From: Spirosoma radiotolerans
GTDB taxonomy: Bacteria; Bacteroidota; Bacteroidia; Cytophagales; Spirosomataceae
Reading direction: 5' to 3'
Assembly (NCBI RefSeq): GCF_000974425.1
Contig: NZ_CP010429.1
Coordinates: 496,001 to 560,000, forward strand
Length of the DNA: 64,000 nt
This document shows, in pieces, positions 1 to 64,000 of this stretch. The translations under genes and the position numbers were made by a program. The notes under the pieces are model-generated. The model did no database searches. It saw only the letters and a list, made by a program, of their open reading frames with translations, and had not been told where the DNA came from. Each line of letters starts with the position of its first letter. Position 1 is the stretch's first letter.

Positions 1-1
1 T

Positions 2-259
2 CCTCTGTTTTATTTCGTCATTCATTTCTACCTCATTCACACGCTACTACTGGCAATATTATTTATGCAGGGCTTTCATTGGTCTGATTTGAATTTTGCG
101 GTTGGATCGTTCGGTCGGCTGAAAGAAGTTAAGAGTGGTATTTCGCTTGGAGCCGTTTATTTAGTATGGCTGGGTATTCTGGCCCTTTTGTATAAACCCT
201 GCAAATGGTTTGGTCACTATAAAGCCGTTCATAAATTCTGGTGGCTGAGTTACTTGTAA
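2..259 (+). CDS. DUF1624 / heparan-alpha-glucosaminide N-acetyltransferase-like membrane protein, C-terminal end
   Basis: The frame is open from base 2 and the gene starts outside the window; only the last 85 residues are seen. They contain two hydrophobic segments (around residues 2-22 and 48-63 of the fragment), a short loop, and the ending KFWWLSYL. An aromatic, Trp-rich tail of this type is what I know from bacterial DUF1624 proteins, which are multi-pass inner-membrane proteins related to the lysosomal acetyl-CoA:alpha-glucosaminide N-acetyltransferase. The substrate in bacteria is not settled. The assignment rests on the tail alone, so it is moderate. The next gene starts 24 bases downstream on the same strand. 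Confidence 0.6.
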   Translation, partial: PLFYFVIHFYLIHTLLLAILFMQGFHWSDLNFAVGSFGRLKEVKSGISLGAVYLVWLGILALLYKPCKWFGHYKAVHKFWWLSYL

Positions 260-283
260 TCTTTAATTCCTCCGGTTTATACC

Positions 284-1051
284 ATGAACGTTACATTTCC
301 CTTACCCCCGGCTCACCTTACTGAGTTTGTCCAGCGAATACTGGTTATAGAAAATGTTCGGGTAGTAACCCCTTTTAAACTGCCCCTTTATGCAAACGGC
401 ACACCAACTTTAGTTTTTCAGACCGCCAAGGGGCAAATTAAAGGATATTCAACTCATTTAACTTTATTTGGCCAAACAGTACGTCCTGAAACATTGAGTT
501 TGCAGAACGATTTTACGCTGATTGCCTATTTTTTTAAGCCCTTCGTATTAGGGCCATTGTTTGGTGTTGCTGCCCAAGAACTAACCGATCATCCAATAGC
601 GCTAGACTTATTGGAATCATCAAAAGTAGCTACCTTAATGGAACAGTTACTGCACGCTCCGTCAACGCGGGCAATGTTAATATTGATTGACCATTACATT
701 TATAGTTTAGTGGTTCAGGCAAAGATGGATTTGCGTTTAATAGAATTTGCCACAGCTTCTATCCTGAAAAACACTAATCCGGCTGTATTGCAAACGGTAC
801 AGAATAAACTCGGTCTGACTGAAAGAACCTTTCAGCGAATGTTTGAGAACCATATCGGTATCTCGCCAAATCAATACCGTCGAATTTGTCAATTCAACTC
901 CGCCTTTCAACAATTACAACAAAGAAAGTTTGACAATTTAGCCGACATCGCCTTTAAGCACGAGTATGCTGATCAAAGTCACTTTATACGTTCATTTAAA
1001 GAGTTCACAGGTATCAGACCAACCGATTATCTAAATTTTGGCAGGCCCTGA
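284..1051 (+). CDS. AraC family transcriptional regulator
   Basis: 255 residues. The C-terminal part, about residues 155-252, is a two-helix-turn-helix AraC domain: a first HTH around LGLTERTFQRMFENHIGISP and a second around LADIAFKHEYADQSHFIRSFKEF, ending in the usual G-x-x-P-x-x-Y motif (GIRPTDY). The N-terminal 150 residues resemble the small Bacteroidota sensor domain that precedes AraC domains (DUF6597-like) and have no obvious ligand motif. The gene starts 24 bases after the DUF1624 gene and is followed 98 bases later by a VOC protein on the same strand, which is a possible target. The effector is unknown. Confidence 0.85.
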   Translation: MNVTFPLPPAHLTEFVQRILVIENVRVVTPFKLPLYANGTPTLVFQTAKGQIKGYSTHLTLFGQTVRPETLSLQNDFTLIAYFFKPFVLGPLFGVAAQELTDHPIALDLLESSKVATLMEQLLHAPSTRAMLILIDHYIYSLVVQAKMDLRLIEFATASILKNTNPAVLQTVQNKLGLTERTFQRMFENHIGISPNQYRRICQFNSAFQQLQQRKFDNLADIAFKHEYADQSHFIRSFKEFTGIRPTDYLNFGRP

Positions 1052-1149
1052 ATGACAATACGTTGTCGGTTTCATTCTATTTTAGGATATGCCCCCTTTC
1101 TAGCTTTGTGTCGTAATGAGTTATTCAGGATTAACTACAATCGACTAAC

Positions 1150-1575
1150 ATGACAAATTCCATTTATCCCTGCTTATGGTTTGACGGACAAGCGCAGGCA
1201 GCAGCACAGTTCTATTGTTCAATTTTCAAGAACTCAAAAATCACCACTGACAATTCAGTCGCCGTATCTTTTGAATTAAACGGTCAGAAATTTATGGGGC
1301 TTAATGGGGGGCCGGAATTCAAATTTAATGAAGCGGTTTCGTTTGTAATTGATTGTGAAACCCAGCAGGAAATTGACTACTACTGGGAACAATTAATCTC
1401 GGACGGGGGTAAAGAAGGCCGTTGTGGCTGGTTAAAGGATAAGTTTGGTGTTTCATGGCAGGTAATTCCTACCATATTGGCTAAACTATTGAGTAACCCG
1501 GATAGAGCACAAGGCGTCGTACAGGCGTATATGAAAATGAATAAGTTTGACATTCACGCATTGGAGAATGCCTAA
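1150..1575 (+). CDS. VOC superfamily protein, PhnB / 3-demethylubiquinone methyltransferase-like fold
   Basis: 141 residues with the opening IYPCLWFDGQAQAAAQFYCSIF, typical of the PhnB-like branch of the vicinal oxygen chelate superfamily, and the later segment WEQLISDGGKEGRCGWLKDKFGVSWQVIP, which is a family hallmark. These proteins are small cytoplasmic dimers built of beta-alpha-beta-beta-beta modules. Despite the database name, few have a proven methyltransferase role. At 141 residues it is slightly shorter than the usual 150-165. It follows an AraC gene on the same strand and is closed by a strong hairpin at 1705-1746. Confidence 0.85.
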   Translation: MTNSIYPCLWFDGQAQAAAQFYCSIFKNSKITTDNSVAVSFELNGQKFMGLNGGPEFKFNEAVSFVIDCETQQEIDYYWEQLISDGGKEGRCGWLKDKFGVSWQVIPTILAKLLSNPDRAQGVVQAYMKMNKFDIHALENA

Positions 1576-1704
1576 CTGAAAGCGATGTATAAGTGACTCG
1601 CTGTACCGATAGAGGCTTCTTTAACTTAAATGGCTATATCTATTCATTTCGGTGTGGCGGAAATTTTGTTCAAGCAACACAATATCATTTTTCAAATCAT
1701 AGAA

Positions 1705-1746
1705 TAACGTAAAAACGCGAGGAATTCACTTCGCGTTTTTACGTTA
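1705..1746. terminator. Bidirectional hairpin terminator
   Basis: A perfect 16-bp stem (1705-1720 with 1731-1746) encloses a 10-base loop. The stem has A-rich and T-rich outer halves, so either strand gives a hairpin with a U-rich 3' side. It lies between two convergent genes (VOC protein on plus, aldo/keto reductase on minus) and can stop both. Confidence 0.8.
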
Positions 1747-1872
1747 ATAAGTATGTTCAACTCAAATGCGTGTTTAGTTTAATCCTTTCCTTCACCCATA
1801 ATAGCTTCTAGATAACGGATATAGCGTATGCCTCTAGGTTTGTGCCATGATATTATTGGGAGAAGGCTATGC

Positions 1873-2943
<1,071 letters not shown>

Positions 2944-3009
2944 TTACGGGGTTTCCTACCACTATTACTGATTGGGCGGGCTGGTATCAGAAGAGATTGC
3001 CGGAACGGG

Positions 3010-3017
3010 TAAGTTTG
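3010..3017 (+). promoter_or_regulatory. Bacteroidota -7 box (TAAGTTTG)
   Basis: The octamer TAAGTTTG matches the Bacteroidota sigma consensus TAnnTTTG and lies 20 bases before the AraC start at 3038. I see no good TTG -33 element at standard spacing, so the promoter may need an activator. Confidence 0.45.
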
Positions 3018-3037
3018 TAGTGATAAACCAATAAGGT

Positions 3038-3934
3038 ATGGAGGAGATTATCAAAATTGGCAGCATTGCCCAGTACAATACCATGCGGGGCGTACCGACC
3101 AAACATCCGCTGGTTACGGTGATTGACCTCTCGAAAGCGCAACCGATGCCCTCGGGGTCATTCAACTTTGGGTTGTATGCGGTGGGTCTGAAAGAACTGA
3201 ACCATGGCCCATTGCGCTATGGAAGAAAGCACTATGACTACCAGGAAGGAAGTCTGATATTCATATCGCCTGGACAGGTGGTAGGTGTGCAACCCGGCGT
3301 TGACCTATTGGCCCCCAAAGGCTGGGCCTTGCTCTTTCATCCCGACCTGATAGCTGGCACTCCGTTGGGCAAACACATGCAGGCATATTCGTTCTTTTCA
3401 TATGCTGTTCATGAAGCGCTTCATCTGTCGGAAAAAGAGAAGCGTATCGTGATTGACTGCTTCTCAAAAATCGAGTATGAACTCGATCAAAACATAGACA
3501 AGCACAGCAAAGGACTGATTGCGGCCAACATCGAGTTGCTGCTCAATTACTGCATCCGTTTTTACGACCGCCAGTTCATTACCCGCGACCATGCCAACCA
3601 AGGAATCCTGGAACGGTTTGAGTCCTTATTGACAGGCTATTTTTCCTCCGATAAACCGCAGAACGAAGGCCTGCCTTCGGTTGCTTATTGTGCCGAAGCC
3701 CTGCATTTATCCCCCAACTATTTTGGTGACCTGGTGAAGAAAGAAACCGGCCGATCGGCCCAGGAATACATTCAATTCAAAGTGATCGATATGGCCAAAG
3801 AGCGCGTGTTTGACCGGAATAAATCGGTGAGCGAAATTGCCTATGAATTAGGGTTTAAATACCCACAGCATTTTACCCGTTTGTTTAAACAAAAAACAGG
3901 TGTTACGCCGAATGATTACCGGATAATAAACTAA
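3038..3934 (+). CDS. AraC family transcriptional regulator (paralogue A of three)
   Basis: 298 residues. The N-terminal sensor domain begins with a segment seen in two other proteins of this window (IAQYNTMRGVPTKHPLVTV; compare the genes at 15370 and 27701). A central motif, RFYDRQFITR, is also shared by all three. The C-terminal AraC domain (about 195-298) carries HTH1 around CAEALHLSPNYFGDLVKKE and HTH2 around VSEIAYELGFKYPQHFTRLFKQ, ending GVTPNDYR. It is transcribed away from the aldo/keto reductase gene across a 151-bp gap, the layout of a local regulator and its target. The ligand is unknown. Confidence 0.9.
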   Translation: MEEIIKIGSIAQYNTMRGVPTKHPLVTVIDLSKAQPMPSGSFNFGLYAVGLKELNHGPLRYGRKHYDYQEGSLIFISPGQVVGVQPGVDLLAPKGWALLFHPDLIAGTPLGKHMQAYSFFSYAVHEALHLSEKEKRIVIDCFSKIEYELDQNIDKHSKGLIAANIELLLNYCIRFYDRQFITRDHANQGILERFESLLTGYFSSDKPQNEGLPSVAYCAEALHLSPNYFGDLVKKETGRSAQEYIQFKVIDMAKERVFDRNKSVSEIAYELGFKYPQHFTRLFKQKTGVTPNDYRIIN

Positions 3935-3988
3935 CAATTCAATAGCAACGTACGCCCTGTTAGGTAAGACGTCATGTGAACTTTTATC

Positions 3989-4003
3989 CGTCTCAAGCGG
4001 GAG
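3989..4003 (+). repeat. Copy of the CGTCTC-type intergenic repeat (partial)
   Basis: The core CGTCTCAAGCGGGAG is followed by a T-rich stretch and ATACGAATA, which matches the reverse complement of 18408-18440. This belongs to the dispersed element described in the findings. It lies in the gap between two convergent genes. Confidence 0.45.
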
Positions 4004-4040
4004 GGTTTTATACGAATAGATTATCGAATAGCCGTTTCGA

Positions 4041-4088
4041 TCAATACGTTTCAATTTATTAATCAACTAGTAGATTGAAGCGTATTGA
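4041..4088. terminator. Hairpin between convergent genes
   Basis: A 15-bp stem with one G-T type mismatch (4041-4055 with 4074-4088) and an 18-base loop lies between the AraC gene on plus and the ABC permease on minus. It could end the AraC transcript. There is no long T tract, so this is a moderate call. Confidence 0.45.
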
Positions 4089-4131
4089 GTCCAGATGATC
4101 CATTTGGTTGGCTTGCTCAGCAAAACACGAA

Positions 4132-4160
4132 AAAGTATACCCGAAGCTCGGCTATACTTT
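4132..4160 (-). terminator. Intrinsic terminator of the PadR-permease operon
   Basis: The arms AAAGTATA and TATACTTT plus an inner CCGA/TCGG pair close a 3-base loop. Read on the minus strand the stem runs straight into TTTTT, the layout of an intrinsic terminator. It lies 52 bases after the permease stop codon. Confidence 0.65.
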
Positions 4161-4212
4161 CCAAACTACCAACCTATAATTAAACCTACCTAAACAGGAC
4201 GATTCAACGTCT

Positions 4213-6918
4213 CTAATCACTTCTTAAACTTTTTACTGGGTTGACTAAAGCCGCTTTTAGGGCCTGATAACTCACCGTCAGCAAGGTGATGAGTAAGGCC
4301 AGCACGAACACGATGACAAAGACATCCGCCTGGATACTGATTTTATAGGTATAGCTTTCCAACCATTCCTGCATTACGTACCAGGCTAGGGGCGAAGCCA
4401 CGATGCAGGCAATAAGCACGAGGCTCACAAAGTCTTTTGAGAGGAGTCCCCACACACTGACCACACTAGCACCTAATACCTTCCGGACGCCGATTTCCTT
4501 AACCCGCTGTTCGGCCATAAACGAAGCCAGCCCAAACAGGCCCAGGCAAGAAATAAAAATGGCCAGCATACAGACCAGGGCCGACAGGTTGCCAATCAAC
4601 TCTTCATAGCTGAATTTTTTGGCGTACTCCGTATCCGCAAATTTGTAATCGAATGGATAGGCAGGGTTGTATTTATCAAAAATGGGTCGAATTTTTTGGA
4701 TAGCAACCGAAGGAGATAAGGCTGGATTAAGTCGTAAATCAATGAAATTAACCCAGTTTTCGGCAAAAATTACCGTCATTGGGGCGACATCACGATACGG
4801 GGACCATTCCAGGACGATATTAGGAATTACTCCGACGACAGTCCAGTTCCGGTTCGCCCATTTTATGATTTCACCAACCGGATGTTTTAATCCCATGCGC
4901 TTAACAGCCGCTTCATTTAGAATAACTCCGGTGGAATCGGTGGCAAAATCTCTCGAAAAATCGCGTCCTTCTTTGAGTCGAATTCCCATCGTTTTGGCGT
5001 AGTCATAACTCGTGGCAATGGTCGTAAAAATGACGGATTCATCTGCCGGACCTGCTCCTTTCCATTTCCAGCCACTATTGCTGCTCCACCATTGTGTGGG
5101 TGGGGCATTTGTCTTACAAATAGACATCACTGCTCCCGTTGCCAGTAATTCGCCCTTAAGCGCGTCAAAATGTTCGAGCAAATCTGTCGAGGAATTGACC
5201 GAAATGAGCCCTTGTTTGGTAAAACCAAGGGGTCGGTTTTTGCCATGCTGAATCTGTTGATAAATGATGATGGTACCAATCATCAGCACTACGGAAAACG
5301 TAAACTGAACAACTACCAGTATTTTTCGAGGCAACGTAGCATTTTTTCCAACATGGATTCCGCCTTTTAAAATTCGGACGGGGTTGAACGACGACAAATA
5401 AAACGCCGGATAGCTGCCTGCCAATAAACCTGTGAATGCAGTAAACAGAAGGATAACGCCCCAGTAAACGGGATTGCCGAATTCAATGGACATCGCCTTC
5501 TCGGTCAGCCTATTGAAATACGGCAGTGAGGCCATGACAATAACCAGCGCCAGTACCAATGCTAGACCAGCAATCAACGTTGATTCACTTAAAAACTGCC
5601 CGATGAGTTGCTCACGACCCGAGCCGACAGCTTTACGAACGCCCACTTCTTTCGCCCGTTTTTCAGATCGAGCCGTGGAGAGATTCATGAAATTGATGCA
5701 GGCTATTACCAGAATAAATAGTCCGAAAATGCCAAATAAGCGAACGTACTTAATAAAACCACCCGTGTTTTGCCCTTCGGTGAACTCCGAATAGAGCCGC
5801 CATTTTGACATGGGATGCAGGAATAATTCGGGCTTGACGAGGTTTCTAATATTGGCATCATCGGCCTGATGGTTTAACACTACGTCTTTTATTTTGGCGT
5901 TGGTTTGTGCTGGGTCGACGCCGTCTTTAAGCTGGACATAAAGGCCAAAATCGTTATTCCGCCAATCTATTTTTGCTTTTTTTACCCAGTCATACATATT
6001 CTCCATCAGGTGCCAGGGAAGCAAATACTCAAATTGAAGCGTAGCATTCTTTGGTTGTTTGGCAACCACAGCTGTCACTTTTAAATCGGCCTTATCTTCC
6101 AATCTGATGATCTTACCAATCGGGTCCTGATTGCCGAAAATAGCTTGGGCGGTTTCGTCCGTCAGCACGATCGAGTAGGGCTCCTTAAATGGGTTTTTAT
6201 CGCCATTCAGGATGTTTAGGGAGAACATATCAATAGCATCTTCACCGATGAAAATGCCATTTTTGATGAATTTCTGATCGCCAACCATCAACGAACGATT
6301 ACCATCCGACCGCTGATACGTTGCTACAGCCTTAAAATCGGGGAACTTAGATCGTAGTTCTTCGCCCGTTGGAAACGGTAATGCACTTTGTGTACCCCGT
6401 TTGCCGTCGAAGGTTTGGTTCAGTCTAACTTCATAAAGAGTTTCGTAGTTTTTATGGTGCTTGTTGGCGGATACTTCGTCCTGTATCCAGATGCCAATCA
6501 GCATCGCAACGGCCATACCCACAGCCAGTCCAGCAATGTTGATCGCTGAATATCCTTTGTGTTTGGCTAGGTTGCGAAAAGCGAGTTTTAAATAATTTCG
6601 GATCATGGCCGGGTGGAAAATTGAGATTGTAGAGAAGTCATTGAATTTACTATAACGGGGTTTGAAACTGGCCTCGGGTTTGCGTCGCCATAGCCGGGGA
6701 TGCAACATGAACAGCATTTCCAGCACATACAGTAGTTGGGCTGTTCTAACCCCGTACCGGTGGACTCGTTTTTGAAACAATTCATACAGATCGCCTAGCA
6801 CTTCGTCCCGGATATAAGGAGCCGTAATTCGAATGAGTAGCTGCTCAGCCCAGCGGGGCGGCTGGACCACCGACCGCTCCGAATGATTATCCAGATGGAT
6901 TCTATTTTTCCGATTCAT
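4213..6918 (-). CDS. Prefix-domain MacB/FtsX-type ABC transporter permease
   Basis: 901 residues. An N-terminal prefix of about 100 residues (around PPRWAEQLLIRITAPYIRDE) is typical of Cytophagales permeases with a prefix domain. A MacB-type permease follows: LAFRNLAKHKGYSAINIAGL with the first membrane helix near residue 125, a periplasmic domain, then three helices containing GLFILVIACINFMNLSTARSEKRAKEVGVRK, a second periplasmic domain, and a repeated C-terminal unit with RVKEIGVRKVLGAS. Such proteins move substrates or signals across the envelope with a separate ATPase, which is not encoded next door. Its ATG overlaps the PadR stop in ATGA, so the two are translationally coupled. Confidence 0.88.
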   Translation of the reverse strand: MNRKNRIHLDNHSERSVVQPPRWAEQLLIRITAPYIRDEVLGDLYELFQKRVHRYGVRTAQLLYVLEMLFMLHPRLWRRKPEASFKPRYSKFNDFSTISIFHPAMIRNYLKLAFRNLAKHKGYSAINIAGLAVGMAVAMLIGIWIQDEVSANKHHKNYETLYEVRLNQTFDGKRGTQSALPFPTGEELRSKFPDFKAVATYQRSDGNRSLMVGDQKFIKNGIFIGEDAIDMFSLNILNGDKNPFKEPYSIVLTDETAQAIFGNQDPIGKIIRLEDKADLKVTAVVAKQPKNATLQFEYLLPWHLMENMYDWVKKAKIDWRNNDFGLYVQLKDGVDPAQTNAKIKDVVLNHQADDANIRNLVKPELFLHPMSKWRLYSEFTEGQNTGGFIKYVRLFGIFGLFILVIACINFMNLSTARSEKRAKEVGVRKAVGSGREQLIGQFLSESTLIAGLALVLALVIVMASLPYFNRLTEKAMSIEFGNPVYWGVILLFTAFTGLLAGSYPAFYLSSFNPVRILKGGIHVGKNATLPRKILVVVQFTFSVVLMIGTIIIYQQIQHGKNRPLGFTKQGLISVNSSTDLLEHFDALKGELLATGAVMSICKTNAPPTQWWSSNSGWKWKGAGPADESVIFTTIATSYDYAKTMGIRLKEGRDFSRDFATDSTGVILNEAAVKRMGLKHPVGEIIKWANRNWTVVGVIPNIVLEWSPYRDVAPMTVIFAENWVNFIDLRLNPALSPSVAIQKIRPIFDKYNPAYPFDYKFADTEYAKKFSYEELIGNLSALVCMLAIFISCLGLFGLASFMAEQRVKEIGVRKVLGASVVSVWGLLSKDFVSLVLIACIVASPLAWYVMQEWLESYTYKISIQADVFVIVFVLALLITLLTVSYQALKAALVNPVKSLRSD

Positions 6919-7250
6919 GTTAGGTGATCAAAAGCAGTTTTTGGAATACCGTCCCACAATTCATTTCGGATGCGTCGTGCTTGCTGTAAGGCATGATCAC
7001 CAGCCAGGGTTATCGTAAATAGCCGTTTGCTTCGTCCCCCCCGTTCGGCAATAGGCTCACTAAACCGGGAATGAAGCAATTTTTTTTCTTCTAAGCGTTG
7101 CAAAGTCCGATGCACCATGCCTAAGCTTATAGGCCGCTCCAAACGGCTGCTTAATTCTTCCAAAACAGCCACCCCGTAGGCGTCATCGTAGAGTAGGGCG
7201 ACCGTCAGCAGAATGATCTCTTCGAACTCACCCAGTTGAGTCCCTTTCAT
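6915..7250 (-). CDS. PadR family transcriptional regulator
   Basis: 111 residues from the ATG at 7250. An in-frame ATG at 7298 would add 16 residues, but MKGTQLGEFEEIILL is the usual family opening. A winged-helix domain covers most of the protein, with a recognition region around ISLGMVHRTLQRLEEKKLL and a wing around SEPIAERGGRSKRLFTIT. PadR proteins are dimeric repressors that often sense small phenolics or envelope stress. Short PadR genes fused by ATGA overlap to prefix-domain permeases are a recurrent Cytophagales pair, so this one most likely represses its own operon. No operator is obvious. Confidence 0.88.
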   Translation of the reverse strand: MKGTQLGEFEEIILLTVALLYDDAYGVAVLEELSSRLERPISLGMVHRTLQRLEEKKLLHSRFSEPIAERGGRSKRLFTITLAGDHALQQARRIRNELWDGIPKTAFDHLT

Positions 7251-7298
7251 GGGTCGTAGATGTATAGGTAAGGTAAAAACTATGTTTTCCTTTTGCAT

Positions 7299-7629
7299 AG
7301 CAAATAAAAGGCCAATAGCCCCAATCGGCTTCAGATCCTTAAAAAGCTTGTTTTAGGCTTTGCTCATCGCTTTTATCGTCCGATTTCGGACTGTATTTTG
7401 TCCAAATTTGGACGGTTCATAGAATAGAGCTGCGTATAGGGCCCATCTCATCTGGTAAGGCTCGAACCCATCACAGGAAGGTAGTTAGCATTTTCTTCGC
7501 TAAATTCTTGTTGTTTCACTGTCTCTATAATCGCCCGTTTTGTGGCACAGATCGATATACGTATGTCGTTCTAGGAAAGACAATTTCAGTGTACTCAATT
7601 TGTTTGCCAGATTAGGCTAAACGCTACCC
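7299..7629. other. Intergenic stretch with no gene seen
   Basis: I see no open frame with coding character. The PadR promoter must lie in the first part; TTTATTTG at its left end, read on minus, is a weak -7-like string. A TCGAACCC string at 7462-7469 looks like part of a T-loop but has no tRNA around it. Confidence 0.3.
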
Positions 7630-7878
7630 ATGGATAGCCAGCGGGTAGTGGGCGCGGTTGAGCTACTGCCTTACTGGCAAGAGAATACCTATAACCGGAG
7701 TCAGCATCTTCTGGCCGACTGGCTAGCTAAGCCGGATGTGTTAGCCTTAGGTGTGCCCTCCTCAGTGATGCCAGATGGCATCAACTACTTATTGCATCCG
7801 GCCCATAGTGGCTATGGCTTTATAGAAGTAATTGACGAGAAGCCTCTATCGATGGATCCCCGCCTATGGTCGAAGTAG
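7630..7878 (+). pseudogene. RES-domain toxin, C-terminal remnant
   Basis: An 82-residue frame matches only the second half of a RES-family NAD+-degrading toxin: a WLA(K)PD segment, the signature VPSSVMPDGINYLLHP, and the ending DPRLW. The N-terminal half with the arginine and the G-G-R-W region is missing, and a TAA sits 9 bases upstream in frame. No Xre-type antitoxin gene is nearby. It is best read as a decayed toxin gene. A second, frameshifted RES remnant occurs at 14963-15248. Confidence 0.65.
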
Positions 7879-8159
7879 CCAAGGAAACGGCAATTCCCTT
7901 CGTCTTAACTGGGAGCGTATTTTGAGAATATATAAAGTGTGGTAGGTACGTAGTCTTAATAAGGCTGACTTGTACAGCAGTGTTCGCGCCATAGGCTTGT
8001 TGTCAAGTGAGCTTTCCCCTAATCATACCTGTCAAGTTCATCCCTATTCAGGGCACTAGCCGACTTCGTCCCAACATGAGACATCCTTTCGACCAAGTCG
8101 GTTCGACCAAGTCTGTACACAAATCAGATTCAGTGAGGCAACGAACAAATCAGACGGGT
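7879..8159. other. Intergenic stretch after the RES remnant
   Basis: No convincing gene. A 65-codon open frame on plus (8007-8204) overlaps the end of the HxlR gene and has no recognisable features. Confidence 0.3.
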
Positions 8160-8555
8160 TCAATCCATTTCCAATCCATTCTCAACTTCCTTTTTGAAGC
8201 TTGATTTTACTTTTATCCTGTGATGTTGTCCCCAATCAGCCATTTCCCACAGGATAGGCCGTAAGGTCTGACCATAAGCGGTAATTGCATACTCCACCGT
8301 CACCGGTTTGGTAGGCTGCACCGTGCGACTGATCAACCCGTTGATCTCCAACTCCTGTAGCTCCTTAGACAGCATTTTGGAACCAATCCCTTCTACTTCC
8401 CGCATTAAGTCCATGAACCGTTTGTTACCGAAACTTAAGCAGCCAATGATGGTGATTTTCCATTTGCCGCTCAAAATATCCATCGTATCGTGGATAGCCT
8501 TCAGCTGACTGGGACATTGCAAGGGCTTTTGATCAATAAATACTTTCTTTTCCAT
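8160..8555 (-). CDS. HxlR family winged-helix regulator
   Basis: 131 residues. The HxlR fold is clear: a C-P-x2-L motif near residue 14 (the cysteine that often senses aldehydes or oxidants), DILSGKWKITIIGCLSFGNKRFMDLMREV, then the recognition helix KMLSKELQELEINGLISR and the wing PVTVEYAITAYGQTLRPIL. HxlR/YodB-type proteins are cytoplasmic dimers controlling reductases for reactive carbonyls or quinones. It is divergent from a short-chain dehydrogenase at 8660, its likely target, across a 104-bp gap that carries an imperfect palindrome at 8574-8589. Confidence 0.9.
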   Translation of the reverse strand: MEKKVFIDQKPLQCPSQLKAIHDTMDILSGKWKITIIGCLSFGNKRFMDLMREVEGIGSKMLSKELQELEINGLISRTVQPTKPVTVEYAITAYGQTLRPILWEMADWGQHHRIKVKSSFKKEVENGLEMD

Positions 8556-8573
8556 CCGTCTTTACGCAACCTG

Positions 8574-8589
8574 GTTTCTGGCAGGAAAC
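8574..8589. promoter_or_regulatory. Candidate HxlR operator
   Basis: The imperfect inverted repeat GTTTCTGGCAGGAAAC lies between divergent hxlR-type and dehydrogenase genes, 18 bases upstream of the HxlR start. Its position suggests an operator; this is inference. Confidence 0.35.
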
Positions 8590-8634
8590 TACTTTCTAAA
8601 GGGAAACCCATATCTGGCGTAAAGCTCGTTGATT

Positions 8635-8642
8635 TAGCTTTG
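8635..8642 (+). promoter_or_regulatory. Bacteroidota -7 box (TAGCTTTG)
   Basis: TAGCTTTG fits TAnnTTTG and lies 17 bases before the ATG of the short-chain dehydrogenase. No clear TTG -33 element is seen at standard spacing. Confidence 0.5.
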
Positions 8643-8659
8643 CAAAAAAAATACAGATC

Positions 8660-9412
8660 ATGAAAATAGATTTAACTCAGAAGGTTGCCATCGTTACTGG
8701 CGGCTCAAAGGGTATCGGCGCTGCCATAGCCAAGGAACTTGCCGCCTGTGGCGCCATTGTAGTTATCACCTATCACTCAGCGGCAAGCGATGCAGACCGC
8801 GTGATCAACACAATCCGGGAAGCAGGCGGGCAGGCCATTGCCCTTCAAGCTGACATAGCCCGCCATACCGATATCATTAATTTGTTTAAACAGGTGAAGG
8901 AGCAGTTTGGCCAGCTGGATGTGCTGGTGAATAACGCTGGCATCGCCCGATTTGGCCCCATCGAAGCGGTTACAGAGGATGATTTCCTGGAACAATATCG
9001 GGTCAATGTGTTGGGTCCCATGCTGGCGATCCAGGAGTCGTTGACGTATTTTCCTCAAACAGGTGGCAGCATTGTCAATGTCAGTTCAGTAGGCGGACAG
9101 AACCCAGGGCCCTACACCAGTATTTACACGTCATCGAAAGCGGCTCTGAACGCCTTAACCGTTTCTTTATCAAGAGAACTGGTGACCCGCTACATCCGGG
9201 TCAATACGGTGGCACCGGGCCCAACCGATACCGAAGGCTCAAAGGCGCTGGGACTAGCAGGCACAGCTATCGAACAGGGCATGATTGCCGCTATACCCAT
9301 GGGTAGATTCGGCAAACCGGATGAGATAGCCCCCGCAGTGGCTTTCCTGGCATCGGATCAGGCGGGCTGGATCACTGGTGAAACCTTAGCTGTTTCGGGC
9401 GGAATGCGCTAA
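8660..9412 (+). CDS. Short-chain dehydrogenase/reductase (classical SDR)
   Basis: 250 residues, the usual length for the classical family. The Rossmann motif TGGSKGIG is at 13-20, NNAG at 91-94, and the catalytic S143, Y156 and K160 are present with canonical spacing. The C-terminal segment WITGETLAVSGGM is typical of FabG-like enzymes. It should reduce a carbonyl with NAD(P)H; the substrate is unknown. Regulation by the divergent HxlR protein is likely from the layout. Nothing is disrupted. Confidence 0.93.
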   Translation: MKIDLTQKVAIVTGGSKGIGAAIAKELAACGAIVVITYHSAASDADRVINTIREAGGQAIALQADIARHTDIINLFKQVKEQFGQLDVLVNNAGIARFGPIEAVTEDDFLEQYRVNVLGPMLAIQESLTYFPQTGGSIVNVSSVGGQNPGPYTSIYTSSKAALNALTVSLSRELVTRYIRVNTVAPGPTDTEGSKALGLAGTAIEQGMIAAIPMGRFGKPDEIAPAVAFLASDQAGWITGETLAVSGGMR

Positions 9413-9748
9413 ATGAATCCATTGATCAGCGACGGGTACCCAAAATAAACTTCGCCGAGGGTAGGTTAGTCTATCTCTAAGCTGATCTAGTTACACAGAC
9501 GGATACACGCTCAGGCGTCATCCGTACTTTTTGAGCTCTATTCTAGCCTGTTTCACTCAGCTTCCTATCTTAAAGCCAGCCGTATAAACCGCTTTTTGTC
9601 TCGAGTAGGAGGATTATCCGAGACTAAATAAAAGAATCCGTGTTGCACTTTCCCTAAGCAAGTTGTACACTAGCTTTATATTATTCAATTTTTCTAGAGA
9701 AAGGCCCCTATCGAGAGATTGTCAGTTCTTAAACTAGTTTTAAATCGG
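9413..9748. other. Intergenic stretch carrying one CGTCTC-type repeat
   Basis: No gene seen. The only structure I noticed is the palindromic repeat at 9598-9626 listed separately. Confidence 0.35.
9598..9626 (+). repeat. Copy of the CGTCTC-type intergenic repeat
   Basis: The element begins TGTCTCGAGTAGGAGG, continues through a short AT-rich stretch, and ends CCGAGACTA, so that its ends GTCTCG and CGAGAC pair. It shares the GTCTC-n5-GGAGGATT core with the reverse complement of 19380-19401. Confidence 0.5.
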
Positions 9749-10189
9749 CTAATTGGCTTTGGTGAATACAGTTGTAACTGCCCCTAACGTATAACTAGGT
9801 GGAATAAAGGTGTAAAGTGCACTTCCTGAAGAAACTGTAATCTGATTTTCAGCCGTACCAGGATGTACTGGCGGCTCTAAGCTAATATAGTACCCTTGGG
9901 GTTTCGTTAACACATAGGCTTTGGCGTAAGTAGTATCCTTAGCGGGCGAATAAAAACCATTAGCGGGAGCTTGTACGCGTACACGAACGGTATCTGCTGA
10001 AACACGTTCAATTTGAAGCGTAATCGTTTTCCCATTGATGGGATAGAGCTTCGATTCACCAAAAGACTCTGTACTTTTTGCCGTAAAAGTCCCTGAAACC
10101 GCTTGACCAGCGTCTAAATTAGGCTCATCGTGTTTGCAGCTATTAAGCAAAATAATGCTTAGGTAAACTAATAATGAATAGTTTTTCAT
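9749..10189 (-). CDS. Hypothetical lipoprotein
   Basis: 146 residues. A signal peptide with a lipobox (ILLNSC) places the lipid-bearing cysteine at position 18, so the protein should be anchored in the outer membrane. The mature part is rich in Thr, Val and Pro and looks all-beta; the region GKTITLQIERVSADTVRVRVQA suggests strands. I do not recognise a family. The next gene upstream on the same strand encodes a DUF2695-like protein 70 bases away, and another lipoprotein lies beyond it, so they may be co-transcribed. Confidence 0.7.
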   Translation of the reverse strand: MKNYSLLVYLSIILLNSCKHDEPNLDAGQAVSGTFTAKSTESFGESKLYPINGKTITLQIERVSADTVRVRVQAPANGFYSPAKDTTYAKAYVLTKPQGYYISLEPPVHPGTAENQITVSSGSALYTFIPPSYTLGAVTTVFTKAN

Positions 10190-10259
10190 GGGATTGAGTT
10201 TAATGGATTATAGTAGCCCTTTCTAGGAAGTTGTATAAGTGCCTTTATGTTAATCTAGG

Positions 10260-10562
10260 TCAGATAATCTTAGGAAATTCGTCTTCAACATTGGCTAATA
10301 CCTCACAGTCACAGTAACCACCGTATTGAGCCAGCCAAGCCTTTGTTTGATCAACTGGCAGATGCCTTTCTAGCAAAAAAGCCTCAGTTAGCGTTAGCGA
10401 ATCATCACAATCTTCCTCTTGTAACGAAGAATCCAAGTGGACAAATAAATCTTTCAGCTCTGCTTTAGAAATAGGCATCTGTGCACTCTTAGCTTCTTGC
10501 TCCTTGTCCTTAAACTCCTGCAAAAGCTGCTTTCTCTTCTGCTTATCTTCTTTTGAAGCCAT
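10260..10562 (-). CDS. DUF2695-like small protein
   Basis: 100 residues. A charged N-terminal helix (KEDKQKRKQLLQEFKDKEQ) precedes a compact domain with the conserved pattern DDSLTLTEAFLLERHLP...WLAQYGGYCDCEVLANVE. I recognise the GGYCDCEVLANVE block as DUF2695. The clustered cysteines (C-D-C) and acidic residues could bind metal, which is inference. Function is unknown. Its start overlaps the end of the upstream lipoprotein gene by 20 bases, which points to translational coupling. Confidence 0.75.
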   Translation of the reverse strand: MASKEDKQKRKQLLQEFKDKEQEAKSAQMPISKAELKDLFVHLDSSLQEEDCDDSLTLTEAFLLERHLPVDQTKAWLAQYGGYCDCEVLANVEDEFPKII

Positions 10563-11055
10563 TTTCTTGTTGTGTAATCTCGATTATGTTAAGTAAGCTA
10601 CCCGGTAAAAAATTATACAAACTTTGCGATTGAGCCTCCTGTCGAGATGAGTTATACGTGGTCGTATACATGTAGAAAACTAGCAGAGAACTTGGGTGTT
10701 GGGTATAGCTAGTTGTATCCAGTGACGGAAGAGTATAGTCACCTACCAGACCGGGTAACAACGCCGTTGAATCTAACCGAATGGTGATATCATCAGCCCC
10801 TTGGTGTTGTTTTTTCGGAGACAGTTGAATTCGAAGATCGTTATGGAACCGAGTCGTACTGACTGTTAGACTGTCAAGTGGATACGAAGCAACTAGAGTC
10901 TGGTTAGCCAGTGCGTCATTGAAGCTACGGCTGAAAGTAACTGTTGATGGAATCGCAGGCTGATCTGGCTGGGAATCTTGGTGACAGGCGGTCATCAGCA
11001 ACCCACTTCCTGAGAGCCAAACGATCAAAGCAATAAGGTAAGTGAGTGGTCGCAT
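10543..11055 (-). CDS. Hypothetical lipoprotein
   Basis: 170 residues. The signal peptide ends in a lipobox (LMTAC) with the modified cysteine at 24, followed by a Gln/Pro/Asp-rich linker. The mature domain is Ser/Thr-rich and probably beta-structured; it has no motif I know. The last 20 bases overlap the start of the DUF2695-like gene. The pairing of a lipoprotein with a cytoplasmic small protein is unusual but may only reflect compact packing. Upstream lies an AT-rich stretch (about 11090-11160) likely to contain the promoter. Confidence 0.7.
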   Translation of the reverse strand: MRPLTYLIALIVWLSGSGLLMTACHQDSQPDQPAIPSTVTFSRSFNDALANQTLVASYPLDSLTVSTTRFHNDLRIQLSPKKQHQGADDITIRLDSTALLPGLVGDYTLPSLDTTSYTQHPSSLLVFYMYTTTYNSSRQEAQSQSLYNFLPGSLLNIIEITQQENGFKRR

Positions 11056-11164
11056 ATACGATGAGTTTATGAGTTCTTACAAGCCTCATATATGGAACTA
11101 TATCAATATAGCTAAAAAAAGAAATATATGTAATTAAATAATTATTAAATATAAATATAGCGGA

Positions 11165-11404
11165 TCAGCTCAAGTTGAAATTGACATTCATTTCTGTTGT
11201 ATAAGTGGCAATATGAAAACCTAACCAGCATTTTACTCTTGGTCGTCGACTAACATTAGCGGCTATGCCAGCGGCAATTATAGCCGCTAATGATGGCTGC
11301 TGAAACGGGTGACCTAGTAGAAGAGTGATAGTATGTTCAATGCCATAGATGAGTACAACGACAACGATTGTCGTCAGAATAATGTCTTTGAAAGTGGTGT
11401 TCAT
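11165..11404 (-). CDS. Small hypothetical membrane protein
   Basis: 79 residues. One strongly hydrophobic helix near residues 9-25 (IILTTIVVVVLIYGI) is followed by a second, weaker one near 38-50 and a basic segment (SRRPRVKC). No family is recognised. The frame has an ATG start and normal composition, but the gene is short and isolated, so it is a tentative call. It lies upstream of the lipoprotein gene at 10543 with a 109-bp AT-rich gap. Confidence 0.45.
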   Translation of the reverse strand: MNTTFKDIILTTIVVVVLIYGIEHTITLLLGHPFQQPSLAAIIAAGIAANVSRRPRVKCWLGFHIATYTTEMNVNFNLS

Positions 11405-11513
11405 TACGTTGAATACTCCGCTTTATGGTAGCCAAAGTACGAAACGTCGGGCTAACTACTTACAAATTAACCGTTTCGCGAAACACCCCCTTTTCGGACA
11501 GGAAAACTCCCAT

Positions 11514-11541
11514 CGTCTCACTTGAGAACCTTTCCTGAGAT
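11514..11541 (+). repeat. Copy of the CGTCTC-type intergenic repeat
   Basis: It reads CGTCTCACTTGAGAA, then CCTTTCCTGAGAT, immediately after the acr3 stop codon. The segments TCTCA and TGAGA can pair in two ways, so it may fold as a terminator-like hairpin for the arsenic operon. Confidence 0.5.
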
Positions 11542-12603
11542 TTATAGTGCATGGTGGGTTTTCTTGTAATGGGGCTTAAAACGGTGTTGCTGCTTCAACG
11601 CAAAATTAACAAGCAGAATCAGCACCGGCACTTCGATCAAGGGGCCAATCACCGCAGCAAAAGCAGCCCCGGAGTTGATACCGAATACAGCGATGGCCAC
11701 CGCAATCCCCAGCTCGAAATTGTTACCTGCGGCAGTGAAGGCCAACGACGTTGATTTGCTGTAATCAGCGCCCACCCGTTTGGAAAGGTAGAAGGCAGAA
11801 AAGAACATAATGACAAAATAAATCGACAATGGAACGGCGATGCGCAGCACATCGAGCGGAATAGAAACGATGAGCTGACCTTTCAGACTAAACATGACCA
11901 CAATTGTAAAGAGCAGGGCGATGAGCGTTATCGGGCTGATAGCAGGTAAAAACGTCTGCTCGTACCATTTCCGACTAAACATTCTGGTGAAGATCATCCG
12001 CGAAAAAAGGCCCGCCAAAAACGGAATGCCCAAATAGACGAAAACGCTTCTGGCTACTTCGCCGATGGTGATATTTACTTCATAGCCATGCAACCCGAAC
12101 AGGGGCGGCAATACAGTGATGAATAGCCAGGCATAGACGGAGTAAAACAGCACTTGAAAGATGCTGTTGAAAGCCACCAGGCCAGCCGCATAGAGCCGAT
12201 CCCCGCCTGCCAGATCGTTCCAGACGATCACCATTGCGATGCAGCGGGCAATACCGATCATTATCAGGCCCGTCATATAATCGGGCTTATCGGGTAGAAA
12301 AATCACCGCCAGGCCGAACATCAACAGCGGGCCAACAATCCAGTTTTGCAGCAGCGAAAGCCCCAGTATTTTCGTGTTGGCAAACACCTTCGGCAGTTCT
12401 TCATACTTCACCTTCGCCAAAGGCGGGTACATCATCAGGATCAGCCCAATGGCCAACGGCACATTAGTGGTGCCAGAATTGAACCCATTAATTAAGGTCT
12501 GCGACTGGGGGAAAAAGTAACCGATGCTCACACCGATCAGCATAGCCAGGAAGATCCACAGCGTCAGAAAGCGGTCGAGAAGGGATAAACGGGGGGAATT
12601 CAT
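11542..12603 (-). CDS. acr3: ACR3 family arsenite efflux permease
   Basis: 353 residues from the ATG at 12603; an upstream in-frame extension to 12654 runs into the neighbouring arsN2 gene and lacks family similarity. About ten membrane helices are visible. The conserved ACR3 region [19 protein letters not shown] carries the essential cysteine, here C121, and [18 protein letters not shown] is also characteristic. The protein expels As(III) across the inner membrane by proton-motive force. It is the last gene of arsR-arsM-arsC-arsN2-acr3, starting 11 bases after arsN2. Confidence 0.92.
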
Positions 12604-12614
12604 AAGCCGGTAAT

Positions 12615-13049
12615 TTAAAGCGTGCGTTTCATGACAATGGCCGATGAGGGGCAAAGGCCGCTGAACTGCTGAGTTTGCTGAATGGCTTGGGGCACGGCTT
12701 CCCGACTCACGGGTGCGAAACCGTAGCGCGTAAAATACCCATCGGCGGTATTGGTAATCAGGTAAAGTTCCGCAAGATGCGACGCATCGGCAGTGGCCAG
12801 CAACCGGTCAATGAGTTGGGCTGCGATGCCTTTGCCCTGGTGGGCGGGATCGACAGCCACCGAACGCAGTAGGCCCACCGATCCGAAGGATTCCAGGCCC
12901 GCGACACCCACGGGGGTTTCTTCGTATTTCGCAATCACGAAATGGGGCAGGCCCGCCGGTAGATCCTCGGTAAGCAAATCGCCTTGTTCAAGTAAAGCCA
13001 CAATGGTTTCTTTCTCGTCCGGCTTAGCTGTTTCAATGTGAATAGCCAT
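12615..13049 (-). CDS. arsN2: ArsN2-type GNAT acetyltransferase
   Basis: 144 residues of GNAT fold. The acetyl-CoA binding loop is visible as [23 protein letters not shown], with an early [14 protein letters not shown] segment typical of arsenic-linked ArsN2. The ending [19 protein letters not shown] also fits that group. Related ArsN enzymes acetylate amino-bearing arsenicals; the exact substrate of ArsN2 is less certain. Two bases separate it from arsC and 11 from acr3, so it is embedded in the operon and its role in arsenic handling is supported by context. Confidence 0.85.
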
Positions 13050-13051
13050 AC

Positions 13052-13477
13052 TTAATGGGGGATGGTTTCGCCTAAACGATTTTCGACAAATTCTTGGCTG
13101 TACGCTTTGATCTGATCACGCACCTGACGGAACGAGGTGAGTGCATTGATACCTGGCTGATGACCCGGATCGGGGAAGCTATGATGAATTTTCTCGGCAC
13201 TCGATGGAAAAATCGGGCACTGCTCACGGGCATTGTCACACACAGTAATGACGTAATCAAACGGCTTGTCGGTGTATTCGTCCACATGGTTCGAGGTGTG
13301 ATGCGAAATATCAATGCCATCTTCGGCCATCACCTGAATCGCCAATGGATTGACCCCGTGGGGAGCAACACCGGCACTAAAGACTTCGGCCCGATCACCG
13401 GCAAAGGTTTGCAGATAGCCTTCGGCCATCTGCGAGCGGGCAGAATTGCCCGTGCAAAGAACTAGGATACGTTTCAT
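13052..13477 (-). CDS. arsC: Arsenate reductase, low-molecular-weight phosphatase type
   Basis: 141 residues from the ATG at 13477; the frame extends 38 residues upstream, but MKRILVLCTGNSARSQ is the family start. The phosphatase-like loop C-x5-R is C8-TGNSA-R14. A further cysteine pair in ITVCDNAREQCPIFP matches the redox cysteines of the thioredoxin-coupled class. The enzyme reduces arsenate to arsenite in the cytoplasm, feeding ArsM and Acr3. It starts 22 bases after arsM. Confidence 0.92.
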   Translation of the reverse strand: MKRILVLCTGNSARSQMAEGYLQTFAGDRAEVFSAGVAPHGVNPLAIQVMAEDGIDISHHTSNHVDEYTDKPFDYVITVCDNAREQCPIFPSSAEKIHHSFPDPGHQPGINALTSFRQVRDQIKAYSQEFVENRLGETIPH

Positions 13478-13499
13478 ATCGAAGGGGATTGGATGAATA

Positions 13500-14387
13500 T
13501 TAGTTGCAGCAATCAGGTCCCGGCTTGGATTGGTCGCAGCAAGCGGTGGCGGCTGGTTTGGCATCGGCGATGCGCACGGGTTTGCGAGCAAAGACAGTTA
13601 CACTATAGATGCCTTTGTCTTGCTGGCGATACTCAGCGATTTCTTCGGCAGACAGGTAATTTTGCAGCACCGAATCGGGCAGATTGATTTCGCGGTCTTT
13701 CTGAACCTGAATGTTGGTGAAACCGCTTTGGTTAACGAGCTGCAAATAATCATCCTTCTGAATGGCACCCGATACGCAACCTACATACATTTCGGCGTCC
13801 TGCTGCAAGCCTGCGGGCAGCTCGCCTTTCAGCACAATGTCAGAAATGCTGAAATGTCCACCTGGCTTTAAAATACGGAAGGTTTCGGCGAATGCTTTTT
13901 GCTTGTCGGGCACCAGGTTCATCACGCAATTGCTCACCACCACATCGGCTAAATTTTCCGGCAAGGGCATCTCCTCAATGTCGCCATAGACGAATTCAAC
14001 ATTGGTAAACCCTAACGCTTTCGCGTTCTTGCGGGCACGATCGATCATGCGAGGAGTCATATCTAGACCGATCACGCGACCTGTTTCGCCGGTTTCTGCA
14101 CGAGCGACAAAGCAATCATTGCCCGCACCCGAACCCAGATCCACCACGGTATCGCCGGGTTTAATCTGAGCGAATTGAGTCGGCAAGCCGCAACCCAAAC
14201 CTAGATCGGCATCGGCTACATAACCATTCAGCTCTTGGTAGTCCTGAGCCATCATGATCGGCACGTTGGACTCAATTTCAGGCCCACAGCATGAAGTTGG
14301 GCCACAACAGCCAATCGCATCCGGTTGTTCGGCAATCGCGCCGTATTTCTGGCGCACGGTTTCTTTGATTTGCTCGGCAGTTTCCAT
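13500..14387 (-). CDS. arsM: Arsenite S-adenosylmethionine methyltransferase
   Basis: 295 residues. A SAM-binding Rossmann core holds motif I DLGSGAGNDCFVA near residue 83, GDIEEMP, and the motif-IV region VVVSNCVMNLVPDK. Conserved ArsM cysteines are visible: C66 in GLGCGLP, one in SNCVMN and one in VGCVSG. It begins with a double-cysteine patch, GCCGPTSCCGPE (27-36), and ends with a second Cys-rich tail, ACCDQSKPGPDCCN. It methylates As(III) to volatile or excretable forms. Its start is 62 bases after arsR, with an operator-like palindrome between them. Confidence 0.92.
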   Translation of the reverse strand: METAEQIKETVRQKYGAIAEQPDAIGCCGPTSCCGPEIESNVPIMMAQDYQELNGYVADADLGLGCGLPTQFAQIKPGDTVVDLGSGAGNDCFVARAETGETGRVIGLDMTPRMIDRARKNAKALGFTNVEFVYGDIEEMPLPENLADVVVSNCVMNLVPDKQKAFAETFRILKPGGHFSISDIVLKGELPAGLQQDAEMYVGCVSGAIQKDDYLQLVNQSGFTNIQVQKDREINLPDSVLQNYLSAEEIAEYRQQDKGIYSVTVFARKPVRIADAKPAATACCDQSKPGPDCCN

Positions 14388-14405
14388 GTATTTACCTATT
14401 GGTTA

Positions 14406-14421
14406 AATGTAATATTACGAT
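14406..14421. promoter_or_regulatory. Candidate ArsR operator between arsR and arsM
   Basis: The imperfect palindrome AATGTAATATTACGAT (6 of 8 arm positions pair) shares AATATTACGAT exactly with the site upstream of arsR. It lies 19 bases before the arsM start and may form an internal, arsenite-inducible promoter. This is inference from the shared sequence. Confidence 0.5.
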
Positions 14422-14449
14422 TGATTAGGATAAAAAAATAGCTGCGAAC

Positions 14450-14779
14450 TTAACAGCAAGTCGCAGCACTTACGATTGTATCGAACAGCGAGCCAAAAGT
14501 TTGCCGTGCTTCTTCCCATACGGTTTCGTTGATGCAGTAGCAAACGCGGGGCGGGTTGATTTCGCCCTGGATGATGCCGATGCGTTTCAGTTCCTTCAAA
14601 TGTTGGGAAACTGTTGCCTGGGCCAAGGGTAGTTCATCGACCAGGTCACCACAAACGCATGCCTTTTTCTGAGCCAGCAATTGCAGGATAGCTACCCGTG
14701 CCGGGTGTGCGAAAGCTTTTGCCAGATCCGCAATGCGATTCTGTTCTTCGGTGAATATTTCGGTTTTCGTCACTCCCAT
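14450..14779 (-). CDS. arsR: ArsR family arsenite-responsive repressor
   Basis: 109 residues from the ATG at 14779; an ATG at 14800 would add seven residues without family support. The winged-helix core is [14 protein letters not shown], then [34 protein letters not shown]41 and C43 (C-V-C-G-D-L) form the As(III) site in the recognition-helix region, as in classical ArsR, and a terminal Cys pair (C108, C109) offers more ligands. It should repress the operon until As(III) or Sb(III) binds. It is the first gene of the operon. Confidence 0.92.
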
Positions 14780-14806
14780 GATGCAAAGGTAACACAACAA
14801 TTATTA

Positions 14807-14822
14807 ATCGCAATATTACGAT
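14807..14822. promoter_or_regulatory. Candidate ArsR operator upstream of arsR
   Basis: The palindrome ATCGCAATATTACGAT pairs at 7 of 8 arm positions. It lies 27 bases before the arsR start codon, the normal place for an autoregulatory operator, and its right half recurs at 14411-14421. Confidence 0.6.
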
Positions 14823-14894
14823 GTATATTTTTAAGAACAGACTTTTCGTCTCAATATTCGCCCCATTTTTGGAGCAGATCTATGAACGATCCTT

Positions 14895-14924
14895 CGTCTT
14901 AAAGGGGAGTTTTTTTTAGAGACG
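14895..14924 (+). repeat. Copy of the CGTCTC-type intergenic repeat
   Basis: CGTCTTAAAGGGGAG is followed by a run of eight T and AGAGACG, so the two ends can pair. It is one of the clearest copies of the element. A second, less complete one (CGTCTCAATATTCGCCCC) starts at 14847. Confidence 0.5.
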
Positions 14925-14962
14925 GTGTTTTTAATATCTGTTCATGCTAATCAATAGCCTAG

Positions 14963-15248
14963 GATCTAACCATCTCTGCTGAAGTGCCGGACTTGATACG
15001 TTCGTTTCAAGAACAGGAACTGCCCACTGATTGGCGAGCCACGGGGAGTGGCCCCCTGTTCTCTCAAAGCTTTCTAGTGAATTGGCTGCAAAGGCCGGAC
15101 CGCTTAGCCGTCCAGGTGCCCAGTTCAGTGGTACCGGTCATGGCAAACTACTTAATCAACCCCCGCCATGAGCTGTTTTCGAGTTGTCAAGTCGGATGTA
15201 TTCGGAATCAATGCCCGGTTGTATGATCCTTCGCGACGGGGATGCTAG
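14963..15248 (+). pseudogene. RES-domain toxin remnant with a frameshift
   Basis: The first frame, open from 14963, gives LPTDWRATGSGP, NWLQRPDRLAVQVPSSVVP and NYLINPRHELF, the C-terminal half of a RES toxin. After about 15180 the matching sequence moves to another frame, which reads VKSDVFGINARLYDPSR and stops at 15246-15248; that fits the usual RES ending with F-x-x-x-x-R-L. The N-terminal half is absent. So this is a broken gene and not a working toxin. It is related to the remnant at 7630. Confidence 0.65.
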
Positions 15249-15369
15249 CTGGCTGAAGGCCAATCAATTAAGTATGCATTATTATAAACGCTACGTTATC
15301 TCAAATAGGCGCTTTTTGTAGGAATAAAGAAGGCGCGCTTATTGACAAAAACAAGTCGAGATTACCCCA

Positions 15370-16290
15370 TTACTGGAAGGAACGTCTGAAAGCCAAAGGC
15401 GACAGATTTGTTTTCGTTTTAAAGAACTTACTAAACGATTGAGAGTGCTCGAATCCTAATGCGTAGGAGACTTCACTAATGGACAAATCGGTGGTCGAAA
15501 GCTTTTCTTTAGCCAACTCGATCAACTTCTCGTGGATATAGTGTTGGGTACTTTGCCCGATCAGTACGTTTAGTAGACTGCTCAAATATTTCGGCGACAC
15601 GTTCAAGTGGTCGGCCACGTACTGAACCGTCGGCAACCCATTTGCCACCAAATTATCCGTAATAAAGTAGTTATGCAATAGAGTATCTAGTTGGGATAAA
15701 AGTTGATGATTCGCTCTTTCCCTGGTGATAAACTGCCGATGGTAAAACCGCGTCGAGTAACTAAGTAGACTCTCAATCTGTGAGATGATAATCTGTTTGC
15801 TGAACGCATCAATACTTGCCTGATACTCCTGGTGAATGTTTTGAATAATCCGATTGATCGTGGCTTCTTCTTTCTCGGAAAGCCATAAGGCTTCATTCAC
15901 CGAATAATCAAAAAACGCATGGTGTTTAATCGTTTTGGCGAGCGGTGTGTTCCAAAAGAAATCAGGGTGAATGAGTAAAATCCACCCTGAACGATCAACT
16001 GTTGACATACGGTTGGGTTGAAGACGGAATACTTGATTGGGGCCCGCGAAAAACAGAACGCCATCCTCAAAATCGTAGGCTTGTTGTCCGTATCGAAATC
16101 GAGCGTTCATGCCTCGTTTTATGGAAATTTGGTAGAATTCAAAAATCAAATTCACGTCGCCAATAGCCGTTGGTCGTTTAATCGACGCGTAATCGACCAC
16201 GCTGATGAGCGGGTGCTCGGGTTGGGGTAAACCTCTCAAACGGTGAAAGTCGCTAATGGTTTTTATGCGTTGGATCGGCCGTTGTTCCAT
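15370..16290 (-). CDS. AraC family transcriptional regulator (paralogue B of three)
   Basis: 306 residues. It shares the N-terminal segment ISDFHRLRGLPQPEHPLISV and the central RFYHRQFITR with the genes at 3038 and 27701. The C-terminal AraC domain has HTH1 around VADHLNVSPKYLSSLLNVL and HTH2 around ISEVSYALGFEHSQSFSKFFK, ending LSPLAFR. The amidohydrolase gene lies 188 bases upstream on the same strand, so the regulator may be co-transcribed with it or control it. The effector is unknown. Confidence 0.9.
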   Translation of the reverse strand: MEQRPIQRIKTISDFHRLRGLPQPEHPLISVVDYASIKRPTAIGDVNLIFEFYQISIKRGMNARFRYGQQAYDFEDGVLFFAGPNQVFRLQPNRMSTVDRSGWILLIHPDFFWNTPLAKTIKHHAFFDYSVNEALWLSEKEEATINRIIQNIHQEYQASIDAFSKQIIISQIESLLSYSTRFYHRQFITRERANHQLLSQLDTLLHNYFITDNLVANGLPTVQYVADHLNVSPKYLSSLLNVLIGQSTQHYIHEKLIELAKEKLSTTDLSISEVSYALGFEHSQSFSKFFKTKTNLSPLAFRRSFQ

Positions 16291-16478
16291 AGTAAAGTCA
16301 AGACTTGATGTTTATTGCGCTTGATCCCGTTGGTCAAAACCAACAGTCGGTAGACGTGCGCCTACTGACTTTATCCTGCCACCATTCCAGGCACGGACAA
16401 CATAGATTTTTCTTGATTCAATAAAAAGCGGTTCGACAGCCGATCCGCATTTCAAACTGTGGCTACACGGCCTGGTCA

Positions 16479-17456
16479 TTAAGTTGCTTTTCCGGTTAAC
16501 TGTTCCCAATTGGCGAACGCAAACTTTTCTCTGTCTTCCTGACTTAATTGTGTTGCTTCTAAAAAGCTACGGGCTTCTCGGCCTGGCCGGTACTGATAGG
16601 GATAGTCGGTCGAAAAAAGAATGCGGTCGGTTCCGACAATGTCAATAGACCGCTGCAGGTAAGATTGGCTGAACATGCCACTGGCCGTTACGTACACGTT
16701 TTGACGAATGTACTCAATAAAGGGTTTGTCAAGCTTGGTGACTCGACTGAGGGAGGCTAATCGTTCCGCGTAGAACAAAATGACTTCACCCCAATGGCCA
16801 AGAATAAGTTGAAGGTTTGGAAAGCGGTCAAACACCTTGGCTAGTACTAAGCGGACAAATTGAACGCCCGCTTCGTAGTGCCACCCAAGCCCAAACGTTG
16901 AAAAGGCCAAATCGGTCAGTTCGTCAAAGCCTGAATAGAGCGCATCCCGGACGGATTTCTGGGGAATTTGGGGGTGAATAAATAAGGGAACCCCGAGGGC
17001 TTCCGCGCATTCAAAGAGTTCCCAGTAATCAAGATGGTCCAGGTTTTTCTCTCCAGTCCGGCCGCATACCATCGCCCCTTTTAAGCCAAGCTGGGTCACC
17101 GAACGGGTTAATTCATTGGCGGTTTGGTTGGGCACCGCCATGGGTAAGGCGGCCAACCCTTGAAATCGTTCGGGGGTCTTTCTGACCAGTTGGGCCATGT
17201 AATCGTTAGTTAGTCTGGCTAAGGCTAGGCTATCAGGGCCTAGATTGTGCAAACTTGGACTGGTGAGCGAAAGCACCTGCACATCAACGCCGGTTTCGTT
17301 CATCAATTGAAGACGGGTATCGCCGATCTCCTCCAGGCGGCTTTCGATCTGGCCGACGTGTAATTTTTGGGTTGGGTCGTTGGGGTCGGCATAGTTGCTC
17401 CAGGCCTCTTTGACGGCTTTAGTCAGAAAATGTTCTTCGATGGCGATTAGCTTCAT
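16479..17456 (-). CDS. Amidohydrolase-family decarboxylase-like protein
   Basis: 325 residues from the ATG at 17456 (a non-ATG extension reaches 17480). The TIM-barrel metal site reads E-x-H at E7/H9 (AIEEHFL), FIHPQIP, LILGHWGE and FSTDYPY. The E-x-H form in place of H-x-H marks the ACMSD / dihydroxybenzoate decarboxylase branch, so a non-oxidative decarboxylase acting on an aromatic acid is likely; hydrolysis is less so. It is upstream of an AraC regulator on the same strand. The substrate cannot be read from sequence. Confidence 0.85.
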   Translation of the reverse strand: MKLIAIEEHFLTKAVKEAWSNYADPNDPTQKLHVGQIESRLEEIGDTRLQLMNETGVDVQVLSLTSPSLHNLGPDSLALARLTNDYMAQLVRKTPERFQGLAALPMAVPNQTANELTRSVTQLGLKGAMVCGRTGEKNLDHLDYWELFECAEALGVPLFIHPQIPQKSVRDALYSGFDELTDLAFSTFGLGWHYEAGVQFVRLVLAKVFDRFPNLQLILGHWGEVILFYAERLASLSRVTKLDKPFIEYIRQNVYVTASGMFSQSYLQRSIDIVGTDRILFSTDYPYQYRPGREARSFLEATQLSQEDREKFAFANWEQLTGKAT

Positions 17457-17951
17457 CTTACTGTTTTTTAGTTGACACAAAATTCATCTTCAGTCCAACA
17501 ACAACTGTAGCCAAACATCAGCTTGTTGTAGTCTAAAAGGAAACGTATGATCCTGGGCGATCCTACTAGACATCTAGTAACCTATTCAATGGCAATTCTG
17601 ATAATAACTATTTCAAAAAAAGGCTCCTTATGAGTCGAAGACTAGCTGCCTGTCTGTAAAATGAGCGATTCAAGTGAGGGCAGGCTGACGTGAATCCATT
17701 ACTCCATAAACGGCCATCCACCTGCTGCTCCCTAGAACTTTAGCCGTAACCAACGGTCCTTTACAACTGGTGAGCATGAAACGGAAAGACCGGCTGAAGC
17801 TGGTTCATCCCGATGACCGACTTCGTGGACAATGTATTGAGGTGGTCCAATTCAGCGGACCACCTACATCGTATGTTTATCCGATTGACTGGGGAAGTTG
17901 AAGCAAGTAGTTTTGAATCAAACTTAAACGCGGGTTCAACCCTTGGCGCTT
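17457..17951. other. Intergenic stretch with one protein-like short frame
   Basis: Most of it shows nothing. A frame with an ATG at 17776 and stop at 17899-17901 gives 41 residues (MKRKDRLKLVHPDDRLRG, then ...VVQFSGPPTSYVYPIDWGS). The composition is protein-like and the frame stays open further upstream, so it may be a small gene or a remnant. I do not recognise it. Confidence 0.25.
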
Positions 17952-18365
17952 ATGAAGTATTTACCGCTCATTCTTGGTCTACTCTGTAGTATAGGAGCCC
18001 TCTATCAGTTTTATCGGGGGAGCTGGTTATTCCTCAATGGGCAATCGGTTGAGGGCCGGGTTGTTGGTAATGAAAGGAGTTTGGGTAAATCGAGTGTCTA
18101 TTATCCCATCGTGGAGTTTCAGACACTGGGCGGTCAGACTTATAGATGCAAAGGGCAATCTGGAACATCCCCAGCTGAATACGAAGTAAATGATACCGTA
18201 ACGGTTCATTTCGACCCTGCTAAACCGACCAACACCTTTATTGGCAATTTCTTCAGCTTGATCCAGGGAGCCCTTTTTTCCATGGGACTGGGCGTTCTAT
18301 TCAGTTGGTTTGGCCTGAAGGTGCTAGGCTGGGGAAAGCCACAGGCCTCTATTCGTAGAAATTAA
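17952..18365 (+). CDS. DUF3592 membrane protein
   Basis: 137 residues from the ATG at 17952 (a TTG at 17943 is less likely). Two membrane helices, near residues 4-20 and 98-120, flank an extracytoplasmic beta domain with VEGRVVGNERSLGKSSVYYPIVEFQT, TYRCKGQSG and DTVTVHFDPAKP. The pattern of G-x-V, YYP-V-F and Y-x-V-x-Y-P-x-x-P is that of DUF3592. The role is unknown. It stands alone between two gaps. Confidence 0.8.
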   Translation: MKYLPLILGLLCSIGALYQFYRGSWLFLNGQSVEGRVVGNERSLGKSSVYYPIVEFQTLGGQTYRCKGQSGTSPAEYEVNDTVTVHFDPAKPTNTFIGNFFSLIQGALFSMGLGVLFSWFGLKVLGWGKPQASIRRN

Positions 18366-18693
18366 CGTAAACCACCTTCACGAAGAAAGCGTATACTAAC
18401 GGTTAGTTATTCGTATCAAATAATGCTCCTCAGTAAGACGAGGGGACATGCACGTCCTGTATCGGGCCAATAAATAGATGGTAACTCAGAAAACGTTGGG
18501 CAGAAAATACGCTGATCCTATTCTCCTAAAACAAAGCCCGTTCGTCCTCGAAGTAATCGCATTGCTGCCAACAATCTCGAAGTACGCTGATTCTACTATC
18601 TGTTCATTGGTCCTGCTCCCGAGCACCCGCCACTGCGGCTTAATCAACAAGTAAACGCCTTTAGCTAATTCTTGAAAAAAGTAGTTAGAGTAA
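18366..18693. other. Intergenic stretch
   Basis: One CGTCTC-type repeat at 18408-18440 (minus). An 87-codon minus frame (18486-18749) overlaps the end of the next gene and has no features, so I treat it as chance. Confidence 0.3.
18408..18440 (-). repeat. Copy of the CGTCTC-type intergenic repeat
   Basis: Read on minus it begins CGTCTTACTGAGGAG and ends TTGATACGAATA, closely matching the element at 3989 and its downstream ATACGAATA. Confidence 0.45.
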
Positions 18694-19266
18694 TTAAGGT
18701 AACTTGGTTCTGAACGAGCCATTTTGAAATTGAACCGTTTCTGCAGCATCGGATGTAGGCTGCCACCGATCGTCTCTTACCAAAGTAACTTCAAAGCTCC
18801 CCTCAATTTCACCACCCTGGGAGTCATATTTAGTAATTGTAATGGTGCCAGCCTTGGTTAATTGGGGCTGGTATTGATCTCGAAGGACGTCTCCTCCAAT
18901 TAAGGTCATGAAGCTCACGCCTACTTGAGTGGGATTCGCTGAGCAAGGCTGATGGGCTGAAAGCGTGTACACGCCAACCGCTAGCGGTATTCTGGTGAAG
19001 CTAAGTAATTGATCCCCGCAATAACCGGCACAATTAGCCGGCGCTAATAAACGAGCTCTGGGGTAAGGTAATGTGTTTTGAATACTCAGATTGATAGTAT
19101 TCATGCTACAAGAGTCACTCGGGGTTTTCCAGGCAGTCGAAAAACCACTCCAGGCTTGTCCATTCAGGGTAGCCTTTGTATCCTCAGCAACTTGAGGGTC
19201 TGGCGTAGGTTTTGAGCAGCCTACTAGCCCAACTACTGCAATCAAAAGCCACTTAAGCGTCTTCAT
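18694..19266 (-). CDS. Hypothetical lipoprotein
   Basis: 190 residues. The signal peptide MKTLKWLLIAVVGLVGC ends in a lipobox with C17 as the lipid site. The mature part begins with a short Pro-rich linker, then ATLNGQAWSG, a segment typical of DUF6252-like and other Bacteroidota lipoproteins in which a modified Ig-like domain starts with an N-G-x-x-W. Five later cysteines (around SCSMN, NCAGYCGD and QPCS) could form disulfides. The C-terminal strand-rich region has GTITITKYDSQGGEIEGSFEVTL, the usual ending of that domain type. Function is unknown. Confidence 0.75.
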   Translation of the reverse strand: MKTLKWLLIAVVGLVGCSKPTPDPQVAEDTKATLNGQAWSGFSTAWKTPSDSCSMNTINLSIQNTLPYPRARLLAPANCAGYCGDQLLSFTRIPLAVGVYTLSAHQPCSANPTQVGVSFMTLIGGDVLRDQYQPQLTKAGTITITKYDSQGGEIEGSFEVTLVRDDRWQPTSDAAETVQFQNGSFRTKLP

Positions 19267-19379
19267 AGCACTGTTTTTTTAAGCTAGACCAAGATTGAGT
19301 GAAAAGGGTTGGAATAGCCTGTAGTGTGTATGTTTATAGGGCGAAATGGCAGTTTAGCTATTCATATAACATCGCCTAT

Positions 19380-19401
19380 ATAAATCCTCCTTCCTGAGAC
19401 G
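19380..19401 (-). repeat. Copy of the CGTCTC-type intergenic repeat
   Basis: Read on minus it is CGTCTCAGGAAGGAGGATTT followed by AT, matching the copy at 9598. It lies between two minus-strand genes. Confidence 0.45.
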
Positions 19402-19541
19402 AAGCAACGTTTATGTATCTACTTCATACCACATAACGCCTGGCCAATCGGAGAGCCATTGTTGCCTGGATTCATAAATTATCACCTGTGACTCGTGCCG
19501 GATATCTTTCATGGCAAATGCCCTTATTCGAATCGTGGCGG

Positions 19542-20315
19542 CTAGAAATCTTTTTCCAACCCGTTCTCTAATGCTTTGAAATACATGTCTTCCCTGAACG
19601 AATACAGAAAGGGGGCCTTGTGAGCAGCACCGGTATAGTGTTTCTCTTTTTTCTCTAATATGCCATAGGACAAAAGCTTACGATTGAAATTACTGCGGTC
19701 CAGCTTTCGGCCAAGAATGGTTTCATAAATCGTTTGTAGACTCTTCAGAGGAAATTCTTTGGGTAATAACGTATAGCCAATAGGCTGGTAATTCAGTTGT
19801 AAGCGCAGGACCTGCAAGGCTTTGGCAATGATGTGTTCATGGTCAAATAGCATCAGGGGAAGTTTACGGACATCTTGCCAGCAGCAGGTTAGTGAGGTCT
19901 CATCGGGTTGGGGAATTACCTGCTCATAATTAACCAGTGCATAGTAGCCAATCGTGATAAAGCGTTGCATAAACCAGCTCTCCGCCGTTAGTTCAATGCC
20001 CAGCGTTCGCAGTACTTCCCCTAAATGTTCCTTACGGTTCCGTTTTGCACTGCCAAAAACATGAAATTGTTGCAGGAATACATTGGTCAAGCTCGTGCGG
20101 GCAGTCAGAATTCTTGCCGCAGCGGCATCCAAATCTTCCTCTTTGCCGATAAACCCACCTGGTAGCATCCATCGCTGATTGCTTTTAGCCTGGAGTAATA
20201 ACACCGTCAACTCATTTTGGTGGAAACCAAAAATGACATTATCAATGGAGACCGCCGGTAAAAAGTGGCCGGAGCCATTCTGCAGATCATTGCCTGGTGA
20301 GAACTGATTGATCAT
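19542..20315 (-). CDS. Nudix-domain transcriptional regulator (NrtR/AraR-like)
   Basis: 257 residues. A Nudix domain occupies about 20-165, with GGFIGKEEDLDAAAARILTA at 53-72. The catalytic REUXEEXGU segment has become RILTARTSL (68-76), losing the Glu residues that bind metal, so hydrolase activity is unlikely. A winged-helix domain follows (about 180-245, FPLKSLQTIYETILGRKL and FNRKLLSYGIL). This is the layout of NrtR and of the Bacteroidota AraR sugar regulators, where the dead Nudix domain binds a nucleotide-sugar or sugar ligand. It is divergent from a sulfatase and has a 21-bp palindrome just upstream. Confidence 0.88.
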   Translation of the reverse strand: MINQFSPGNDLQNGSGHFLPAVSIDNVIFGFHQNELTVLLLQAKSNQRWMLPGGFIGKEEDLDAAAARILTARTSLTNVFLQQFHVFGSAKRNRKEHLGEVLRTLGIELTAESWFMQRFITIGYYALVNYEQVIPQPDETSLTCCWQDVRKLPLMLFDHEHIIAKALQVLRLQLNYQPIGYTLLPKEFPLKSLQTIYETILGRKLDRSNFNRKLLSYGILEKKEKHYTGAAHKAPFLYSFREDMYFKALENGLEKDF

Positions 20316-20356
20316 AAATGATTACTTTTCTTGGCAATCGTTCAATTTATTTGTAC

Positions 20357-20377
20357 ATTGGGTCAAAATGACTCAAT
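20357..20377. promoter_or_regulatory. Candidate Nudix-regulator operator, 21-bp palindrome
   Basis: ATTGGGTCA and TGACTCAAT are inverted halves (8 of 9 positions) around AAA. It lies 41 bases before the regulator's start, in the gap shared with the divergent sulfatase. The 21-bp length resembles known Nudix-regulator operators; binding is inferred. Confidence 0.5.
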
Positions 20378-20678
20378 AAGCGATAAATTGTTCTCTTAAC
20401 TTGGATAAGCAAAGGTAAAGTAAGCCAGATGAAAAGGCGACAGGCTATTGATGTGAACCGATGACTTCGTTGAACGGCCCACATAACGTTAATGATTGTC
20501 GATGGTTTATCGCGTTTATCTGCCTTATGGCTGAAGTTAGTATCGCCCTGCCAGGGAATAGCTTCGCCCGTATTCCTGCTCATTTTAGTAAATGTGTTCC
20601 CTATCCAAGTAAGTTAGAAAGATCATTATTCTCTGACAAACCTTTATTTAAGCAGTTGTATCTCATCACCCTTACTTT
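20378..20678. other. Divergent promoter gap, remainder
   Basis: No gene seen. It must hold the sulfatase promoter; I could not find a convincing TAnnTTTG box close to the start. Confidence 0.3.
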
Positions 20679-22358
20679 ATGATTCGACCGTTTATTATCC
20701 GCACCTTGCTTGGCTTAATAGCACTGGTAGGTTTATTGCTAGCGCTGCCCAGTTATGTCGTTACGTACGAAGAACGTTTTCCCCCAGCGAAGCCCGCTCG
20801 ACCTAACATCATATTCATTATTTCTGATGACCACACGGCTCAGGCCATCAGTGCGTATGGAAGCAAACTGGCTAAAACGCCAAACATCGACCGCATTGCT
20901 AAAGAAGGGGCCATTCTTTACAACAACGTGGTGGCCAATTCCATCTGCGGGCCAAGCCGGGCGACCTTACTAACCGGCCAGTTCTCGCACCGGAACGGCT
21001 ACAAATTAAATGAGAAGGTCTTCGATATAAACCAGCCAGTATTTACCGAAGAGTTGCAGAAGAACGGTTACCAGACTGCCTGGATTGGTAAAATGCACTT
21101 GGGAAGCCTGCCCCACGGGTTCGATTACCTGAATATTCTTCCCGGACACGGTAGTTATTACAACTCTGATTTTGTCGACTCCAACAACAAGACAACCCGC
21201 CACATGGGCTATGTGACCGATGTGGTGACGGGCTTGTCGACGGAGTGGCTCGAAAAGCGGGATGCGACGAAGCCCTTTTTTCTGGTTGTTGGCCACAAAG
21301 CAACACACCGCGAGTGGATGCCGGCACTGGAGGACCTAGGTGCCTATGATAACGTTACGTTTCCCATCCCCCCTACCTTTTACGATACCTATACCGGCCG
21401 TCTGGCGGCCCAGAAGCAGGATATGAGTATTGAAAAAACCATGACCCTGCAAGCCGATCTGAAAGTGCATGTTGAGTATGAGGTCGATGAAGCCAAGGTC
21501 TCCCAGGAGAAGGGCCGGTTGAAAAAGATGCTGTACGGCAATGCAGAGCCTACCCCCGAGCAGGATAAACAGCTCGACATGTACGTTCGGGAGGGCTCCT
21601 ATAAACGGCTTACCCCCGAGCAGAAGAAAGCCTTTTCGGCCTACTATGCCAAAATCAGTAAAGAATTCGACCAGAAGAAGCTGACGGGCAGGGCCCTGAC
21701 GGAATGGAAGTACCAACGGTATCTGAAAGATTACCTATCGACGGCCAATTCGCTGGATCGCAACATCGGCAAGCTGCTGGACTATCTGGATAAAAGCGGG
21801 TTGGCCAAAAACACGGTCGTGGTGTATACCTCCGATCAGGGCTTTTACCTGGGCGAACATGGCTGGTTCGACAAACGGTGGATCTACGAGGAGTCGCTGA
21901 AAACGCCGTTTGTGATTCGGTATCCGGGCGTGATCAAAGCTGGCAGCCAAGTCAAGCAGGTTGTCTCGAATGTGGACTGGGCACCCACGCTATTGAATCT
22001 GGCCAGTACGCCCATTCCTGCTTATATTCAGGGTGAGTCGTTTTTACCTGTATTGACCGGCTCCAAGAAAGCGTGGCGGGATAGGGCTTATTACCATTAT
22101 TATGAATATCCAGAGCCACATCACGTATCGCCCCACTTTGGCTTACGCACGAAACAATACACGTTGGCGCGCTTTTATGGTCCGGACAACTTTTGGGAAT
22201 TGTATGATATTCAGAAAGACCCGCATAATCTGCACAATTTGTATGGTCAGAAGGGATATGAAACTATTACTGCTGGCTTGAAGCAACAACTGAAGGCTGA
22301 AATCGTCAAGTACCAGGATGGGGATGCGCTTAAGTTAATGGAAAGTGCGCCACAGTAG
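20679..22358 (+). CDS. Arylsulfatase-type sulfatase (S1 family)
   Basis: 559 residues. An N-terminal hydrophobic segment (4-23) should export or anchor the protein. The S1 signature is C90-G-P-S-R94 with TLLTGQ after it; C90 would be converted to formylglycine by a maturase not in this window. Metal-binding D50/D51 lie in FIISDDH, and YTSDQGFYLGEHGWFDKRWIYEESLKTPFVIRYPG carries the C-terminal metal and substrate residues. It resembles N-acetylglucosamine-6-sulfatase and heparan or mucin desulfating enzymes. A Lys/Glu-rich stretch in the middle (about 255-345) is an insertion. Control by the divergent Nudix regulator is likely. Confidence 0.93.
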   Translation: MIRPFIIRTLLGLIALVGLLLALPSYVVTYEERFPPAKPARPNIIFIISDDHTAQAISAYGSKLAKTPNIDRIAKEGAILYNNVVANSICGPSRATLLTGQFSHRNGYKLNEKVFDINQPVFTEELQKNGYQTAWIGKMHLGSLPHGFDYLNILPGHGSYYNSDFVDSNNKTTRHMGYVTDVVTGLSTEWLEKRDATKPFFLVVGHKATHREWMPALEDLGAYDNVTFPIPPTFYDTYTGRLAAQKQDMSIEKTMTLQADLKVHVEYEVDEAKVSQEKGRLKKMLYGNAEPTPEQDKQLDMYVREGSYKRLTPEQKKAFSAYYAKISKEFDQKKLTGRALTEWKYQRYLKDYLSTANSLDRNIGKLLDYLDKSGLAKNTVVVYTSDQGFYLGEHGWFDKRWIYEESLKTPFVIRYPGVIKAGSQVKQVVSNVDWAPTLLNLASTPIPAYIQGESFLPVLTGSKKAWRDRAYYHYYEYPEPHHVSPHFGLRTKQYTLARFYGPDNFWELYDIQKDPHNLHNLYGQKGYETITAGLKQQLKAEIVKYQDGDALKLMESAPQ

Positions 22359-22627
22359 CGAAGATGGCCAGTTGGGGTTACAATGTCGCCCCATTGGCCT
22401 TACTCGCTTCAGCCCGAAAAAGCTACAGAATGGTTGATTCAACAGTAGTTAACGACATATACACACCAGGCCGGTCGTCTACAAACCGTAACTAATCCTA
22501 CGAAATCACTGTACGGATTACTCCTTTGTCTGTTGACGGCTGGACAAATGTCGACCCAACCAACTGGCCTTATACGACTGATTGTGTTGAAAAGCTAGTA
22601 GAAACGAATGTCACACACTTATGGAAG

Positions 22628-22975
22628 CTACCAGGAATTCTGCGAGAAGGTGATCCAGTCAGTGTTTGGAAGCTTAACGGCATCGCAAAAAGTAAAATAA
22701 CGGTTGCTCCATAAACCGGGCGTTTTTTGAGATAGTACACTGGCTGAATTCAAAGCAGGTAATTGAATCACAAACGCGGTATCTGCTTCTTCCTGGCTTT
22801 CCACCGTCAGGCTCCTCTTCTGACCATTGGTGACAATATCATAGCTCAAGCCTAATAACGCTATTGCGCATGGGGGTGGGTTATGTTTACTGCGCCCAAC
22901 AATACTTAGTTGCTTGCCAGGTAAGTTCGCCCACACGGGCGGCCCCGCGTTTGGAAAAAGGATCTCAATTACCGC
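22628..22975 (-). pseudogene. Unrecognised protein-like fragment
   Basis: An open minus frame without ATG begins after a TAA at 22976. It reads IEILFPNAGPPVWANL, then KQLSIVGRSKHNPPP, YDIVTNGQKRSLTVES and ADTAFVIQLPALN. The alternation of strands looks like the tail of a secreted beta-rich protein. After about 22730 the sequence loses this character. I cannot name the family and consider a decayed gene end most likely. The rest of the 22359-23003 gap shows nothing. Confidence 0.25.
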
Positions 22976-23003
22976 TTAAAAAAATAATAATACGCTTATT
23001 ATT

Positions 23004-23019
23004 AAATGAATAATCATTT
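23004..23019. promoter_or_regulatory. Candidate TetR operator
   Basis: AAATGA and TCATTT are perfect inverted arms around ATAA, in an AT-rich run. The right arm touches the -7 box at 23019-23026, so a bound repressor would block the promoter. Confidence 0.5.
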
Positions 23020-23026
23020 AGTTTTG
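23019..23026 (+). promoter_or_regulatory. Bacteroidota -7 box (TAGTTTTG)
   Basis: TAGTTTTG fits TAnnTTTG and lies 14 bases before the TetR-type ATG at 23041. Confidence 0.5.
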
Positions 23027-23040
23027 TGTTTTTATTTGAT

Positions 23041-23652
23041 ATGCGTACAAGAGATGTCAGTAAGGAGCAGCTGGTGAAACAAAAGGCCATCGAAATCATA
23101 GTTAAGCATGGCCTGGAAGGTTTTACAATCAATAAGTTAGCAAAGGCGTGTGGGATATCCGTAGGGACGCCCTATGTGTATTACAAGGATAAGGACGACC
23201 TTATTTTAAAGATCGTTCTTGAAGAGGGTACATTAATGGAAGCAGCCATGAATCAGGACTTTGATCCAGACGCTACGCTGGAAGACGGTTTACGGGTTCA
23301 ATGGCGAAACCGGTTCGCCTATATGATGAAGAACCCCCTGCTGGGAAAGTTCTTTGACCAGATCAGCAGTTCAACCTATCATCATCAATTTCTTGACATG
23401 TTCACTTCCGGGTCGGATGGCTTTCTTCAACCATTCAAAAGCAATATGGAGCGTTTTATCAGCAATGCGGTAAAGCGGGGCGAAATAGATGACATGACCA
23501 TTGACGTTTACTGGGCCATCGCTTTCGGCCCTTTGTACACGCTTATGCGGTTCCACCACCAGGGTCGCAGTATAACAGGCCTACCGTTCAAGGTTACAGA
23601 AGAATTGATCTGGTCGGCTTTTGATCGGGTAATAAAAGCGCTAAAAAACTAA
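23041..23652 (+). CDS. TetR/AcrR family transcriptional regulator
   Basis: 203 residues from the ATG at 23041; a GTG at 23026 overlaps the promoter box and is rejected. The N-terminal HTH is clear: KEQLVKQKAIEIIVKHGLEGFTINKLAKACGISVGTPYVYYKDKDDLI. The helical C-terminal half is the ligand-binding dimerisation domain and has no family-specific motif. A palindrome overlapping its promoter suggests autorepression. An SGNH esterase-like gene starts 25 bases downstream and is likely in the same transcript. Confidence 0.9.
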   Translation: MRTRDVSKEQLVKQKAIEIIVKHGLEGFTINKLAKACGISVGTPYVYYKDKDDLILKIVLEEGTLMEAAMNQDFDPDATLEDGLRVQWRNRFAYMMKNPLLGKFFDQISSSTYHHQFLDMFTSGSDGFLQPFKSNMERFISNAVKRGEIDDMTIDVYWAIAFGPLYTLMRFHHQGRSITGLPFKVTEELIWSAFDRVIKALKN

Positions 23653-23677
23653 GGTTTCACTACACAACATATACCTT

Positions 23678-24523
23678 ATGACAAGATCCTTTTTAATGAT
23701 CGGACAATCAAATATGGCCGGAAGAGGATACCTGAAGGATGTAAAACGGATCTACGACGAACAGATCAGGATGTTGGTCAACGGACGCTGGCAGACGATG
23801 ACTGAACCCATTAATTACGACAGGCCTACCGCGGGTGTAGGGCTTGCCGCATCGTTTGCAGGTGCCTGGCGATTAAAAAATGAGCCTGAGCAGATCGGTC
23901 TCATTCCCTGCGCTGACGGGGGCACCAGTCTGGATGACTGGGGTGTCGGCGGAGCACTTTTCGACAATGCGGTAGTCCAGGCCAAACTTGCCCAGCGAAC
24001 AAGCGAACTTGACGGGATCTTGTGGCATCAGGGAGAGAATGATAGTGTGGCCGGGCGTTCCGATGCTTATTACGACAAGCTATGCATTATCGTGGATGCG
24101 CTTCGGCTGGAGTTAAACACGCCAGAAATTCCTTTTATCGCAGGTGGGCTCGGCGACTTTTTGAGTAGCGGCAGGTATGGCAACTATTTTACGGAATATA
24201 ACGAGGTCAATCGGGCGCTGCAAACGTATGCACAGACCAAGCCGAACGCTTATTTTGTAACCTCGAACGGACTTACTGCAAATGCCGACGGACTTCATTT
24301 TGATGCCCTGTCACAACGCAAATTCGGGATCCGTTATTTTGACGCTTTTCATGGTAGAAAAAGTGTTTTATCTCCGCTTCCCGACGAATTAGATTTGATC
24401 GTCACTATACAAGATAGGGCCTTAACAAAAAATGAGAAAAGTACGTTATTGGAAATCAGTTTTGCACGCGGTGAACTAGCACTTCATGAACTTGAAGAAC
24501 AATTAGCAAAGCTTGAACAATGA
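23678..24523 (+). CDS. Sialate O-acetylesterase-like SGNH hydrolase (SASA domain)
   Basis: 281 residues with no signal peptide, so it should be cytoplasmic. The catalytic Ser block is FLMIGQSNMAGRG (S11), and WHQGEND gives the third SGNH block. The Asp/His pair is in NADGLHFDALSQRKFG. This domain (DUF303/SASA, CE6-like) removes O-acetyl groups from sugars. The last 40 residues are a charged helix (RGELALHELEEQLAKLEQ) that may mediate oligomers. Co-transcription with TetR suggests detachment of a small acetylated inducer, but that is inference. Confidence 0.88.
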   Translation: MTRSFLMIGQSNMAGRGYLKDVKRIYDEQIRMLVNGRWQTMTEPINYDRPTAGVGLAASFAGAWRLKNEPEQIGLIPCADGGTSLDDWGVGGALFDNAVVQAKLAQRTSELDGILWHQGENDSVAGRSDAYYDKLCIIVDALRLELNTPEIPFIAGGLGDFLSSGRYGNYFTEYNEVNRALQTYAQTKPNAYFVTSNGLTANADGLHFDALSQRKFGIRYFDAFHGRKSVLSPLPDELDLIVTIQDRALTKNEKSTLLEISFARGELALHELEEQLAKLEQ

Positions 24524-24592
24524 AGCGAAGGTGGCCAGAATAGGTAGGATCACCGCAGGCGTATGCGACTAATCCAAGGCATCCATTACTCC

Positions 24593-24651
24593 CAACGTGT
24601 CCAACTTACAATAAGCGGTATTCTGACACTTATTGTCAGTTGGACACGTTG
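24593..24651. repeat. Long inverted repeat (hairpin) after the SASA gene
   Basis: Two 23-bp arms (24593-24615 and 24629-24651) pair with one mismatch around a 13-base loop. The core is CAACGTGTCCAACTTACAAT and its complement. It lies between convergent genes and may terminate both, though there is no T tract. Confidence 0.6.
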
Positions 24652-24776
24652 AGGTCTACTTGCGTTTGTCGAGCTGCACTCACCCTTTGAGCGACAGGGA
24701 CAAAGAGTTAAGCGAAGGAAAATCAGGTAGTATTAGGAAATGAAGCAACCTGGACCGCTAGCGGGGCCTCTACTTA

Positions 24777-25847
24777 TCACGCTAAGTGAATTACAATTTT
24801 GCCGAATAAGTTACGCGAGGCTGCGGCCTGGTAAGCTTCTTTAGCGTTTTCAATACGATACACGTTGTCAATAGGCGGCTTGATATTGTTGGTTTCAATA
24901 AATTTAACCAAATCTTTGTGTGCAGCCAGACTGCCAACGGCGGTTCCGCGAATGGATGCCCCTTTCATCATCAAGGAAATATAATTAAGTGGCTTTCCTT
25001 CTAAATCAAACAGGCCCATGGTGGCTATTTCTCCGCCATAGCCTACAGCTGCGACGGATTGGTCAATGGCCGAGCCGCCCACGGCATTAATTACCCGATC
25101 AACTCCTCCTGTTTGATTGAATACAACCTCTCCCCAGTTATCAACCTCAACGTAGTTGACAACATTGGCGGCTCCTAACGCTTTCATTTTTTGCAGTTTT
25201 TCATCATGGCTTGATGTGCCCACTACTTCTGCACCGACCGCTCTGGCAAGAAGCAAAGCAAACAAGGATACACCGCCAGTGCCCAATACCAGTACTTTAT
25301 CGCCCTTTTTAATTGGCTTGACATAGGGCCTGTCGCCATGTAAGGCAGTCCAGGCCGTCAGACCGGCGCATGGCAGTGTCGAGGCTTCTATAAACGACAA
25401 GTTCGATGGTGCAGCAGTCACTCTCTTTGCACTTAGGATCGCATATTCGGCCAAAACACCATCCATTCCTTCAGCCCCTAAGCCAAACGTAAGCCCGGGG
25501 ATTGGGGGGCCATCAATCCATTCCTCCGCGGCATAGACTGTTGTAACTTTATCGCCCACTCGCCATTGAGTTACCCCTTCCCCTAAAGCATCAATTTCTC
25601 CTGAACCATCAGATAACGGAATGATATTGGTAGTTACCGGCCCGTACATTCCAGCGAGTACAATCTGATCCCGGTAATTGATTGAAGCCGCCTTTATTCT
25701 GACCCGCACTTGTCCGATTTTTGGTTGCGGAATCGGCACGGTTTCCATAATAAGATCGTCCAAACTGGTAGCTCCGGCTTTCAACACCCATCTTCTCATC
25801 ATCGTGATTTGCGGTTCAGACACCGCATTGGAATTGGTATTCATCAT
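24777..25847 (-). CDS. Zinc-independent medium-chain alcohol dehydrogenase / quinone reductase-like
   Basis: 356 residues from the ATG at 25847 (a TTG at 25868 would overlap the -7 box). The GroES-like N-terminal half has AASINYRDQIVLAGMYG, where Asn-Tyr-Arg-Asp replaces the catalytic-zinc cysteine site, so it is zinc-independent. The Rossmann half contains GDKVLVLGTGGVSLFALLLARAVGAEVVGTSS near 187-218. It should reduce or oxidise a carbonyl or quinone with NAD(P)H. It is divergent from an HxlR regulator at 25953 and probably regulated by it, with TTGGAAAGC-type boxes between them. Confidence 0.9.
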   Translation of the reverse strand: MMNTNSNAVSEPQITMMRRWVLKAGATSLDDLIMETVPIPQPKIGQVRVRIKAASINYRDQIVLAGMYGPVTTNIIPLSDGSGEIDALGEGVTQWRVGDKVTTVYAAEEWIDGPPIPGLTFGLGAEGMDGVLAEYAILSAKRVTAAPSNLSFIEASTLPCAGLTAWTALHGDRPYVKPIKKGDKVLVLGTGGVSLFALLLARAVGAEVVGTSSHDEKLQKMKALGAANVVNYVEVDNWGEVVFNQTGGVDRVINAVGGSAIDQSVAAVGYGGEIATMGLFDLEGKPLNYISLMMKGASIRGTAVGSLAAHKDLVKFIETNNIKPPIDNVYRIENAKEAYQAAASRNLFGKIVIHLA

Positions 25848-25865
25848 ACTCAGATTTTTGTTTTT

Positions 25866-25873
25866 CAAAATTA
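25866..25873 (-). promoter_or_regulatory. Bacteroidota -7 box (TAATTTTG)
   Basis: On the minus strand TAATTTTG fits TAnnTTTG and lies 18 bases before the dehydrogenase start at 25847. Confidence 0.5.
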
Positions 25874-25883
25874 TCTACCTTTA

Positions 25884-25935
25884 CTTTCCATTTTACAGCA
25901 CTTTTCGTTTGGAAAGCGCTATCCAGTTGGAAAGC
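25884..25935. promoter_or_regulatory. Candidate HxlR operator boxes
   Basis: TTGGAAAGC occurs twice in direct orientation (25909-25917 and 25927-25935, 18 bases apart) and a related CTTTCCA in inverse orientation (25884-25890). All are in the divergent promoter gap, where an HxlR dimer could bind. The assignment is inference. Confidence 0.45.
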
Positions 25936-25952
25936 AAACAAGACATGTCTCT

Positions 25953-26327
25953 ATGAGTACCAATGATCAGCGTTTAGCCAGTAGTAAAAATGTGTACCAA
26001 TCCGAATGTGCGGAGTATATAATTCCGGTTAGAGATGCCCTGGATGTGTTATATGGACGATGGAAATTACCAATTATCATCTCGCTCACCTTTGGCAGCA
26101 GGCGCTTCAAACAAATCATCGAAGAAATTCCAGGTCTTACCGATAAAAGCTTATCGAAAGAACTTAAAGAGCTGGAGTCCAATCAATTAATTACAAGAAA
26201 GGTTTATGATAGCTTTCCACCCAGGGTCGAATATTCGATCACTGAGCATGGGAGATCCCTTTCCAAGGTGATTAATGAATTACGGGATTGGGGCAACCAG
26301 CACCGAAAAAAGATTATCGGTAACTAA
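25953..26327 (+). CDS. HxlR family winged-helix regulator
   Basis: 124 residues from the ATG at 25953; the frame is open for 81 codons upstream, but that part overlaps the divergent dehydrogenase and lacks similarity. The core reads ECAEYIIPVRDALDVLYGRWKLPIIISLTFGSRRFKQI, the recognition helix LSKELKELESNQLITR, and the wing PRVEYSITEHGRSL. The early cysteine (YQSEC) stands at the sensing position of the YodB/HxlR group. It is 105 bases from the divergent dehydrogenase, a carbonyl- or quinone-response layout. Confidence 0.9.
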   Translation: MSTNDQRLASSKNVYQSECAEYIIPVRDALDVLYGRWKLPIIISLTFGSRRFKQIIEEIPGLTDKSLSKELKELESNQLITRKVYDSFPPRVEYSITEHGRSLSKVINELRDWGNQHRKKIIGN

Positions 26328-26821
26328 CCCGTCTCACCAACTAGATAAGGATGGCTGATTCGTAAGGTGGGCTACAACTGGGGCAATGCTGACATTCTGA
26401 GAAAGGATGTTATCGATTAGCCATTCATGTTAAACCTAACCTGGTCAGCTTCTTACCTACAAGCTCGTCAAACAGTGCTTCACCTTGGAGATACCTATAC
26501 CATCGGGAAAATCCAAGTTTTTTTGAAAAGCATACAGGCATAAACTGTGTTAGCCACGACTTAATCTGACAGATTGATTATTCAATATGACTTTATAATT
26601 GTCAGTTGTAAGGGCTCAGTAAATCCTCCATTAGTGATTCATATGCATGAAGACTTCTTCGTCTCAAATGAGATCCCTCGTTGAGATGGAGCGCCCAGCG
26701 GCACTTACTACGTAAGCGTATCTAAAAATTACCCTGGTCATTTTCGGCTACAATAAAGCAAAATCAGCCTACAGGTATCCGCTCCCTTACCATGAAATTT
26801 GCGGTATAAAAAGCCAGAAAC
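26328..26821. other. Intergenic stretch with a CGTCTC-type repeat
   Basis: A short plus frame (LTWSASYLQARQTVLHLGD, before 26560) has protein-like composition but no start and no recognised family, so it may be a remnant. The repeat at 26660-26688 is listed separately. The promoter of the next gene should lie near its right end. Confidence 0.3.
26660..26688 (+). repeat. Copy of the CGTCTC-type intergenic repeat
   Basis: CGTCTCAAATGAGAT is followed by CCCTCGTTGAGATG. TCTCAA can pair with the later TTGAGA, giving a hairpin. This is one of the fuller copies. Confidence 0.5.
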
Positions 26822-27685
26822 ATGAACATTATCATAACCGGGTCGCTAGGTAACATCAGCAAACCATTAGCCACTCAACTCATCGCCAACGGGCACCGGA
26901 TAACCATTATCAGCAGCAAGCCCGACAAGCAGCAAGCCATTGAAAAACTGGGAGCCAAAGCGGCTATAGGTCGATTAGAAGATGCCTCTTTTCTGACAAG
27001 TACCTTCACGGGGGCCGATGCGGTGTATTGCATGATCCCATTTGATCTTTCTGCGACCGACCAGAAGGCGTATTTTCAAAAAATAGCCACCAATTATGTG
27101 CAGGCGATAAACGAAACGGGTGTACGAAAAGTGGTGTTGTTAACGGGCTGGGCGGCTGGTCTCACAGGCTCGTTTGAAGCCACTCAGTTGGCAGACCAAT
27201 TGAGCCATCTCGCCTTTACCGAACTGCGTCCCAGTGTGTTTTACAGCAACTTTTACGGCTATATTCCGATGATAAAACAGCAGGGAGCTATCGTGGGGAA
27301 CTACGGCGGTAATGACCGAATTGCGGTGGTTGCCCCAGAAGACATTGCGGCTGCGGCAGCCGAAGAACTAACGGATTCATCAAACGGGAACAGGGTACGC
27401 TACGTAGCCAGTGAAGAACTTACCTGTAACGAAGTGGCCGGTATATTGGGCGAAGCGATTGGAAGGCCTGACCTACAATGGGTTATTATTTCGGATGAAG
27501 CGTTACGAAATGGCTTACTACAGATGGGCATGCCTGCGCAATTAGCGGATGAACTGGTAAAAATGCAGGCAGCCATGCACAGTGGTGTGGTGTACGAAAA
27601 CTACCTTCGTCATCGGCCGGTTCTGGGTAAAACAAAGCTGAGAGGGTTTGCCAAGGACTTTGCCAAAGCGTATTATCAACAATAA
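26822..27685 (+). CDS. NmrA-like NAD(P)-binding atypical SDR
   Basis: 287 residues. A Rossmann motif variant is at 7-15 (GSLGNISKP), followed by ATQLIANGHRITIIS and the beta-strand KVVLLTGWAAG. There is no classical Y-x3-K site, so it fits the atypical NmrA/HSCARG-type group that binds NAD(P) as a sensor or as a quinone reductase (QOR2-like). It forms an operon with an AraC regulator 15 bases downstream. Substrate unknown. Confidence 0.87.
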   Translation: MNIIITGSLGNISKPLATQLIANGHRITIISSKPDKQQAIEKLGAKAAIGRLEDASFLTSTFTGADAVYCMIPFDLSATDQKAYFQKIATNYVQAINETGVRKVVLLTGWAAGLTGSFEATQLADQLSHLAFTELRPSVFYSNFYGYIPMIKQQGAIVGNYGGNDRIAVVAPEDIAAAAAEELTDSSNGNRVRYVASEELTCNEVAGILGEAIGRPDLQWVIISDEALRNGLLQMGMPAQLADELVKMQAAMHSGVVYENYLRHRPVLGKTKLRGFAKDFAKAYYQQ

Positions 27686-27700
27686 CAGACTACTCGCACT

Positions 27701-28603
27701 ATGAGCCAGCCAATCCGCCTAAAAAGCATCCAGGAATTTCACCAGCGCAGAGGCTTGCCCCAGTCGGCGCATCCGCTGATTAGTGTCGTCAATATCAAGG
27801 ACATAACCATTGCACCAGATCGCTTGAGCGTTAACGACTTCTACTGTATTTCCATTAAACGCATTCCAAACGCCCGATACCGCTATGGACAGCAAGTCTA
27901 TGACTTCACGGGAGGTGTTTTGTTCTTTACCGCGCCAGGTCAGGTGATTGGCTTTGAAATGGCTAAGTTACCTACTGATCCGACTGGCTGGTTGCTGCTC
28001 ATTCATCCTGATTTTTTGTGGGGAACACCGTTAGCAAGAACCATAAAGAAGTATGAATTTTTTAACTACAGTGCTGATGAAGCGTTATTTCTCTCAGAAA
28101 AAGAGGAGAAGACCATTGACGGAATTATTTCCCAGATAAGCCAGGAGTATCAGGCTGCTATTGACCCTTATAGCCAAGGGATTATCCTGGCACAAATCGA
28201 GCTATTGCTCAACTACGCAGAGCGCTTCTACAATCGCCAGTTCATTACACGCAAAATCAGCAACCATCAACTCCTTAACCGGCTGGATGATCTGCTTAAT
28301 GACTACTTTAACAGGGAGGAGATTACCTACAACGGTTTGCCCACAGTGCAGACAGTATGCAATCAGTTAAACATATCGGTCAGCTATCTGAGCCGGGTAT
28401 TGAAATTACTCACCGGCCAAAGTACACAGCAGCACATTCATGGAAAGCTGATTGAGCGGGCGAAAGAAAAATTGACAACCACCGACCTGTCGGTGAGCGA
28501 GATTGCCTTTGCCTTAGGTTTCGAGCACCCGCAATCGTTCAACAAGCTTTTTAAAGCAAAAACCAACACCACTCCGCTTGCCTTCAGAACCTCATTTAAT
28601 TAA
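27701..28603 (+). CDS. AraC family transcriptional regulator (paralogue C of three)
   Basis: 300 residues. It shares IQEFHQRRGLPQSAHPLISV and RFYNRQFITR with the genes at 3038 and 15370, and is closest to the latter (both continue with GLPTVQ and GQSTQ). The C-terminal AraC domain has HTH1 around VCNQLNISVSYLSRVLKLL and HTH2 around VSEIAFALGFEHPQSFNKLFK, ending TTPLAFR. Only 15 bases separate it from the NmrA-like gene, so the two are one operon. Confidence 0.9.
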   Translation: MSQPIRLKSIQEFHQRRGLPQSAHPLISVVNIKDITIAPDRLSVNDFYCISIKRIPNARYRYGQQVYDFTGGVLFFTAPGQVIGFEMAKLPTDPTGWLLLIHPDFLWGTPLARTIKKYEFFNYSADEALFLSEKEEKTIDGIISQISQEYQAAIDPYSQGIILAQIELLLNYAERFYNRQFITRKISNHQLLNRLDDLLNDYFNREEITYNGLPTVQTVCNQLNISVSYLSRVLKLLTGQSTQQHIHGKLIERAKEKLTTTDLSVSEIAFALGFEHPQSFNKLFKAKTNTTPLAFRTSFN

Positions 28604-28676
28604 ACGCCCAGTGGTGTAGCCTGTTCGTCTAGTGCTGGGGCGCTAAACGTCTTATGTAAGATGCAGATTTGACGTC

Positions 28677-31223
28677 TCAATATTGGGGTAAGAATACCGT
28701 AAAGGTAGCTCCCCGCCCCGGTGCGCTCTCGGCCGTGATGGCACCGCCATGATTCTCTACTACCCGTTGACAAATGGCCAGCCCAACGCCGGTACCCACA
28801 TATTCACTTTGACTGTGCAGCCGCTGAAAGACCTGAAAGATTCGGTCCAGATACTTGATGTCAAACCCCACACCATTATCGCTGACATTGATCTGATGAT
28901 AAAAGGAAGCGGATTTACTCGGATTTACTCCCTGAGGAAGTTCATTTTGTGGTCGTTGTGAATACGTTATCCGTATAAAAGGCGTCTGGCTCGCCGGGGT
29001 GAACTTGAGCGCGTTAGATACCAGATTCTGAAACAACTGGCCTAACTGCAAGGCGTCTCCGTTGACGAGTGGTAACTCCTCGAGCTGAACCTGAGCTTCG
29101 CGTTCGGTGATCACCAGCGATAAGGTGTCCAATACTTCGGCGACCACCACGCTTAATGAGATAGACCCAAATACTTGCTGACGGGTAGCAATGCGCGAGT
29201 AACTCAACAGATCCCTGATTAATACGGACATGCGCGCGCCGGCTGACTGGATGCGCTGCAAGTAATCTTTTGCCCTTGTATTCAGTTGCGGATCGAGCTG
29301 GTCTGCCAGCAACGTGCTGAACGATTGTATTTTGCGCAGTGGCTCCTGCAAATCATGGCTGGCTACATAGGCAAACTGCTGCAGATTTTCGTTCGAGCGG
29401 GTCAGATCCTGATTGACCAGCGCCAATTCGCCCGTGCGCTCGGCTACCCGCTGCTCTAATTGCTCGGCCAAAAGCCGGTAACGTTGTTCGCTTTGCTGCA
29501 GCTCAATCTCAGCCTGGGTCCGCTCTACGGCGTTGACCAGCCGTTCGCTGACCTCCTCCACCAGCGCCAGTTCAGCAACCGGCCATTGGTGCGCCTGCCG
29601 ATGAATGATAAACAAGATGAGCACCGACCCATTGTTGAGGACCAGCGGTTTGGTAATTACGGCGCCAATCTGGCTTCGTTGGTACCGCTCTTTCTGTTCC
29701 ACCGTGAGGGTAGGGTCATGAACAACATCAGAGAAGATCCTCGTTTGCTCCCGGTCTATCTCATTGAGTATTAGCGCGCAATTAGCCTCTATGGGTTGTT
29801 TTTCTCCTAGCTCTGGTGTAGGCCATAACACCACACGAGGCTGGTCATCTACCGAGTAAACCACTGCCGTCTGGTCGGCGCCGATAGAGACGCCCAACTG
29901 CCTGGCGACATGTTCGTAAATATCATCCAGACTAGTCAGGTTTCGTAGCTGGTCAGCTAGTTGCAGAATAATTGTTTTCTGCTCGTTGCTGCGTTGAATG
30001 AGTTGCTGAGCCAATACTCGCTCCGTTACATCGGTCGCCATGACCAGAATTGCATAAACTTCGCCCTGTTCAGTGGATAAAGGTTTAGCTGTGAAATCGA
30101 TGTAGTACGTTGATGATACCCCATTCATTAACCAGTCGGCCCGTGCGCCCTGAGCCGAATACATCTGGCCATCTTCCAGGATATCGCTTAATCTGGACAA
30201 TAAAGGCTGGCCCTGCAGTCCAGGCAGCACACTCAGCAAGGGCTGACCAATCAGTTGTTTGGGGGTGCCCAGAAAAGCCAGCATGGATTCATTGGCCACC
30301 TGAATTACGAGGCTTTGCCCCACCAACAGGCAGGTGGCTATCGGTGCTTCTTCTACCAGCGCCCGAAAGCGAAGCTCACTGCGTTGCAACTCCTGAAGTG
30401 CGGTGACCTGACGGGTAACATCGGTAGCGGTATGAATGATGCCAAAGACGGTTCCTTCAGGCGAATACACCGGGTTATAGGAAAAGTTGAACCAGGACTC
30501 ATTCCACTGCTTGTCAATTACCACTTTGGGATTATCGAACGCATGAGGAGCTGCTTCTTCCCGATCGTAGACCTGTTGTAGTTGTTCCAGCAAGGGATGA
30601 GGAATTAAATCCGGCAGGACCCCATACAGGGATTGACCTGTCACAGAGGCATCTTTTCCCCAGATCTGCAGCATGGGCGCGTTGACGGTGTCGATCACCA
30701 GATCCCGGCCCACAAACAGGACTGTTGGTGTAGGCGAATTCAGCACAATACTACGGATGCGGGCTTTGCTCGCTTCCAGCTGTTGTTGCACCTGCACCTG
30801 TACGGTAATATCGCGGGCTACTCCCGACAACCGGTAAGCGGCCCCCAGCACATCGACGTAGGCCCGGCCCTGACAGTGGAGCCAGCGAGACGCCCCTGTC
30901 GGCTCTTTTCTGATCCGAAACTGAACGTCGTAATATCCGGTTGAGGAGGGGTCGAAAGCGGTTTTAAGCGCCTGATCGACGAGATGCTGGTCGTCTGGAT
31001 AAATAAGCGCCAGTAAATAGGAGTAAGCCACCACTTCTTTTCCCGGCGAGCCAAACAACTCCTGGCTACGTTCGTCCAACCAGACCTCCTGTTGGCTAAT
31101 ATCCAGATGCCATGTGCCAACCTGGGCTGCCTGCATGGCATACCGCAACCGCTCCTGCTCGGCCTGGAGGTTAAGCAGAAAAGGAAAGGAATCTGGCTGA
31201 TTCAGTTTAAATGGGCCTGGCAT
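28677..31223 (-). CDS. PAS/GAF multi-sensor histidine kinase
   Basis: 848 residues, no membrane helices, so it is cytoplasmic. Domains in order: PAS 1 (about 25-145), PAS 2 (152-272), PAS 3 (285-402), GAF (about 430-570), a coiled coil (570-612), HisKA with H623 in YVASHDLQEPLRKIQ, and HATPase with the N box NLVSNALKF (733-741), DNGVGFD (782-788) and GTGVGLAI (810-817). This is the phytochrome-like class of soluble sensor kinase. No receiver domain or response regulator is adjacent. Fifty bases upstream lies a BLUF photoreceptor gene on the same strand, so blue light is a plausible input. Confidence 0.93.
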   Translation of the reverse strand: MPGPFKLNQPDSFPFLLNLQAEQERLRYAMQAAQVGTWHLDISQQEVWLDERSQELFGSPGKEVVAYSYLLALIYPDDQHLVDQALKTAFDPSSTGYYDVQFRIRKEPTGASRWLHCQGRAYVDVLGAAYRLSGVARDITVQVQVQQQLEASKARIRSIVLNSPTPTVLFVGRDLVIDTVNAPMLQIWGKDASVTGQSLYGVLPDLIPHPLLEQLQQVYDREEAAPHAFDNPKVVIDKQWNESWFNFSYNPVYSPEGTVFGIIHTATDVTRQVTALQELQRSELRFRALVEEAPIATCLLVGQSLVIQVANESMLAFLGTPKQLIGQPLLSVLPGLQGQPLLSRLSDILEDGQMYSAQGARADWLMNGVSSTYYIDFTAKPLSTEQGEVYAILVMATDVTERVLAQQLIQRSNEQKTIILQLADQLRNLTSLDDIYEHVARQLGVSIGADQTAVVYSVDDQPRVVLWPTPELGEKQPIEANCALILNEIDREQTRIFSDVVHDPTLTVEQKERYQRSQIGAVITKPLVLNNGSVLILFIIHRQAHQWPVAELALVEEVSERLVNAVERTQAEIELQQSEQRYRLLAEQLEQRVAERTGELALVNQDLTRSNENLQQFAYVASHDLQEPLRKIQSFSTLLADQLDPQLNTRAKDYLQRIQSAGARMSVLIRDLLSYSRIATRQQVFGSISLSVVVAEVLDTLSLVITEREAQVQLEELPLVNGDALQLGQLFQNLVSNALKFTPASQTPFIRITYSQRPQNELPQGVNPSKSASFYHQINVSDNGVGFDIKYLDRIFQVFQRLHSQSEYVGTGVGLAICQRVVENHGGAITAESAPGRGATFTVFLPQY

Positions 31224-31273
31224 AAAACGCAGAAACTAGCACGTTGAGGAATAACAAAATCCAGGGCTCAGGT

Positions 31274-31696
31274 TTACGACTGGTGATTCAGCTCAAAGAA
31301 CCGTTGTAGCATGCGTAAAATGACTGGCTGATCGGCAGCAAAAGAGCCTTCGGGTTGAGGGTGGTCGGAGATGATGCTGCTCACCTCGTCGTACTGTTGT
31401 GTAGTTAGCGTCTCGTACCCCATGTACCAGTGACTGAACAAACGGTGGCTGATTGGCCGGCTGATGACCGTCCGTACCTGGGTGTGGCGAGGATCCTGCT
31501 GAATACTGTTATACAACTTTGTAACGGCCGTTTGCTGGCCTTCCAGCACCTGTACGATTTGCCCGTTAATATAAAGCAGCACCCCCGTGATGTTCAGTCG
31601 TGCGTTCCTCTCTCGACTGAAAGTGACAATTTCTTGTATGTTGTCTTCGGTAGTCGTTTCGATGGCGGTACTAAAATAAGTAATACAGTAATCCAT
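31274..31696 (-). CDS. BLUF-domain blue-light photoreceptor
   Basis: 140 residues. The first 93 or so form a BLUF domain that binds FAD. The key residues are all present: Y7 (ITYFST), N31 (ERNARLNITG), Q49 (IVQVLEG), and W90/M92 (FSHWYMGY), corresponding to the Tyr, Asn, Gln, Trp and Met of AppA. The photocycle should therefore be intact. The remaining C-terminal helices (about 100-140) have no output enzyme. So the protein is a short, stand-alone BLUF that must signal through a partner. The kinase gene downstream, 50 bases away, is the best candidate. Confidence 0.93.
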   Translation of the reverse strand: MDYCITYFSTAIETTTEDNIQEIVTFSRERNARLNITGVLLYINGQIVQVLEGQQTAVTKLYNSIQQDPRHTQVRTVISRPISHRLFSHWYMGYETLTTQQYDEVSSIISDHPQPEGSFAADQPVILRMLQRFFELNHQS

Positions 31697-31712
31697 CCGT
31701 AGTAGACAACCG

Positions 31713-31736
31713 GTTTAGTCGATTTGTTCACTAAAC
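31713..31736. promoter_or_regulatory. Inverted repeat upstream of the BLUF gene
   Basis: GTTTAGT and ACTAAAC are perfect inverted 7-bp arms, 10 bases apart, ending 17 bases before the BLUF start codon. It may be an operator. Confidence 0.35.
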
Positions 31737-32180
31737 AGAAACATTCTGGTCATTCAAAGTCCCTGTTTTTAATTATAGCGGTTGCTTTCGTAGAACACTT
31801 TACCTCGTTTTCGCAGACAGGATGAGTTTGGGTACTATTTGCAGGTGATTGTAGCAGCACAATCGATAACCGCAAAAAGCCGTACCCAGATAAAGCGTAT
31901 GCGGCTTTTCAACGGATTGATTTTCTTCGTTCACTCATGGGCTGTAAAACGTGCTGCGGGTAAAAGAACCTAAGGGGCTTAGCGCGGTATGGTCATGGGT
32001 TTTCGTACGTATTCGCTACCTTTCTCATCAAAGGCGCTGATGGCCTGTTCGGCATTCGGGCGGAGAGATGAGGAATCTGAACCGAAAATAGGCCCACCGG
32101 CTCGCGGAACTTAGCAGTAGAAAAGTTGCCTTTGTGAGTTATTTAGTCATCAACCGTTTGATTACTCAATCACCTCGTTC
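31737..32180. other. Intergenic stretch between BLUF and Gfo/Idh genes
   Basis: No complete gene. A 43-codon minus frame near 31980-32115 ends in FDEKGSEYVRKPMTIPR and looks like the tail of a lost gene; it has no start. AAAAGCCG and CGGCTTTT around 31880-31910 can form a small hairpin. Confidence 0.3.
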
Positions 32181-33581
32181 ATGAAAAAAGACAATCGGGC
32201 CTCAAGACGACGATTTCTACAACAGATTGGGGCGACTAGCCTGGTCGCTGCGTCCTCCCCTTTATCATCCCTAGCGGCCCAGGCTAAAGCAGAGGAACGC
32301 ATTTTACACTACGAAAAACCCATCTCGTCCACGGATAAGATCCGATTGGGGGTGATCGGCTACGGAGTCCAGGGCCATTTTGACTTGCGCACCGCTCTGA
32401 AAGTACCGGGGGTCGAACTGGCCGGTATCTGCGACTTGTATACGGGGCGCCTTGAAAACGCCAAAGAACAATTCGGGCCTGAGCTATACACGACCCGCAA
32501 CTACAAAGAGCTCCTGGACCGTCCGGACATCGACGCGGTCATTATTGCTTCCCACGATGTGTGGCACGCCCGCATGACCCAGGATGCCCTGGCCAAAGGC
32601 AAGCATGTGTACTGCGAGAAGCCAATGGTTTACAAAATCAGCGAAGGCTATCCGGTCATGGCAGCGGCCAAAAAAGCGGGCAAAGTATTGCAGGTCGGCA
32701 GTCAACGGGTCAGCAGCATTGGGTATGCCAAAGCGAAAGAATTACTGGCGGCCGGTGAAATTGGCAAACTCAACATGGTCAATGCCGTTTATGACCGACA
32801 AAGCTCGATTGGGGCCTGGGAATACACCATTCCGGCCGATGCCGATGCGTCGACGACCGACTGGGATCGTTTTATCGAAGTGACGGCCAAAATGCCCTTC
32901 GATGCAAAGAAATTTTTCTGGTGGAGGGCCTTCAAGGAAGTAGGGACGGGCGTAGCGGGCGACTTATTTATTCACCTGCTGAGCGGCACCCACCTGATCA
33001 CGGGCTCCAAAGGTCCCCAAAGCATTTATAGCACGGGGCAGTTCAGCTACTGGAAGGATGGGCGCAACCTGCCCGATGTGATGTCGGGGGTTATGCAATA
33101 TCCCGACAGCCCCGAACACGCTGCGTTTCAGCTGACCTTGCAGGTGAACTTTATCAGCGGCACGGGCGGCCAGGAAGTCATCCGGCTAGTTGGGTCAGAG
33201 GGTATCATCGACGTGATGGGCAATAACCTGAGCATTAAACACAGCATTTTGCCCCAGGCCCCCGGCTTTGGCGGCTATGATTCGGTGTTTACCTTCTCCA
33301 AGAGTATGCAGGACCAGATGCAGCAGGCGTATGATGCCAAATGGACGGCCGATCAGCGGAAACGCCCCGTTAAAATGGATGTTACGTTTAAAGCGCCTGA
33401 AGGTTATAGCGACCATTTAGATCACTTCACCAACTTTTTTGATGCGATCCGGTTGAACAAGCCGGTGGTAGAGGATGCTCAGTTTGGCTTTCGGGCGGCT
33501 GCTCCGGCACTAGCTTGTAACGAAAGTTATTTCAGCAAACAGATCGTCAGGTGGGATCCGGCTAACATGAAGCTGACGTAA
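32181..33581 (+). CDS. Tat-exported Gfo/Idh/MocA family oxidoreductase
   Basis: 466 residues. A twin-arginine signal (SRRRFLQQIGATSLVAAS, 9-26) should send the folded, cofactor-loaded protein to the periplasm. The NAD(P) Rossmann motif GYGVQG is at 60-65 (IRLGVIGYGVQGHF), and the family motif E-K-P (YCEKPM) at 146-148. The C-terminal domain has the usual beta sheet. Such periplasmic members in Bacteroidota oxidise or reduce sugar hydroxyls, in some cases the C3 of glycosides. The neighbouring downstream gene encodes a DUF1593 protein. Substrate unknown. Confidence 0.9.
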   Translation: MKKDNRASRRRFLQQIGATSLVAASSPLSSLAAQAKAEERILHYEKPISSTDKIRLGVIGYGVQGHFDLRTALKVPGVELAGICDLYTGRLENAKEQFGPELYTTRNYKELLDRPDIDAVIIASHDVWHARMTQDALAKGKHVYCEKPMVYKISEGYPVMAAAKKAGKVLQVGSQRVSSIGYAKAKELLAAGEIGKLNMVNAVYDRQSSIGAWEYTIPADADASTTDWDRFIEVTAKMPFDAKKFFWWRAFKEVGTGVAGDLFIHLLSGTHLITGSKGPQSIYSTGQFSYWKDGRNLPDVMSGVMQYPDSPEHAAFQLTLQVNFISGTGGQEVIRLVGSEGIIDVMGNNLSIKHSILPQAPGFGGYDSVFTFSKSMQDQMQQAYDAKWTADQRKRPVKMDVTFKAPEGYSDHLDHFTNFFDAIRLNKPVVEDAQFGFRAAAPALACNESYFSKQIVRWDPANMKLT

Positions 33582-33614
33582 GATTGGTGCTTCTACTCAG
33601 CGGGTAGGGGTGGT

Positions 33615-33681
33615 GATTGATGGACTAAGGCCAATGAACGAAGTTACTTAATCTCCGTTCATTGGCCTTAGTCCATCAATC
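33615..33681. repeat. Perfect 26-bp inverted repeat (hairpin)
   Basis: The arms 33615-33640 and 33656-33681 are exact complements around a 15-base loop; the left arm starts GATTGATGGACTAAGG. It lies 34 bases after the oxidoreductase stop. It may act as a terminator or a transcript stabiliser; no T tract follows. Confidence 0.8.
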
Positions 33682-33789
33682 GCTTTACAGAGGAAGTGAG
33701 TACTTGTCCTCATTAAGTTGGCCGTCTTTCCTTAGTTTTCGGGGAAAAACCTCATCGACGGCCCTCCCTGCCTTCTCTCGGCTCACCGA

Positions 33790-33829
33790 GAAGGTTATAA
33801 ATGGGCGCTAAGTTGTCTTTATAACCTTC
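33790..33829. repeat. 12-bp hairpin in the leader of the DUF1593 gene
   Basis: GAAGGTTATAAA and TTTATAACCTTC pair perfectly around a 16-base loop, ending 20 bases before the GTG start at 33850. It could be an operator or a leader structure that affects translation. Confidence 0.55.
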
Positions 33830-33849
33830 CTGACTACTAAACTACTCCA

Positions 33850-35253
33850 GTGAAAAACAGAATTAGTTTTTTTATACTATTCGCCTTGCTTTGGCATTAT
33901 TCGCAGGCCCAACATCCGCGCGTGTTTGTGCTAACCGACATTGAAAACGAACCAGACGATGCCATGTCCTTTGTTCGATTTCTAACCTATGCCAATCAAT
34001 TTGACACCGAAGGCATCGTCGCTACCACCTCCTGTTGGCAGCGAACTAAAACCGCCGAGTGGCGTTTGCACGAGATCGTTCAGGCTTACGGAAAAGTCCG
34101 GGATAATCTGGAAATCCATGAGAAAGGCTTTCCGACCGAGGCTTACATGCATTCGGTGATCAAAAAAGGATTACCCGTTTTTGGCAAAGAGGGATTAGGC
34201 GATGGAAAAGACTCCGAAGGGTCGGATTGGCTCTTGAAGAGCATGCTCAAAAATGAGAGCCGGCCGCTTTTCATCCAGGCCTGGGGTGGCACCAACGTCC
34301 TGGCGCAGGCCCTTTGGAAACTCCAGCGAACGCAGCCAGAGAACACGGTTTCGAAGGTGATCGCCAACCTTAGAGTTTATACCATTTCTGATCAGGATGA
34401 TACGGGTCCGTGGATTCGGAAAACCTTTCCCACCCTCTTTTACATTGTGAGTCCAGGCTTTGAAGAAAATGGGGGTGGACAATATCACTACGCTACCTGG
34501 ACAGGTATTTCAGGCGACCGGATACATGGGCGTTTCCTGGGCGCTGACTCAACGCTGGTTGACAATAAAACCCTAGAGGAGCACGTGCGCCGGAATCATG
34601 GTCCGCTAGGCGAAAAATACCCTCAAGTGGCGGTTCTGATGGAAGGCGATACCCCTTCCTTTTTAGGACTAATCAACAACGGGTTAAATGATGCCGAACA
34701 CCCTAATTATGGGAGTTGGGGAGGACGGTATGAGTTGGCTATTCCGCCCTACAAAAAGTATATGTACGAACCCGAAACCCGCCCGATCTGGACCGATACA
34801 GCAGATGAAGTATACAGTGAAATAACCCAAAGCTATCACACTAGCAATCAGGCAACGATCTGGCGGTGGCGAAACGCCTTCCAACAGGATTTCTTTGCCC
34901 GAATGGATTGGTGCGTCGCGAAAGCCTATGCAAAAGCAAATCACCCGCCTACCGTGCTGCTCAATCACCCAAATCAGCTTACGGTCAAATCTGGGACTGA
35001 AGTCGTTCTATCGGGTACTGGCACTGACCCCGACAACAATACATTGGCGTATAACTGGCTGTTCTATAAAGAGGTAGGCTCACTTAATGCGAGTCAACTC
35101 CTCTTGAAAAATCCCAAGAGTAGCGCCGTAACGTTTAGAGCGCCAACGGTGTCGGAAGTAAAAACAATGCATTTTATTTTAGAAGTTACCGACAATGGTA
35201 CACCAAGTTTAACCCGCTACCAGCGGGTTATCGTGAATGTAATTCCTAAATAA
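33850..35253 (+). CDS. DUF1593 nucleoside-hydrolase-like secreted protein
   Basis: 467 residues starting with GTG. A signal peptide (about 1-20, ...LFALLWHYSQAQ) is followed by the nucleoside-hydrolase-like domain (DUF1593): VLTDIENEPDDAMSFVRF with D30, D36 and D37 in the place of the calcium-binding D-x-D-x-x-x-D-D of nucleoside hydrolases. From about 385 a PKD/Ig-like domain is seen (PTVLLNHPNQLTVKSGTEVV ... RYQRVIVNV). The family is found in plant-polymer degraders and is sometimes labelled a cellulose-binding protein; its reaction is not known. It lies downstream of the oxidoreductase, after two hairpins. Confidence 0.88.
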   Translation: MKNRISFFILFALLWHYSQAQHPRVFVLTDIENEPDDAMSFVRFLTYANQFDTEGIVATTSCWQRTKTAEWRLHEIVQAYGKVRDNLEIHEKGFPTEAYMHSVIKKGLPVFGKEGLGDGKDSEGSDWLLKSMLKNESRPLFIQAWGGTNVLAQALWKLQRTQPENTVSKVIANLRVYTISDQDDTGPWIRKTFPTLFYIVSPGFEENGGGQYHYATWTGISGDRIHGRFLGADSTLVDNKTLEEHVRRNHGPLGEKYPQVAVLMEGDTPSFLGLINNGLNDAEHPNYGSWGGRYELAIPPYKKYMYEPETRPIWTDTADEVYSEITQSYHTSNQATIWRWRNAFQQDFFARMDWCVAKAYAKANHPPTVLLNHPNQLTVKSGTEVVLSGTGTDPDNNTLAYNWLFYKEVGSLNASQLLLKNPKSSAVTFRAPTVSEVKTMHFILEVTDNGTPSLTRYQRVIVNVIPK

Positions 35254-35430
35254 ATCAAGTATCCTGCTGTAGTTTGTCCATTATTGTAAAAAAAGACTAG
35301 CCATAGTAGGATACATCTTGTTCTTATCTACCCGACGTTTTTCTGAGCGGTTCTGAGTAATAGAGAGGTATCTTTTCTTTTAATAACTGTCAACGCTGAT
35401 CCGTAGCATACAGTAAATCAACAAGGCACG

Positions 35431-36330
35431 ATGATGGCATCCTCAATTCCGCACCTTACCATCAATGCCTTCCGCCAGGCCTTTGTCCAGCAGCCAGTTG
35501 CTACAGCCGACCCCGACACATTCAGCCAGATCGGCCGACTCGAAGATATGGCTCCCCAGCTTCGGGTGCCCACGCTGATGCACCGAACGGCTTACAACTA
35601 CTTAGTACTGCCTACCCAAGGGCAAAGCCAGCATCTCTACAACACCGAACAGATTCAAACCAGTCCGGATACCCTGCTTCTGGTGCGGGTAGATACAATC
35701 ACGGCTGTTCAGTCGATTAGCTCCAACATAGCCGGTTATTTTATCGGGTTCACTAATCCCGTAATCGACCCGTTGCTTACGCCTTACCAGCGGCAACAGT
35801 GGTACAGTATGCCCCCTCTTTTACCGCTTACGTCATCTGAACAGGTGTGGCTGCAAAGCCTGTGTGAACTGCTAATGGCGGAGCGGATGCTGACGACGAG
35901 CAAGTTGAGCGAGTCGGCCCTACATTTGCTAACGGCAATGATTGTCAAGTTGTTACCGAAAGCCACTGACTTCACAACTGGTCTCTCCCGCGACCAACTG
36001 CTGACAACCCGTTTCAAACAACTGGTCGGTCAGCACTGCTGTCGGTACCATTACATGCAGTATTACGCCAACGAGTTAGCCGTATCGGAGAATTACCTGT
36101 TTCGTTGTGTGAAGCGGGTAACGGGTAAAGCACCCAAGACGGTGCTGCTCGAAACGCTCGTACTTCATGCGATGGTTCAGCTACAGAACACCACCCTCGA
36201 CATCAATGCCATTGCCAATGGCCTGGGTATCGAGGACACGTCATACTTTGGGCGCCTGTTTAAGAAGCACACGACACTGACACCAACCGGGTACCGGCAG
36301 TTGATTCAGCACGATTTGTCCGGTTCTTAA
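35431..36330 (+). CDS. AraC family transcriptional regulator
   Basis: 299 residues (ATG at 35431; ATG at 35434 is equally possible). The C-terminal AraC domain has HTH1 around YANELAVSENYLFRCVKRVTGKAP and HTH2 around INAIANGLGIEDTSYFGRLFKKH, ending LTPTGYR. The N-terminal half is a cupin-like sensor that differs from the three paralogues at 3038, 15370 and 27701. A broken dienelactone hydrolase gene follows, then an NAD(P)H-binding protein, which may be its target. Confidence 0.88.
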   Translation: MMASSIPHLTINAFRQAFVQQPVATADPDTFSQIGRLEDMAPQLRVPTLMHRTAYNYLVLPTQGQSQHLYNTEQIQTSPDTLLLVRVDTITAVQSISSNIAGYFIGFTNPVIDPLLTPYQRQQWYSMPPLLPLTSSEQVWLQSLCELLMAERMLTTSKLSESALHLLTAMIVKLLPKATDFTTGLSRDQLLTTRFKQLVGQHCCRYHYMQYYANELAVSENYLFRCVKRVTGKAPKTVLLETLVLHAMVQLQNTTLDINAIANGLGIEDTSYFGRLFKKHTTLTPTGYRQLIQHDLSGS

Positions 36331-36371
36331 CCGCATTGATCCTACCCTCAGCCTGGTCATCCTGGTGACCT

Positions 36372-36642
36372 TTGTGCCTATCATCAATCGGGCTGGCGGG
36401 CTCATTTCCTGAGGACGACTTTATGGCTAAACACGGACGCCAGTTAGCAACCAACCTGACGAAGGCCGGGATACGCCATGACATCAAAATTTGCCCAGGG
36501 GCGGGGTCATTCGTTTATGAACGAGAGCCGCTCGTTGTTCAGGGCCGAACCAGCGGCCGATGCTTGGCAACAGACACTGACGTTTTTTGACGCCCATCTC
36601 TGTCGCTCATCGCCCTCAATGAGCTATGTACAACCCTGTTAA
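36372..36642 (+). pseudogene. Dienelactone hydrolase family remnant, frameshifted
   Basis: The first frame gives EDDFMAKHGRQLATNLTKAG and HDIKICPGAG, the end of an alpha/beta hydrolase of the dienelactone type. At about 36512 the match jumps to another frame and continues HSFMNESRSLFRAEPAADAW and QQTLTFFDAHL until the stop at 36640-36642. The catalytic His belongs to GAG-HSF, so the frameshift cuts exactly at the active site. Nothing from the N-terminal two-thirds remains. So it is a truncated and frameshifted pseudogene. Confidence 0.75.
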
Positions 36643-36655
36643 ACACGGATCGATC

Positions 36656-37288
36656 ATGAATATTGCCATTTTTGGCGCGAACGGCGGCACGGGAAGCGAA
36701 CTTGTCAAACAAGCCCTCGAACGAGGACACCAGGTAACGGCCATCGTCCGTAAACCAGAATCGTATAGGCTGACCCACGAGCGGCTGCGCGTGACGGCGG
36801 GTGACGCTATGAAGCCAGACACGTTTACCCAGGCACTCAAACAGCAGAATGCCGTTATCTCGGCGCTGGGAGTCAGTAGCTTTCGGGAGTCACTCAAACC
36901 CATGACGTTTCATCGCGAAACGGCGCACAACATCATCGAGCAAATGAAACGACAAGGCGTTAGCCGCCTGGTTTGCCTGACCAGTGTGGGCGTACTGGAT
37001 AAACCGATTGGCCCGTTGTTTTACCTCTGGCTGATTAAACCGCTACTTAAGCACAAATACGAAGACATGCGGCAACTGGAAAAGACGGTTCGACACAGTG
37101 GGCTGGACTGGACAATTGTGCGTCCTTTTCGGCTTACCGACGGCCCCCGAACGGGACAGTACCGCGTAGCCGCCAATGGTGTGCTAGACGATGCTGGTTC
37201 GATTGCCCGAAGCGACATCGCGGATTTTATCCTCAACCAACTCGATATACCCCAATACGTTCACAAGACGCCAGCCATCGGATACTGA
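36656..37288 (+). CDS. NAD(P)H-binding atypical SDR (NmrA/BVR-B-like)
   Basis: 210 residues from the ATG at 36656 (a start at 36626 would lie inside the pseudogene). The Rossmann motif GANGGTGSE is at 7-15, with VKQALERGHQVTAIVRKP after it. Further family blocks are NAVISALGV, RLVCLTSVGVLD and DWTIVRPFRLTDGP. This is the group of flavin or biliverdin reductase B-like NAD(P)H-binding proteins, often reductases for quinones or other small molecules. It probably belongs to the AraC-controlled unit with the broken hydrolase in between. Confidence 0.87.
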   Translation: MNIAIFGANGGTGSELVKQALERGHQVTAIVRKPESYRLTHERLRVTAGDAMKPDTFTQALKQQNAVISALGVSSFRESLKPMTFHRETAHNIIEQMKRQGVSRLVCLTSVGVLDKPIGPLFYLWLIKPLLKHKYEDMRQLEKTVRHSGLDWTIVRPFRLTDGPRTGQYRVAANGVLDDAGSIARSDIADFILNQLDIPQYVHKTPAIGY

Positions 37289-37683
37289 ATAAGCCGATTT
37301 TTGTCAACTGAGCACCAGCTTATAGCCTCTCTGTTCAGCATTCCAACCCAGCCAGCAGGCGTGGTAACCAGCATTTGTAGCAGCCCCCTTAGCCTGGTCA
37401 ACTCGTTTTGTGTCCACAGCGAGAGCCGTATGACGGGCATCGACAGATTAACAGCTGGTAAGATCAAAGAGAATTGATGTCAGGCTCAAATCTAACTTTT
37501 GGCTGGCCGAATTTTATATGTCTCTGAAGATAATCAAGACGATTTCAACTTGCTGAACCTCAAGTATATTCCAGTTTAGAAGAGCCTGACGGCAAGGATG
37601 AATGGGATGAAACGAAAACCCAGGAAATAACCAAAGACAACTTCGAACTATCTGGGCGAAGAACGAGGCTAACATAAGAGTAG
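37289..37683. other. Intergenic stretch left of the small mobile-like element
   Basis: No coding frame with recognisable features. Confidence 0.3.
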
Positions 37684-37800
37684 TGGCTGTTGCAAAAGCC
37701 CAAAAACGGATTAACAAAACGAGTTTGTGAGCTATTTTCTGACCCTTACAGAAGCAAAACGGCTAAGGAATAGGGGACTTCCAGACTTTTGCAACAGCCA
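37684..37800. mobile_element. 117-bp element with 15-bp terminal inverted repeats (MITE or IS remnant)
   Basis: TGGCTGTTGCAAAAG at 37684-37698 and its exact complement at 37786-37800 bound a 117-bp segment without a transposase. Termini of the GGCTGTTGCAAAAG type are known from transposons of the IS5/IS4/IS1182 kinds. The internal part has no reading frame. No certain target duplication is visible; TAG occurs near both ends. I take it as a miniature element or an internally deleted IS. Confidence 0.6.
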
Positions 37801-37968
37801 CAGTAGTTATACAACGAGTGCCAAATAAATACAAAGCCTGACTGCAAAAAAGCCAGCATAAGCCGAGCGGTGGAGGTACCTGAATAAGTACACTGTCCGT
37901 AATGATACTGGCAATTAGAGCGATCAGTATACCCTTCCGCTTTGGCAAGGCGATGCTTTAGATGCTCT
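37801..37968. other. Intergenic stretch right of the element
   Basis: Nothing recognised in this stretch. Confidence 0.3.
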
Positions 37969-39630
37969 TCACTTTTTCGCTGTTTCCTTCGGCCACACGT
38001 ACTGGAAGGTGTTGTTGATCGGGGCGCCGAAGTAATTGACCTTCAGGTAGTCCAGTCGTTTCTTGTGAATTTCCAGCCGCTGCTTGAAATCGTCGATGTT
38101 TCGGCTAGCCTGCGGGGTCCAGCCTGTTTCGGCCAGGGCAATCAGGCGTGGGTAGGCCATGTACTCGACCGAGTGCGTTGTCGGCAGGTATTCTGACCAG
38201 ACGTTGCCTTGTACACCCAGAATGTGTTTTGATTGGTCGGCGGTCAGGCTGTCGGATACGGATGGATTGAAGCTATATACTTTTTCAAGGGGTAGTAAGC
38301 CACCAATGGTTACAGGTTGCGTTTTGGGGTCGGCCTGGTAATAGTCGAGGTAACAATAGGTGGTGGGACTCATCACGACATCATGATTTTGACGGGCCGC
38401 TGCAATGCCGCCACTGATGCCCCGCCAGCTCATCACCGTGGCGTTGGGCGACAGGCCGCCCTCCAGAATCTCGTCCCAGCCAATGATCCGGCGGCCTTTC
38501 GACGTAACAAATTTGTCGATGCGCTGAATAAAATAGCTCTGTAATTCGTGCTCGTCTTTGAGTCCCTTTTCTTTCATCAGCGCCTGACAGAAACGGCTCT
38601 GTTTCCACTGCGTTTTCGGGCATTCGTCGCCACCAATGTGAATGTATTGACTCGGAAATAAACCCATTACTTCGGTCAGGACATTTTCCAGAAAGGTGAA
38701 GGTCTCTTCGCGCGGAAACAGCACATCGTCATGAACGCCCCAGTTATAAGATACATCCAGAATCTTATCCGGATTGCTTCCCAGTTCGGGATAAGCGGCC
38801 AGCACGGCTACCGAGTGGCCGGGCATTTCGATCTCGGGTATGACGGTGATATAGCGTTCCTGCGCATACTTGACCACATCCCGCACCTCATCCTGAGTAT
38901 AGAAACCACCATAGGGCTTGTCGTCATACGCGTGATCCCGGTAGTGACCCGCCATTGTCTTTTTACGAATCGAGCTAACTTCGGTTAGTTTAGGGTATTT
39001 CTTGATTTCAATCCGCCAGCCCTGATCTTCGGTCAGGTGCCAGTGAAAAGTGTTCATTTTGTGCAAGGCCAGCAGGTCGATGTACTTCTTGATAAATGCC
39101 ACCGGATAAAAGTATCGGCCAACATCGAGCATCGATCCGCGATAACCATAACGGGGCTGATCGGTAATGGTACAGGCGGGCACCGTCCAGGCTACACCAC
39201 TCACTTTCGTCGGACTGAAGATCGCGGCAGGCATCAGTTGCATAAGCGATTGCACACCATAAAAAAAGCCCTGTGGCTGTTCGGCAGCAATGATGATCTG
39301 TTTAGGCGAAACAACCAGTGTATAGCCCTCGGCCCCTAGTTGCTTTCCTTTAGCATCTACGAAGGAAATGCCTTTCGATGCGTTTCCTGTCGTAATCAGC
39401 GGGCTGAATCCAGTGGCCTTCGCTAGCTGGTCGGCCAGCACCTGCGCAATTCGGCGTACTTCGGGATTCGCTGATTGGACGCTAATGGCTGGTGTAGTGG
39501 GTAGTGTATAGCTGCCCTTACCCGCTTCCAACTGGGTAGGCTTGGGCAAAATGGCGTACGTAGCCGTTTGCGCTACGATGGCCTGAACCGAAACCAGCAG
39601 GGCGACTGCACAGAGAAGAACGTTTTTCAT
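37969..39630 (-). CDS. GH20 beta-N-acetylhexosaminidase
   Basis: 553 residues with a signal peptide (1-20, ...VSVQAIVAQ). An N-terminal GH20b domain (about 25-155) precedes the TIM barrel, which contains HKMNTFHWHLTEDQGWRIEI and the catalytic pair D335-E336 in HIGGDECPKTQW. The Asp stabilises the substrate N-acetyl group and the Glu is the acid. It should release terminal GlcNAc or GalNAc from chitin pieces, glycoproteins or peptidoglycan in the periplasm or outside. It is 55 bases downstream of an SGNH hydrolase gene on the same strand. Confidence 0.94.
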   Translation of the reverse strand: MKNVLLCAVALLVSVQAIVAQTATYAILPKPTQLEAGKGSYTLPTTPAISVQSANPEVRRIAQVLADQLAKATGFSPLITTGNASKGISFVDAKGKQLGAEGYTLVVSPKQIIIAAEQPQGFFYGVQSLMQLMPAAIFSPTKVSGVAWTVPACTITDQPRYGYRGSMLDVGRYFYPVAFIKKYIDLLALHKMNTFHWHLTEDQGWRIEIKKYPKLTEVSSIRKKTMAGHYRDHAYDDKPYGGFYTQDEVRDVVKYAQERYITVIPEIEMPGHSVAVLAAYPELGSNPDKILDVSYNWGVHDDVLFPREETFTFLENVLTEVMGLFPSQYIHIGGDECPKTQWKQSRFCQALMKEKGLKDEHELQSYFIQRIDKFVTSKGRRIIGWDEILEGGLSPNATVMSWRGISGGIAAARQNHDVVMSPTTYCYLDYYQADPKTQPVTIGGLLPLEKVYSFNPSVSDSLTADQSKHILGVQGNVWSEYLPTTHSVEYMAYPRLIALAETGWTPQASRNIDDFKQRLEIHKKRLDYLKVNYFGAPINNTFQYVWPKETAKK

Positions 39631-39685
39631 GAATGGAACTGGTTTAGTAGACCGGCAGAGGTAAAAGTAGTCAGGGGCACACTAT

Positions 39686-40345
39686 TTACTTCAAATAAGG
39701 CCCTAGCACGGTCGCCCAACGCTCGTAGCCTGCGGGGAGCATATGTAGGCTATCGGGCTTGAACAAAGCGGGCACCGGTTGCTTGTTTGGCCCAAGCATA
39801 ACGGGCCGGATGTCCACAAACTGCGTGTTTTTCTGTTTGCCCAAATACTGTTTGATGAGTTGATTAGCCACGTCATTTTCCGGGAAATATTGCCGACGCG
39901 AGGGGCTGGGCTTGATCGAAATAAAGGTGAACGTCGCCTTCGGTAATTTTTGCCGAACGTGCTCGAATAAAGCCACAAACCGATCGAAGGTCTGTTTACC
40001 GGTTTGTTTGCCTGTAGCAATGTCGTTCTCGCCCGCATACACCACAACCTGCTTTGGGTGATAAGGAACAATAATCCGGTCGGCGTAGAGCAGCACCTGA
40101 CTCAGTTCGGAACCGCCGAAACCACGTTGCAGTATCTTTTTGTGTGGGAAATAAGTGGACAGGTTTTCCCACAACCGAATGGATGAGCTTCCTGTAAAAA
40201 CAATCGCGTTCTGAGGTGGGGGCGAGGTAAGATCAGCTTGCTCAAAAGCCCGAATTTCGGCCTCGAATGGACGGTCTTGAGCAGTTAAGCAAAAGGGTAA
40301 CAGGATGAAAAGAAGCACGCGAAGTGACTGGGGAAGTTTGTTCAT
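39686..40345 (-). CDS. Secreted SGNH/GDSL hydrolase
   Basis: 219 residues from the ATG at 40345 (upstream extension lacks family similarity). A signal peptide (about 1-22, ...LPFCLTAQ) is present. Block I is FTGSSSIRLW near residue 53 with the nucleophile Ser, block II GFGGSE, block III YAGENDI, and block V the Asp/His in KPDSLHMLPAGY. This is the GDSL-like lipase/acylhydrolase group, many of which deacetylate polysaccharides. It ends 55 bases before GH20, so they may act on the same substrate, an acetylated amino sugar polymer; inference only. Confidence 0.9.
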   Translation of the reverse strand: MNKLPQSLRVLLFILLPFCLTAQDRPFEAEIRAFEQADLTSPPPQNAIVFTGSSSIRLWENLSTYFPHKKILQRGFGGSELSQVLLYADRIIVPYHPKQVVVYAGENDIATGKQTGKQTFDRFVALFEHVRQKLPKATFTFISIKPSPSRRQYFPENDVANQLIKQYLGKQKNTQFVDIRPVMLGPNKQPVPALFKPDSLHMLPAGYERWATVLGPYLK

Positions 40346-40349
40346 TTGG

Positions 40350-40970
40350 CTAAGAAATCCAGAATCTAAATGTATCAATGAGCAACCAAGTTTGATTAAC
40401 TTTCTCAAGCATAACTAATTCTCCTCGTCCACACTTACCACCGCAATAAAAACTAGCAAAAAACAAGGCCCTCGTTTTGTTTTGGTCAAATGAAATTCTT
40501 GACAGCCCAAAAAGATAGTGAGTTGATAAACTATCACCTTGTCGTTCTGATGGAGTCTTTGCCTGTTGCGATCGCATTATAATAGGACAACGAACGGTAA
40601 ATTTATGAGCGAACAGGCGCTCTTGTTTAAGGGAGCTTGCTTGCTTGATCGTCTCGAAAAGCGATGCCCAAGCCGGGTCCTGAGCTCTCTTGCAACTTAC
40701 CGTATTCTTTAAGTAATGGCAACGATCGCCCAATTTAGCAACCCACGACCAGGGAGTTGTCGGATGTATGTTGTTTGGATTAAATGTGGTTGAGTCATTT
40801 ATAATAATGGCTCCCGCTGACGGGACGTTTTTGTAAAACGGAAAATCAGTTAAGTAAGCAGAATAAATTCTGTAATCTTCGTCGATCAGGTCAGTTGACG
40901 AATCTACAGATTTGCATGAAGTAAAGCATGCAAACAAACAGACTAAAAGGAGCGTATAAGGGCGAGTCAT
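40350..40970 (-). CDS. Hypothetical lipoprotein
   Basis: 206 residues. A signal peptide ends at a lipobox with the lipid-bearing C19 (LFACFTSC). The mature protein contains six further Cys (including CHYLKNTVSC and YCGGKCGRGEL) and a C-terminal segment MLEKVNQTWLLIDTFRFWIS that is typical of small secreted Bacteroidota proteins in which a Trp-x-x-x-D strand ends the fold. I do not recognise a family. It lies four bases upstream of the SGNH hydrolase gene, so they are one transcript. Confidence 0.7.
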   Translation of the reverse strand: MTRPYTLLLVCLFACFTSCKSVDSSTDLIDEDYRIYSAYLTDFPFYKNVPSAGAIIINDSTTFNPNNIHPTTPWSWVAKLGDRCHYLKNTVSCKRAQDPAWASLFETIKQASSLKQERLFAHKFTVRCPIIMRSQQAKTPSERQGDSLSTHYLFGLSRISFDQNKTRALFFASFYCGGKCGRGELVMLEKVNQTWLLIDTFRFWIS

Positions 40971-41033
40971 CTCTCGATAAGATTATGTTTTAATCAAGAG
41001 ATTCACGCAAGACAACATTCCACAAAGAAATCT

Positions 41034-42359
41034 TTATAAGAAAGGCACAACCGACTCCAAACTCATGCCCCGCGATCCTTTTACCAGGATGTGTGTATCC
41101 GTCATCGGATTGTCCATCAGCCAGTTATGTAGTGAAAATTTGTCGGGAAAATAATACGCTTTGGGAAGGTAACCCAGCGCATAGTGCATGTCTTTTCCCG
41201 CCAGAATGACCAGGTCGAACTTGCTTTCGGCGATGAGTTTCCCGAGGGCCGTGTGTTCCGCTTCACTTTCCGGACCGAGTTCGTACATATCGCCCAGAAT
41301 CACCACTTTCCGTTTGGCGGGTGTAGCAGCAAATTGCTGAATAGCCGCTGCCATCGAACTTGGATTGGCATTATAGGCGTCCAGCAATACGGTATTCGTG
41401 CCCTTTGTAATGTGTTGTGAACGATTATTGGTTGGATTGTAATCTGCCACGGCGCGGTTGACATCGTCGGACGAGACGCCGAAATACGCACCAATAGCCA
41501 GAGCCGCCAGCATATTCTCGAAGTTATAGCGACCCGGTAGGTGAGTCGTGACGTCGTGCCCCGAGCTATCCCGGTAAACGACCACGGGCGATTCACTGAG
41601 TAGGGTAATCGGTTCCTGATCCGATTCGGCAGCCGGATAGAAGATGACTTCGGCGAAGCTTGTTTCGGAACGGATCGCTTTTAATCGTTCCCGGTACATG
41701 GCTGTCAGGGTCTTGTCGCGCGAGTTGATAAAGACCGTTTTTGCGTTTTGAGCGAGGTAATCGTAAAGTTCTCCCTTGCCTTTTCTGACCCCCTCTATAC
41801 CACCGAACCCTTCCAGATGCGCTTTGCCAACATTTGTAATCAGCCCGTGGGTGGGCTGGGCGATGGAGCAGAGTAACTCAATTTCTTTCTGGTGATTGGC
41901 ACCCATTTCAACGATTGCCAGTTCATGCTGTTCGTTAAGCGCCAGGAGCGTGAGGGGCACGCCAATGTGGTTGTTGAGGTTGCCGACGGTAGCATACAAC
42001 TGATAATTCTTCGACAAAACGGCCGCTATCAGTTCTTTTGTCGTGGTCTTGCCATTCGAACCCGTCAGCGCAATGACCGGAAAGGTAAACGTTTGGCGGT
42101 GATGGCGGGCTAAACCCTGAAGGGCCGTTAACCCATCCGCTACCAGCAGACAGCCCGCAACCCGGCTGGCCACCTCAGGATCGTCGACAACGGCATAACG
42201 GGCACCCGCTGCTAGGGCCTGTTCGGCAAATTTATTGCCATCGAAAGTATCCCCTTTGAGGGCGACAAACAGACAATCGGGCGTTATTCGGCGGGTATCA
42301 GTCGACACGCCCGCGCATTCCTGAAATTTATGATAGAGTTGTTCGATGGTGACCATCAT
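41034..42359 (-). CDS. murF: UDP-N-acetylmuramoyl-tripeptide--D-alanyl-D-alanine ligase
   Basis: 441 residues from the ATG at 42359 (or the next at 42356); a TTG start at 42392 is unlikely. The Mur ligase P-loop GSNGKTTT is at 100-107, followed by NLNNHIGVPLTLL, the ATP/Mg segment AIVEMGANHQKEI and LLDAYNANPSSM with ILGDMYELG. These blocks identify MurF, which adds D-Ala-D-Ala to UDP-MurNAc-tripeptide in the cytoplasm, the last soluble step of peptidoglycan precursor synthesis. It is a core gene and stands alone here, away from a dcw cluster, as is usual in this group. The next gene is divergent. Confidence 0.94.
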   Translation of the reverse strand: MMVTIEQLYHKFQECAGVSTDTRRITPDCLFVALKGDTFDGNKFAEQALAAGARYAVVDDPEVASRVAGCLLVADGLTALQGLARHHRQTFTFPVIALTGSNGKTTTKELIAAVLSKNYQLYATVGNLNNHIGVPLTLLALNEQHELAIVEMGANHQKEIELLCSIAQPTHGLITNVGKAHLEGFGGIEGVRKGKGELYDYLAQNAKTVFINSRDKTLTAMYRERLKAIRSETSFAEVIFYPAAESDQEPITLLSESPVVVYRDSSGHDVTTHLPGRYNFENMLAALAIGAYFGVSSDDVNRAVADYNPTNNRSQHITKGTNTVLLDAYNANPSSMAAAIQQFAATPAKRKVVILGDMYELGPESEAEHTALGKLIAESKFDLVILAGKDMHYALGYLPKAYYFPDKFSLHNWLMDNPMTDTHILVKGSRGMSLESVVPFL

Positions 42360-42463
42360 ATTCGGGTCGGTTTCAACGTTTTCTAAACGCAACGGATGTG
42401 AAGAAGCTGAAAGATTTACTTCTCTTACGGCTCACTTTCTGATTAAGCGATACCCAAAATTAG

Positions 42464-44752
42464 ATGAAAAAGCTGTTTACGCTTTGTTTTTTAGTAATTC
42501 CCCTCGTTACGTTCGCGCAGTCGGCCGGAAAAATCTCCTTTCGCTATGAGCAAAGCCCAACGGTGAGTATAAATGGGCGGGCCTTGCTCAATCCGTGGGT
42601 AGGTGGCCTCAACACCACCCAGTACTCAACCATCCGGCTGAACAACGATTCGCGCGACGATCTGGCGGTGTTTGACCGGACAACCAATAAAGTCAGCACT
42701 TTTATTGCCATTGATAACCCAATTGGCAGTGGCATTGCCTGGCAGTATGCGCCTGAGTACGAAAAGGCATTTCCGCCCGTCATGTATAGCTGGATGTTGC
42801 TGGTCGATTATGACCTCGACGGTCGCAAAGACATATTTACCAACAGTGAAAAGGGGGTAGTCGTCTACCACAATGAATCGCAGGGCGGAGCCGTATCGTT
42901 CAAAGTTGCGGTCGATCCGCTCAAAACCATTGGCTTCAGCGGTTTCCAGACGCTTTATGTTACCTCCGTCGATTTGCCGGCCATCACCGATTACGACGAT
43001 GATGGAGATATTGATATTATTACGTTCGATGCCGACGGCAACATCATTGCTTACCAGCAAAACATGAGCGTGGAGAAAACAGGCACAAAAGGGGGGCTCG
43101 ACTTCATGCGAACGGGCGACCAGTGCTGGGGTCATTTTCATAAAGAATTCTGCAACGATTTTACGTTTGGTATTCAATGTGCCGATGGCTCGGGGCGGGT
43201 TGCTGCCAATCCAAGTGATGCCAAGCCTAATGCTGCCAAACCCAGTGGTGGCAAGCCAGCCGGGGCCAGGCCTATGCATACGGGCAACACGCTGACGGTA
43301 GTCGATACCGATGGAGATGGTAATAAAGACCTGCTGTTCGGCTTTGTGAGTTGCGAAAATATTGCCCGGCTGCACAATGCCGGCCCGAACAGTGCCAAAG
43401 CGAATTTTGTAAGCTACGATAGTTTGTTCCCCGCGACAAATCCGATTCTGTTCCCTGCCTTCCCGGCGACGTATTATGAAGACGTCGACGGCGATGGGCA
43501 GAAAGATTTACTGGCTTCGCCCAATGTCAACTTCAACGATGGGTATGCCTTTGATTTTCGGGCATCGGGCTGGTTTTATAAAAATACGGGGACAACCCAA
43601 AAGCCAGCGTTTCAGCTTATTCAGAAAGATTTTCTGCAAAGTGATATGCTCGATTTGGGCGAACGAGCCGCTCCCGCGCTGGCCGATCTGGATGGCGATG
43701 GCGATATGGATATGCTGGTGGGCTATGGCGGGGTAGGGCTGGGCTCCAGTTACCGCGCGGGTATCTGGCAGTTCGAAAACAAAGGCACTACGCAAAACCC
43801 GGCCTTCGCACTCGTGACCACTGACTACCTGGGTATAGGCCAATCGCTGGCGTTGACAAACATCGTGCCCTCCTTCGTCGATGTCGATAATAACGGAAGC
43901 ATGGACCTGGTGATTACCGGTGCTTCGGCAACAAACACAGAAATTCGTGTGCTGGTCAATTCGGCAGCTAAAGGGGCTGCGGCTCAATATAATCTGGCTG
44001 GGGCTATCCGCTGGCCTAAACCTGATCTGATGGGCTCACTTGATCTGTTAACCGTAACGGATGTCGATAAAGATGGCAAACCTGATGTGCTGATTGGTCG
44101 CTATAACTTCGGTACGATTCTGTATTACCGGAACACCGGAACGGCTACCAATCCGGTATTCCAGTTGCAGAACCAGACCTTTGGCGGATTCACTACCGAC
44201 GATTTCGTGTACGCAAAAGCGCGTTCGCTGGTTGTTGCCGATCTTAACGGCGATCAGAAAAATGAACTGATTGCTGCCGCCGACAATGGCACGGTTCGGG
44301 TGTATCAGTTTCCTGACCGCGCTGACCAGTCGTTTACCCTGATTGATTCGCTGGCGTCGCTGGGGTTACCCGGTAAGGGGCTGATTGCCGCCGTTGCCGA
44401 CCTCGATGGGGATCAGCTTCCCGATCTGATGCTGGGCAGCACAGCCGGTGGAGTACGCTACCTCAAAAATACCTCACAGAAAGTAGTCGTAACGGGCGTC
44501 ATTGAGGACGAGCCGACCAGCCCCTGGGTGTTCCCAAATCCAACAGACCGTTACCTGACGGTGCGTCCGCACTACGATGGGCGCATTGAATTGGTATCGT
44601 TATCGGGCCAATCCATGTTGCCCATACAAGCCGTCAAGACCGATGTTGAGACGATCCTTGATCTGGGTAATCTGGCCGATGGTACCTATCTATTGCGGCT
44701 TATGACGGACAATCGCCCAATACTGGTTCAGAAAGTAGTTGTCTGGAAATAA
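42464..44752 (+). CDS. FG-GAP/VCBS repeat surface protein with type IX sorting domain
   Basis: 762 residues. A signal peptide (1-18, ...IPLVTFAQ) is followed by at least seven FG-GAP/VCBS repeats, each with a calcium-binding-like D-x-D-x-D-G-x-x-D (for example DYDDDGDID, DTDGDGNKD, DVDGDGQKD, DLDGDGDMD, DVDKDGKPD, DLDGDQLPD), forming a beta propeller. A low-complexity segment at about 245-268 repeats K-P-x-A/G. The last 80 residues (WVFPNPTDRYLTV ... DGTYLLRL ... VQKVVVW) form a type A C-terminal signal for the type IX secretion system. It should be displayed on the surface or released; its partner is unknown. Confidence 0.92.
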   Translation: MKKLFTLCFLVIPLVTFAQSAGKISFRYEQSPTVSINGRALLNPWVGGLNTTQYSTIRLNNDSRDDLAVFDRTTNKVSTFIAIDNPIGSGIAWQYAPEYEKAFPPVMYSWMLLVDYDLDGRKDIFTNSEKGVVVYHNESQGGAVSFKVAVDPLKTIGFSGFQTLYVTSVDLPAITDYDDDGDIDIITFDADGNIIAYQQNMSVEKTGTKGGLDFMRTGDQCWGHFHKEFCNDFTFGIQCADGSGRVAANPSDAKPNAAKPSGGKPAGARPMHTGNTLTVVDTDGDGNKDLLFGFVSCENIARLHNAGPNSAKANFVSYDSLFPATNPILFPAFPATYYEDVDGDGQKDLLASPNVNFNDGYAFDFRASGWFYKNTGTTQKPAFQLIQKDFLQSDMLDLGERAAPALADLDGDGDMDMLVGYGGVGLGSSYRAGIWQFENKGTTQNPAFALVTTDYLGIGQSLALTNIVPSFVDVDNNGSMDLVITGASATNTEIRVLVNSAAKGAAAQYNLAGAIRWPKPDLMGSLDLLTVTDVDKDGKPDVLIGRYNFGTILYYRNTGTATNPVFQLQNQTFGGFTTDDFVYAKARSLVVADLNGDQKNELIAAADNGTVRVYQFPDRADQSFTLIDSLASLGLPGKGLIAAVADLDGDQLPDLMLGSTAGGVRYLKNTSQKVVVTGVIEDEPTSPWVFPNPTDRYLTVRPHYDGRIELVSLSGQSMLPIQAVKTDVETILDLGNLADGTYLLRLMTDNRPILVQKVVVWK

Positions 44753-44864
44753 CACTGGACTTTCTGAAAACTCTTTTTAGTCCCGGTGGTTAGAGAGGAA
44801 CATCTGGTGGCCGGAAATGGGTATGTATCTAGCCCCGTCAGTGACCACCAGTTACTGAACCACT

Positions 44865-45227
44865 ATGGAAAATACGAGTAGCTCCGGTCAGCAACAGGTT
44901 GACCAAAGTACGGGCGGGCCATTGGAAGGCATGTCGCCCCAAAATACCAATATGCCCGAAAATGATGCGGAGCAGGATGCGGTCGTGTATGCCGGCCTGG
45001 GCGTCAACAACGAACCTGACATCATGAATCAGGGAGACGACGAAGCTACGGATACGCTGCTGTATACAGATACGGCTACGGCACGTCATGCTACCGATGA
45101 ACTCTCCAACGATGCAGAACTCGACGAGTTTGTGGATGATGCCAGCGACGATTTGTCGGACGATGAACTGGATGCTGAAATCACTGAGCTCGCCGAGGAA
45201 GAAGATGAAGGCAATGAGCGTTATTAA
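44865..45227 (+). CDS. Highly acidic small hypothetical protein
   Basis: 120 residues, extremely rich in Asp and Glu, with very few Lys and only a couple of Arg in the second half. The N-terminal half is Ser/Gln/Asn/Gly-rich (SSSGQQQVDQSTGG). The C-terminal half is almost entirely acidic (DDASDDLSDDELDAEITELA). No signal peptide or membrane helix is seen, so it is probably cytoplasmic and disordered. I do not recognise a family. It has its own strong terminator 11 bases after the stop. It may be a DNA mimic, a calcium binder or a stress protein; all are guesses. Confidence 0.7.
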   Translation: MENTSSSGQQQVDQSTGGPLEGMSPQNTNMPENDAEQDAVVYAGLGVNNEPDIMNQGDDEATDTLLYTDTATARHATDELSNDAELDEFVDDASDDLSDDELDAEITELAEEEDEGNERY

Positions 45228-45238
45228 TCAATACGTAC

Positions 45239-45280
45239 CAACAAAAAAGTCCCCCTCAACCGAGTGGGACTTTTTTGTTG
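45239..45280 (+). terminator. Intrinsic terminator of the acidic-protein gene
   Basis: A perfect 15-bp stem (45239-45253 with 45266-45280) encloses a 12-base loop. The 3' arm carries six T. It lies 11 bases after the stop codon at 45227. Confidence 0.85.
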
Positions 45281-45480
45281 CCGAAAACGGCAGCTGGGTT
45301 GGCGCCGGGTAGGTGTTTATTGCTTCTATCGGCGGAATGACAAAAAGCACTTTGAAAACAAAGTTCGAACCGCGTCAAATATAATTGAGAAATGAACCGT
45401 AGAGAATGCGTTGATTTGCCTTTATATGTTATTCGTACATATTGACGTTCTATAGTCGCTCATTGCTTGTTCCCCGCTTT

Positions 45481-46176
45481 ATGAAAAACATACCTCTGTA
45501 CCTGATTGCTCTATTCTCTTTGTGGACGACGATCGGTAATGCTCAATCGAAAAACAAGTGGGAGTATCTGTTCGATGGCAAATCGACAGACAAGTTAAGA
45601 GGGTACAAAATGACTTCATTCCCAACGGATGCCTGGAAGGTTGAAGACGGTGCTCTGGTGGCTCAAACGGGCGTACCCAACATTGATCTGGTGACGAAGG
45701 ATAGTTACAAAAACTTTGAACTCGCGCTGGACTGGAAAGTGTCCGTCGCTGGAAACAGCGGGGTATTTTACTACATGAACGAAGAGGCTGATCAACAGTC
45801 GGGGAATGGCAATAGCCCTAACTGGCTGGATAATTTTGAGATGCAGCTGCTGGACGATATCAACTTCAATGACAAAGCACCCATCCGGTCGGCGGGCTCG
45901 CTCTACGACCTGATCGTGCCTGTCAACAAACACCTCAAGCCGGTTGGCGAGTACAATGAATCCCGGCTGATCGTGAACAATAAGCATGTAGAACACTGGT
46001 TAAATGGCCGCAAAGTCGTTGAGTATGAGATAGGGTCACCCGATCTGACTGAGCGGATCAATAAGAGTAAATTCAGGAACAATCCCAAGTTTGCTAAATC
46101 GACCGATGGCTTGCTGATGCTTCAGCATCATGGCCAAAAAGTGTGGCTGAAAAACATTAAAGTCAGACGATTATAA
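45481..46176 (+). CDS. DUF1080 secreted glycoside-hydrolase-like protein (3-keto-disaccharide hydrolase family)
   Basis: 231 residues from the ATG at 45481 (an upstream in-frame start at 45442 would break the signal peptide). A signal peptide (1-21, ...TIGNAQ) is followed by the DUF1080 jelly roll: FDGKSTDKLRGY, WKVEDGALVAQTG, NFELALDWKVSVAGNSGVFY and NFEMQLLDD. Family members cleave 3-keto-glycosides or bind glycans in the periplasm. It opens a run of four similarly oriented secreted or sugar-related genes (to 49616). That layout fits a 3-keto-sugar or acyl-sugar route. Confidence 0.9.
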   Translation: MKNIPLYLIALFSLWTTIGNAQSKNKWEYLFDGKSTDKLRGYKMTSFPTDAWKVEDGALVAQTGVPNIDLVTKDSYKNFELALDWKVSVAGNSGVFYYMNEEADQQSGNGNSPNWLDNFEMQLLDDINFNDKAPIRSAGSLYDLIVPVNKHLKPVGEYNESRLIVNNKHVEHWLNGRKVVEYEIGSPDLTERINKSKFRNNPKFAKSTDGLLMLQHHGQKVWLKNIKVRRL

Positions 46177-46203
46177 GCGTACACTATTCCTAAACCTTAC
46201 CTT

Positions 46204-47745
46204 ATGAACCGGAAATTTTTGGTATCACTTTGCTGGGGCGGTCTGCTGGTTCTCCTTAGCCAATCCGTCTGGGCCCAATCGAAAGCCGTTGGGGTGTTCG
46301 ATGGGCAGGGTGATATTGGCAGCGTTTTACATGCCGGCACAAGTACGTTTAATTCGGCCCACCAGTCGTATGCATTAACTGGCTCCGGGACGAATATCTG
46401 GGGCACAGCCGATGAATTTCAGTTTCTGTGGAAGCGCATAAAAGGTGACTTTATCGTCTACACACGAGGCAATCTGGTTGGCAAAGGTGTTGATCCGCAC
46501 CGCAAGATTGGCTGGATGGCCCGCGCCAGTCTGGATGCCAATTCGCCCCAGGTGAGCGCTACGGTGCACGGCGACGGCCTTACGTCGCTCCAGTACCGTC
46601 GAACCGTTGGGGCCACCACAGAAGAAAATCGCTCGGCGGTTTCCGGGGCCGACATCATCCAGCTCGAACGCCGGGGCAATACCTTTACGCTGTGGGCAGC
46701 CAAATTTGGCGAGCCGTTTCAGGTGCGGGAAGTGACCGATATAAACCTGGGCGACGAAGTGTATGTCGGCTTGTTTGTCTGCGCCCATAACAAAGACGTT
46801 GTGGAGAAGGCGGATTTTCAGGATGTTCGAATCACCATACCGGCGAAGGTGGGGGCTCCATCCGGCAAAATGGATTTAGGGAGTCGTCTGGAGCTGATGG
46901 ATGTGGCTACGGGCAAACGGGATGTGATTTTTACCGCGCCGAATTCCATTCAGGCACCCAACTGGACGCGCAATGGCAAAACGCTGATTTACAATAGCGA
47001 AGGCCTGATGTATAGTTTTGACCTGGCGCGCCGTCGGCCTGCTGTGCTGAATACGGGTACGATCAAAGAAAATAACAACGACCATGTGCTGGCTTTCGAT
47101 GGGAAAATGATTGGGCTAAGCAGCACTGTTCGCGAACTTGGCGGATCAATTATTTATACGGTACCGGTTTCGGGCGGAACACCCAAGCAGATTACGCCCA
47201 AAGGTCCATCGTATCTGCATGGCTGGTCGCCGGATGGGAAGGATCTGGTGTTTTGCGGGTCGCGCAACAACGAATTCGACGTCTACAAAATACCAGCCGG
47301 GGGCGGTTCTGAAATCAGACTGACGGACGCCAAGGGGCTCGACGATGGCCCGGAATACACGCCCGACGGCAAGTATATTTATTTCAACTCCAACCGCACC
47401 GGCACTATGCAAATCTGGCGCATGAAGCCCGATGGCAGTAATCAGGAAGCGGTAACCAAAGGCGAGTTTCACGACTGGTTCGCGCATATTTCGCCGGACG
47501 GTAAATGGATGGTCTTTCTGTCTTTCCTGAAAGAGGAAGTAGAGGCTGGCGCTCACCCGCCTTACAAGCACGTGTATTTGCGACTCATGCCTGTTGCCGG
47601 AGGGCAACCCAAAGTTATTGCCTATGTGTATGGTGGACAGGGCTCTATCAATACGCCCTCCTGGTCGCCCGATAGCAAACGGATCGCCTTTGTGAGCAAT
47701 ACCGATGTACAGGCCATTAGCCCGGCTGATGTGGCCGGGAAATAA
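46204..47745 (+). CDS. Secreted TolB-like PD40 beta-propeller protein
   Basis: 513 residues. A signal peptide (1-24, ...LLSQSVWAQ) is followed by a concanavalin-like domain (about 25-215) with FDGQGDIG, the KRIKGDFIVYTRG strand and IGWMARASLDANSP, as in DUF1349-like proteins. The rest is a PD40/TolB-type beta-propeller whose blades carry the motif P-D-G-K (for example WSPDGKDLVFCGSRNNEFDV, YTPDGKYIYFNSNRTG, ISPDGKWMVFLS and WSPDSKRIAFVS). It starts 27 bases after the DUF1080 gene. It probably binds glycan or protein partners in the periplasm; no catalytic site is obvious. Confidence 0.9.
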   Translation: MNRKFLVSLCWGGLLVLLSQSVWAQSKAVGVFDGQGDIGSVLHAGTSTFNSAHQSYALTGSGTNIWGTADEFQFLWKRIKGDFIVYTRGNLVGKGVDPHRKIGWMARASLDANSPQVSATVHGDGLTSLQYRRTVGATTEENRSAVSGADIIQLERRGNTFTLWAAKFGEPFQVREVTDINLGDEVYVGLFVCAHNKDVVEKADFQDVRITIPAKVGAPSGKMDLGSRLELMDVATGKRDVIFTAPNSIQAPNWTRNGKTLIYNSEGLMYSFDLARRRPAVLNTGTIKENNNDHVLAFDGKMIGLSSTVRELGGSIIYTVPVSGGTPKQITPKGPSYLHGWSPDGKDLVFCGSRNNEFDVYKIPAGGGSEIRLTDAKGLDDGPEYTPDGKYIYFNSNRTGTMQIWRMKPDGSNQEAVTKGEFHDWFAHISPDGKWMVFLSFLKEEVEAGAHPPYKHVYLRLMPVAGGQPKVIAYVYGGQGSINTPSWSPDSKRIAFVSNTDVQAISPADVAGK

Positions 47746-47831
47746 GACCCAGCAGACAGGCCGTTGCTCGTCTGCATTTCGTGACTGCTCCTGCATCCTG
47801 TAGGAGTGGCTATTTTAACCAGAACAAGTTT

Positions 47832-48668
47832 ATGCAGACAAGACGTACGTTTTTAAAAACATCAGGCTGTTTAGCCGCCGGTGCCCTGCTCGCGCCCAAT
47901 CTGGCAAAAGCCGCGAAGGTGAAGGATATTGGTATCCAGCTGTACACCGTTCGGAAGGAGATGCTGGAAGATGCCACGGGTACATTAAAAAAGTTGGCTA
48001 AAATCGGCTACAAACAGTTGGAGTCGGCCCGCAGTGACAAGGGAAATTTTTATGGCCTGCAACCCAAAGAAATCAAAAAGATTGCCGGTGATCTGGGAAT
48101 GACCGTTCGCAGCGGGCATGTGCACATCGACAAGGACTGGCAACGCTCCATCGACATGGCTGCCGAAGCGGGGCAAACCTATCTCGTATGCTCATCACTG
48201 CCATCGGAAGGCCAGACCGTAGCCAATTACCAGCGTTGTGCCGATGCTTTTTCGAAAGCGGCTGAGGCCTGCAAGAAAGCCAATCTGGTGTTTGGTTACC
48301 ACAACCACGAGTACGAGTTCGACAAGGTTGACGGGAAGGTGTTGTACGATATTTTACTGGATCGCACCGACCCCACTCTCGTCAAAATGGAAATGGATTT
48401 AGGCTGGGTTATCGTAACCGGCAATGATCCGCTGGCTTATTTTAAGAAATATCCGGGCCGTTTTCCGTTATGGCACCTCAAGGATATGGATAAAGCGAAA
48501 AAGGAAAGTACGGAATTTGGGAAAGGGCAGATCAACGTGAAGCAGATGTTGCAGAACATGGACAAGTCGGGGGTGAAATACTTTTTTGTCGAGCAGGAAG
48601 AGTACCCGAAAACGGCATTGGAAAGCGCCAAATATGACTACGACTACCTGGCCCGGCTCGACTACTAA
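47832..48668 (+). CDS. Tat-exported sugar phosphate isomerase/epimerase-like TIM barrel
   Basis: 278 residues from the ATG at 47832 (upstream extension to 47781 lacks support). A twin-arginine signal (TRRTFLKTSGCLAAGALLA, 3-21) is present. The xylose-isomerase-like TIM barrel (AP endonuclease family 2) shows DIGIQLYTVRKEM, YKQLESARSDKGNFYG, FGYHNHEYEF, VKMEMDLGWVIVTG and FPLWHLKDMDK. The metal site is built of E, D, H and E residues in these strands. Exported members act on keto or amino sugars. It sits between PD40 and alpha/beta hydrolase genes in the same run. Confidence 0.9.
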   Translation: MQTRRTFLKTSGCLAAGALLAPNLAKAAKVKDIGIQLYTVRKEMLEDATGTLKKLAKIGYKQLESARSDKGNFYGLQPKEIKKIAGDLGMTVRSGHVHIDKDWQRSIDMAAEAGQTYLVCSSLPSEGQTVANYQRCADAFSKAAEACKKANLVFGYHNHEYEFDKVDGKVLYDILLDRTDPTLVKMEMDLGWVIVTGNDPLAYFKKYPGRFPLWHLKDMDKAKKESTEFGKGQINVKQMLQNMDKSGVKYFFVEQEEYPKTALESAKYDYDYLARLDY

Positions 48669-48710
48669 CGGACGATTGCTACCTAAATTGCCTATTTAAT
48701 CGAACCGACC

Positions 48711-49616
48711 ATGGTAAACGCTACCGCTCTCTTTTACCGATTCGTTGTCGTTGCGCTGATAGGTGGGTTGCCTATTACGGTTTGTGCGCAGGGAAGTCCG
48801 GCCGAAATACCCCTCTGGCCGAAAGGCGCTCCTGGTTTCGAAGACCGGCGCACTGAACCTGAACAGGCTAAAGATTACTGGGTGCGGCACATCAATAACC
48901 CATCCATAACCGTCTATCTGCCGCCCAAAGAGAAAGCCACGGGCGCTGCCGTTGTTATTTGTCCCGGTGGCGGGCATCGTGAACTCGTATTTAATGCCGA
49001 AGGGCGCCAGCCAGCCGAATACCTTAACAGCATCGGAGTAGCTGCTTTTGTCCTCAAATATCGGCTGGCCCGGGAAGAAAATTCGCCCTATTCGCTCGAC
49101 AAACACCCGCGTGAGGATGCGTATAGAGCCATGCGGCTTGTGCGCAGCAAAGCGAAAGAGTTTGGTATTGACCCTAATCGGCTGGGGATGCTCGGTTTTT
49201 CGGCGGGTGGCGAAGTGGTAGAAATGGTCGCGTATGCACCCGGTAAAGGCCTCGCCGACGCACCCGACCCCATTGACCGGCTCGACGGGAAGCCCGCTTT
49301 TCAGATGCTGATTTACCCTGGCCCACTGGGCGTTCCAGAAACCGTTCCCGCCGACGCACCACCCGCCTTTATGCTAGCCGCCAATGACGATATGTGCTGT
49401 TCTGGACCTGTTGTTACCTTGCTTCAGAAGTATCGGGCGGCCAAGGTGCCGGTGGAAGCCCATATCTATACACAGGGAAAACACGGCTTCAATATGGGCG
49501 ACCGATCTACGTTAAAGTCGATCAACACCTGGCCACAGCGAATGGCCGATTGGCTGGTCGACAACAATTTTTTAAAACCAGCCACCAGTAGCCCAGCCGC
49601 TAGCACCAGTAAATGA
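48711..49616 (+). CDS. Secreted alpha/beta hydrolase (acyl/acetyl esterase type)
   Basis: 301 residues with a signal peptide (1-24, ...LPITVCAQ). Typical esterase blocks are AEIPLWPKGAPG, an oxyanion loop VVICPGGGHREL, the nucleophile elbow LGMLGFSAGGEV, and the late Asp/His in AANDDMCCSG and YTQGKHGFNMGD. This is the pattern of acetyl-xylan-esterase-like and BD-FAE-like enzymes in Bacteroidota glycan loci. It should remove acetyl or feruloyl groups from sugars. It closes the run started by the DUF1080 gene, with a 42-base gap to the isomerase-like gene. Confidence 0.9.
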   Translation: MVNATALFYRFVVVALIGGLPITVCAQGSPAEIPLWPKGAPGFEDRRTEPEQAKDYWVRHINNPSITVYLPPKEKATGAAVVICPGGGHRELVFNAEGRQPAEYLNSIGVAAFVLKYRLAREENSPYSLDKHPREDAYRAMRLVRSKAKEFGIDPNRLGMLGFSAGGEVVEMVAYAPGKGLADAPDPIDRLDGKPAFQMLIYPGPLGVPETVPADAPPAFMLAANDDMCCSGPVVTLLQKYRAAKVPVEAHIYTQGKHGFNMGDRSTLKSINTWPQRMADWLVDNNFLKPATSSPAASTSK

Positions 49617-49733
49617 ATGTAGCACGTTCGCTCAAAGCTGTGCCTTACCAGTAGCTATAAAATAATTAGGAGCCTTCTTGGAACGAATGATTAACTAATT
49701 TAACTTGATAAACTCATTTTAAATCGGGTAGCG

Positions 49734-50420
49734 ATGAACTGGTGGATCGTGCTTCAGGTAGGTCGTTGGGTGACCAGCATAACTGGCCTGTCAGAAGCCT
49801 ATTTGCTATCGGATGAAGCCTTTTTTGCGCAGCCTATCAGTCAGCAGGTGATGGTTCTGGAGAAACCTGATAGCGCCTTGTTGGATGTTGCTCTGTTTCA
49901 GGCGACCAACGAGGCTCGCCGTGTGGCAGGCTTATCCATACTCCAGTTCGATTGGGCTCTGTATCAGGCCGCCCGAAGCCACGCCGAATCAATGATTCAG
50001 CATGATTATACGAGTCATGAAAACCTCTACCAGCTATCCGATCTGACGCTGCTGAATCGAGTTAAAAAACAGACAAACCGATTTGGCCGCTTAGCCGAGA
50101 ACATCGGCAGATACCAGACCATCGATACGCCCGAGTGGTTTAGTGCACGTTTCAATGCCCGGCGTCAGCAATACGAATACCTGAGTTCGGAGAGTAAGCA
50201 ATTGTACGGGCCGTATACCTACGCGAGTTATGCCCGTTATGCGGTGGTACAGTGGCTCAATTCGCCCCACCACCGGGATAACCTGCTGAATCCGCTATAC
50301 ACCCACGTTGGATGTGCTACGCGTTTATCGACCCATCCATTCAAACAGCGTCGCCCGCCGTTCGGTCAGGTGGTCCAAAATTTTGGCACACCCTTTACGA
50401 CCACTCAGGTTGGTCGATAG
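49734..50420 (+). CDS. CAP (SCP/PR-1) domain protein
   Basis: 228 residues. The CAP domain runs from about 60 to 205: FQATNEARRVAGLSILQFDWALYQAARSHAESM with the first His, HDYTSHENL, RLAENIGRY, and AVVQWLNSPHHRDNLLNPLYTHVGCAT with the second His and the H-x-x-N-L signature. No strong signal peptide is seen, but a hydrophobic N-terminus (1-25) could export it. CAP proteins in bacteria bind lipids or act as proteases in some cases; the role here is unknown. It is isolated between gaps. Confidence 0.88.
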   Translation: MNWWIVLQVGRWVTSITGLSEAYLLSDEAFFAQPISQQVMVLEKPDSALLDVALFQATNEARRVAGLSILQFDWALYQAARSHAESMIQHDYTSHENLYQLSDLTLLNRVKKQTNRFGRLAENIGRYQTIDTPEWFSARFNARRQQYEYLSSESKQLYGPYTYASYARYAVVQWLNSPHHRDNLLNPLYTHVGCATRLSTHPFKQRRPPFGQVVQNFGTPFTTTQVGR

Positions 50421-50633
50421 CAAGCTGCTGTATCCAGCATAGCCTCTTCTACTAATTGTTTTATTACCCGTTTTGGCCTCACGGCGTCAGGTTTGCCTGC
50501 ACTAGTGTAGGTTGTTGAGGCACCTATTCTCAAAAGTGTCAGCGATTGACTCATTTGTGACAGCCCCTGGCCGCTAACCTGCCGACCTTTGACCTATCCA
50601 AAACGGAAAATAAATCATAAAAACACATACATC

Positions 50634-51032
50634 ATGAAAGCCCTCATCAATCCCCTCGTCATTGCTTTTGCCTTAACCCTGGCTACTTTTTCGGCTTCAT
50701 TGGCCAACACCAATCCCGGCGGACGCCCAGCCACGGTGGCTAGTTACAAAACGGGTATGTACACCACCGCAGAAGGTAAACTTCAGATTGCCGTGGATAA
50801 AGAAGCGACGGGTGCGGTCGACATTCAGCTAGTAAATGCAGACGGCAAAGTACTGTTCGCTCAACGGGTGGCCAAGAAAGAAACGATAGCCCGCCTTCGG
50901 CTGACATTGAGTGATCTGCCCGACGGAGCTTATCAGGTTCGGGTTAGTAATGGAGTTGATACGACGACCCACTCGGTGACGTTATCGACCAACCAGCCCA
51001 GTGCACCCAGTCGTCTGGTGGCCATCAATTAA
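50634..51032 (+). CDS. Small secreted hypothetical protein with a sorting-domain-like fold
   Basis: 132 residues from the ATG at 50634 (a start at 50589 would lie before the signal peptide). The signal peptide is MKALINPLVIAFALTLATF...ASLA (1-24). The mature part is an Ig-like strand domain: KLQIAVDKEATGAVDIQLVN, GKVLFAQRVAKKE, RLRLTLSDLPDGAYQVRVSN. The last segment resembles T9SS C-terminal domains (L-P-x-G-x-Y-x-V), though its tail differs. A strong terminator follows, so it is a monocistronic, probably well-expressed gene. Confidence 0.75.
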   Translation: MKALINPLVIAFALTLATFSASLANTNPGGRPATVASYKTGMYTTAEGKLQIAVDKEATGAVDIQLVNADGKVLFAQRVAKKETIARLRLTLSDLPDGAYQVRVSNGVDTTTHSVTLSTNQPSAPSRLVAIN

Positions 51033-51065
51033 GTTCAGTTTTTCCTACCCTTACCTACATTAGAG

Positions 51066-51097
51066 AAAGGCAGCCATTCGGAAGAGTGGCTGCCTTT
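51066..51097 (+). terminator. Intrinsic terminator
   Basis: AAAGGCAGCCA and TGGCTGCCTTT pair perfectly around a 10-base loop and run into further T. It lies 33 bases after the stop of the small secreted protein. Confidence 0.85.
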
Positions 51098-51254
51098 TTT
51101 GCTGAACAAGAATCGAGTGCAGACGGACTTATAGTCGCTGAATTTCCCGCCCAAAAAGGCTCGTTCTTCCAGCGAAACACCACCGTGTGCTTTAGCTACT
51201 CGAAACAGGTTGTGAACGAACCATTTCTTTAGTGGCTGACCTTATAAAAACGCG

Positions 51255-52472
51255 TCAGTTATTTTTTGGCTGCGATAAACTAACATTAAAGCAGGTTCCA
51301 TCTCCGGGGGATGAGCGAATCGTTAGTGATCCGTTCAGGGTGTCGACAAGGTGTTTGACCAGGGGTAAGCCAAACCCATAGCCCGACTCCCCGGCCGTGC
51401 CCTGACTGGATTGGCCCTGGCCGTTTAAAATGTGGTTGACTTTTTCTTCGGTCATACCCACGCCCGTATCCTGAACCGTAAGGAGGAGCATATTGTGTGA
51501 GCCTTCCATGGTCAGCTTGGTGTTGACTTCAACACGGCCTTCCTGCGGAGTGAACTTGATGGCATTTGAAATTAAATTGCCCACTATCTGAAGCACTTTA
51601 TTGCGCGAAAAGGGCATTAATTCGGTGGAGGAATCTGTGGTAACAGAGAGATGAACCCCTTTTACCAGTGCCTGAGGTGCATATAGCTTTTCTAAATTGT
51701 CCTTCAATTTCAACTGATGGAAAACCTCTTCGGCTGTCTCGTTTTTGTTTTTCCATTTATCGTCCTGGACGAGTATTTCATCCGCCAGTTCGAGCAGCGA
51801 CTTACTGCTCATTTGAATCAGCTCGATAAATTCCAGTATCTCTTTCAGTTTGATACTATCGCCACTGCTGGTGACCAGTTGAGCCATGGTGATGATGCCA
51901 CCCAAAGGCCCCCGAATGTCATGTGCTACCCGTTTACGTGATTCATTCAGTTCAGACGCGTGCCGTTTCAGGTAGTGAATCTCCCGGATGGTATTCAGTC
52001 GGCTAACGATCTCCGCGGCTATAATCCGTAAGAGTTCAATTTTCTCGGGGTCAAGCTCTTTGGGCGTAGTATCGAGTACGCAAAGCGCGCCAAGTGAATT
52101 GCCTTTACTCGACTTGAGGGGTATGCCAAAATAATACCGTAGCTTGGGGTCTTCGGCGACATACCACTGTTTGGCAAATCGTTCATCACTTTGCAAATCC
52201 TTAACCTCAAAGCTATTTTCCTCCAGGATGGTGTATTGACAAACTGATTCTTCACGGGGCATAAACTGTAAATCCAGCCCGTGATTAGTAATTGTCCACT
52301 GCGTGTAGGAGTCAATCAGATTGATTAAGGAAATATCCGTTCCCGTAACTTTGGCCGCCAGGGTAGTCAGATCTTTAAACTTGTCCTGTAAGGATGTGTA
52401 ATCCAGGTCAAAGTCGGCCAGGTCAACAAGACGTTGAAATTCGTTCTCGGCAATTGGATAGCCAGGTTTCAT
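51255..52472 (-). CDS. GAF-domain soluble histidine kinase
   Basis: 405 residues, no membrane helix. A GAF domain (about 20-160) has the block QWTITNHGLDLQFMPREESVCQYTI with a cysteine at 78, which occurs in flavin, haem or redox-sensing members. HisKA follows with H184 in RKRVAHDIRGPLGG, then the HATPase with IVGNLISNAIKFTPQEG (N box), LTVQDTGVGM and GYGFGLPLVKHLV. No receiver or response regulator is next to it, so it is an orphan kinase. The GAF ligand is unknown. Confidence 0.92.
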   Translation of the reverse strand: MKPGYPIAENEFQRLVDLADFDLDYTSLQDKFKDLTTLAAKVTGTDISLINLIDSYTQWTITNHGLDLQFMPREESVCQYTILEENSFEVKDLQSDERFAKQWYVAEDPKLRYYFGIPLKSSKGNSLGALCVLDTTPKELDPEKIELLRIIAAEIVSRLNTIREIHYLKRHASELNESRKRVAHDIRGPLGGIITMAQLVTSSGDSIKLKEILEFIELIQMSSKSLLELADEILVQDDKWKNKNETAEEVFHQLKLKDNLEKLYAPQALVKGVHLSVTTDSSTELMPFSRNKVLQIVGNLISNAIKFTPQEGRVEVNTKLTMEGSHNMLLLTVQDTGVGMTEEKVNHILNGQGQSSQGTAGESGYGFGLPLVKHLVDTLNGSLTIRSSPGDGTCFNVSLSQPKNN

Positions 52473-52593
52473 ATAATTCGAAAAAGTACAAATTCGTTTT
52501 TGTGTTTTGTTACGTGTGCAAACGCATCGTTCAGCCTCACTAATTACCTAGACGGCAATTTACTGTTTATTGATTTATGGTAATTTAATATTT

Positions 52594-52818
52594 TCATATA
52601 TTTGATATGTGGTAAATAGAGCTTCTTTCTGTGTTGAATAATCGCCTTCTGGATACATAGTAATCGGCTCTGGTGGTCACGAGGTACTTGAATCCCAATT
52701 CGCTGGCACCTTCCTCCAGAACCAGCCGTAAATGAAACGTATCTGCACAGTCAGCCGACTTGAGATATCTGAACGGGTAGTTAACTACTTTATCGTTTAG
52801 GCTCAGAGCCAGAAAGGC
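52594..52818 (-). pseudogene. Unrecognised protein-like fragment
   Basis: A 74-codon minus frame without a start ends at 52594. Its middle reads VVNYPFRYLKSADCADTF, then LRLVLEEGASELGFKYL and VTTRADYYV, which has clear protein character. A TGA precedes it at 52819-52821. I do not recognise the family and take it as a decayed gene piece. The remainder of the gap to 53131 shows nothing. Confidence 0.3.
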
Positions 52819-53131
52819 TCATGTTGTGGATGCGGTCACCAGAACGATTCGGTGGATGCACATGTCCGGCTGTTTCCGGCTTAACTACAGTTAAAATCTC
52901 CTCATTTTACCGTATTTCCATCTGTTTTTACCGCTGTCTCCAGTCCTTTACCCCGTAGGTTTGTCCCAGCAATCGTCAACAAAGCATGAACAGGCGGTTG
53001 ATTTTTGATTGATTGAAACGATCGGTAGTTACAAGGGCAATCAACCAGTGAATAGTAGGGTAATGACTGTGAAAACGGGAACTACGCACCTATAATTTTT
53101 TCATTTACGTCCAATAGTTAATCTTAAAAAC

Positions 53132-53953
53132 ATGAGCAAGATCACAGTAAGTGACGGGACCGAGATTTATTATAAAGATTGGGGAACAGGCCAACCTCTT
53201 GTGTTTCATCACGGCTGGCCATTATCAAGTGATGATTGGGACGCACAATCGATGTTTTTCGTAAGTCGGGGATTTCGAGTCATCGCCCATGATCGTAGAG
53301 GACATGGTCGTTCGTCTCAAACTTCCGAGGGCCATAATATGGACACGTATGTAGCTGATGTGGCGGAGCTTATGGCGTTTCTTGATATAAAAGATGCGAT
53401 TCATATTGGCCACTCGACGGGGGGGGGCGAAGTGATCCGTTATGTGGCCAGACATGGCCAGGGCCGGGTTGCCAAAGCCGTACTGATTAGTGCCGTTACG
53501 CCACTAATGGTACAAACCGAAGCGAATCCCGACGGAATTCCTTTGTCGGTATTCGATGAAATACGGGAAGGTACGGCTACCCACCGCCCCCAATATTTTC
53601 AGGATTTCACGTTGCCTTTTTATGGCTACAATCGGGAAGGGGCCACAATTTCGCAAGGCATTCGGGATAATTGGTGGCGACAGGGCATGATGGGTAGTAT
53701 AAAAGCCCATCACGATGGTATCAAGGCATTTTCAGAAACTGATTTTACAGAAGATCTTAAAAGCGTTGATGTACCTGTTCTGGTGCTGCACGGGGAGGAT
53801 GACCAGATCGTTCCATTCCCTATTTCCGGCGCAAAGGCGGTAAAATTGTTAAAACATGGGAAACTGATCTCGTATCCGGGCTTTCCTCATGGAATGCCCA
53901 CCACCGAAGCGGCCACCATTAACGCAGACCTACTGGCTTTTATCAATTCGTAA
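53132..53953 (+). CDS. Alpha/beta hydrolase, cofactor-free haloperoxidase (chloroperoxidase)-like
   Basis: 273 residues, cytoplasmic. The nucleophile elbow is GHSTGGGEV with S95, the Asp D224 in LHGEDDQIVPF and the His H253 in GFPHGMPTT; all three are canonical. LVFHHGWPLSSDDWD and VIAHDRRGHGRSS complete the family pattern. Non-haem chloroperoxidase-like enzymes are mainly esterases or perhydrolases and can form peracids. It is monocistronic, with a strong terminator 26 bases after the stop. Confidence 0.92.
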   Translation: MSKITVSDGTEIYYKDWGTGQPLVFHHGWPLSSDDWDAQSMFFVSRGFRVIAHDRRGHGRSSQTSEGHNMDTYVADVAELMAFLDIKDAIHIGHSTGGGEVIRYVARHGQGRVAKAVLISAVTPLMVQTEANPDGIPLSVFDEIREGTATHRPQYFQDFTLPFYGYNREGATISQGIRDNWWRQGMMGSIKAHHDGIKAFSETDFTEDLKSVDVPVLVLHGEDDQIVPFPISGAKAVKLLKHGKLISYPGFPHGMPTTEAATINADLLAFINS

Positions 53954-53979
53954 TGCACCGATGGCTTACTGCCAGTCAA

Positions 53980-54025
53980 CAACCCAAAAAGCTGTCATTC
54001 GTTCTATTGACAGCTTTTTGGGTTG
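53980..54025 (+). terminator. Strong intrinsic terminator
   Basis: An 18-bp perfect stem (53980-53997 with 54008-54025) around a 10-base loop, with TTTTT in the 3' arm, follows the chloroperoxidase-like gene. Confidence 0.85.
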
Positions 54026-54219
54026 GTTAATGTCTGAAGAGGATTTATTAGCAAATCATTTACTGATATTTTACCGTTTCAGCTGTTGTTTAAACTATCT
54101 TCGATGCTTGCGCCGTTTCCTGTAAAGAACCCATGCACAGCTTCTGAGCTGTACGAGAATAGAGCGAGCTGGTTGATATTTACCTGTAAATGATCCGTGT
54201 CAGGCTTCTATTTTCTTGG

Positions 54220-55773
54220 TTATTGCTTAGCACTACGTTCGTACTTCAGCAACTTATCAGCCCAGGGAATAAAATACTGAAAATTGGGCGCGTCGGTATG
54301 GCCACCATTATGTTGCCGCCAAGCCAGTTCGCCGTCCATCAGCCCTGTCAGTACAGGCGGCATTTTTTCGGTTGTATAGTCGTTACTCGCCCCTAAGCCT
54401 CTTGTTCCCAGTAATTTAAATGTGGGCCCAGCGGCCACGGCGGCCTTGTAGCTACCCATTTGGTCGAGCCATTTGGCATCACCTTTTTCGGGTATGCCAT
54501 AGCTGACGAAGGTAGGGCGTGGGGCACACAGGGCCAGTAATTCATGCGAGTCGACCGGGAGATCGCAACCTGTCTTGCGGCCAAATGATGATTCCTCTGT
54601 CGCGTATTTTAGATAATTACCAGCCATCCAGTGATAACCTCCGCTGTTGGCCAGACTTTCAACAGCCTCCCCAAATACCCGGCGCTGCAAGGTAGTGCCC
54701 CCCTTTCCCGATGAACCGATCAAGGCCAAACCAAAACGCTGGTCGAAGGCCATAGCGACCAGGGCCGCTTTCCCATACCGGGAAACCCCTTCAATACCAA
54801 CCTGTTTGGCGTTCACCTGGGGTTCGGTTTCCAAATAATCCAGCGCACGCGATGCGCCCCAGGCCCAGGCTCTCAGCGCACCCCAGTCGTCGGGTTTGCG
54901 AGGCTGGCCTTTGTTGACCAGACCAATAATTCCCCTGGTCAGACCAGCACCGTTATCAGCCTGAATGCTACCTGTTTCAATTGTGCAGTAACCCCAGCCA
55001 GCCGCCAGCAATTGTTCAGTTGGCGGTGAATCACCAGTTGGCGCGGGAGCAAAGAAATTAGGGCCAGGCAGCCTGGTTATGGGTGCATAAGCCGGGTATC
55101 GGTCAAAAATTGCCTTCATCTCCGGATTTTGCTTAATCATCATCTCCTTGAACGTAGCATTGAGTTTTTCCATATCGGCGAGCGAAGGCTGGGCGGGTGC
55201 TGGCAACGTTGGGGGCAGGAAACCAAACATCATCAAGACCGGAACCGGGCCTTTCACGTTCTGCGGCAGAACCAGCACCATGTTGATGTTTACACTTATC
55301 AAGGGGTATTCGCTGTTATCAACCCGGCCGATCAGCTGTTTGGCCACTACCGGAACGCGACCGACCAATTCAGTATCGGTAATTTTCGTTATCCAGGTTA
55401 CTTTTGGTACGCTTTTCGGTACTCGGCCATACATTTCCCGTTCAAAATCCTCGATCAGTTCAGGACGGCGGACTTTCCACCACTGCTCTGGTGTAGTTAC
55501 TTTTTTGCCATTTTTCGTGGTAAGAACATCCGGCAGTTGTGGACAGGGGTCGGCCTGGGCTTCGTCGTAATTAGCATGATTAGGCTCTGATTCGTTGGGA
55601 CTTGGACCGGGTCTCAATTTTTTGATGCCGAGCTGCTGCATCATATTGGCCTGATCCTGAGTGGCCGTCCATGTTTTAAGCGCAGGATACTTACTACTAT
55701 CAATGATAGCCTGTTGAGCCATGCTCGTGAATGAAAGGCACATCGACAGCACGAACGCCAGGTATTTTTGCAT
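54220..55773 (-). CDS. CE15 glucuronoyl esterase
   Basis: 517 residues with a signal peptide (1-20, ...TSMAQ). The nucleophile elbow is VGIEGVSRYGKAALVAMAFDQRF with S331, the G-x-S-R-x-G-K motif of CE15. The oxyanion and acid region includes YCTIETGSIQADN, and the C-terminal His lies in QHNGGHTDAPNFQYF. CE15 enzymes cleave the ester between lignin alcohols and 4-O-methyl-glucuronic acid side chains of xylan, in the periplasm or outside. As the last gene of the xylan locus, 23 bases after the acetylesterase, it fits there precisely. Confidence 0.9.
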   Translation of the reverse strand: MQKYLAFVLSMCLSFTSMAQQAIIDSSKYPALKTWTATQDQANMMQQLGIKKLRPGPSPNESEPNHANYDEAQADPCPQLPDVLTTKNGKKVTTPEQWWKVRRPELIEDFEREMYGRVPKSVPKVTWITKITDTELVGRVPVVAKQLIGRVDNSEYPLISVNINMVLVLPQNVKGPVPVLMMFGFLPPTLPAPAQPSLADMEKLNATFKEMMIKQNPEMKAIFDRYPAYAPITRLPGPNFFAPAPTGDSPPTEQLLAAGWGYCTIETGSIQADNGAGLTRGIIGLVNKGQPRKPDDWGALRAWAWGASRALDYLETEPQVNAKQVGIEGVSRYGKAALVAMAFDQRFGLALIGSSGKGGTTLQRRVFGEAVESLANSGGYHWMAGNYLKYATEESSFGRKTGCDLPVDSHELLALCAPRPTFVSYGIPEKGDAKWLDQMGSYKAAVAAGPTFKLLGTRGLGASNDYTTEKMPPVLTGLMDGELAWRQHNGGHTDAPNFQYFIPWADKLLKYERSAKQ

Positions 55774-55796
55774 GGAAGTCAGGGATAAAGAAAGGA

Positions 55797-57743
55797 TTAA
55801 TTGTCGGTTCGGAAAGGGGAGGCTGGTAGCCCCTCTTTGTTGTACAGATTCGGATTGACTGGATTATCGGCCCAGGCATAACGCACGTATCGGGGATTGG
55901 GCACTTCGTCACTCCACACGATCACTTTACCATCGGCTATTCTGGCCTTGGCCCAGACGAATTTTTTATCAGACCCTGCAAGGGCAAATTCACTTAACTC
56001 GTCACCGTCTTTAGTTATCAATCCGCTGCCGGTATTGGTGAAGCTGACCACGACCTTATTGCCATCAACCGTAGCCGATTGATACAATGGACCTGAATAA
56101 ACGAGGCTTTCCTTATATGCGGTTTTCATCGCTGCCAGGGCCAGCCGTTCACCTACATCTTTCTTATTATCGGGGTGGATATCATTCCATTCACCCAGGT
56201 CGATCGCGACGACCATAGCCGTGTTCGGAGCGGTCAGTGAGTTGAGCTGTGCTTCCCGCAGCACGGCCCAACTGCTTTCGGTGGGTTGATAACTGTAGTC
56301 CATAAAGCCAGGAAGCTGTACGAACAGAAAGGGTAAATTCCCCTGATTCCAATGGTGTCGCCAATCATTAATTAATGCAGTTTGTAAGGCTTCATATTCC
56401 TCAGGTTTACCGGCATTGCTTTCGCCCTGATACCAGCAAAAACCATTGATGGCATAGTTGGTTGCCGGGGCTACCATGGCATTGTACAGTGCAGTTGGCT
56501 GATTCTGCGCATTGATGCCACCGCCAGGCCGACGTTCTATTGGCCTGTAAGCGGTACCTACTTTATACTGCCAGGTTCCTTTCAGGTCGACCGTGTCGGC
56601 ACCTGCGAAAATGCAGTACGGCTTATCGGGTACGAAACCGCCTTTACCGGCGTTGTTGGTGACCCGGACCACGAATACGTTCTTGCCTGCTTTCAAAACA
56701 TCGGCTGGCACCGGATACCGACGCTGGGGATACATGTAGGTAGTTCTTCCGACTAACTTACCGTTAATGTACAGTTCATCCGCATCAACGATTCGTCCGA
56801 GAAAAACTTTAGCGGGCTTTCCCGCCATCGCAGCGGGAATGTCGATTTCTTTTCGGTACCACACCACCCCATTCAGATCTTTTACTCCCTGATCTTCCCA
56901 GTAACCGGGAATGTTAATTGGACGCCAGCCTTTGGGGATGTACGAAGCTTCGTACCACTTTGGGCTTCCCTCCAGTCCTAAATCAACAGGCGGGGCTGGC
57001 CGATTGGCAGTTACGGACGGCCTTTGGGTCAGGCTATTGATGTAGGTCGTGTCTTTGTTCTTATCGATGGTCGTTTTTAAGGTCGAAAAGCGGGTCAGGC
57101 CTTCTTCGCTCGTCCAGGCTTCGATGGGTGTTCCACCCACGCTGGCGTTAATAATCCCAATGGGGACTTTGTATTTTGTGTACAGTTTTTTGGCAAAGAA
57201 ATAAGCTACGGCGGAGAACGGTCGTACGTCTTCGCCTACGGCTGCTTTCCACTGACCGCTCGGCAGATCGCTTTGGGGAGCTTGCAGGTTCGTTAAGGTA
57301 GGGATCCAGAACTGCCGGATTTGTGGATAATTGGCCTGTTTGATTTCGTGGGCGTACGTTACGTCATGAATATTCAATTGATGGGCCATGTTGCTTTGCC
57401 CGCTACAAAACCACACGTCACCAATCAGAATATCCTTTAGTTCGAGCCGTGATTTTCCCGCAATTTCCATCGTAAACGGCCCGCCTGCTGTCATAGGTGG
57501 CAGCTTTAGTTGCCATTGTCCACGGGCGTCGGTTACCGTTTTGTAAGTCTTATCCTTAAACCGCACCGTGATTCGCTCGCCTGGCGTTGCCCATCCCCAA
57601 ATCGTAAGCGTGACATCCCGTTGCAGCACCATACCATCGCTGATTAATTTGGGCAAACGAAGCTGGGCCTGTACAACACGACTACTTGTTAAGAGTAGAC
57701 TGATGAGGCACAGTTTAAGGACAGAAATAACGCTGATTTTCAT
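55797..57743 (-). CDS. Secreted acetylxylan/sialate O-acetylesterase-like SGNH protein (CE20-like)
   Basis: 648 residues from the ATG at 57743 (a TTG at 57758 precedes it). A signal peptide is followed by an Ig-like N-terminal domain (about 28-100), then the SASA SGNH domain with nucleophile Ser in FCSGQSNMAHQL (near residue 117). A sugar-binding jelly roll is inserted (about 250-410, with GYWEDQGVKDLNGVVWYRKEI and VFLGRIVDADELYING). The SGNH domain resumes with FCWYQGESNAGKPEEY and the catalytic D/H in DLGEWNDIHPDNKKDVG. This split architecture is known from CE20 acetylxylan esterases. It should strip acetyl groups from xylan for GH10 and GH115. Confidence 0.9.
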   Translation of the reverse strand: MKISVISVLKLCLISLLLTSSRVVQAQLRLPKLISDGMVLQRDVTLTIWGWATPGERITVRFKDKTYKTVTDARGQWQLKLPPMTAGGPFTMEIAGKSRLELKDILIGDVWFCSGQSNMAHQLNIHDVTYAHEIKQANYPQIRQFWIPTLTNLQAPQSDLPSGQWKAAVGEDVRPFSAVAYFFAKKLYTKYKVPIGIINASVGGTPIEAWTSEEGLTRFSTLKTTIDKNKDTTYINSLTQRPSVTANRPAPPVDLGLEGSPKWYEASYIPKGWRPINIPGYWEDQGVKDLNGVVWYRKEIDIPAAMAGKPAKVFLGRIVDADELYINGKLVGRTTYMYPQRRYPVPADVLKAGKNVFVVRVTNNAGKGGFVPDKPYCIFAGADTVDLKGTWQYKVGTAYRPIERRPGGGINAQNQPTALYNAMVAPATNYAINGFCWYQGESNAGKPEEYEALQTALINDWRHHWNQGNLPFLFVQLPGFMDYSYQPTESSWAVLREAQLNSLTAPNTAMVVAIDLGEWNDIHPDNKKDVGERLALAAMKTAYKESLVYSGPLYQSATVDGNKVVVSFTNTGSGLITKDGDELSEFALAGSDKKFVWAKARIADGKVIVWSDEVPNPRYVRYAWADNPVNPNLYNKEGLPASPFRTDN

Positions 57744-57774
57744 GGAGTTAAAGGTCAATGAAATTTAGATTGAT

Positions 57775-57862
57775 TTTGTCATGCTGACGAAGGGAGCATC
57801 TTAGTGTATCCCTGCTTATGCGTTAGGATATATTAAGATGCTTCGTTCGTCAGCATGACAAA
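57775..57862. repeat. REP-like nested hairpin, copy 1
   Basis: Two 37-bp arms (57775-57811 and 57826-57862) pair with four mismatches around a 14-base loop. The left arm begins TTTGTCATGCTGACGAA. A related copy is at 61685-61774. It lies between the GH115 and acetylesterase genes. Confidence 0.75.
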
Positions 57863-57899
57863 GAAAGCCGATGCGAATTCGATAAAATTTACTTGTGTA

Positions 57900-60407
57900 T
57901 TAATTGCTGGAAATTCGCCCAGAGGTTTCTTGGGGGCCAAGATAACTTTGCTCGGTGCTACCAAAGTCGAGTACCAGCTTCTGCAAAACAACGCCGGAAT
58001 TTACCATCCAGAATTTTACGGTATGCTTTCCTGATTTGATGATTTTATGGGTTGTGGATTTGATAATAATATTCTCCGATACCCATTTATTCCAGATGCC
58101 TTTGTCGCTGGTTTTATCTTCTTTGTTGAGGCTGATGATTTGCGGAGTTTCATCATCTACCGACATGGCATATTGCAGCCCATTTTCATCTCTGAACAGA
58201 TTCAACGTGGGTGAGAAATAGGCGTTGATCGTGAACTCACCCTCACTAGCCGTGACGATATCGTACTGTAAATGGGGCGAATTGCCGCCTGGCTTCTGCG
58301 CGTCGGCCGTCACGGGGAAAGGAGTAATGGCCGATCCGGTTCTGCCATGATCCGGTAAAACTTTCCAGGTGATGCCGCCGGTATTCACGGCTTTAGAGAA
58401 ATGATCGGCGTCAATAGAAATTCCTCGTTTGGCCTGCTGAACGGGAATAGCCTCATGCGCTACCGTCGAATCGGTGGGCAGGTAATGGACGGCGGGCATT
58501 TTTTGCCGCTCCGGCTGTTGCCAGTACGTATAGCCGATGTGCGTCTGGTCCATCAGGTGATTCCACTTGCCGCTATTCAGTTGATGGTATTGCCGGGTGA
58601 TCAACGAATCGTTGACGTATAGCTCGTTTACTTTGTCGGCATATAGATTCGTTTCTTTCCACTTGTGCTGGTAGGCATCTTTGTTCAGGGCTACGTAGTA
58701 ATACATCGAATACAGATTAGCACAGGCTTTTATCGGATGCAGAACCAGTTGAAAATAAGCGTCCTTATCCTCCGTGGGTAATACGTTGTTGATGGCCTCT
58801 GCTTTTTTGAGAAGGTCCGTATACTCGGTAACTACTGTTTTCCATTCGCCCGTATGGAGGCTGTAAGTATTGGCGTCGAGCAATTCGGGCTTTCGTCGGG
58901 AATTGTATTTGCCGTATTTGGCCAGCAATGTGGCAATGTCTTTGGCATACGGTTTCGCGAATTGGGCAGCTGCCCAGTTTTCGGTGTAGCTGCCGAGGTC
59001 ATCAGCGTCGATCTTTTCGGGATTCCAGGCATAGTCCAGAAAAAAGGAAATTGGAAATTCCATCGGTTTGATGTCGCCTACGTTGACAATCCAGATGGTT
59101 CGTACCTTGTACGCCCAGGCTAAGTGCATTTGCTCCCAGATGCGGGGCAATGGGTTGGTATTTATCCATTTATAATTGCGTGGGCCACCAACGTAATCAA
59201 AGTGATAATAGATTCCATATCCTCCTTTTCGCGGCTTTTCAGTCAGCCGGGGAAGTTTGCGGAGGTTGCCCCAGTTATCGTCGGAAAGCAACAGGGTCAC
59301 GTCGTCCGGTACCCGCATTCCTTTGTCGTAGTAGTCCTGTACCTCTTTGTACAACGCCCATAATTGTGGAGTTTCGGTTGCCGGTTTGCCCGTTACGTCG
59401 CTGATGATGGTTCGCTGGTCGGTCACGATTTGTTCCAGCAGTGCCGTGGCTGTTTCTCTCGACATCGGCGCATCGCCATCCCCGCGCATGCCTACACTCA
59501 CAATTTTTTCATTGGTGGCTCTTTTGATGCCGTCCCGCCAGAATTGTTGCAGCTTTTCTTTGTTGGTTTCATAATTCCATTGGCCACCACTCACTCGTCG
59601 CCATTCGTCGTGTGCTCGCATCAGAGGTTCGTGGTGCGACGTGCCAATGACAATACCATATTTATCCGCTACCTTGATGTTTAGCGAGTCGTCCGCATAA
59701 AAGGCATTGCCCCACATAGCGGGCCAGGCGTAATTGCCTTTCAGGCGGAGAATCAGTTCGAAAAACTTCGCATAGAATTTGTGGTTGAAGCCACCAAACT
59801 TCTCTTTGCTCCAACCGGAAAGCGCCGGGGCTTCGTCATTAATAAATAAGCCACGATATTTTACTTTCGGCGCATCGGTCAGGGTGATGTTCTCGTTAAT
59901 GTAAATTTCTTTTCGCTTGACCACGGGTACGTCGGCCCACCAATACCAGGGGGAAACGCCAGCTTGTTTCGATACTTCAAATACACCATAAGCTGCCCCC
60001 CGCCGATCATTACCGGCAACGATAAGCGCATGGGCTATACCCGGAGCCGGGTTACGGATGGTTTGTGTGAACGAGGCTTCCCATTTTCCACTGATTGTGC
60101 TCGCGTTTATTTTCTTTCGAGAAACCAGTTGCTTGATAAAGGCCGATTGCTGTAGGGTGCCGATCACAATGACGTTTCTACGGACCTGATTGATCTCCGC
60201 AACAATGGGTATCTTTTTCCCGGTTACCTGTTCAATGTCCTGCTGGAGGAGCGTTGCGACTGTTTTTACGAGTTCAGATTCATGATCATCTACATAGATC
60301 ACCGCCGTAGTAACCGCAAACGACGAGTGGTTGGTAACGATACCCTGAGCCCGACCCGGCACGGAGAAAGTGAATATAAATAAGGCAACAATCAGATTTA
60401 CTCTCAT
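57900..60407 (-). CDS. GH115 xylan alpha-glucuronidase
   Basis: 835 residues from the ATG at 60407; the frame extends upstream to 60491 but that part covers two palindromes and lacks family similarity. A signal peptide (1-21, ...FSVPGRAQ) is present. GH115 blocks are recognised in order: KYRGLFINDEAPALSGW, HKFYAKFFELILRLKGNYAWPAMW, GIVIGTSHHEPLMRAHDEW, GMRGDGD, TLLLSDDNWGNLRKLP and YHFDYVGGPRNYKWINTNP, then a C-terminal beta domain. GH115 removes 4-O-methyl-glucuronic acid from xylan side chains, including internal ones. Place in the locus between GH10 and the acetylesterase supports this. Confidence 0.93.
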   Translation of the reverse strand: MRVNLIVALFIFTFSVPGRAQGIVTNHSSFAVTTAVIYVDDHESELVKTVATLLQQDIEQVTGKKIPIVAEINQVRRNVIVIGTLQQSAFIKQLVSRKKINASTISGKWEASFTQTIRNPAPGIAHALIVAGNDRRGAAYGVFEVSKQAGVSPWYWWADVPVVKRKEIYINENITLTDAPKVKYRGLFINDEAPALSGWSKEKFGGFNHKFYAKFFELILRLKGNYAWPAMWGNAFYADDSLNIKVADKYGIVIGTSHHEPLMRAHDEWRRVSGGQWNYETNKEKLQQFWRDGIKRATNEKIVSVGMRGDGDAPMSRETATALLEQIVTDQRTIISDVTGKPATETPQLWALYKEVQDYYDKGMRVPDDVTLLLSDDNWGNLRKLPRLTEKPRKGGYGIYYHFDYVGGPRNYKWINTNPLPRIWEQMHLAWAYKVRTIWIVNVGDIKPMEFPISFFLDYAWNPEKIDADDLGSYTENWAAAQFAKPYAKDIATLLAKYGKYNSRRKPELLDANTYSLHTGEWKTVVTEYTDLLKKAEAINNVLPTEDKDAYFQLVLHPIKACANLYSMYYYVALNKDAYQHKWKETNLYADKVNELYVNDSLITRQYHQLNSGKWNHLMDQTHIGYTYWQQPERQKMPAVHYLPTDSTVAHEAIPVQQAKRGISIDADHFSKAVNTGGITWKVLPDHGRTGSAITPFPVTADAQKPGGNSPHLQYDIVTASEGEFTINAYFSPTLNLFRDENGLQYAMSVDDETPQIISLNKEDKTSDKGIWNKWVSENIIIKSTTHKIIKSGKHTVKFWMVNSGVVLQKLVLDFGSTEQSYLGPQETSGRISSN

Positions 60408-60444
60408 CTTTCCGTTGAATTTGTATCGTTGTATTCGTGGATCA

Positions 60445-60466
60445 GCTTGTACCCATGGGTACAAGC
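60445..60466. repeat. Perfect 22-bp palindrome upstream of GH115
   Basis: The two 11-bp halves of GCTTGTACCCATGGGTACAA plus GC are exact complements with no loop. It lies 37 bases before the GH115 start. It may be a protein-binding site or part of a leader structure. Confidence 0.6.
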
Positions 60467-60470
60467 ATGA

Positions 60471-60502
60471 ATCCTCGGCCTGTGAGGACACAGGCCGAGG
60501 AT
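60471..60502. repeat. 14-bp hairpin between GH10 and GH115
   Basis: ATCCTCGGCCTGTG and CACAGGCCGAGGAT pair perfectly around AGGA. Very GC-rich and stable. It lies 20 bases after the GH10 stop codon, so it may slow RNA decay or partly stop transcription. Confidence 0.65.
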
Positions 60503-60522
60503 ACTGCGGGTACGGCTGTTAC

Positions 60523-61611
60523 CTAGAAGTTCACAACACCGTTAAACGCTTTCTTAGGCTGGCCGTTCTGATCGAACAGCAACGGATAATCCTTGCGGTC
60601 AGGAACGGGAAAATTGTCGAGCCAGGAGTAGCGGTCGGAGAGGTTCCAGAACGTGACCCCCGTGACCTGGTTGCGGTGTTTGCGAAATACCTCGAAGAGC
60701 ATTTTGTACTGGGCCGCCTGTCGGTCATTCATCTCGGGTGTAAATTCACTTTTATCGGTTGCCTTCTTCGCCCGCCGTTCGTGTTCTTTGGGATACACCG
60801 ATAGATCGAGCTCGGTGATTTGGACTTTCAGGCCCAGGCTGGCAAATTTGTTAATCGACTCATCCATTTCCTGAGCAGTGGGTTCGTAGATCGACCAGTG
60901 CCCCTGCAAGCCTATGCCGTTGATGGGAACACCCTTATCGGTTAGTTTCTTCAGCATCTGATAGATACGGTCCCGCTTCGATGCGTTTTCAGTGTTGTAG
61001 TCGTTATAAAACAGTTGCGCGGAGGGATCAGCTTCGTGCGCATACTGGAACGCCTTTTCGATGTAGTCTTCGCCAATGATTTCGTAAAATTTCGATTTGC
61101 GGTAAATACTCTTCCCGGTATCTGGAACCGCTTCGTTCACGACATCCCAGGCGTAAATCTTCCCTTTATACCGGCTCATGACATCGGTAATGTGCCGTTT
61201 CAAGCGAGCCAACAGTACGTCCCGGCTCACAGTTTTGCCTGTCGAATCGGTAAAAAACCAGCGGGGCGTTTGGTTATGCCAGCAAAGCGTATGACCCCGT
61301 AATTTTATCTTGTTCTGCTGGGCAAAATCGGCGATAGCGTCAGCATCTTTCCAGTAGTAGCGGTTCTCTTCAGGGTGAATCGGCCCCATTTTCATGGCAT
61401 TTTCGGGTGTCATGCTGCTGAACTGGGCTTTAATCAATTCAGCATCCGGGCCGGGCTGCACCATGCGCGGATTGACGGCTACGCCAATTGGGAAATAGTT
61501 TTTATAGGCTTCTTTTAAGGTCGGCTGAGCCAGCGGATTGACGGGCCGCAAGGTTGCCCCCAGGACAGTAAAGCTGCCTATGAGAACAGCGAATCCGGTT
61601 AATTTTTTCAT
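60523..61611 (-). CDS. GH10 endo-1,4-beta-xylanase
   Basis: 362 residues with an N-terminal signal peptide (1-21, ...FTVLGATLR). The GH10 TIM barrel shows FSSMTPENAMKMGPIHPEENRY, RGHTLCWHNQTPRWFF, the acid/base E160 in YAWDVVNEAVPD, GIGLQGHWS, the nucleophile E267 in VQITELDLSVY, and VTGVTFWNLSDRYSWLD. It cuts internal xylan bonds and tolerates substituents. It lies between SusD and GH115, with hairpin-bearing gaps on both sides. It should act at the cell surface or in the periplasm. Confidence 0.95.
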   Translation of the reverse strand: MKKLTGFAVLIGSFTVLGATLRPVNPLAQPTLKEAYKNYFPIGVAVNPRMVQPGPDAELIKAQFSSMTPENAMKMGPIHPEENRYYWKDADAIADFAQQNKIKLRGHTLCWHNQTPRWFFTDSTGKTVSRDVLLARLKRHITDVMSRYKGKIYAWDVVNEAVPDTGKSIYRKSKFYEIIGEDYIEKAFQYAHEADPSAQLFYNDYNTENASKRDRIYQMLKKLTDKGVPINGIGLQGHWSIYEPTAQEMDESINKFASLGLKVQITELDLSVYPKEHERRAKKATDKSEFTPEMNDRQAAQYKMLFEVFRKHRNQVTGVTFWNLSDRYSWLDNFPVPDRKDYPLLFDQNGQPKKAFNGVVNF

Positions 61612-61684
61612 AAGTAATCAGCGTAGGTGGCTCAGATTTAAGTAAAACGGTCTTGCTCTTCTGAAAACAAGTAGGAGATGACAG

Positions 61685-61774
61685 TTTTGCGATGCTTCGT
61701 TACGAAGCGTCTTAGTATATCCTAACACATAAGTAGGGGTACACTAAGATGCTTCGTTACGAAGCATGACAAAA
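61685..61774. repeat. REP-like nested hairpin, copy 2
   Basis: Two 38-bp arms (61685-61722 and 61737-61774) pair with several mismatches; each arm contains its own GCTTCGT/ACGAAGC palindrome. It is closely related to 57775-57862 and begins 73 bases before the GH10 start. Its right edge is seven bases from the SusD stop. Confidence 0.75.
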
Positions 61775-61780
61775 ATTGCC

Positions 61781-63595
61781 TTAATAACCAGTGTTCTGCG
61801 GAAATTTAGGTCCATCAACCACCCGATCGATCTGCGTTTGGGGAATGGGTCTCAGCATATTAAAATCCTGCACATAGGGAGCGGCCTCCTGATTCCAGGC
61901 TTTCACGCGCCGAACCAGCGAACGGGTACGTACCAGGTCATTCCAGCGCTGCCATTCACCGAAAAATTCGCGGCTCCGCTCATCCAGGATGAAATCTACG
62001 GTTACGTCAGCCGGCGTAATGGTCATGGCAGTTACTGCTGCGGCATTCTGAGCCGCCGTGTTGGTTTTTCGATAAGCTGCCCGTTGCCGAACGACGTTGA
62101 TTAAAGCGGCTGCCTTTGTTGCATCGCCCGCTTTAAAGTAGGCTTCGGCTCCGGTCATGTACACATCCGAGAAGCGGTATAAAACGACGGGCCGGGTCGA
62201 TGGGTCGTTGAAGTTAGCGCCCCGGCTGGGGTCCATGAATTTTTTCAGCGCCGGGAATATGCCATTATTCCACAGGCTGGGTGGTACCACAATTCCTTTG
62301 AAGGGCCGGGTGCCGATAAATTGGGGGGCACCGGCTACTTCAAAATCGGGTAACCAGACAGCGGTGTCAGCACCCACAACCGTCGTATAACTAATACCCC
62401 GCTGGTTGTTAGCGGCATTAGCCGGATTTGTTACGGACGTATTGGCGATATAAACCGTATAGAACGAATTAGCATAGCGCGAGTCTACATCCCGTTTGAC
62501 GAAAGCCTGGTCCAGGAAATAACTCTTCCCGGCATTATCGCCACTTTTCAGTTTGTCGCTGTTGGGCCGCATCCGCACGTAGGGGCGTCCATACTGCGAA
62601 TCGCGGATCATGCCCGATGTGCCGCTGTTGATTAGCACGCCTGACGCATTCTTGATGGAGTTGACACCACTGTTGTTTGGATAATTCCAGTTGGTCAGCC
62701 AGGGGGTCAGGTTTTGAGCGGCTCCTCCACCCGCAGCGCCCCCCACCGTGTAGTAACCATATTTGGGGTCGAGCACGTGATCGCTGACGAACATTGTTTC
62801 TTTACCGTAGTCGTTGGCCGGTACAAAGGCATCGCCGTAATCCTGCCATAAATCGAGGCCATAGGTTGCTTTATTGGCGATAATAGCGTCGCAAATAGCA
62901 GCCGCCTGTGTAAAATCAGCCGCCGTATTGTTCAGCCAGCCACGGGTCAGATACACTTTGGCCAACAGCAACTGGGCTACAGACTTAGTGGCCGCCTTAC
63001 CCAGAAACGGAGCCGTTGGCTGATTGGGCAAATCGGCAGCGGCTTCGGTCAGATCTTTAATGATCTGTTCATACACCTGAGCCGCCGGTTGGCGTGAATC
63101 GGCCTGAGACGGAACCGTAATGAAGGTCGTATGCAACGGAACATCGCCGAAGGTCTGCACCAGATAAAAGTACCAGAAGCCGCGTAAAAACTTGGCCTGT
63201 GCCAGATATTGTTTACGGGTCGCATCCGGTAAATCAACCGTTTGACCGTATTGCAGCACGCCATTTATGGTGTTGATATCCTGAAAAGCTACGCCCCAGG
63301 CTGCCCCGAAATTACTCCCGTTAAGCCCATTGTAGGTGTAGGCGGGCCCGCCCCCTGAGCTGGCTCCCTGCACAAACTCGTCGGTGCCTGCCTGCATCTC
63401 TACGGTGAACCCTTCGGTACCCCAATCCGACCGGATGTCGTTATACACACCGGCAATGCCTCCCAATACACCAGCCGGACTATTGAAATAACTAGGAACA
63501 ACCTGTGATTGTGGATGCTCTTCCAGTAATTTTTCGCAGCCAGTGCCAGATAAAGCGATCAGCCCGAGAATGAACCCAACCTTTATTTTTTTCAT
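61781..63595 (-). CDS. SusD/RagB family outer-membrane glycan-binding lipoprotein
   Basis: 604 residues. The lipobox (LSGTGC) gives lipidated C20, followed by EKLLEEHPQSQV, a typical SusD opening. The family's TPR-like scaffold is seen in QYLAQAKFLRGFWYFYLVQTFGDVPL and AKVYLTRGWL, and the conserved end includes RFSDVYMTGAEAYFKAGD, AALINVVRQRA and the tail NMLRPIPQTQID. It should bind xylan oligomers at the surface and lid the SusC pore. It starts 14 bases after the SusC gene, the normal order. Confidence 0.95.
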   Translation of the reverse strand: MKKIKVGFILGLIALSGTGCEKLLEEHPQSQVVPSYFNSPAGVLGGIAGVYNDIRSDWGTEGFTVEMQAGTDEFVQGASSGGGPAYTYNGLNGSNFGAAWGVAFQDINTINGVLQYGQTVDLPDATRKQYLAQAKFLRGFWYFYLVQTFGDVPLHTTFITVPSQADSRQPAAQVYEQIIKDLTEAAADLPNQPTAPFLGKAATKSVAQLLLAKVYLTRGWLNNTAADFTQAAAICDAIIANKATYGLDLWQDYGDAFVPANDYGKETMFVSDHVLDPKYGYYTVGGAAGGGAAQNLTPWLTNWNYPNNSGVNSIKNASGVLINSGTSGMIRDSQYGRPYVRMRPNSDKLKSGDNAGKSYFLDQAFVKRDVDSRYANSFYTVYIANTSVTNPANAANNQRGISYTTVVGADTAVWLPDFEVAGAPQFIGTRPFKGIVVPPSLWNNGIFPALKKFMDPSRGANFNDPSTRPVVLYRFSDVYMTGAEAYFKAGDATKAAALINVVRQRAAYRKTNTAAQNAAAVTAMTITPADVTVDFILDERSREFFGEWQRWNDLVRTRSLVRRVKAWNQEAAPYVQDFNMLRPIPQTQIDRVVDGPKFPQNTGY

Positions 63596-63609
63596 GATCG
63601 TGATGACAA

Positions 63610-64000
63610 TTAGAATTTAAGATTTACGCCAAGGGTGAATTGCCGCACGGGCGGATTATTCATGTTGACAACAATCGCACGGGCTGGCGTGCCTGCACTA
63701 CCGGCTCCCGTAGTTACCGTTGCTCCGTTGTCTCCAGCATTACCGGCGTAGCCATTCCCCTCCGGGTCAATAGCCAGGTGGTCGTGAACCAAGGGCGAAT
63801 ACAGAATAAGCGGATTCGTTGCGTTGAGATAAATCCGGGCTGAACTAAACCCGATTTTTTTGACCAGCTGACTGGCGAACGTATACCCCAGGTTGATACT
63901 TCTAATCTTAACAAATGAGCCGTCGTAGTACCCGAGCGTTGAGGCAAAATAGGCGACCGAGTTACCCGCATCTGGTGCAGGGAAGGCATTCGTTGGGTTG
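63610..64000 (-). CDS. SusC/RagA TonB-dependent outer-membrane transporter, C-terminal part
   Basis: The frame runs in from the right edge; only the last 129 residues are here. The segment GYYDGSFVKIRSINLGYTF is the typical SusC beta-barrel end, followed by SSARIYLNATNPLILYSPLV, the loop with DPEGNG and the closing strand RQFTLGVNLKF with the terminal Phe needed for barrel assembly. SusC imports oligosaccharides with SusD using TonB energy. Here it should import xylan oligomers produced by GH10. Confidence 0.93.
   Translation of the reverse strand, partial: NPTNAFPAPDAGNSVAYFASTLGYYDGSFVKIRSINLGYTFASQLVKKIGFSSARIYLNATNPLILYSPLVHDHLAIDPEGNGYAGNAGDNGATVTTGAGSAGTPARAIVVNMNNPPVRQFTLGVNLKF

Follow-up and report, generated by a model that had tools for sequence, protein, structure and literature searches.

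Through which protein does a photoreceptor without an output domain of its own pass on its signal? The question is raised by a locus within a 64,000-nucleotide stretch of the Spirosoma radiotolerans genome (NZ_CP010429.1, positions 496,001 to 560,000; henceforth the window), where a gene for a BLUF protein lies 50 bp upstream of a histidine kinase gene, both on the minus strand, with coordinates and spacing as reported in the initial annotation. BLUF domains switch via a rearrangement of hydrogen bonds around the flavin. Short BLUF proteins signal via partners, as in PixD-PixE (PMC5812497) and BlsA-Fur (PMC5955987), and for stand-alone BLUF proteins such partners are known in a few cases only (PMC4844311). 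We consider the neighbouring kinase the most likely partner of the window BLUF, the two probably forming a split blue-light sensor kinase. The genome comparisons described here support the proposal that BLUF works by way of the adjoining kinase, and from them we infer its functional part. The features of the locus are collected in Table 1.

Table 1. Features of the BLUF-kinase locus, in coordinates of the window; residue numbers refer to the encoded protein.
Feature	Position	Strand	Basis
Single-domain BLUF photoreceptor, 140 aa, short C-terminal tail	31274..31696	-	Pfam PF04940; photocycle residues; clade of 8
Sensor histidine kinase, probably soluble, without receiver domain, 848 aa	28677..31223	-	Pfam PAS, 2x PAS_4, GAF, HisKA, HATPase_c; catalytic motifs
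Kinase PAS1, aa 25-139, constant N-terminal module	30807..31151	-	Pfam; N-terminal tree 100/100
Kinase PAS2, about aa 163-271, constant N-terminal module	30411..30737	-	Second PAS_4 stretch; boundaries from homologues; N-terminal tree
Kinase PAS3, aa 294-403, optional (absent in 4/8 orthologues)	30015..30344	-	Pfam; alignment
Kinase GAF, about aa 430-567, optional (absent in 4/8 orthologues)	29523..29936	-	Pfam; alignment
HisKA, aa 614-679, phospho-acceptor His623	29187..29384	-	Pfam; motif SHDLQEP; core tree
HATPase_c, aa 722-847	28683..29060	-	Pfam; N, G1, G2 boxes
24-base block upstream of BLUF	31769..31792	-	Identical upstream of G014 BLUF; one match in window, 0 expected

The initial annotation had credited the BLUF protein with a full set of photocycle residues and no output domain, and both statements hold. 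Residues Y7, N31, Q49, W90 and M92 are intact in the window protein and in all 8 orthologues, and PF04940 (E=2.4e-29, 101.7 bits against a cut-off of 25, residues 4-93), a family also matched by all 8 orthologous proteins, is the single domain above the Pfam cut-off. At 140 aa and with no fused output domain, the protein falls among the short BLUFs (about 140-150 aa with a helical tail); its own C-terminal tail is helical in an AlphaFold model of low confidence (pLDDT 52.1, 8-row alignment). Judging from the BLUF family at large, it would be expected to bind flavin and to undergo a photocycle with a red shift of about 10 nm in blue light. The window-type BLUFs (n=8) formed one clade in a phylogenetic tree (SH-aLRT 100). 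A second BLUF gene of the same genome (3972190, plus strand) has no neighbouring kinase.

The adjoining kinase belongs to the HisKA class, with the phospho-acceptor His623 and the N, G1 and G2 boxes all present. It is probably soluble, since its most hydrophobic 19-residue stretch has a mean of just 1.9 and sits inside the catalytic part. At the level of Pfam matches, at which a LOV domain was looked for, its sensory domains are generic PAS, PAS_4 and GAF. There are two PAS_4 stretches, the best being that at residues 294-403, and a weak GAF match (residues 432-565, 25.8 bits against a cut-off of 22.4) that comes after PAS3; Pfam gave no PHY domain, so the PAS-GAF-PHY core of bacteriophytochromes is absent. 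AlphaFold rendered the kinase N-terminus with modest confidence (pLDDT 67.5) as two PAS folds nearest to the tandem PAS of FixL, with fold matches that include Brucella LOV-HK and PpsR PAS structures; the models being too weak for it, no BLUF-kinase interface was drawn from them. A further soluble kinase (405 aa) is encoded elsewhere in the window (51255..52472); its N-terminus is GAF-like and its HisKA match weak (27.6 bits).

The layout of the two genes fits an operon, as had been proposed, because they share a strand, are separated by a short gap and show no terminator-like site within these 50 bp, all features of the sequence alone; the genes flanking the pair on both sides have the opposite orientation. 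The upstream stretch 31697..31816 contains the 24-base block and a palindrome-like element, TCTGTTTAGYGAACA, both common to the window and the Spirosoma oryzicola locus (G014). The block may be a promoter or regulatory element. We rejected TCTGTTTAGYGAACA as the operator of a regulon, given that its sole other perfect match lies inside a coding sequence and that its genome-wide counts (21+21, against 17+14 in the control) show no clear enrichment. No cognate response regulator adjoins the pair in the window. The regulator gene found beside the pair in two other genomes (G014 and G023) was discarded as a cognate partner, having close relatives also in genomes that lack the pair.

To follow the two genes through the 222 genomes of the family, we used a BLUF profile built from five window-type proteins and a kinase profile covering the first ~290 residues. 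The same eight loci stood out with both, at 251-287 bits for BLUF (next score 169) and 527-560 bits for the kinase (next score 365), score gaps that exist partly by construction, since most or all of the scored sequences had gone into the profiles. By identity to the window BLUF alone, orthologues reach 61-73% and all others 49% or less. Both subtypes are present in 8 of the 222 genomes, and neither is found without the other. In 8/8 cases the kinase follows directly after BLUF, in constant order and strand, at a distance of 50-126 bp. Lack of co-occurrence in relatives was part of what, by the initial annotation, would have refuted its idea, and the search returned the opposite. Presence of the pair is patchy (5/36 genomes of the window's genus and three from genus g10), and the copies are under purifying selection, with synonymous differences near saturation (0.74-0.84 per site) and nonsynonymous ones at about 0.19-0.28. 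PAS kinases are abundant, and a BLUF gene might simply have landed beside one of many such genes, with no functional meaning. However, the single-contig genome of the window, 7.03 Mb in size, contains 75 HisKA matches, and a kinase directly downstream on the same strand was found for 8/8 orthologous BLUFs as against none of the ~60 other BLUFs of the family, for which several kb were read on each side. Adjacency by chance is therefore unlikely.

The surroundings of the pair change from genome to genome. Flanking genes of the eight loci are almost wholly unrelated to each other, the exceptions being the response regulator common to G014 and G023, kinase paralogues near G145 and G146, and weak large-family matches. 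The G014 copy is carried by a 329-kb (329,507 bp) plasmid, NZ_CP089539.1. The g10 pairs are split up in the trees: one g10 clade is rejected for the kinase N-terminus (p-AU 0.006), and by BLUF as well as by N-terminus the g10 copy G148 groups with G002, a copy from the genus of the window. From the differing flanks, the plasmid copy and the scatter of g10 pairs in the trees, the BLUF and kinase genes appear to move together, although adjacency and co-transfer can also be explained by shared regulation or linkage. On the plasmid (L031:6162-7073), two tandem BLUF genes are found ahead of the kinase; the second belongs to the paired subtype and the first does not.

The kinase itself is not inherited as one piece. 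The soluble protein with three PAS domains and one GAF domain described by the initial annotation is what the window encodes (its solubility being probable), but this architecture is no constant trait: PAS3 and GAF are present in four of the kinases (844-848 aa; G000, G014, G023, G146) and missing from the four others (541-548 aa; G002, G018, G145, G148). In trees that included the nearest paralogues, PAS1-PAS2 of the eight kinases formed one clade (100/100), whereas the HisKA-HATPase cores were spread over at least three places among paralogues and a single clade for all eight was rejected (lnL difference 52, p-AU 0.0005). The exchangeable catalytic module starts at about HisKA (29187..29384). 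When only the eight taxa were tested, the N-terminal data accepted the BLUF topology (p-AU 0.18) and rejected that of the core (7e-5), while the core data rejected the BLUF topology (6e-5); the BLUF data, 140 residues only, weakly rejected the N-terminal tree (p-AU 0.029) and did not reject the core tree (0.075).

Because PAS1-PAS2 forms one clade, the cores do not, and PAS3 and GAF are missing in half of the kinases, the simplest reading would be that BLUF and PAS1-PAS2 are a constant unit, the output module having been exchanged and PAS3-GAF gained or lost. Such constancy fits a docking site for BLUF in PAS1-PAS2, and we propose this region as the place of docking. Residues that are invariant and subtype-specific in BLUF (T6, T15, V48, S64, R75, I78, Y102, M129 and others) and in the kinase (Y28, Q34, S93, Q118, K153, Q197, V252 and others) are candidates for interface positions, nothing more. 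Linkage combined with recombination of cores could give the same pattern: if paralogous kinases exchanged their cores by recombination, N-terminus and core would part ways as a side effect, and linkage alone would keep the 5' part next to BLUF. In this hitch-hiking, one mobile stretch would carry BLUF together with the 5' half of the kinase gene, the 3' half having been replaced by recombination with paralogues, and no docking would be involved. The many paralogous kinases with alignable cores are in keeping with this, as are the plasmid-borne copy and the dispersal of the g10 pairs.

What weighs against such hitch-hiking is, in part, a second BLUF-kinase pair, found by reading 40 neighbourhoods of order-level BLUFs. 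Seven of the 40, all in family f12, have a soluble PAS kinase (605-646 aa) directly downstream, whose three PAS domains are of a separate kind and whose HisKA-HATPase core also differs from that of the window type. The Hymenobacter-like genus g47, which is likely Hymenobacter (120 genomes, the pair in about 65), has 67 copies of this second BLUF subtype, 65 of them adjacent to the second kinase subtype; in the other two the locus is cut by a contig end, with the first kinase residues visible, and one second-type kinase without a listed partner adjoins a frameshifted BLUF. The second BLUF subtype is present also in genus g132. Among 16 of these loci, flanking genes were common to 8 of the 120 possible pairs of loci. 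A common BLUF clade of the two pair types was rejected (p-AU 0.008), and the pairing was apparently reached twice independently. No kinase lay directly downstream at the class-level BLUF loci inspected outside Cytophagales. With 8/8 and 65/67 adjacencies conserved in mostly non-syntenic surroundings, co-occurrence in practice refutes chance, to which we assign next to no probability. Hitch-hiking fares better, but linkage alone leaves unexplained that neither subtype occurs alone in the 222 and 120 genomes, and the design recurs in a second family; we regard it as quite improbable.

Some other BLUF neighbourhoods were set aside. An open frame of 792 aa had suggested a BLUF-kinase fusion in G545, which turned out to be two separate genes, and CHASE3-like membrane kinases at two order-level loci (L178, L185) lie 1.2 kb from BLUF, too far for a tight pair. 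A reversed kinase-BLUF order in G006 (L097:4928-6853) was not counted, its BLUF having lost the segment with the flavin glutamine Q49, and this protein may be non-photoactive. In G362 (L166:3993-7033) a second-type kinase gene stands between two BLUF genes. Frameshifts interrupt kinase genes of the second type (in G538, G537 and G605) and the BLUF gene of G579 (L249, L250, L251, L259), reflecting either decay or sequencing errors. Multidomain BLUF proteins are encoded in G802, where the domain is part of a 489-aa open frame (L305:478-1947), and in G949 (about 490 aa). Furthermore, ~13 of some 62 kinase-less BLUFs of the family adjoin a single-domain response regulator (L098:4968-5837, L102, L074, L091, L104, L120, L076), which in G020 and G009 follows BLUF after about 37 bp; such neighbours look enriched and resemble PixD-PixE.

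A conserved gene pair need not mean proteins in contact. Both genes could belong to a shared stress or light programme, with BLUF acting on another target and the kinase sensing something else through PAS and GAF. Short BLUFs do have quite different partners (Fur for BlsA, PMC5955987; PixE for PixD, PMC5812497), and the kinase has sensor domains of its own. Yet there are two independent pairings, each exclusive to one BLUF and one kinase subtype, and BLUF is retained jointly with the kinase N-terminus and not with the whole kinase, which points to a physical partner; we judge separate action of the two proteins unlikely. We favour the split sensor kinase because of the intact signatures, the tight adjacency, the joint presence and absence, the co-inheritance of BLUF with the N-terminus and the second independent pairing. 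In such a sensor, BLUF would absorb blue light through its flavin, and the rearranged hydrogen-bond network would change its contact with PAS1-PAS2 of the kinase. The altered contact would raise or lower autophosphorylation at His623 and so shift the flow of phosphate to a response regulator encoded elsewhere, and the kinase may also integrate other signals that reach it via PAS and GAF. In this scheme, the elements that we infer are physical contact, docking on PAS1-PAS2, the sign of regulation and the identity of the regulator. A broader conjecture, which we hold tentatively, is that BLUF and PAS1-PAS2 make up a portable split photosensor cassette, in which BLUF docks on a tandem-PAS adaptor that has repeatedly been attached to different kinase cores, providing a modular blue-light input for two-component signalling in Cytophagales.

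The literature that we searched (Spirosoma, Hymenobacter, kinase operons) gave no description of a BLUF-kinase pair, which is weak evidence, most subscription papers lying outside the search. Both components are of known kinds, a BLUF protein and an established kinase class, and it is their split arrangement that is undescribed in the searchable literature. A conserved BLUF-histidine kinase pair that acts in trans and is present in dozens of Bacteroidota genomes would link blue light to two-component signalling by a new route. The natural variants (with and without PAS3-GAF, and with different cores) are a ready set for mapping the contact, and the pair could possibly serve as a two-part optogenetic input that requires no fusion of sensor and kinase.

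Several known systems resemble the pair in part. In AppA-PpsR a BLUF protein acts on a PAS-domain protein, but AppA exceeds the window BLUF in size and targets a DNA-binding repressor instead of a kinase. YcgF (BluF) and PapB act in trans on a MerR-type repressor (YcgE) and an EAL phosphodiesterase (PapA), respectively. These two systems and BlsA-Fur (PMC5955987) are like the pair as proposed here in having a BLUF that works in trans and differ in the partner, which for BlsA is Fur. LovK, Brucella LOV-HK and other fused photoreceptor kinases share blue light, flavin and a soluble PAS-containing histidine kinase (PMC6798134); there, however, sensor and kinase form one chain, whereas the photosensor of the window pair is a separate BLUF protein. 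BLUF units inside kinases are mentioned in the same review, which says that their characterisation lags (PMC6798134). In PixD-PixE of Synechocystis the partner is a PATAN-CheY receiver-type protein, unlike the PAS-GAF histidine kinase of the window, and PixD forms decamers with PixE. The window BLUF is nonetheless related in sequence to Slr1694 and Tll0078 (E 3e-10 to 6e-12), and the likeness to PixD-PixE would lie in a single-domain BLUF whose in-trans target is a two-component-type protein from the adjoining gene (PMC5812497).
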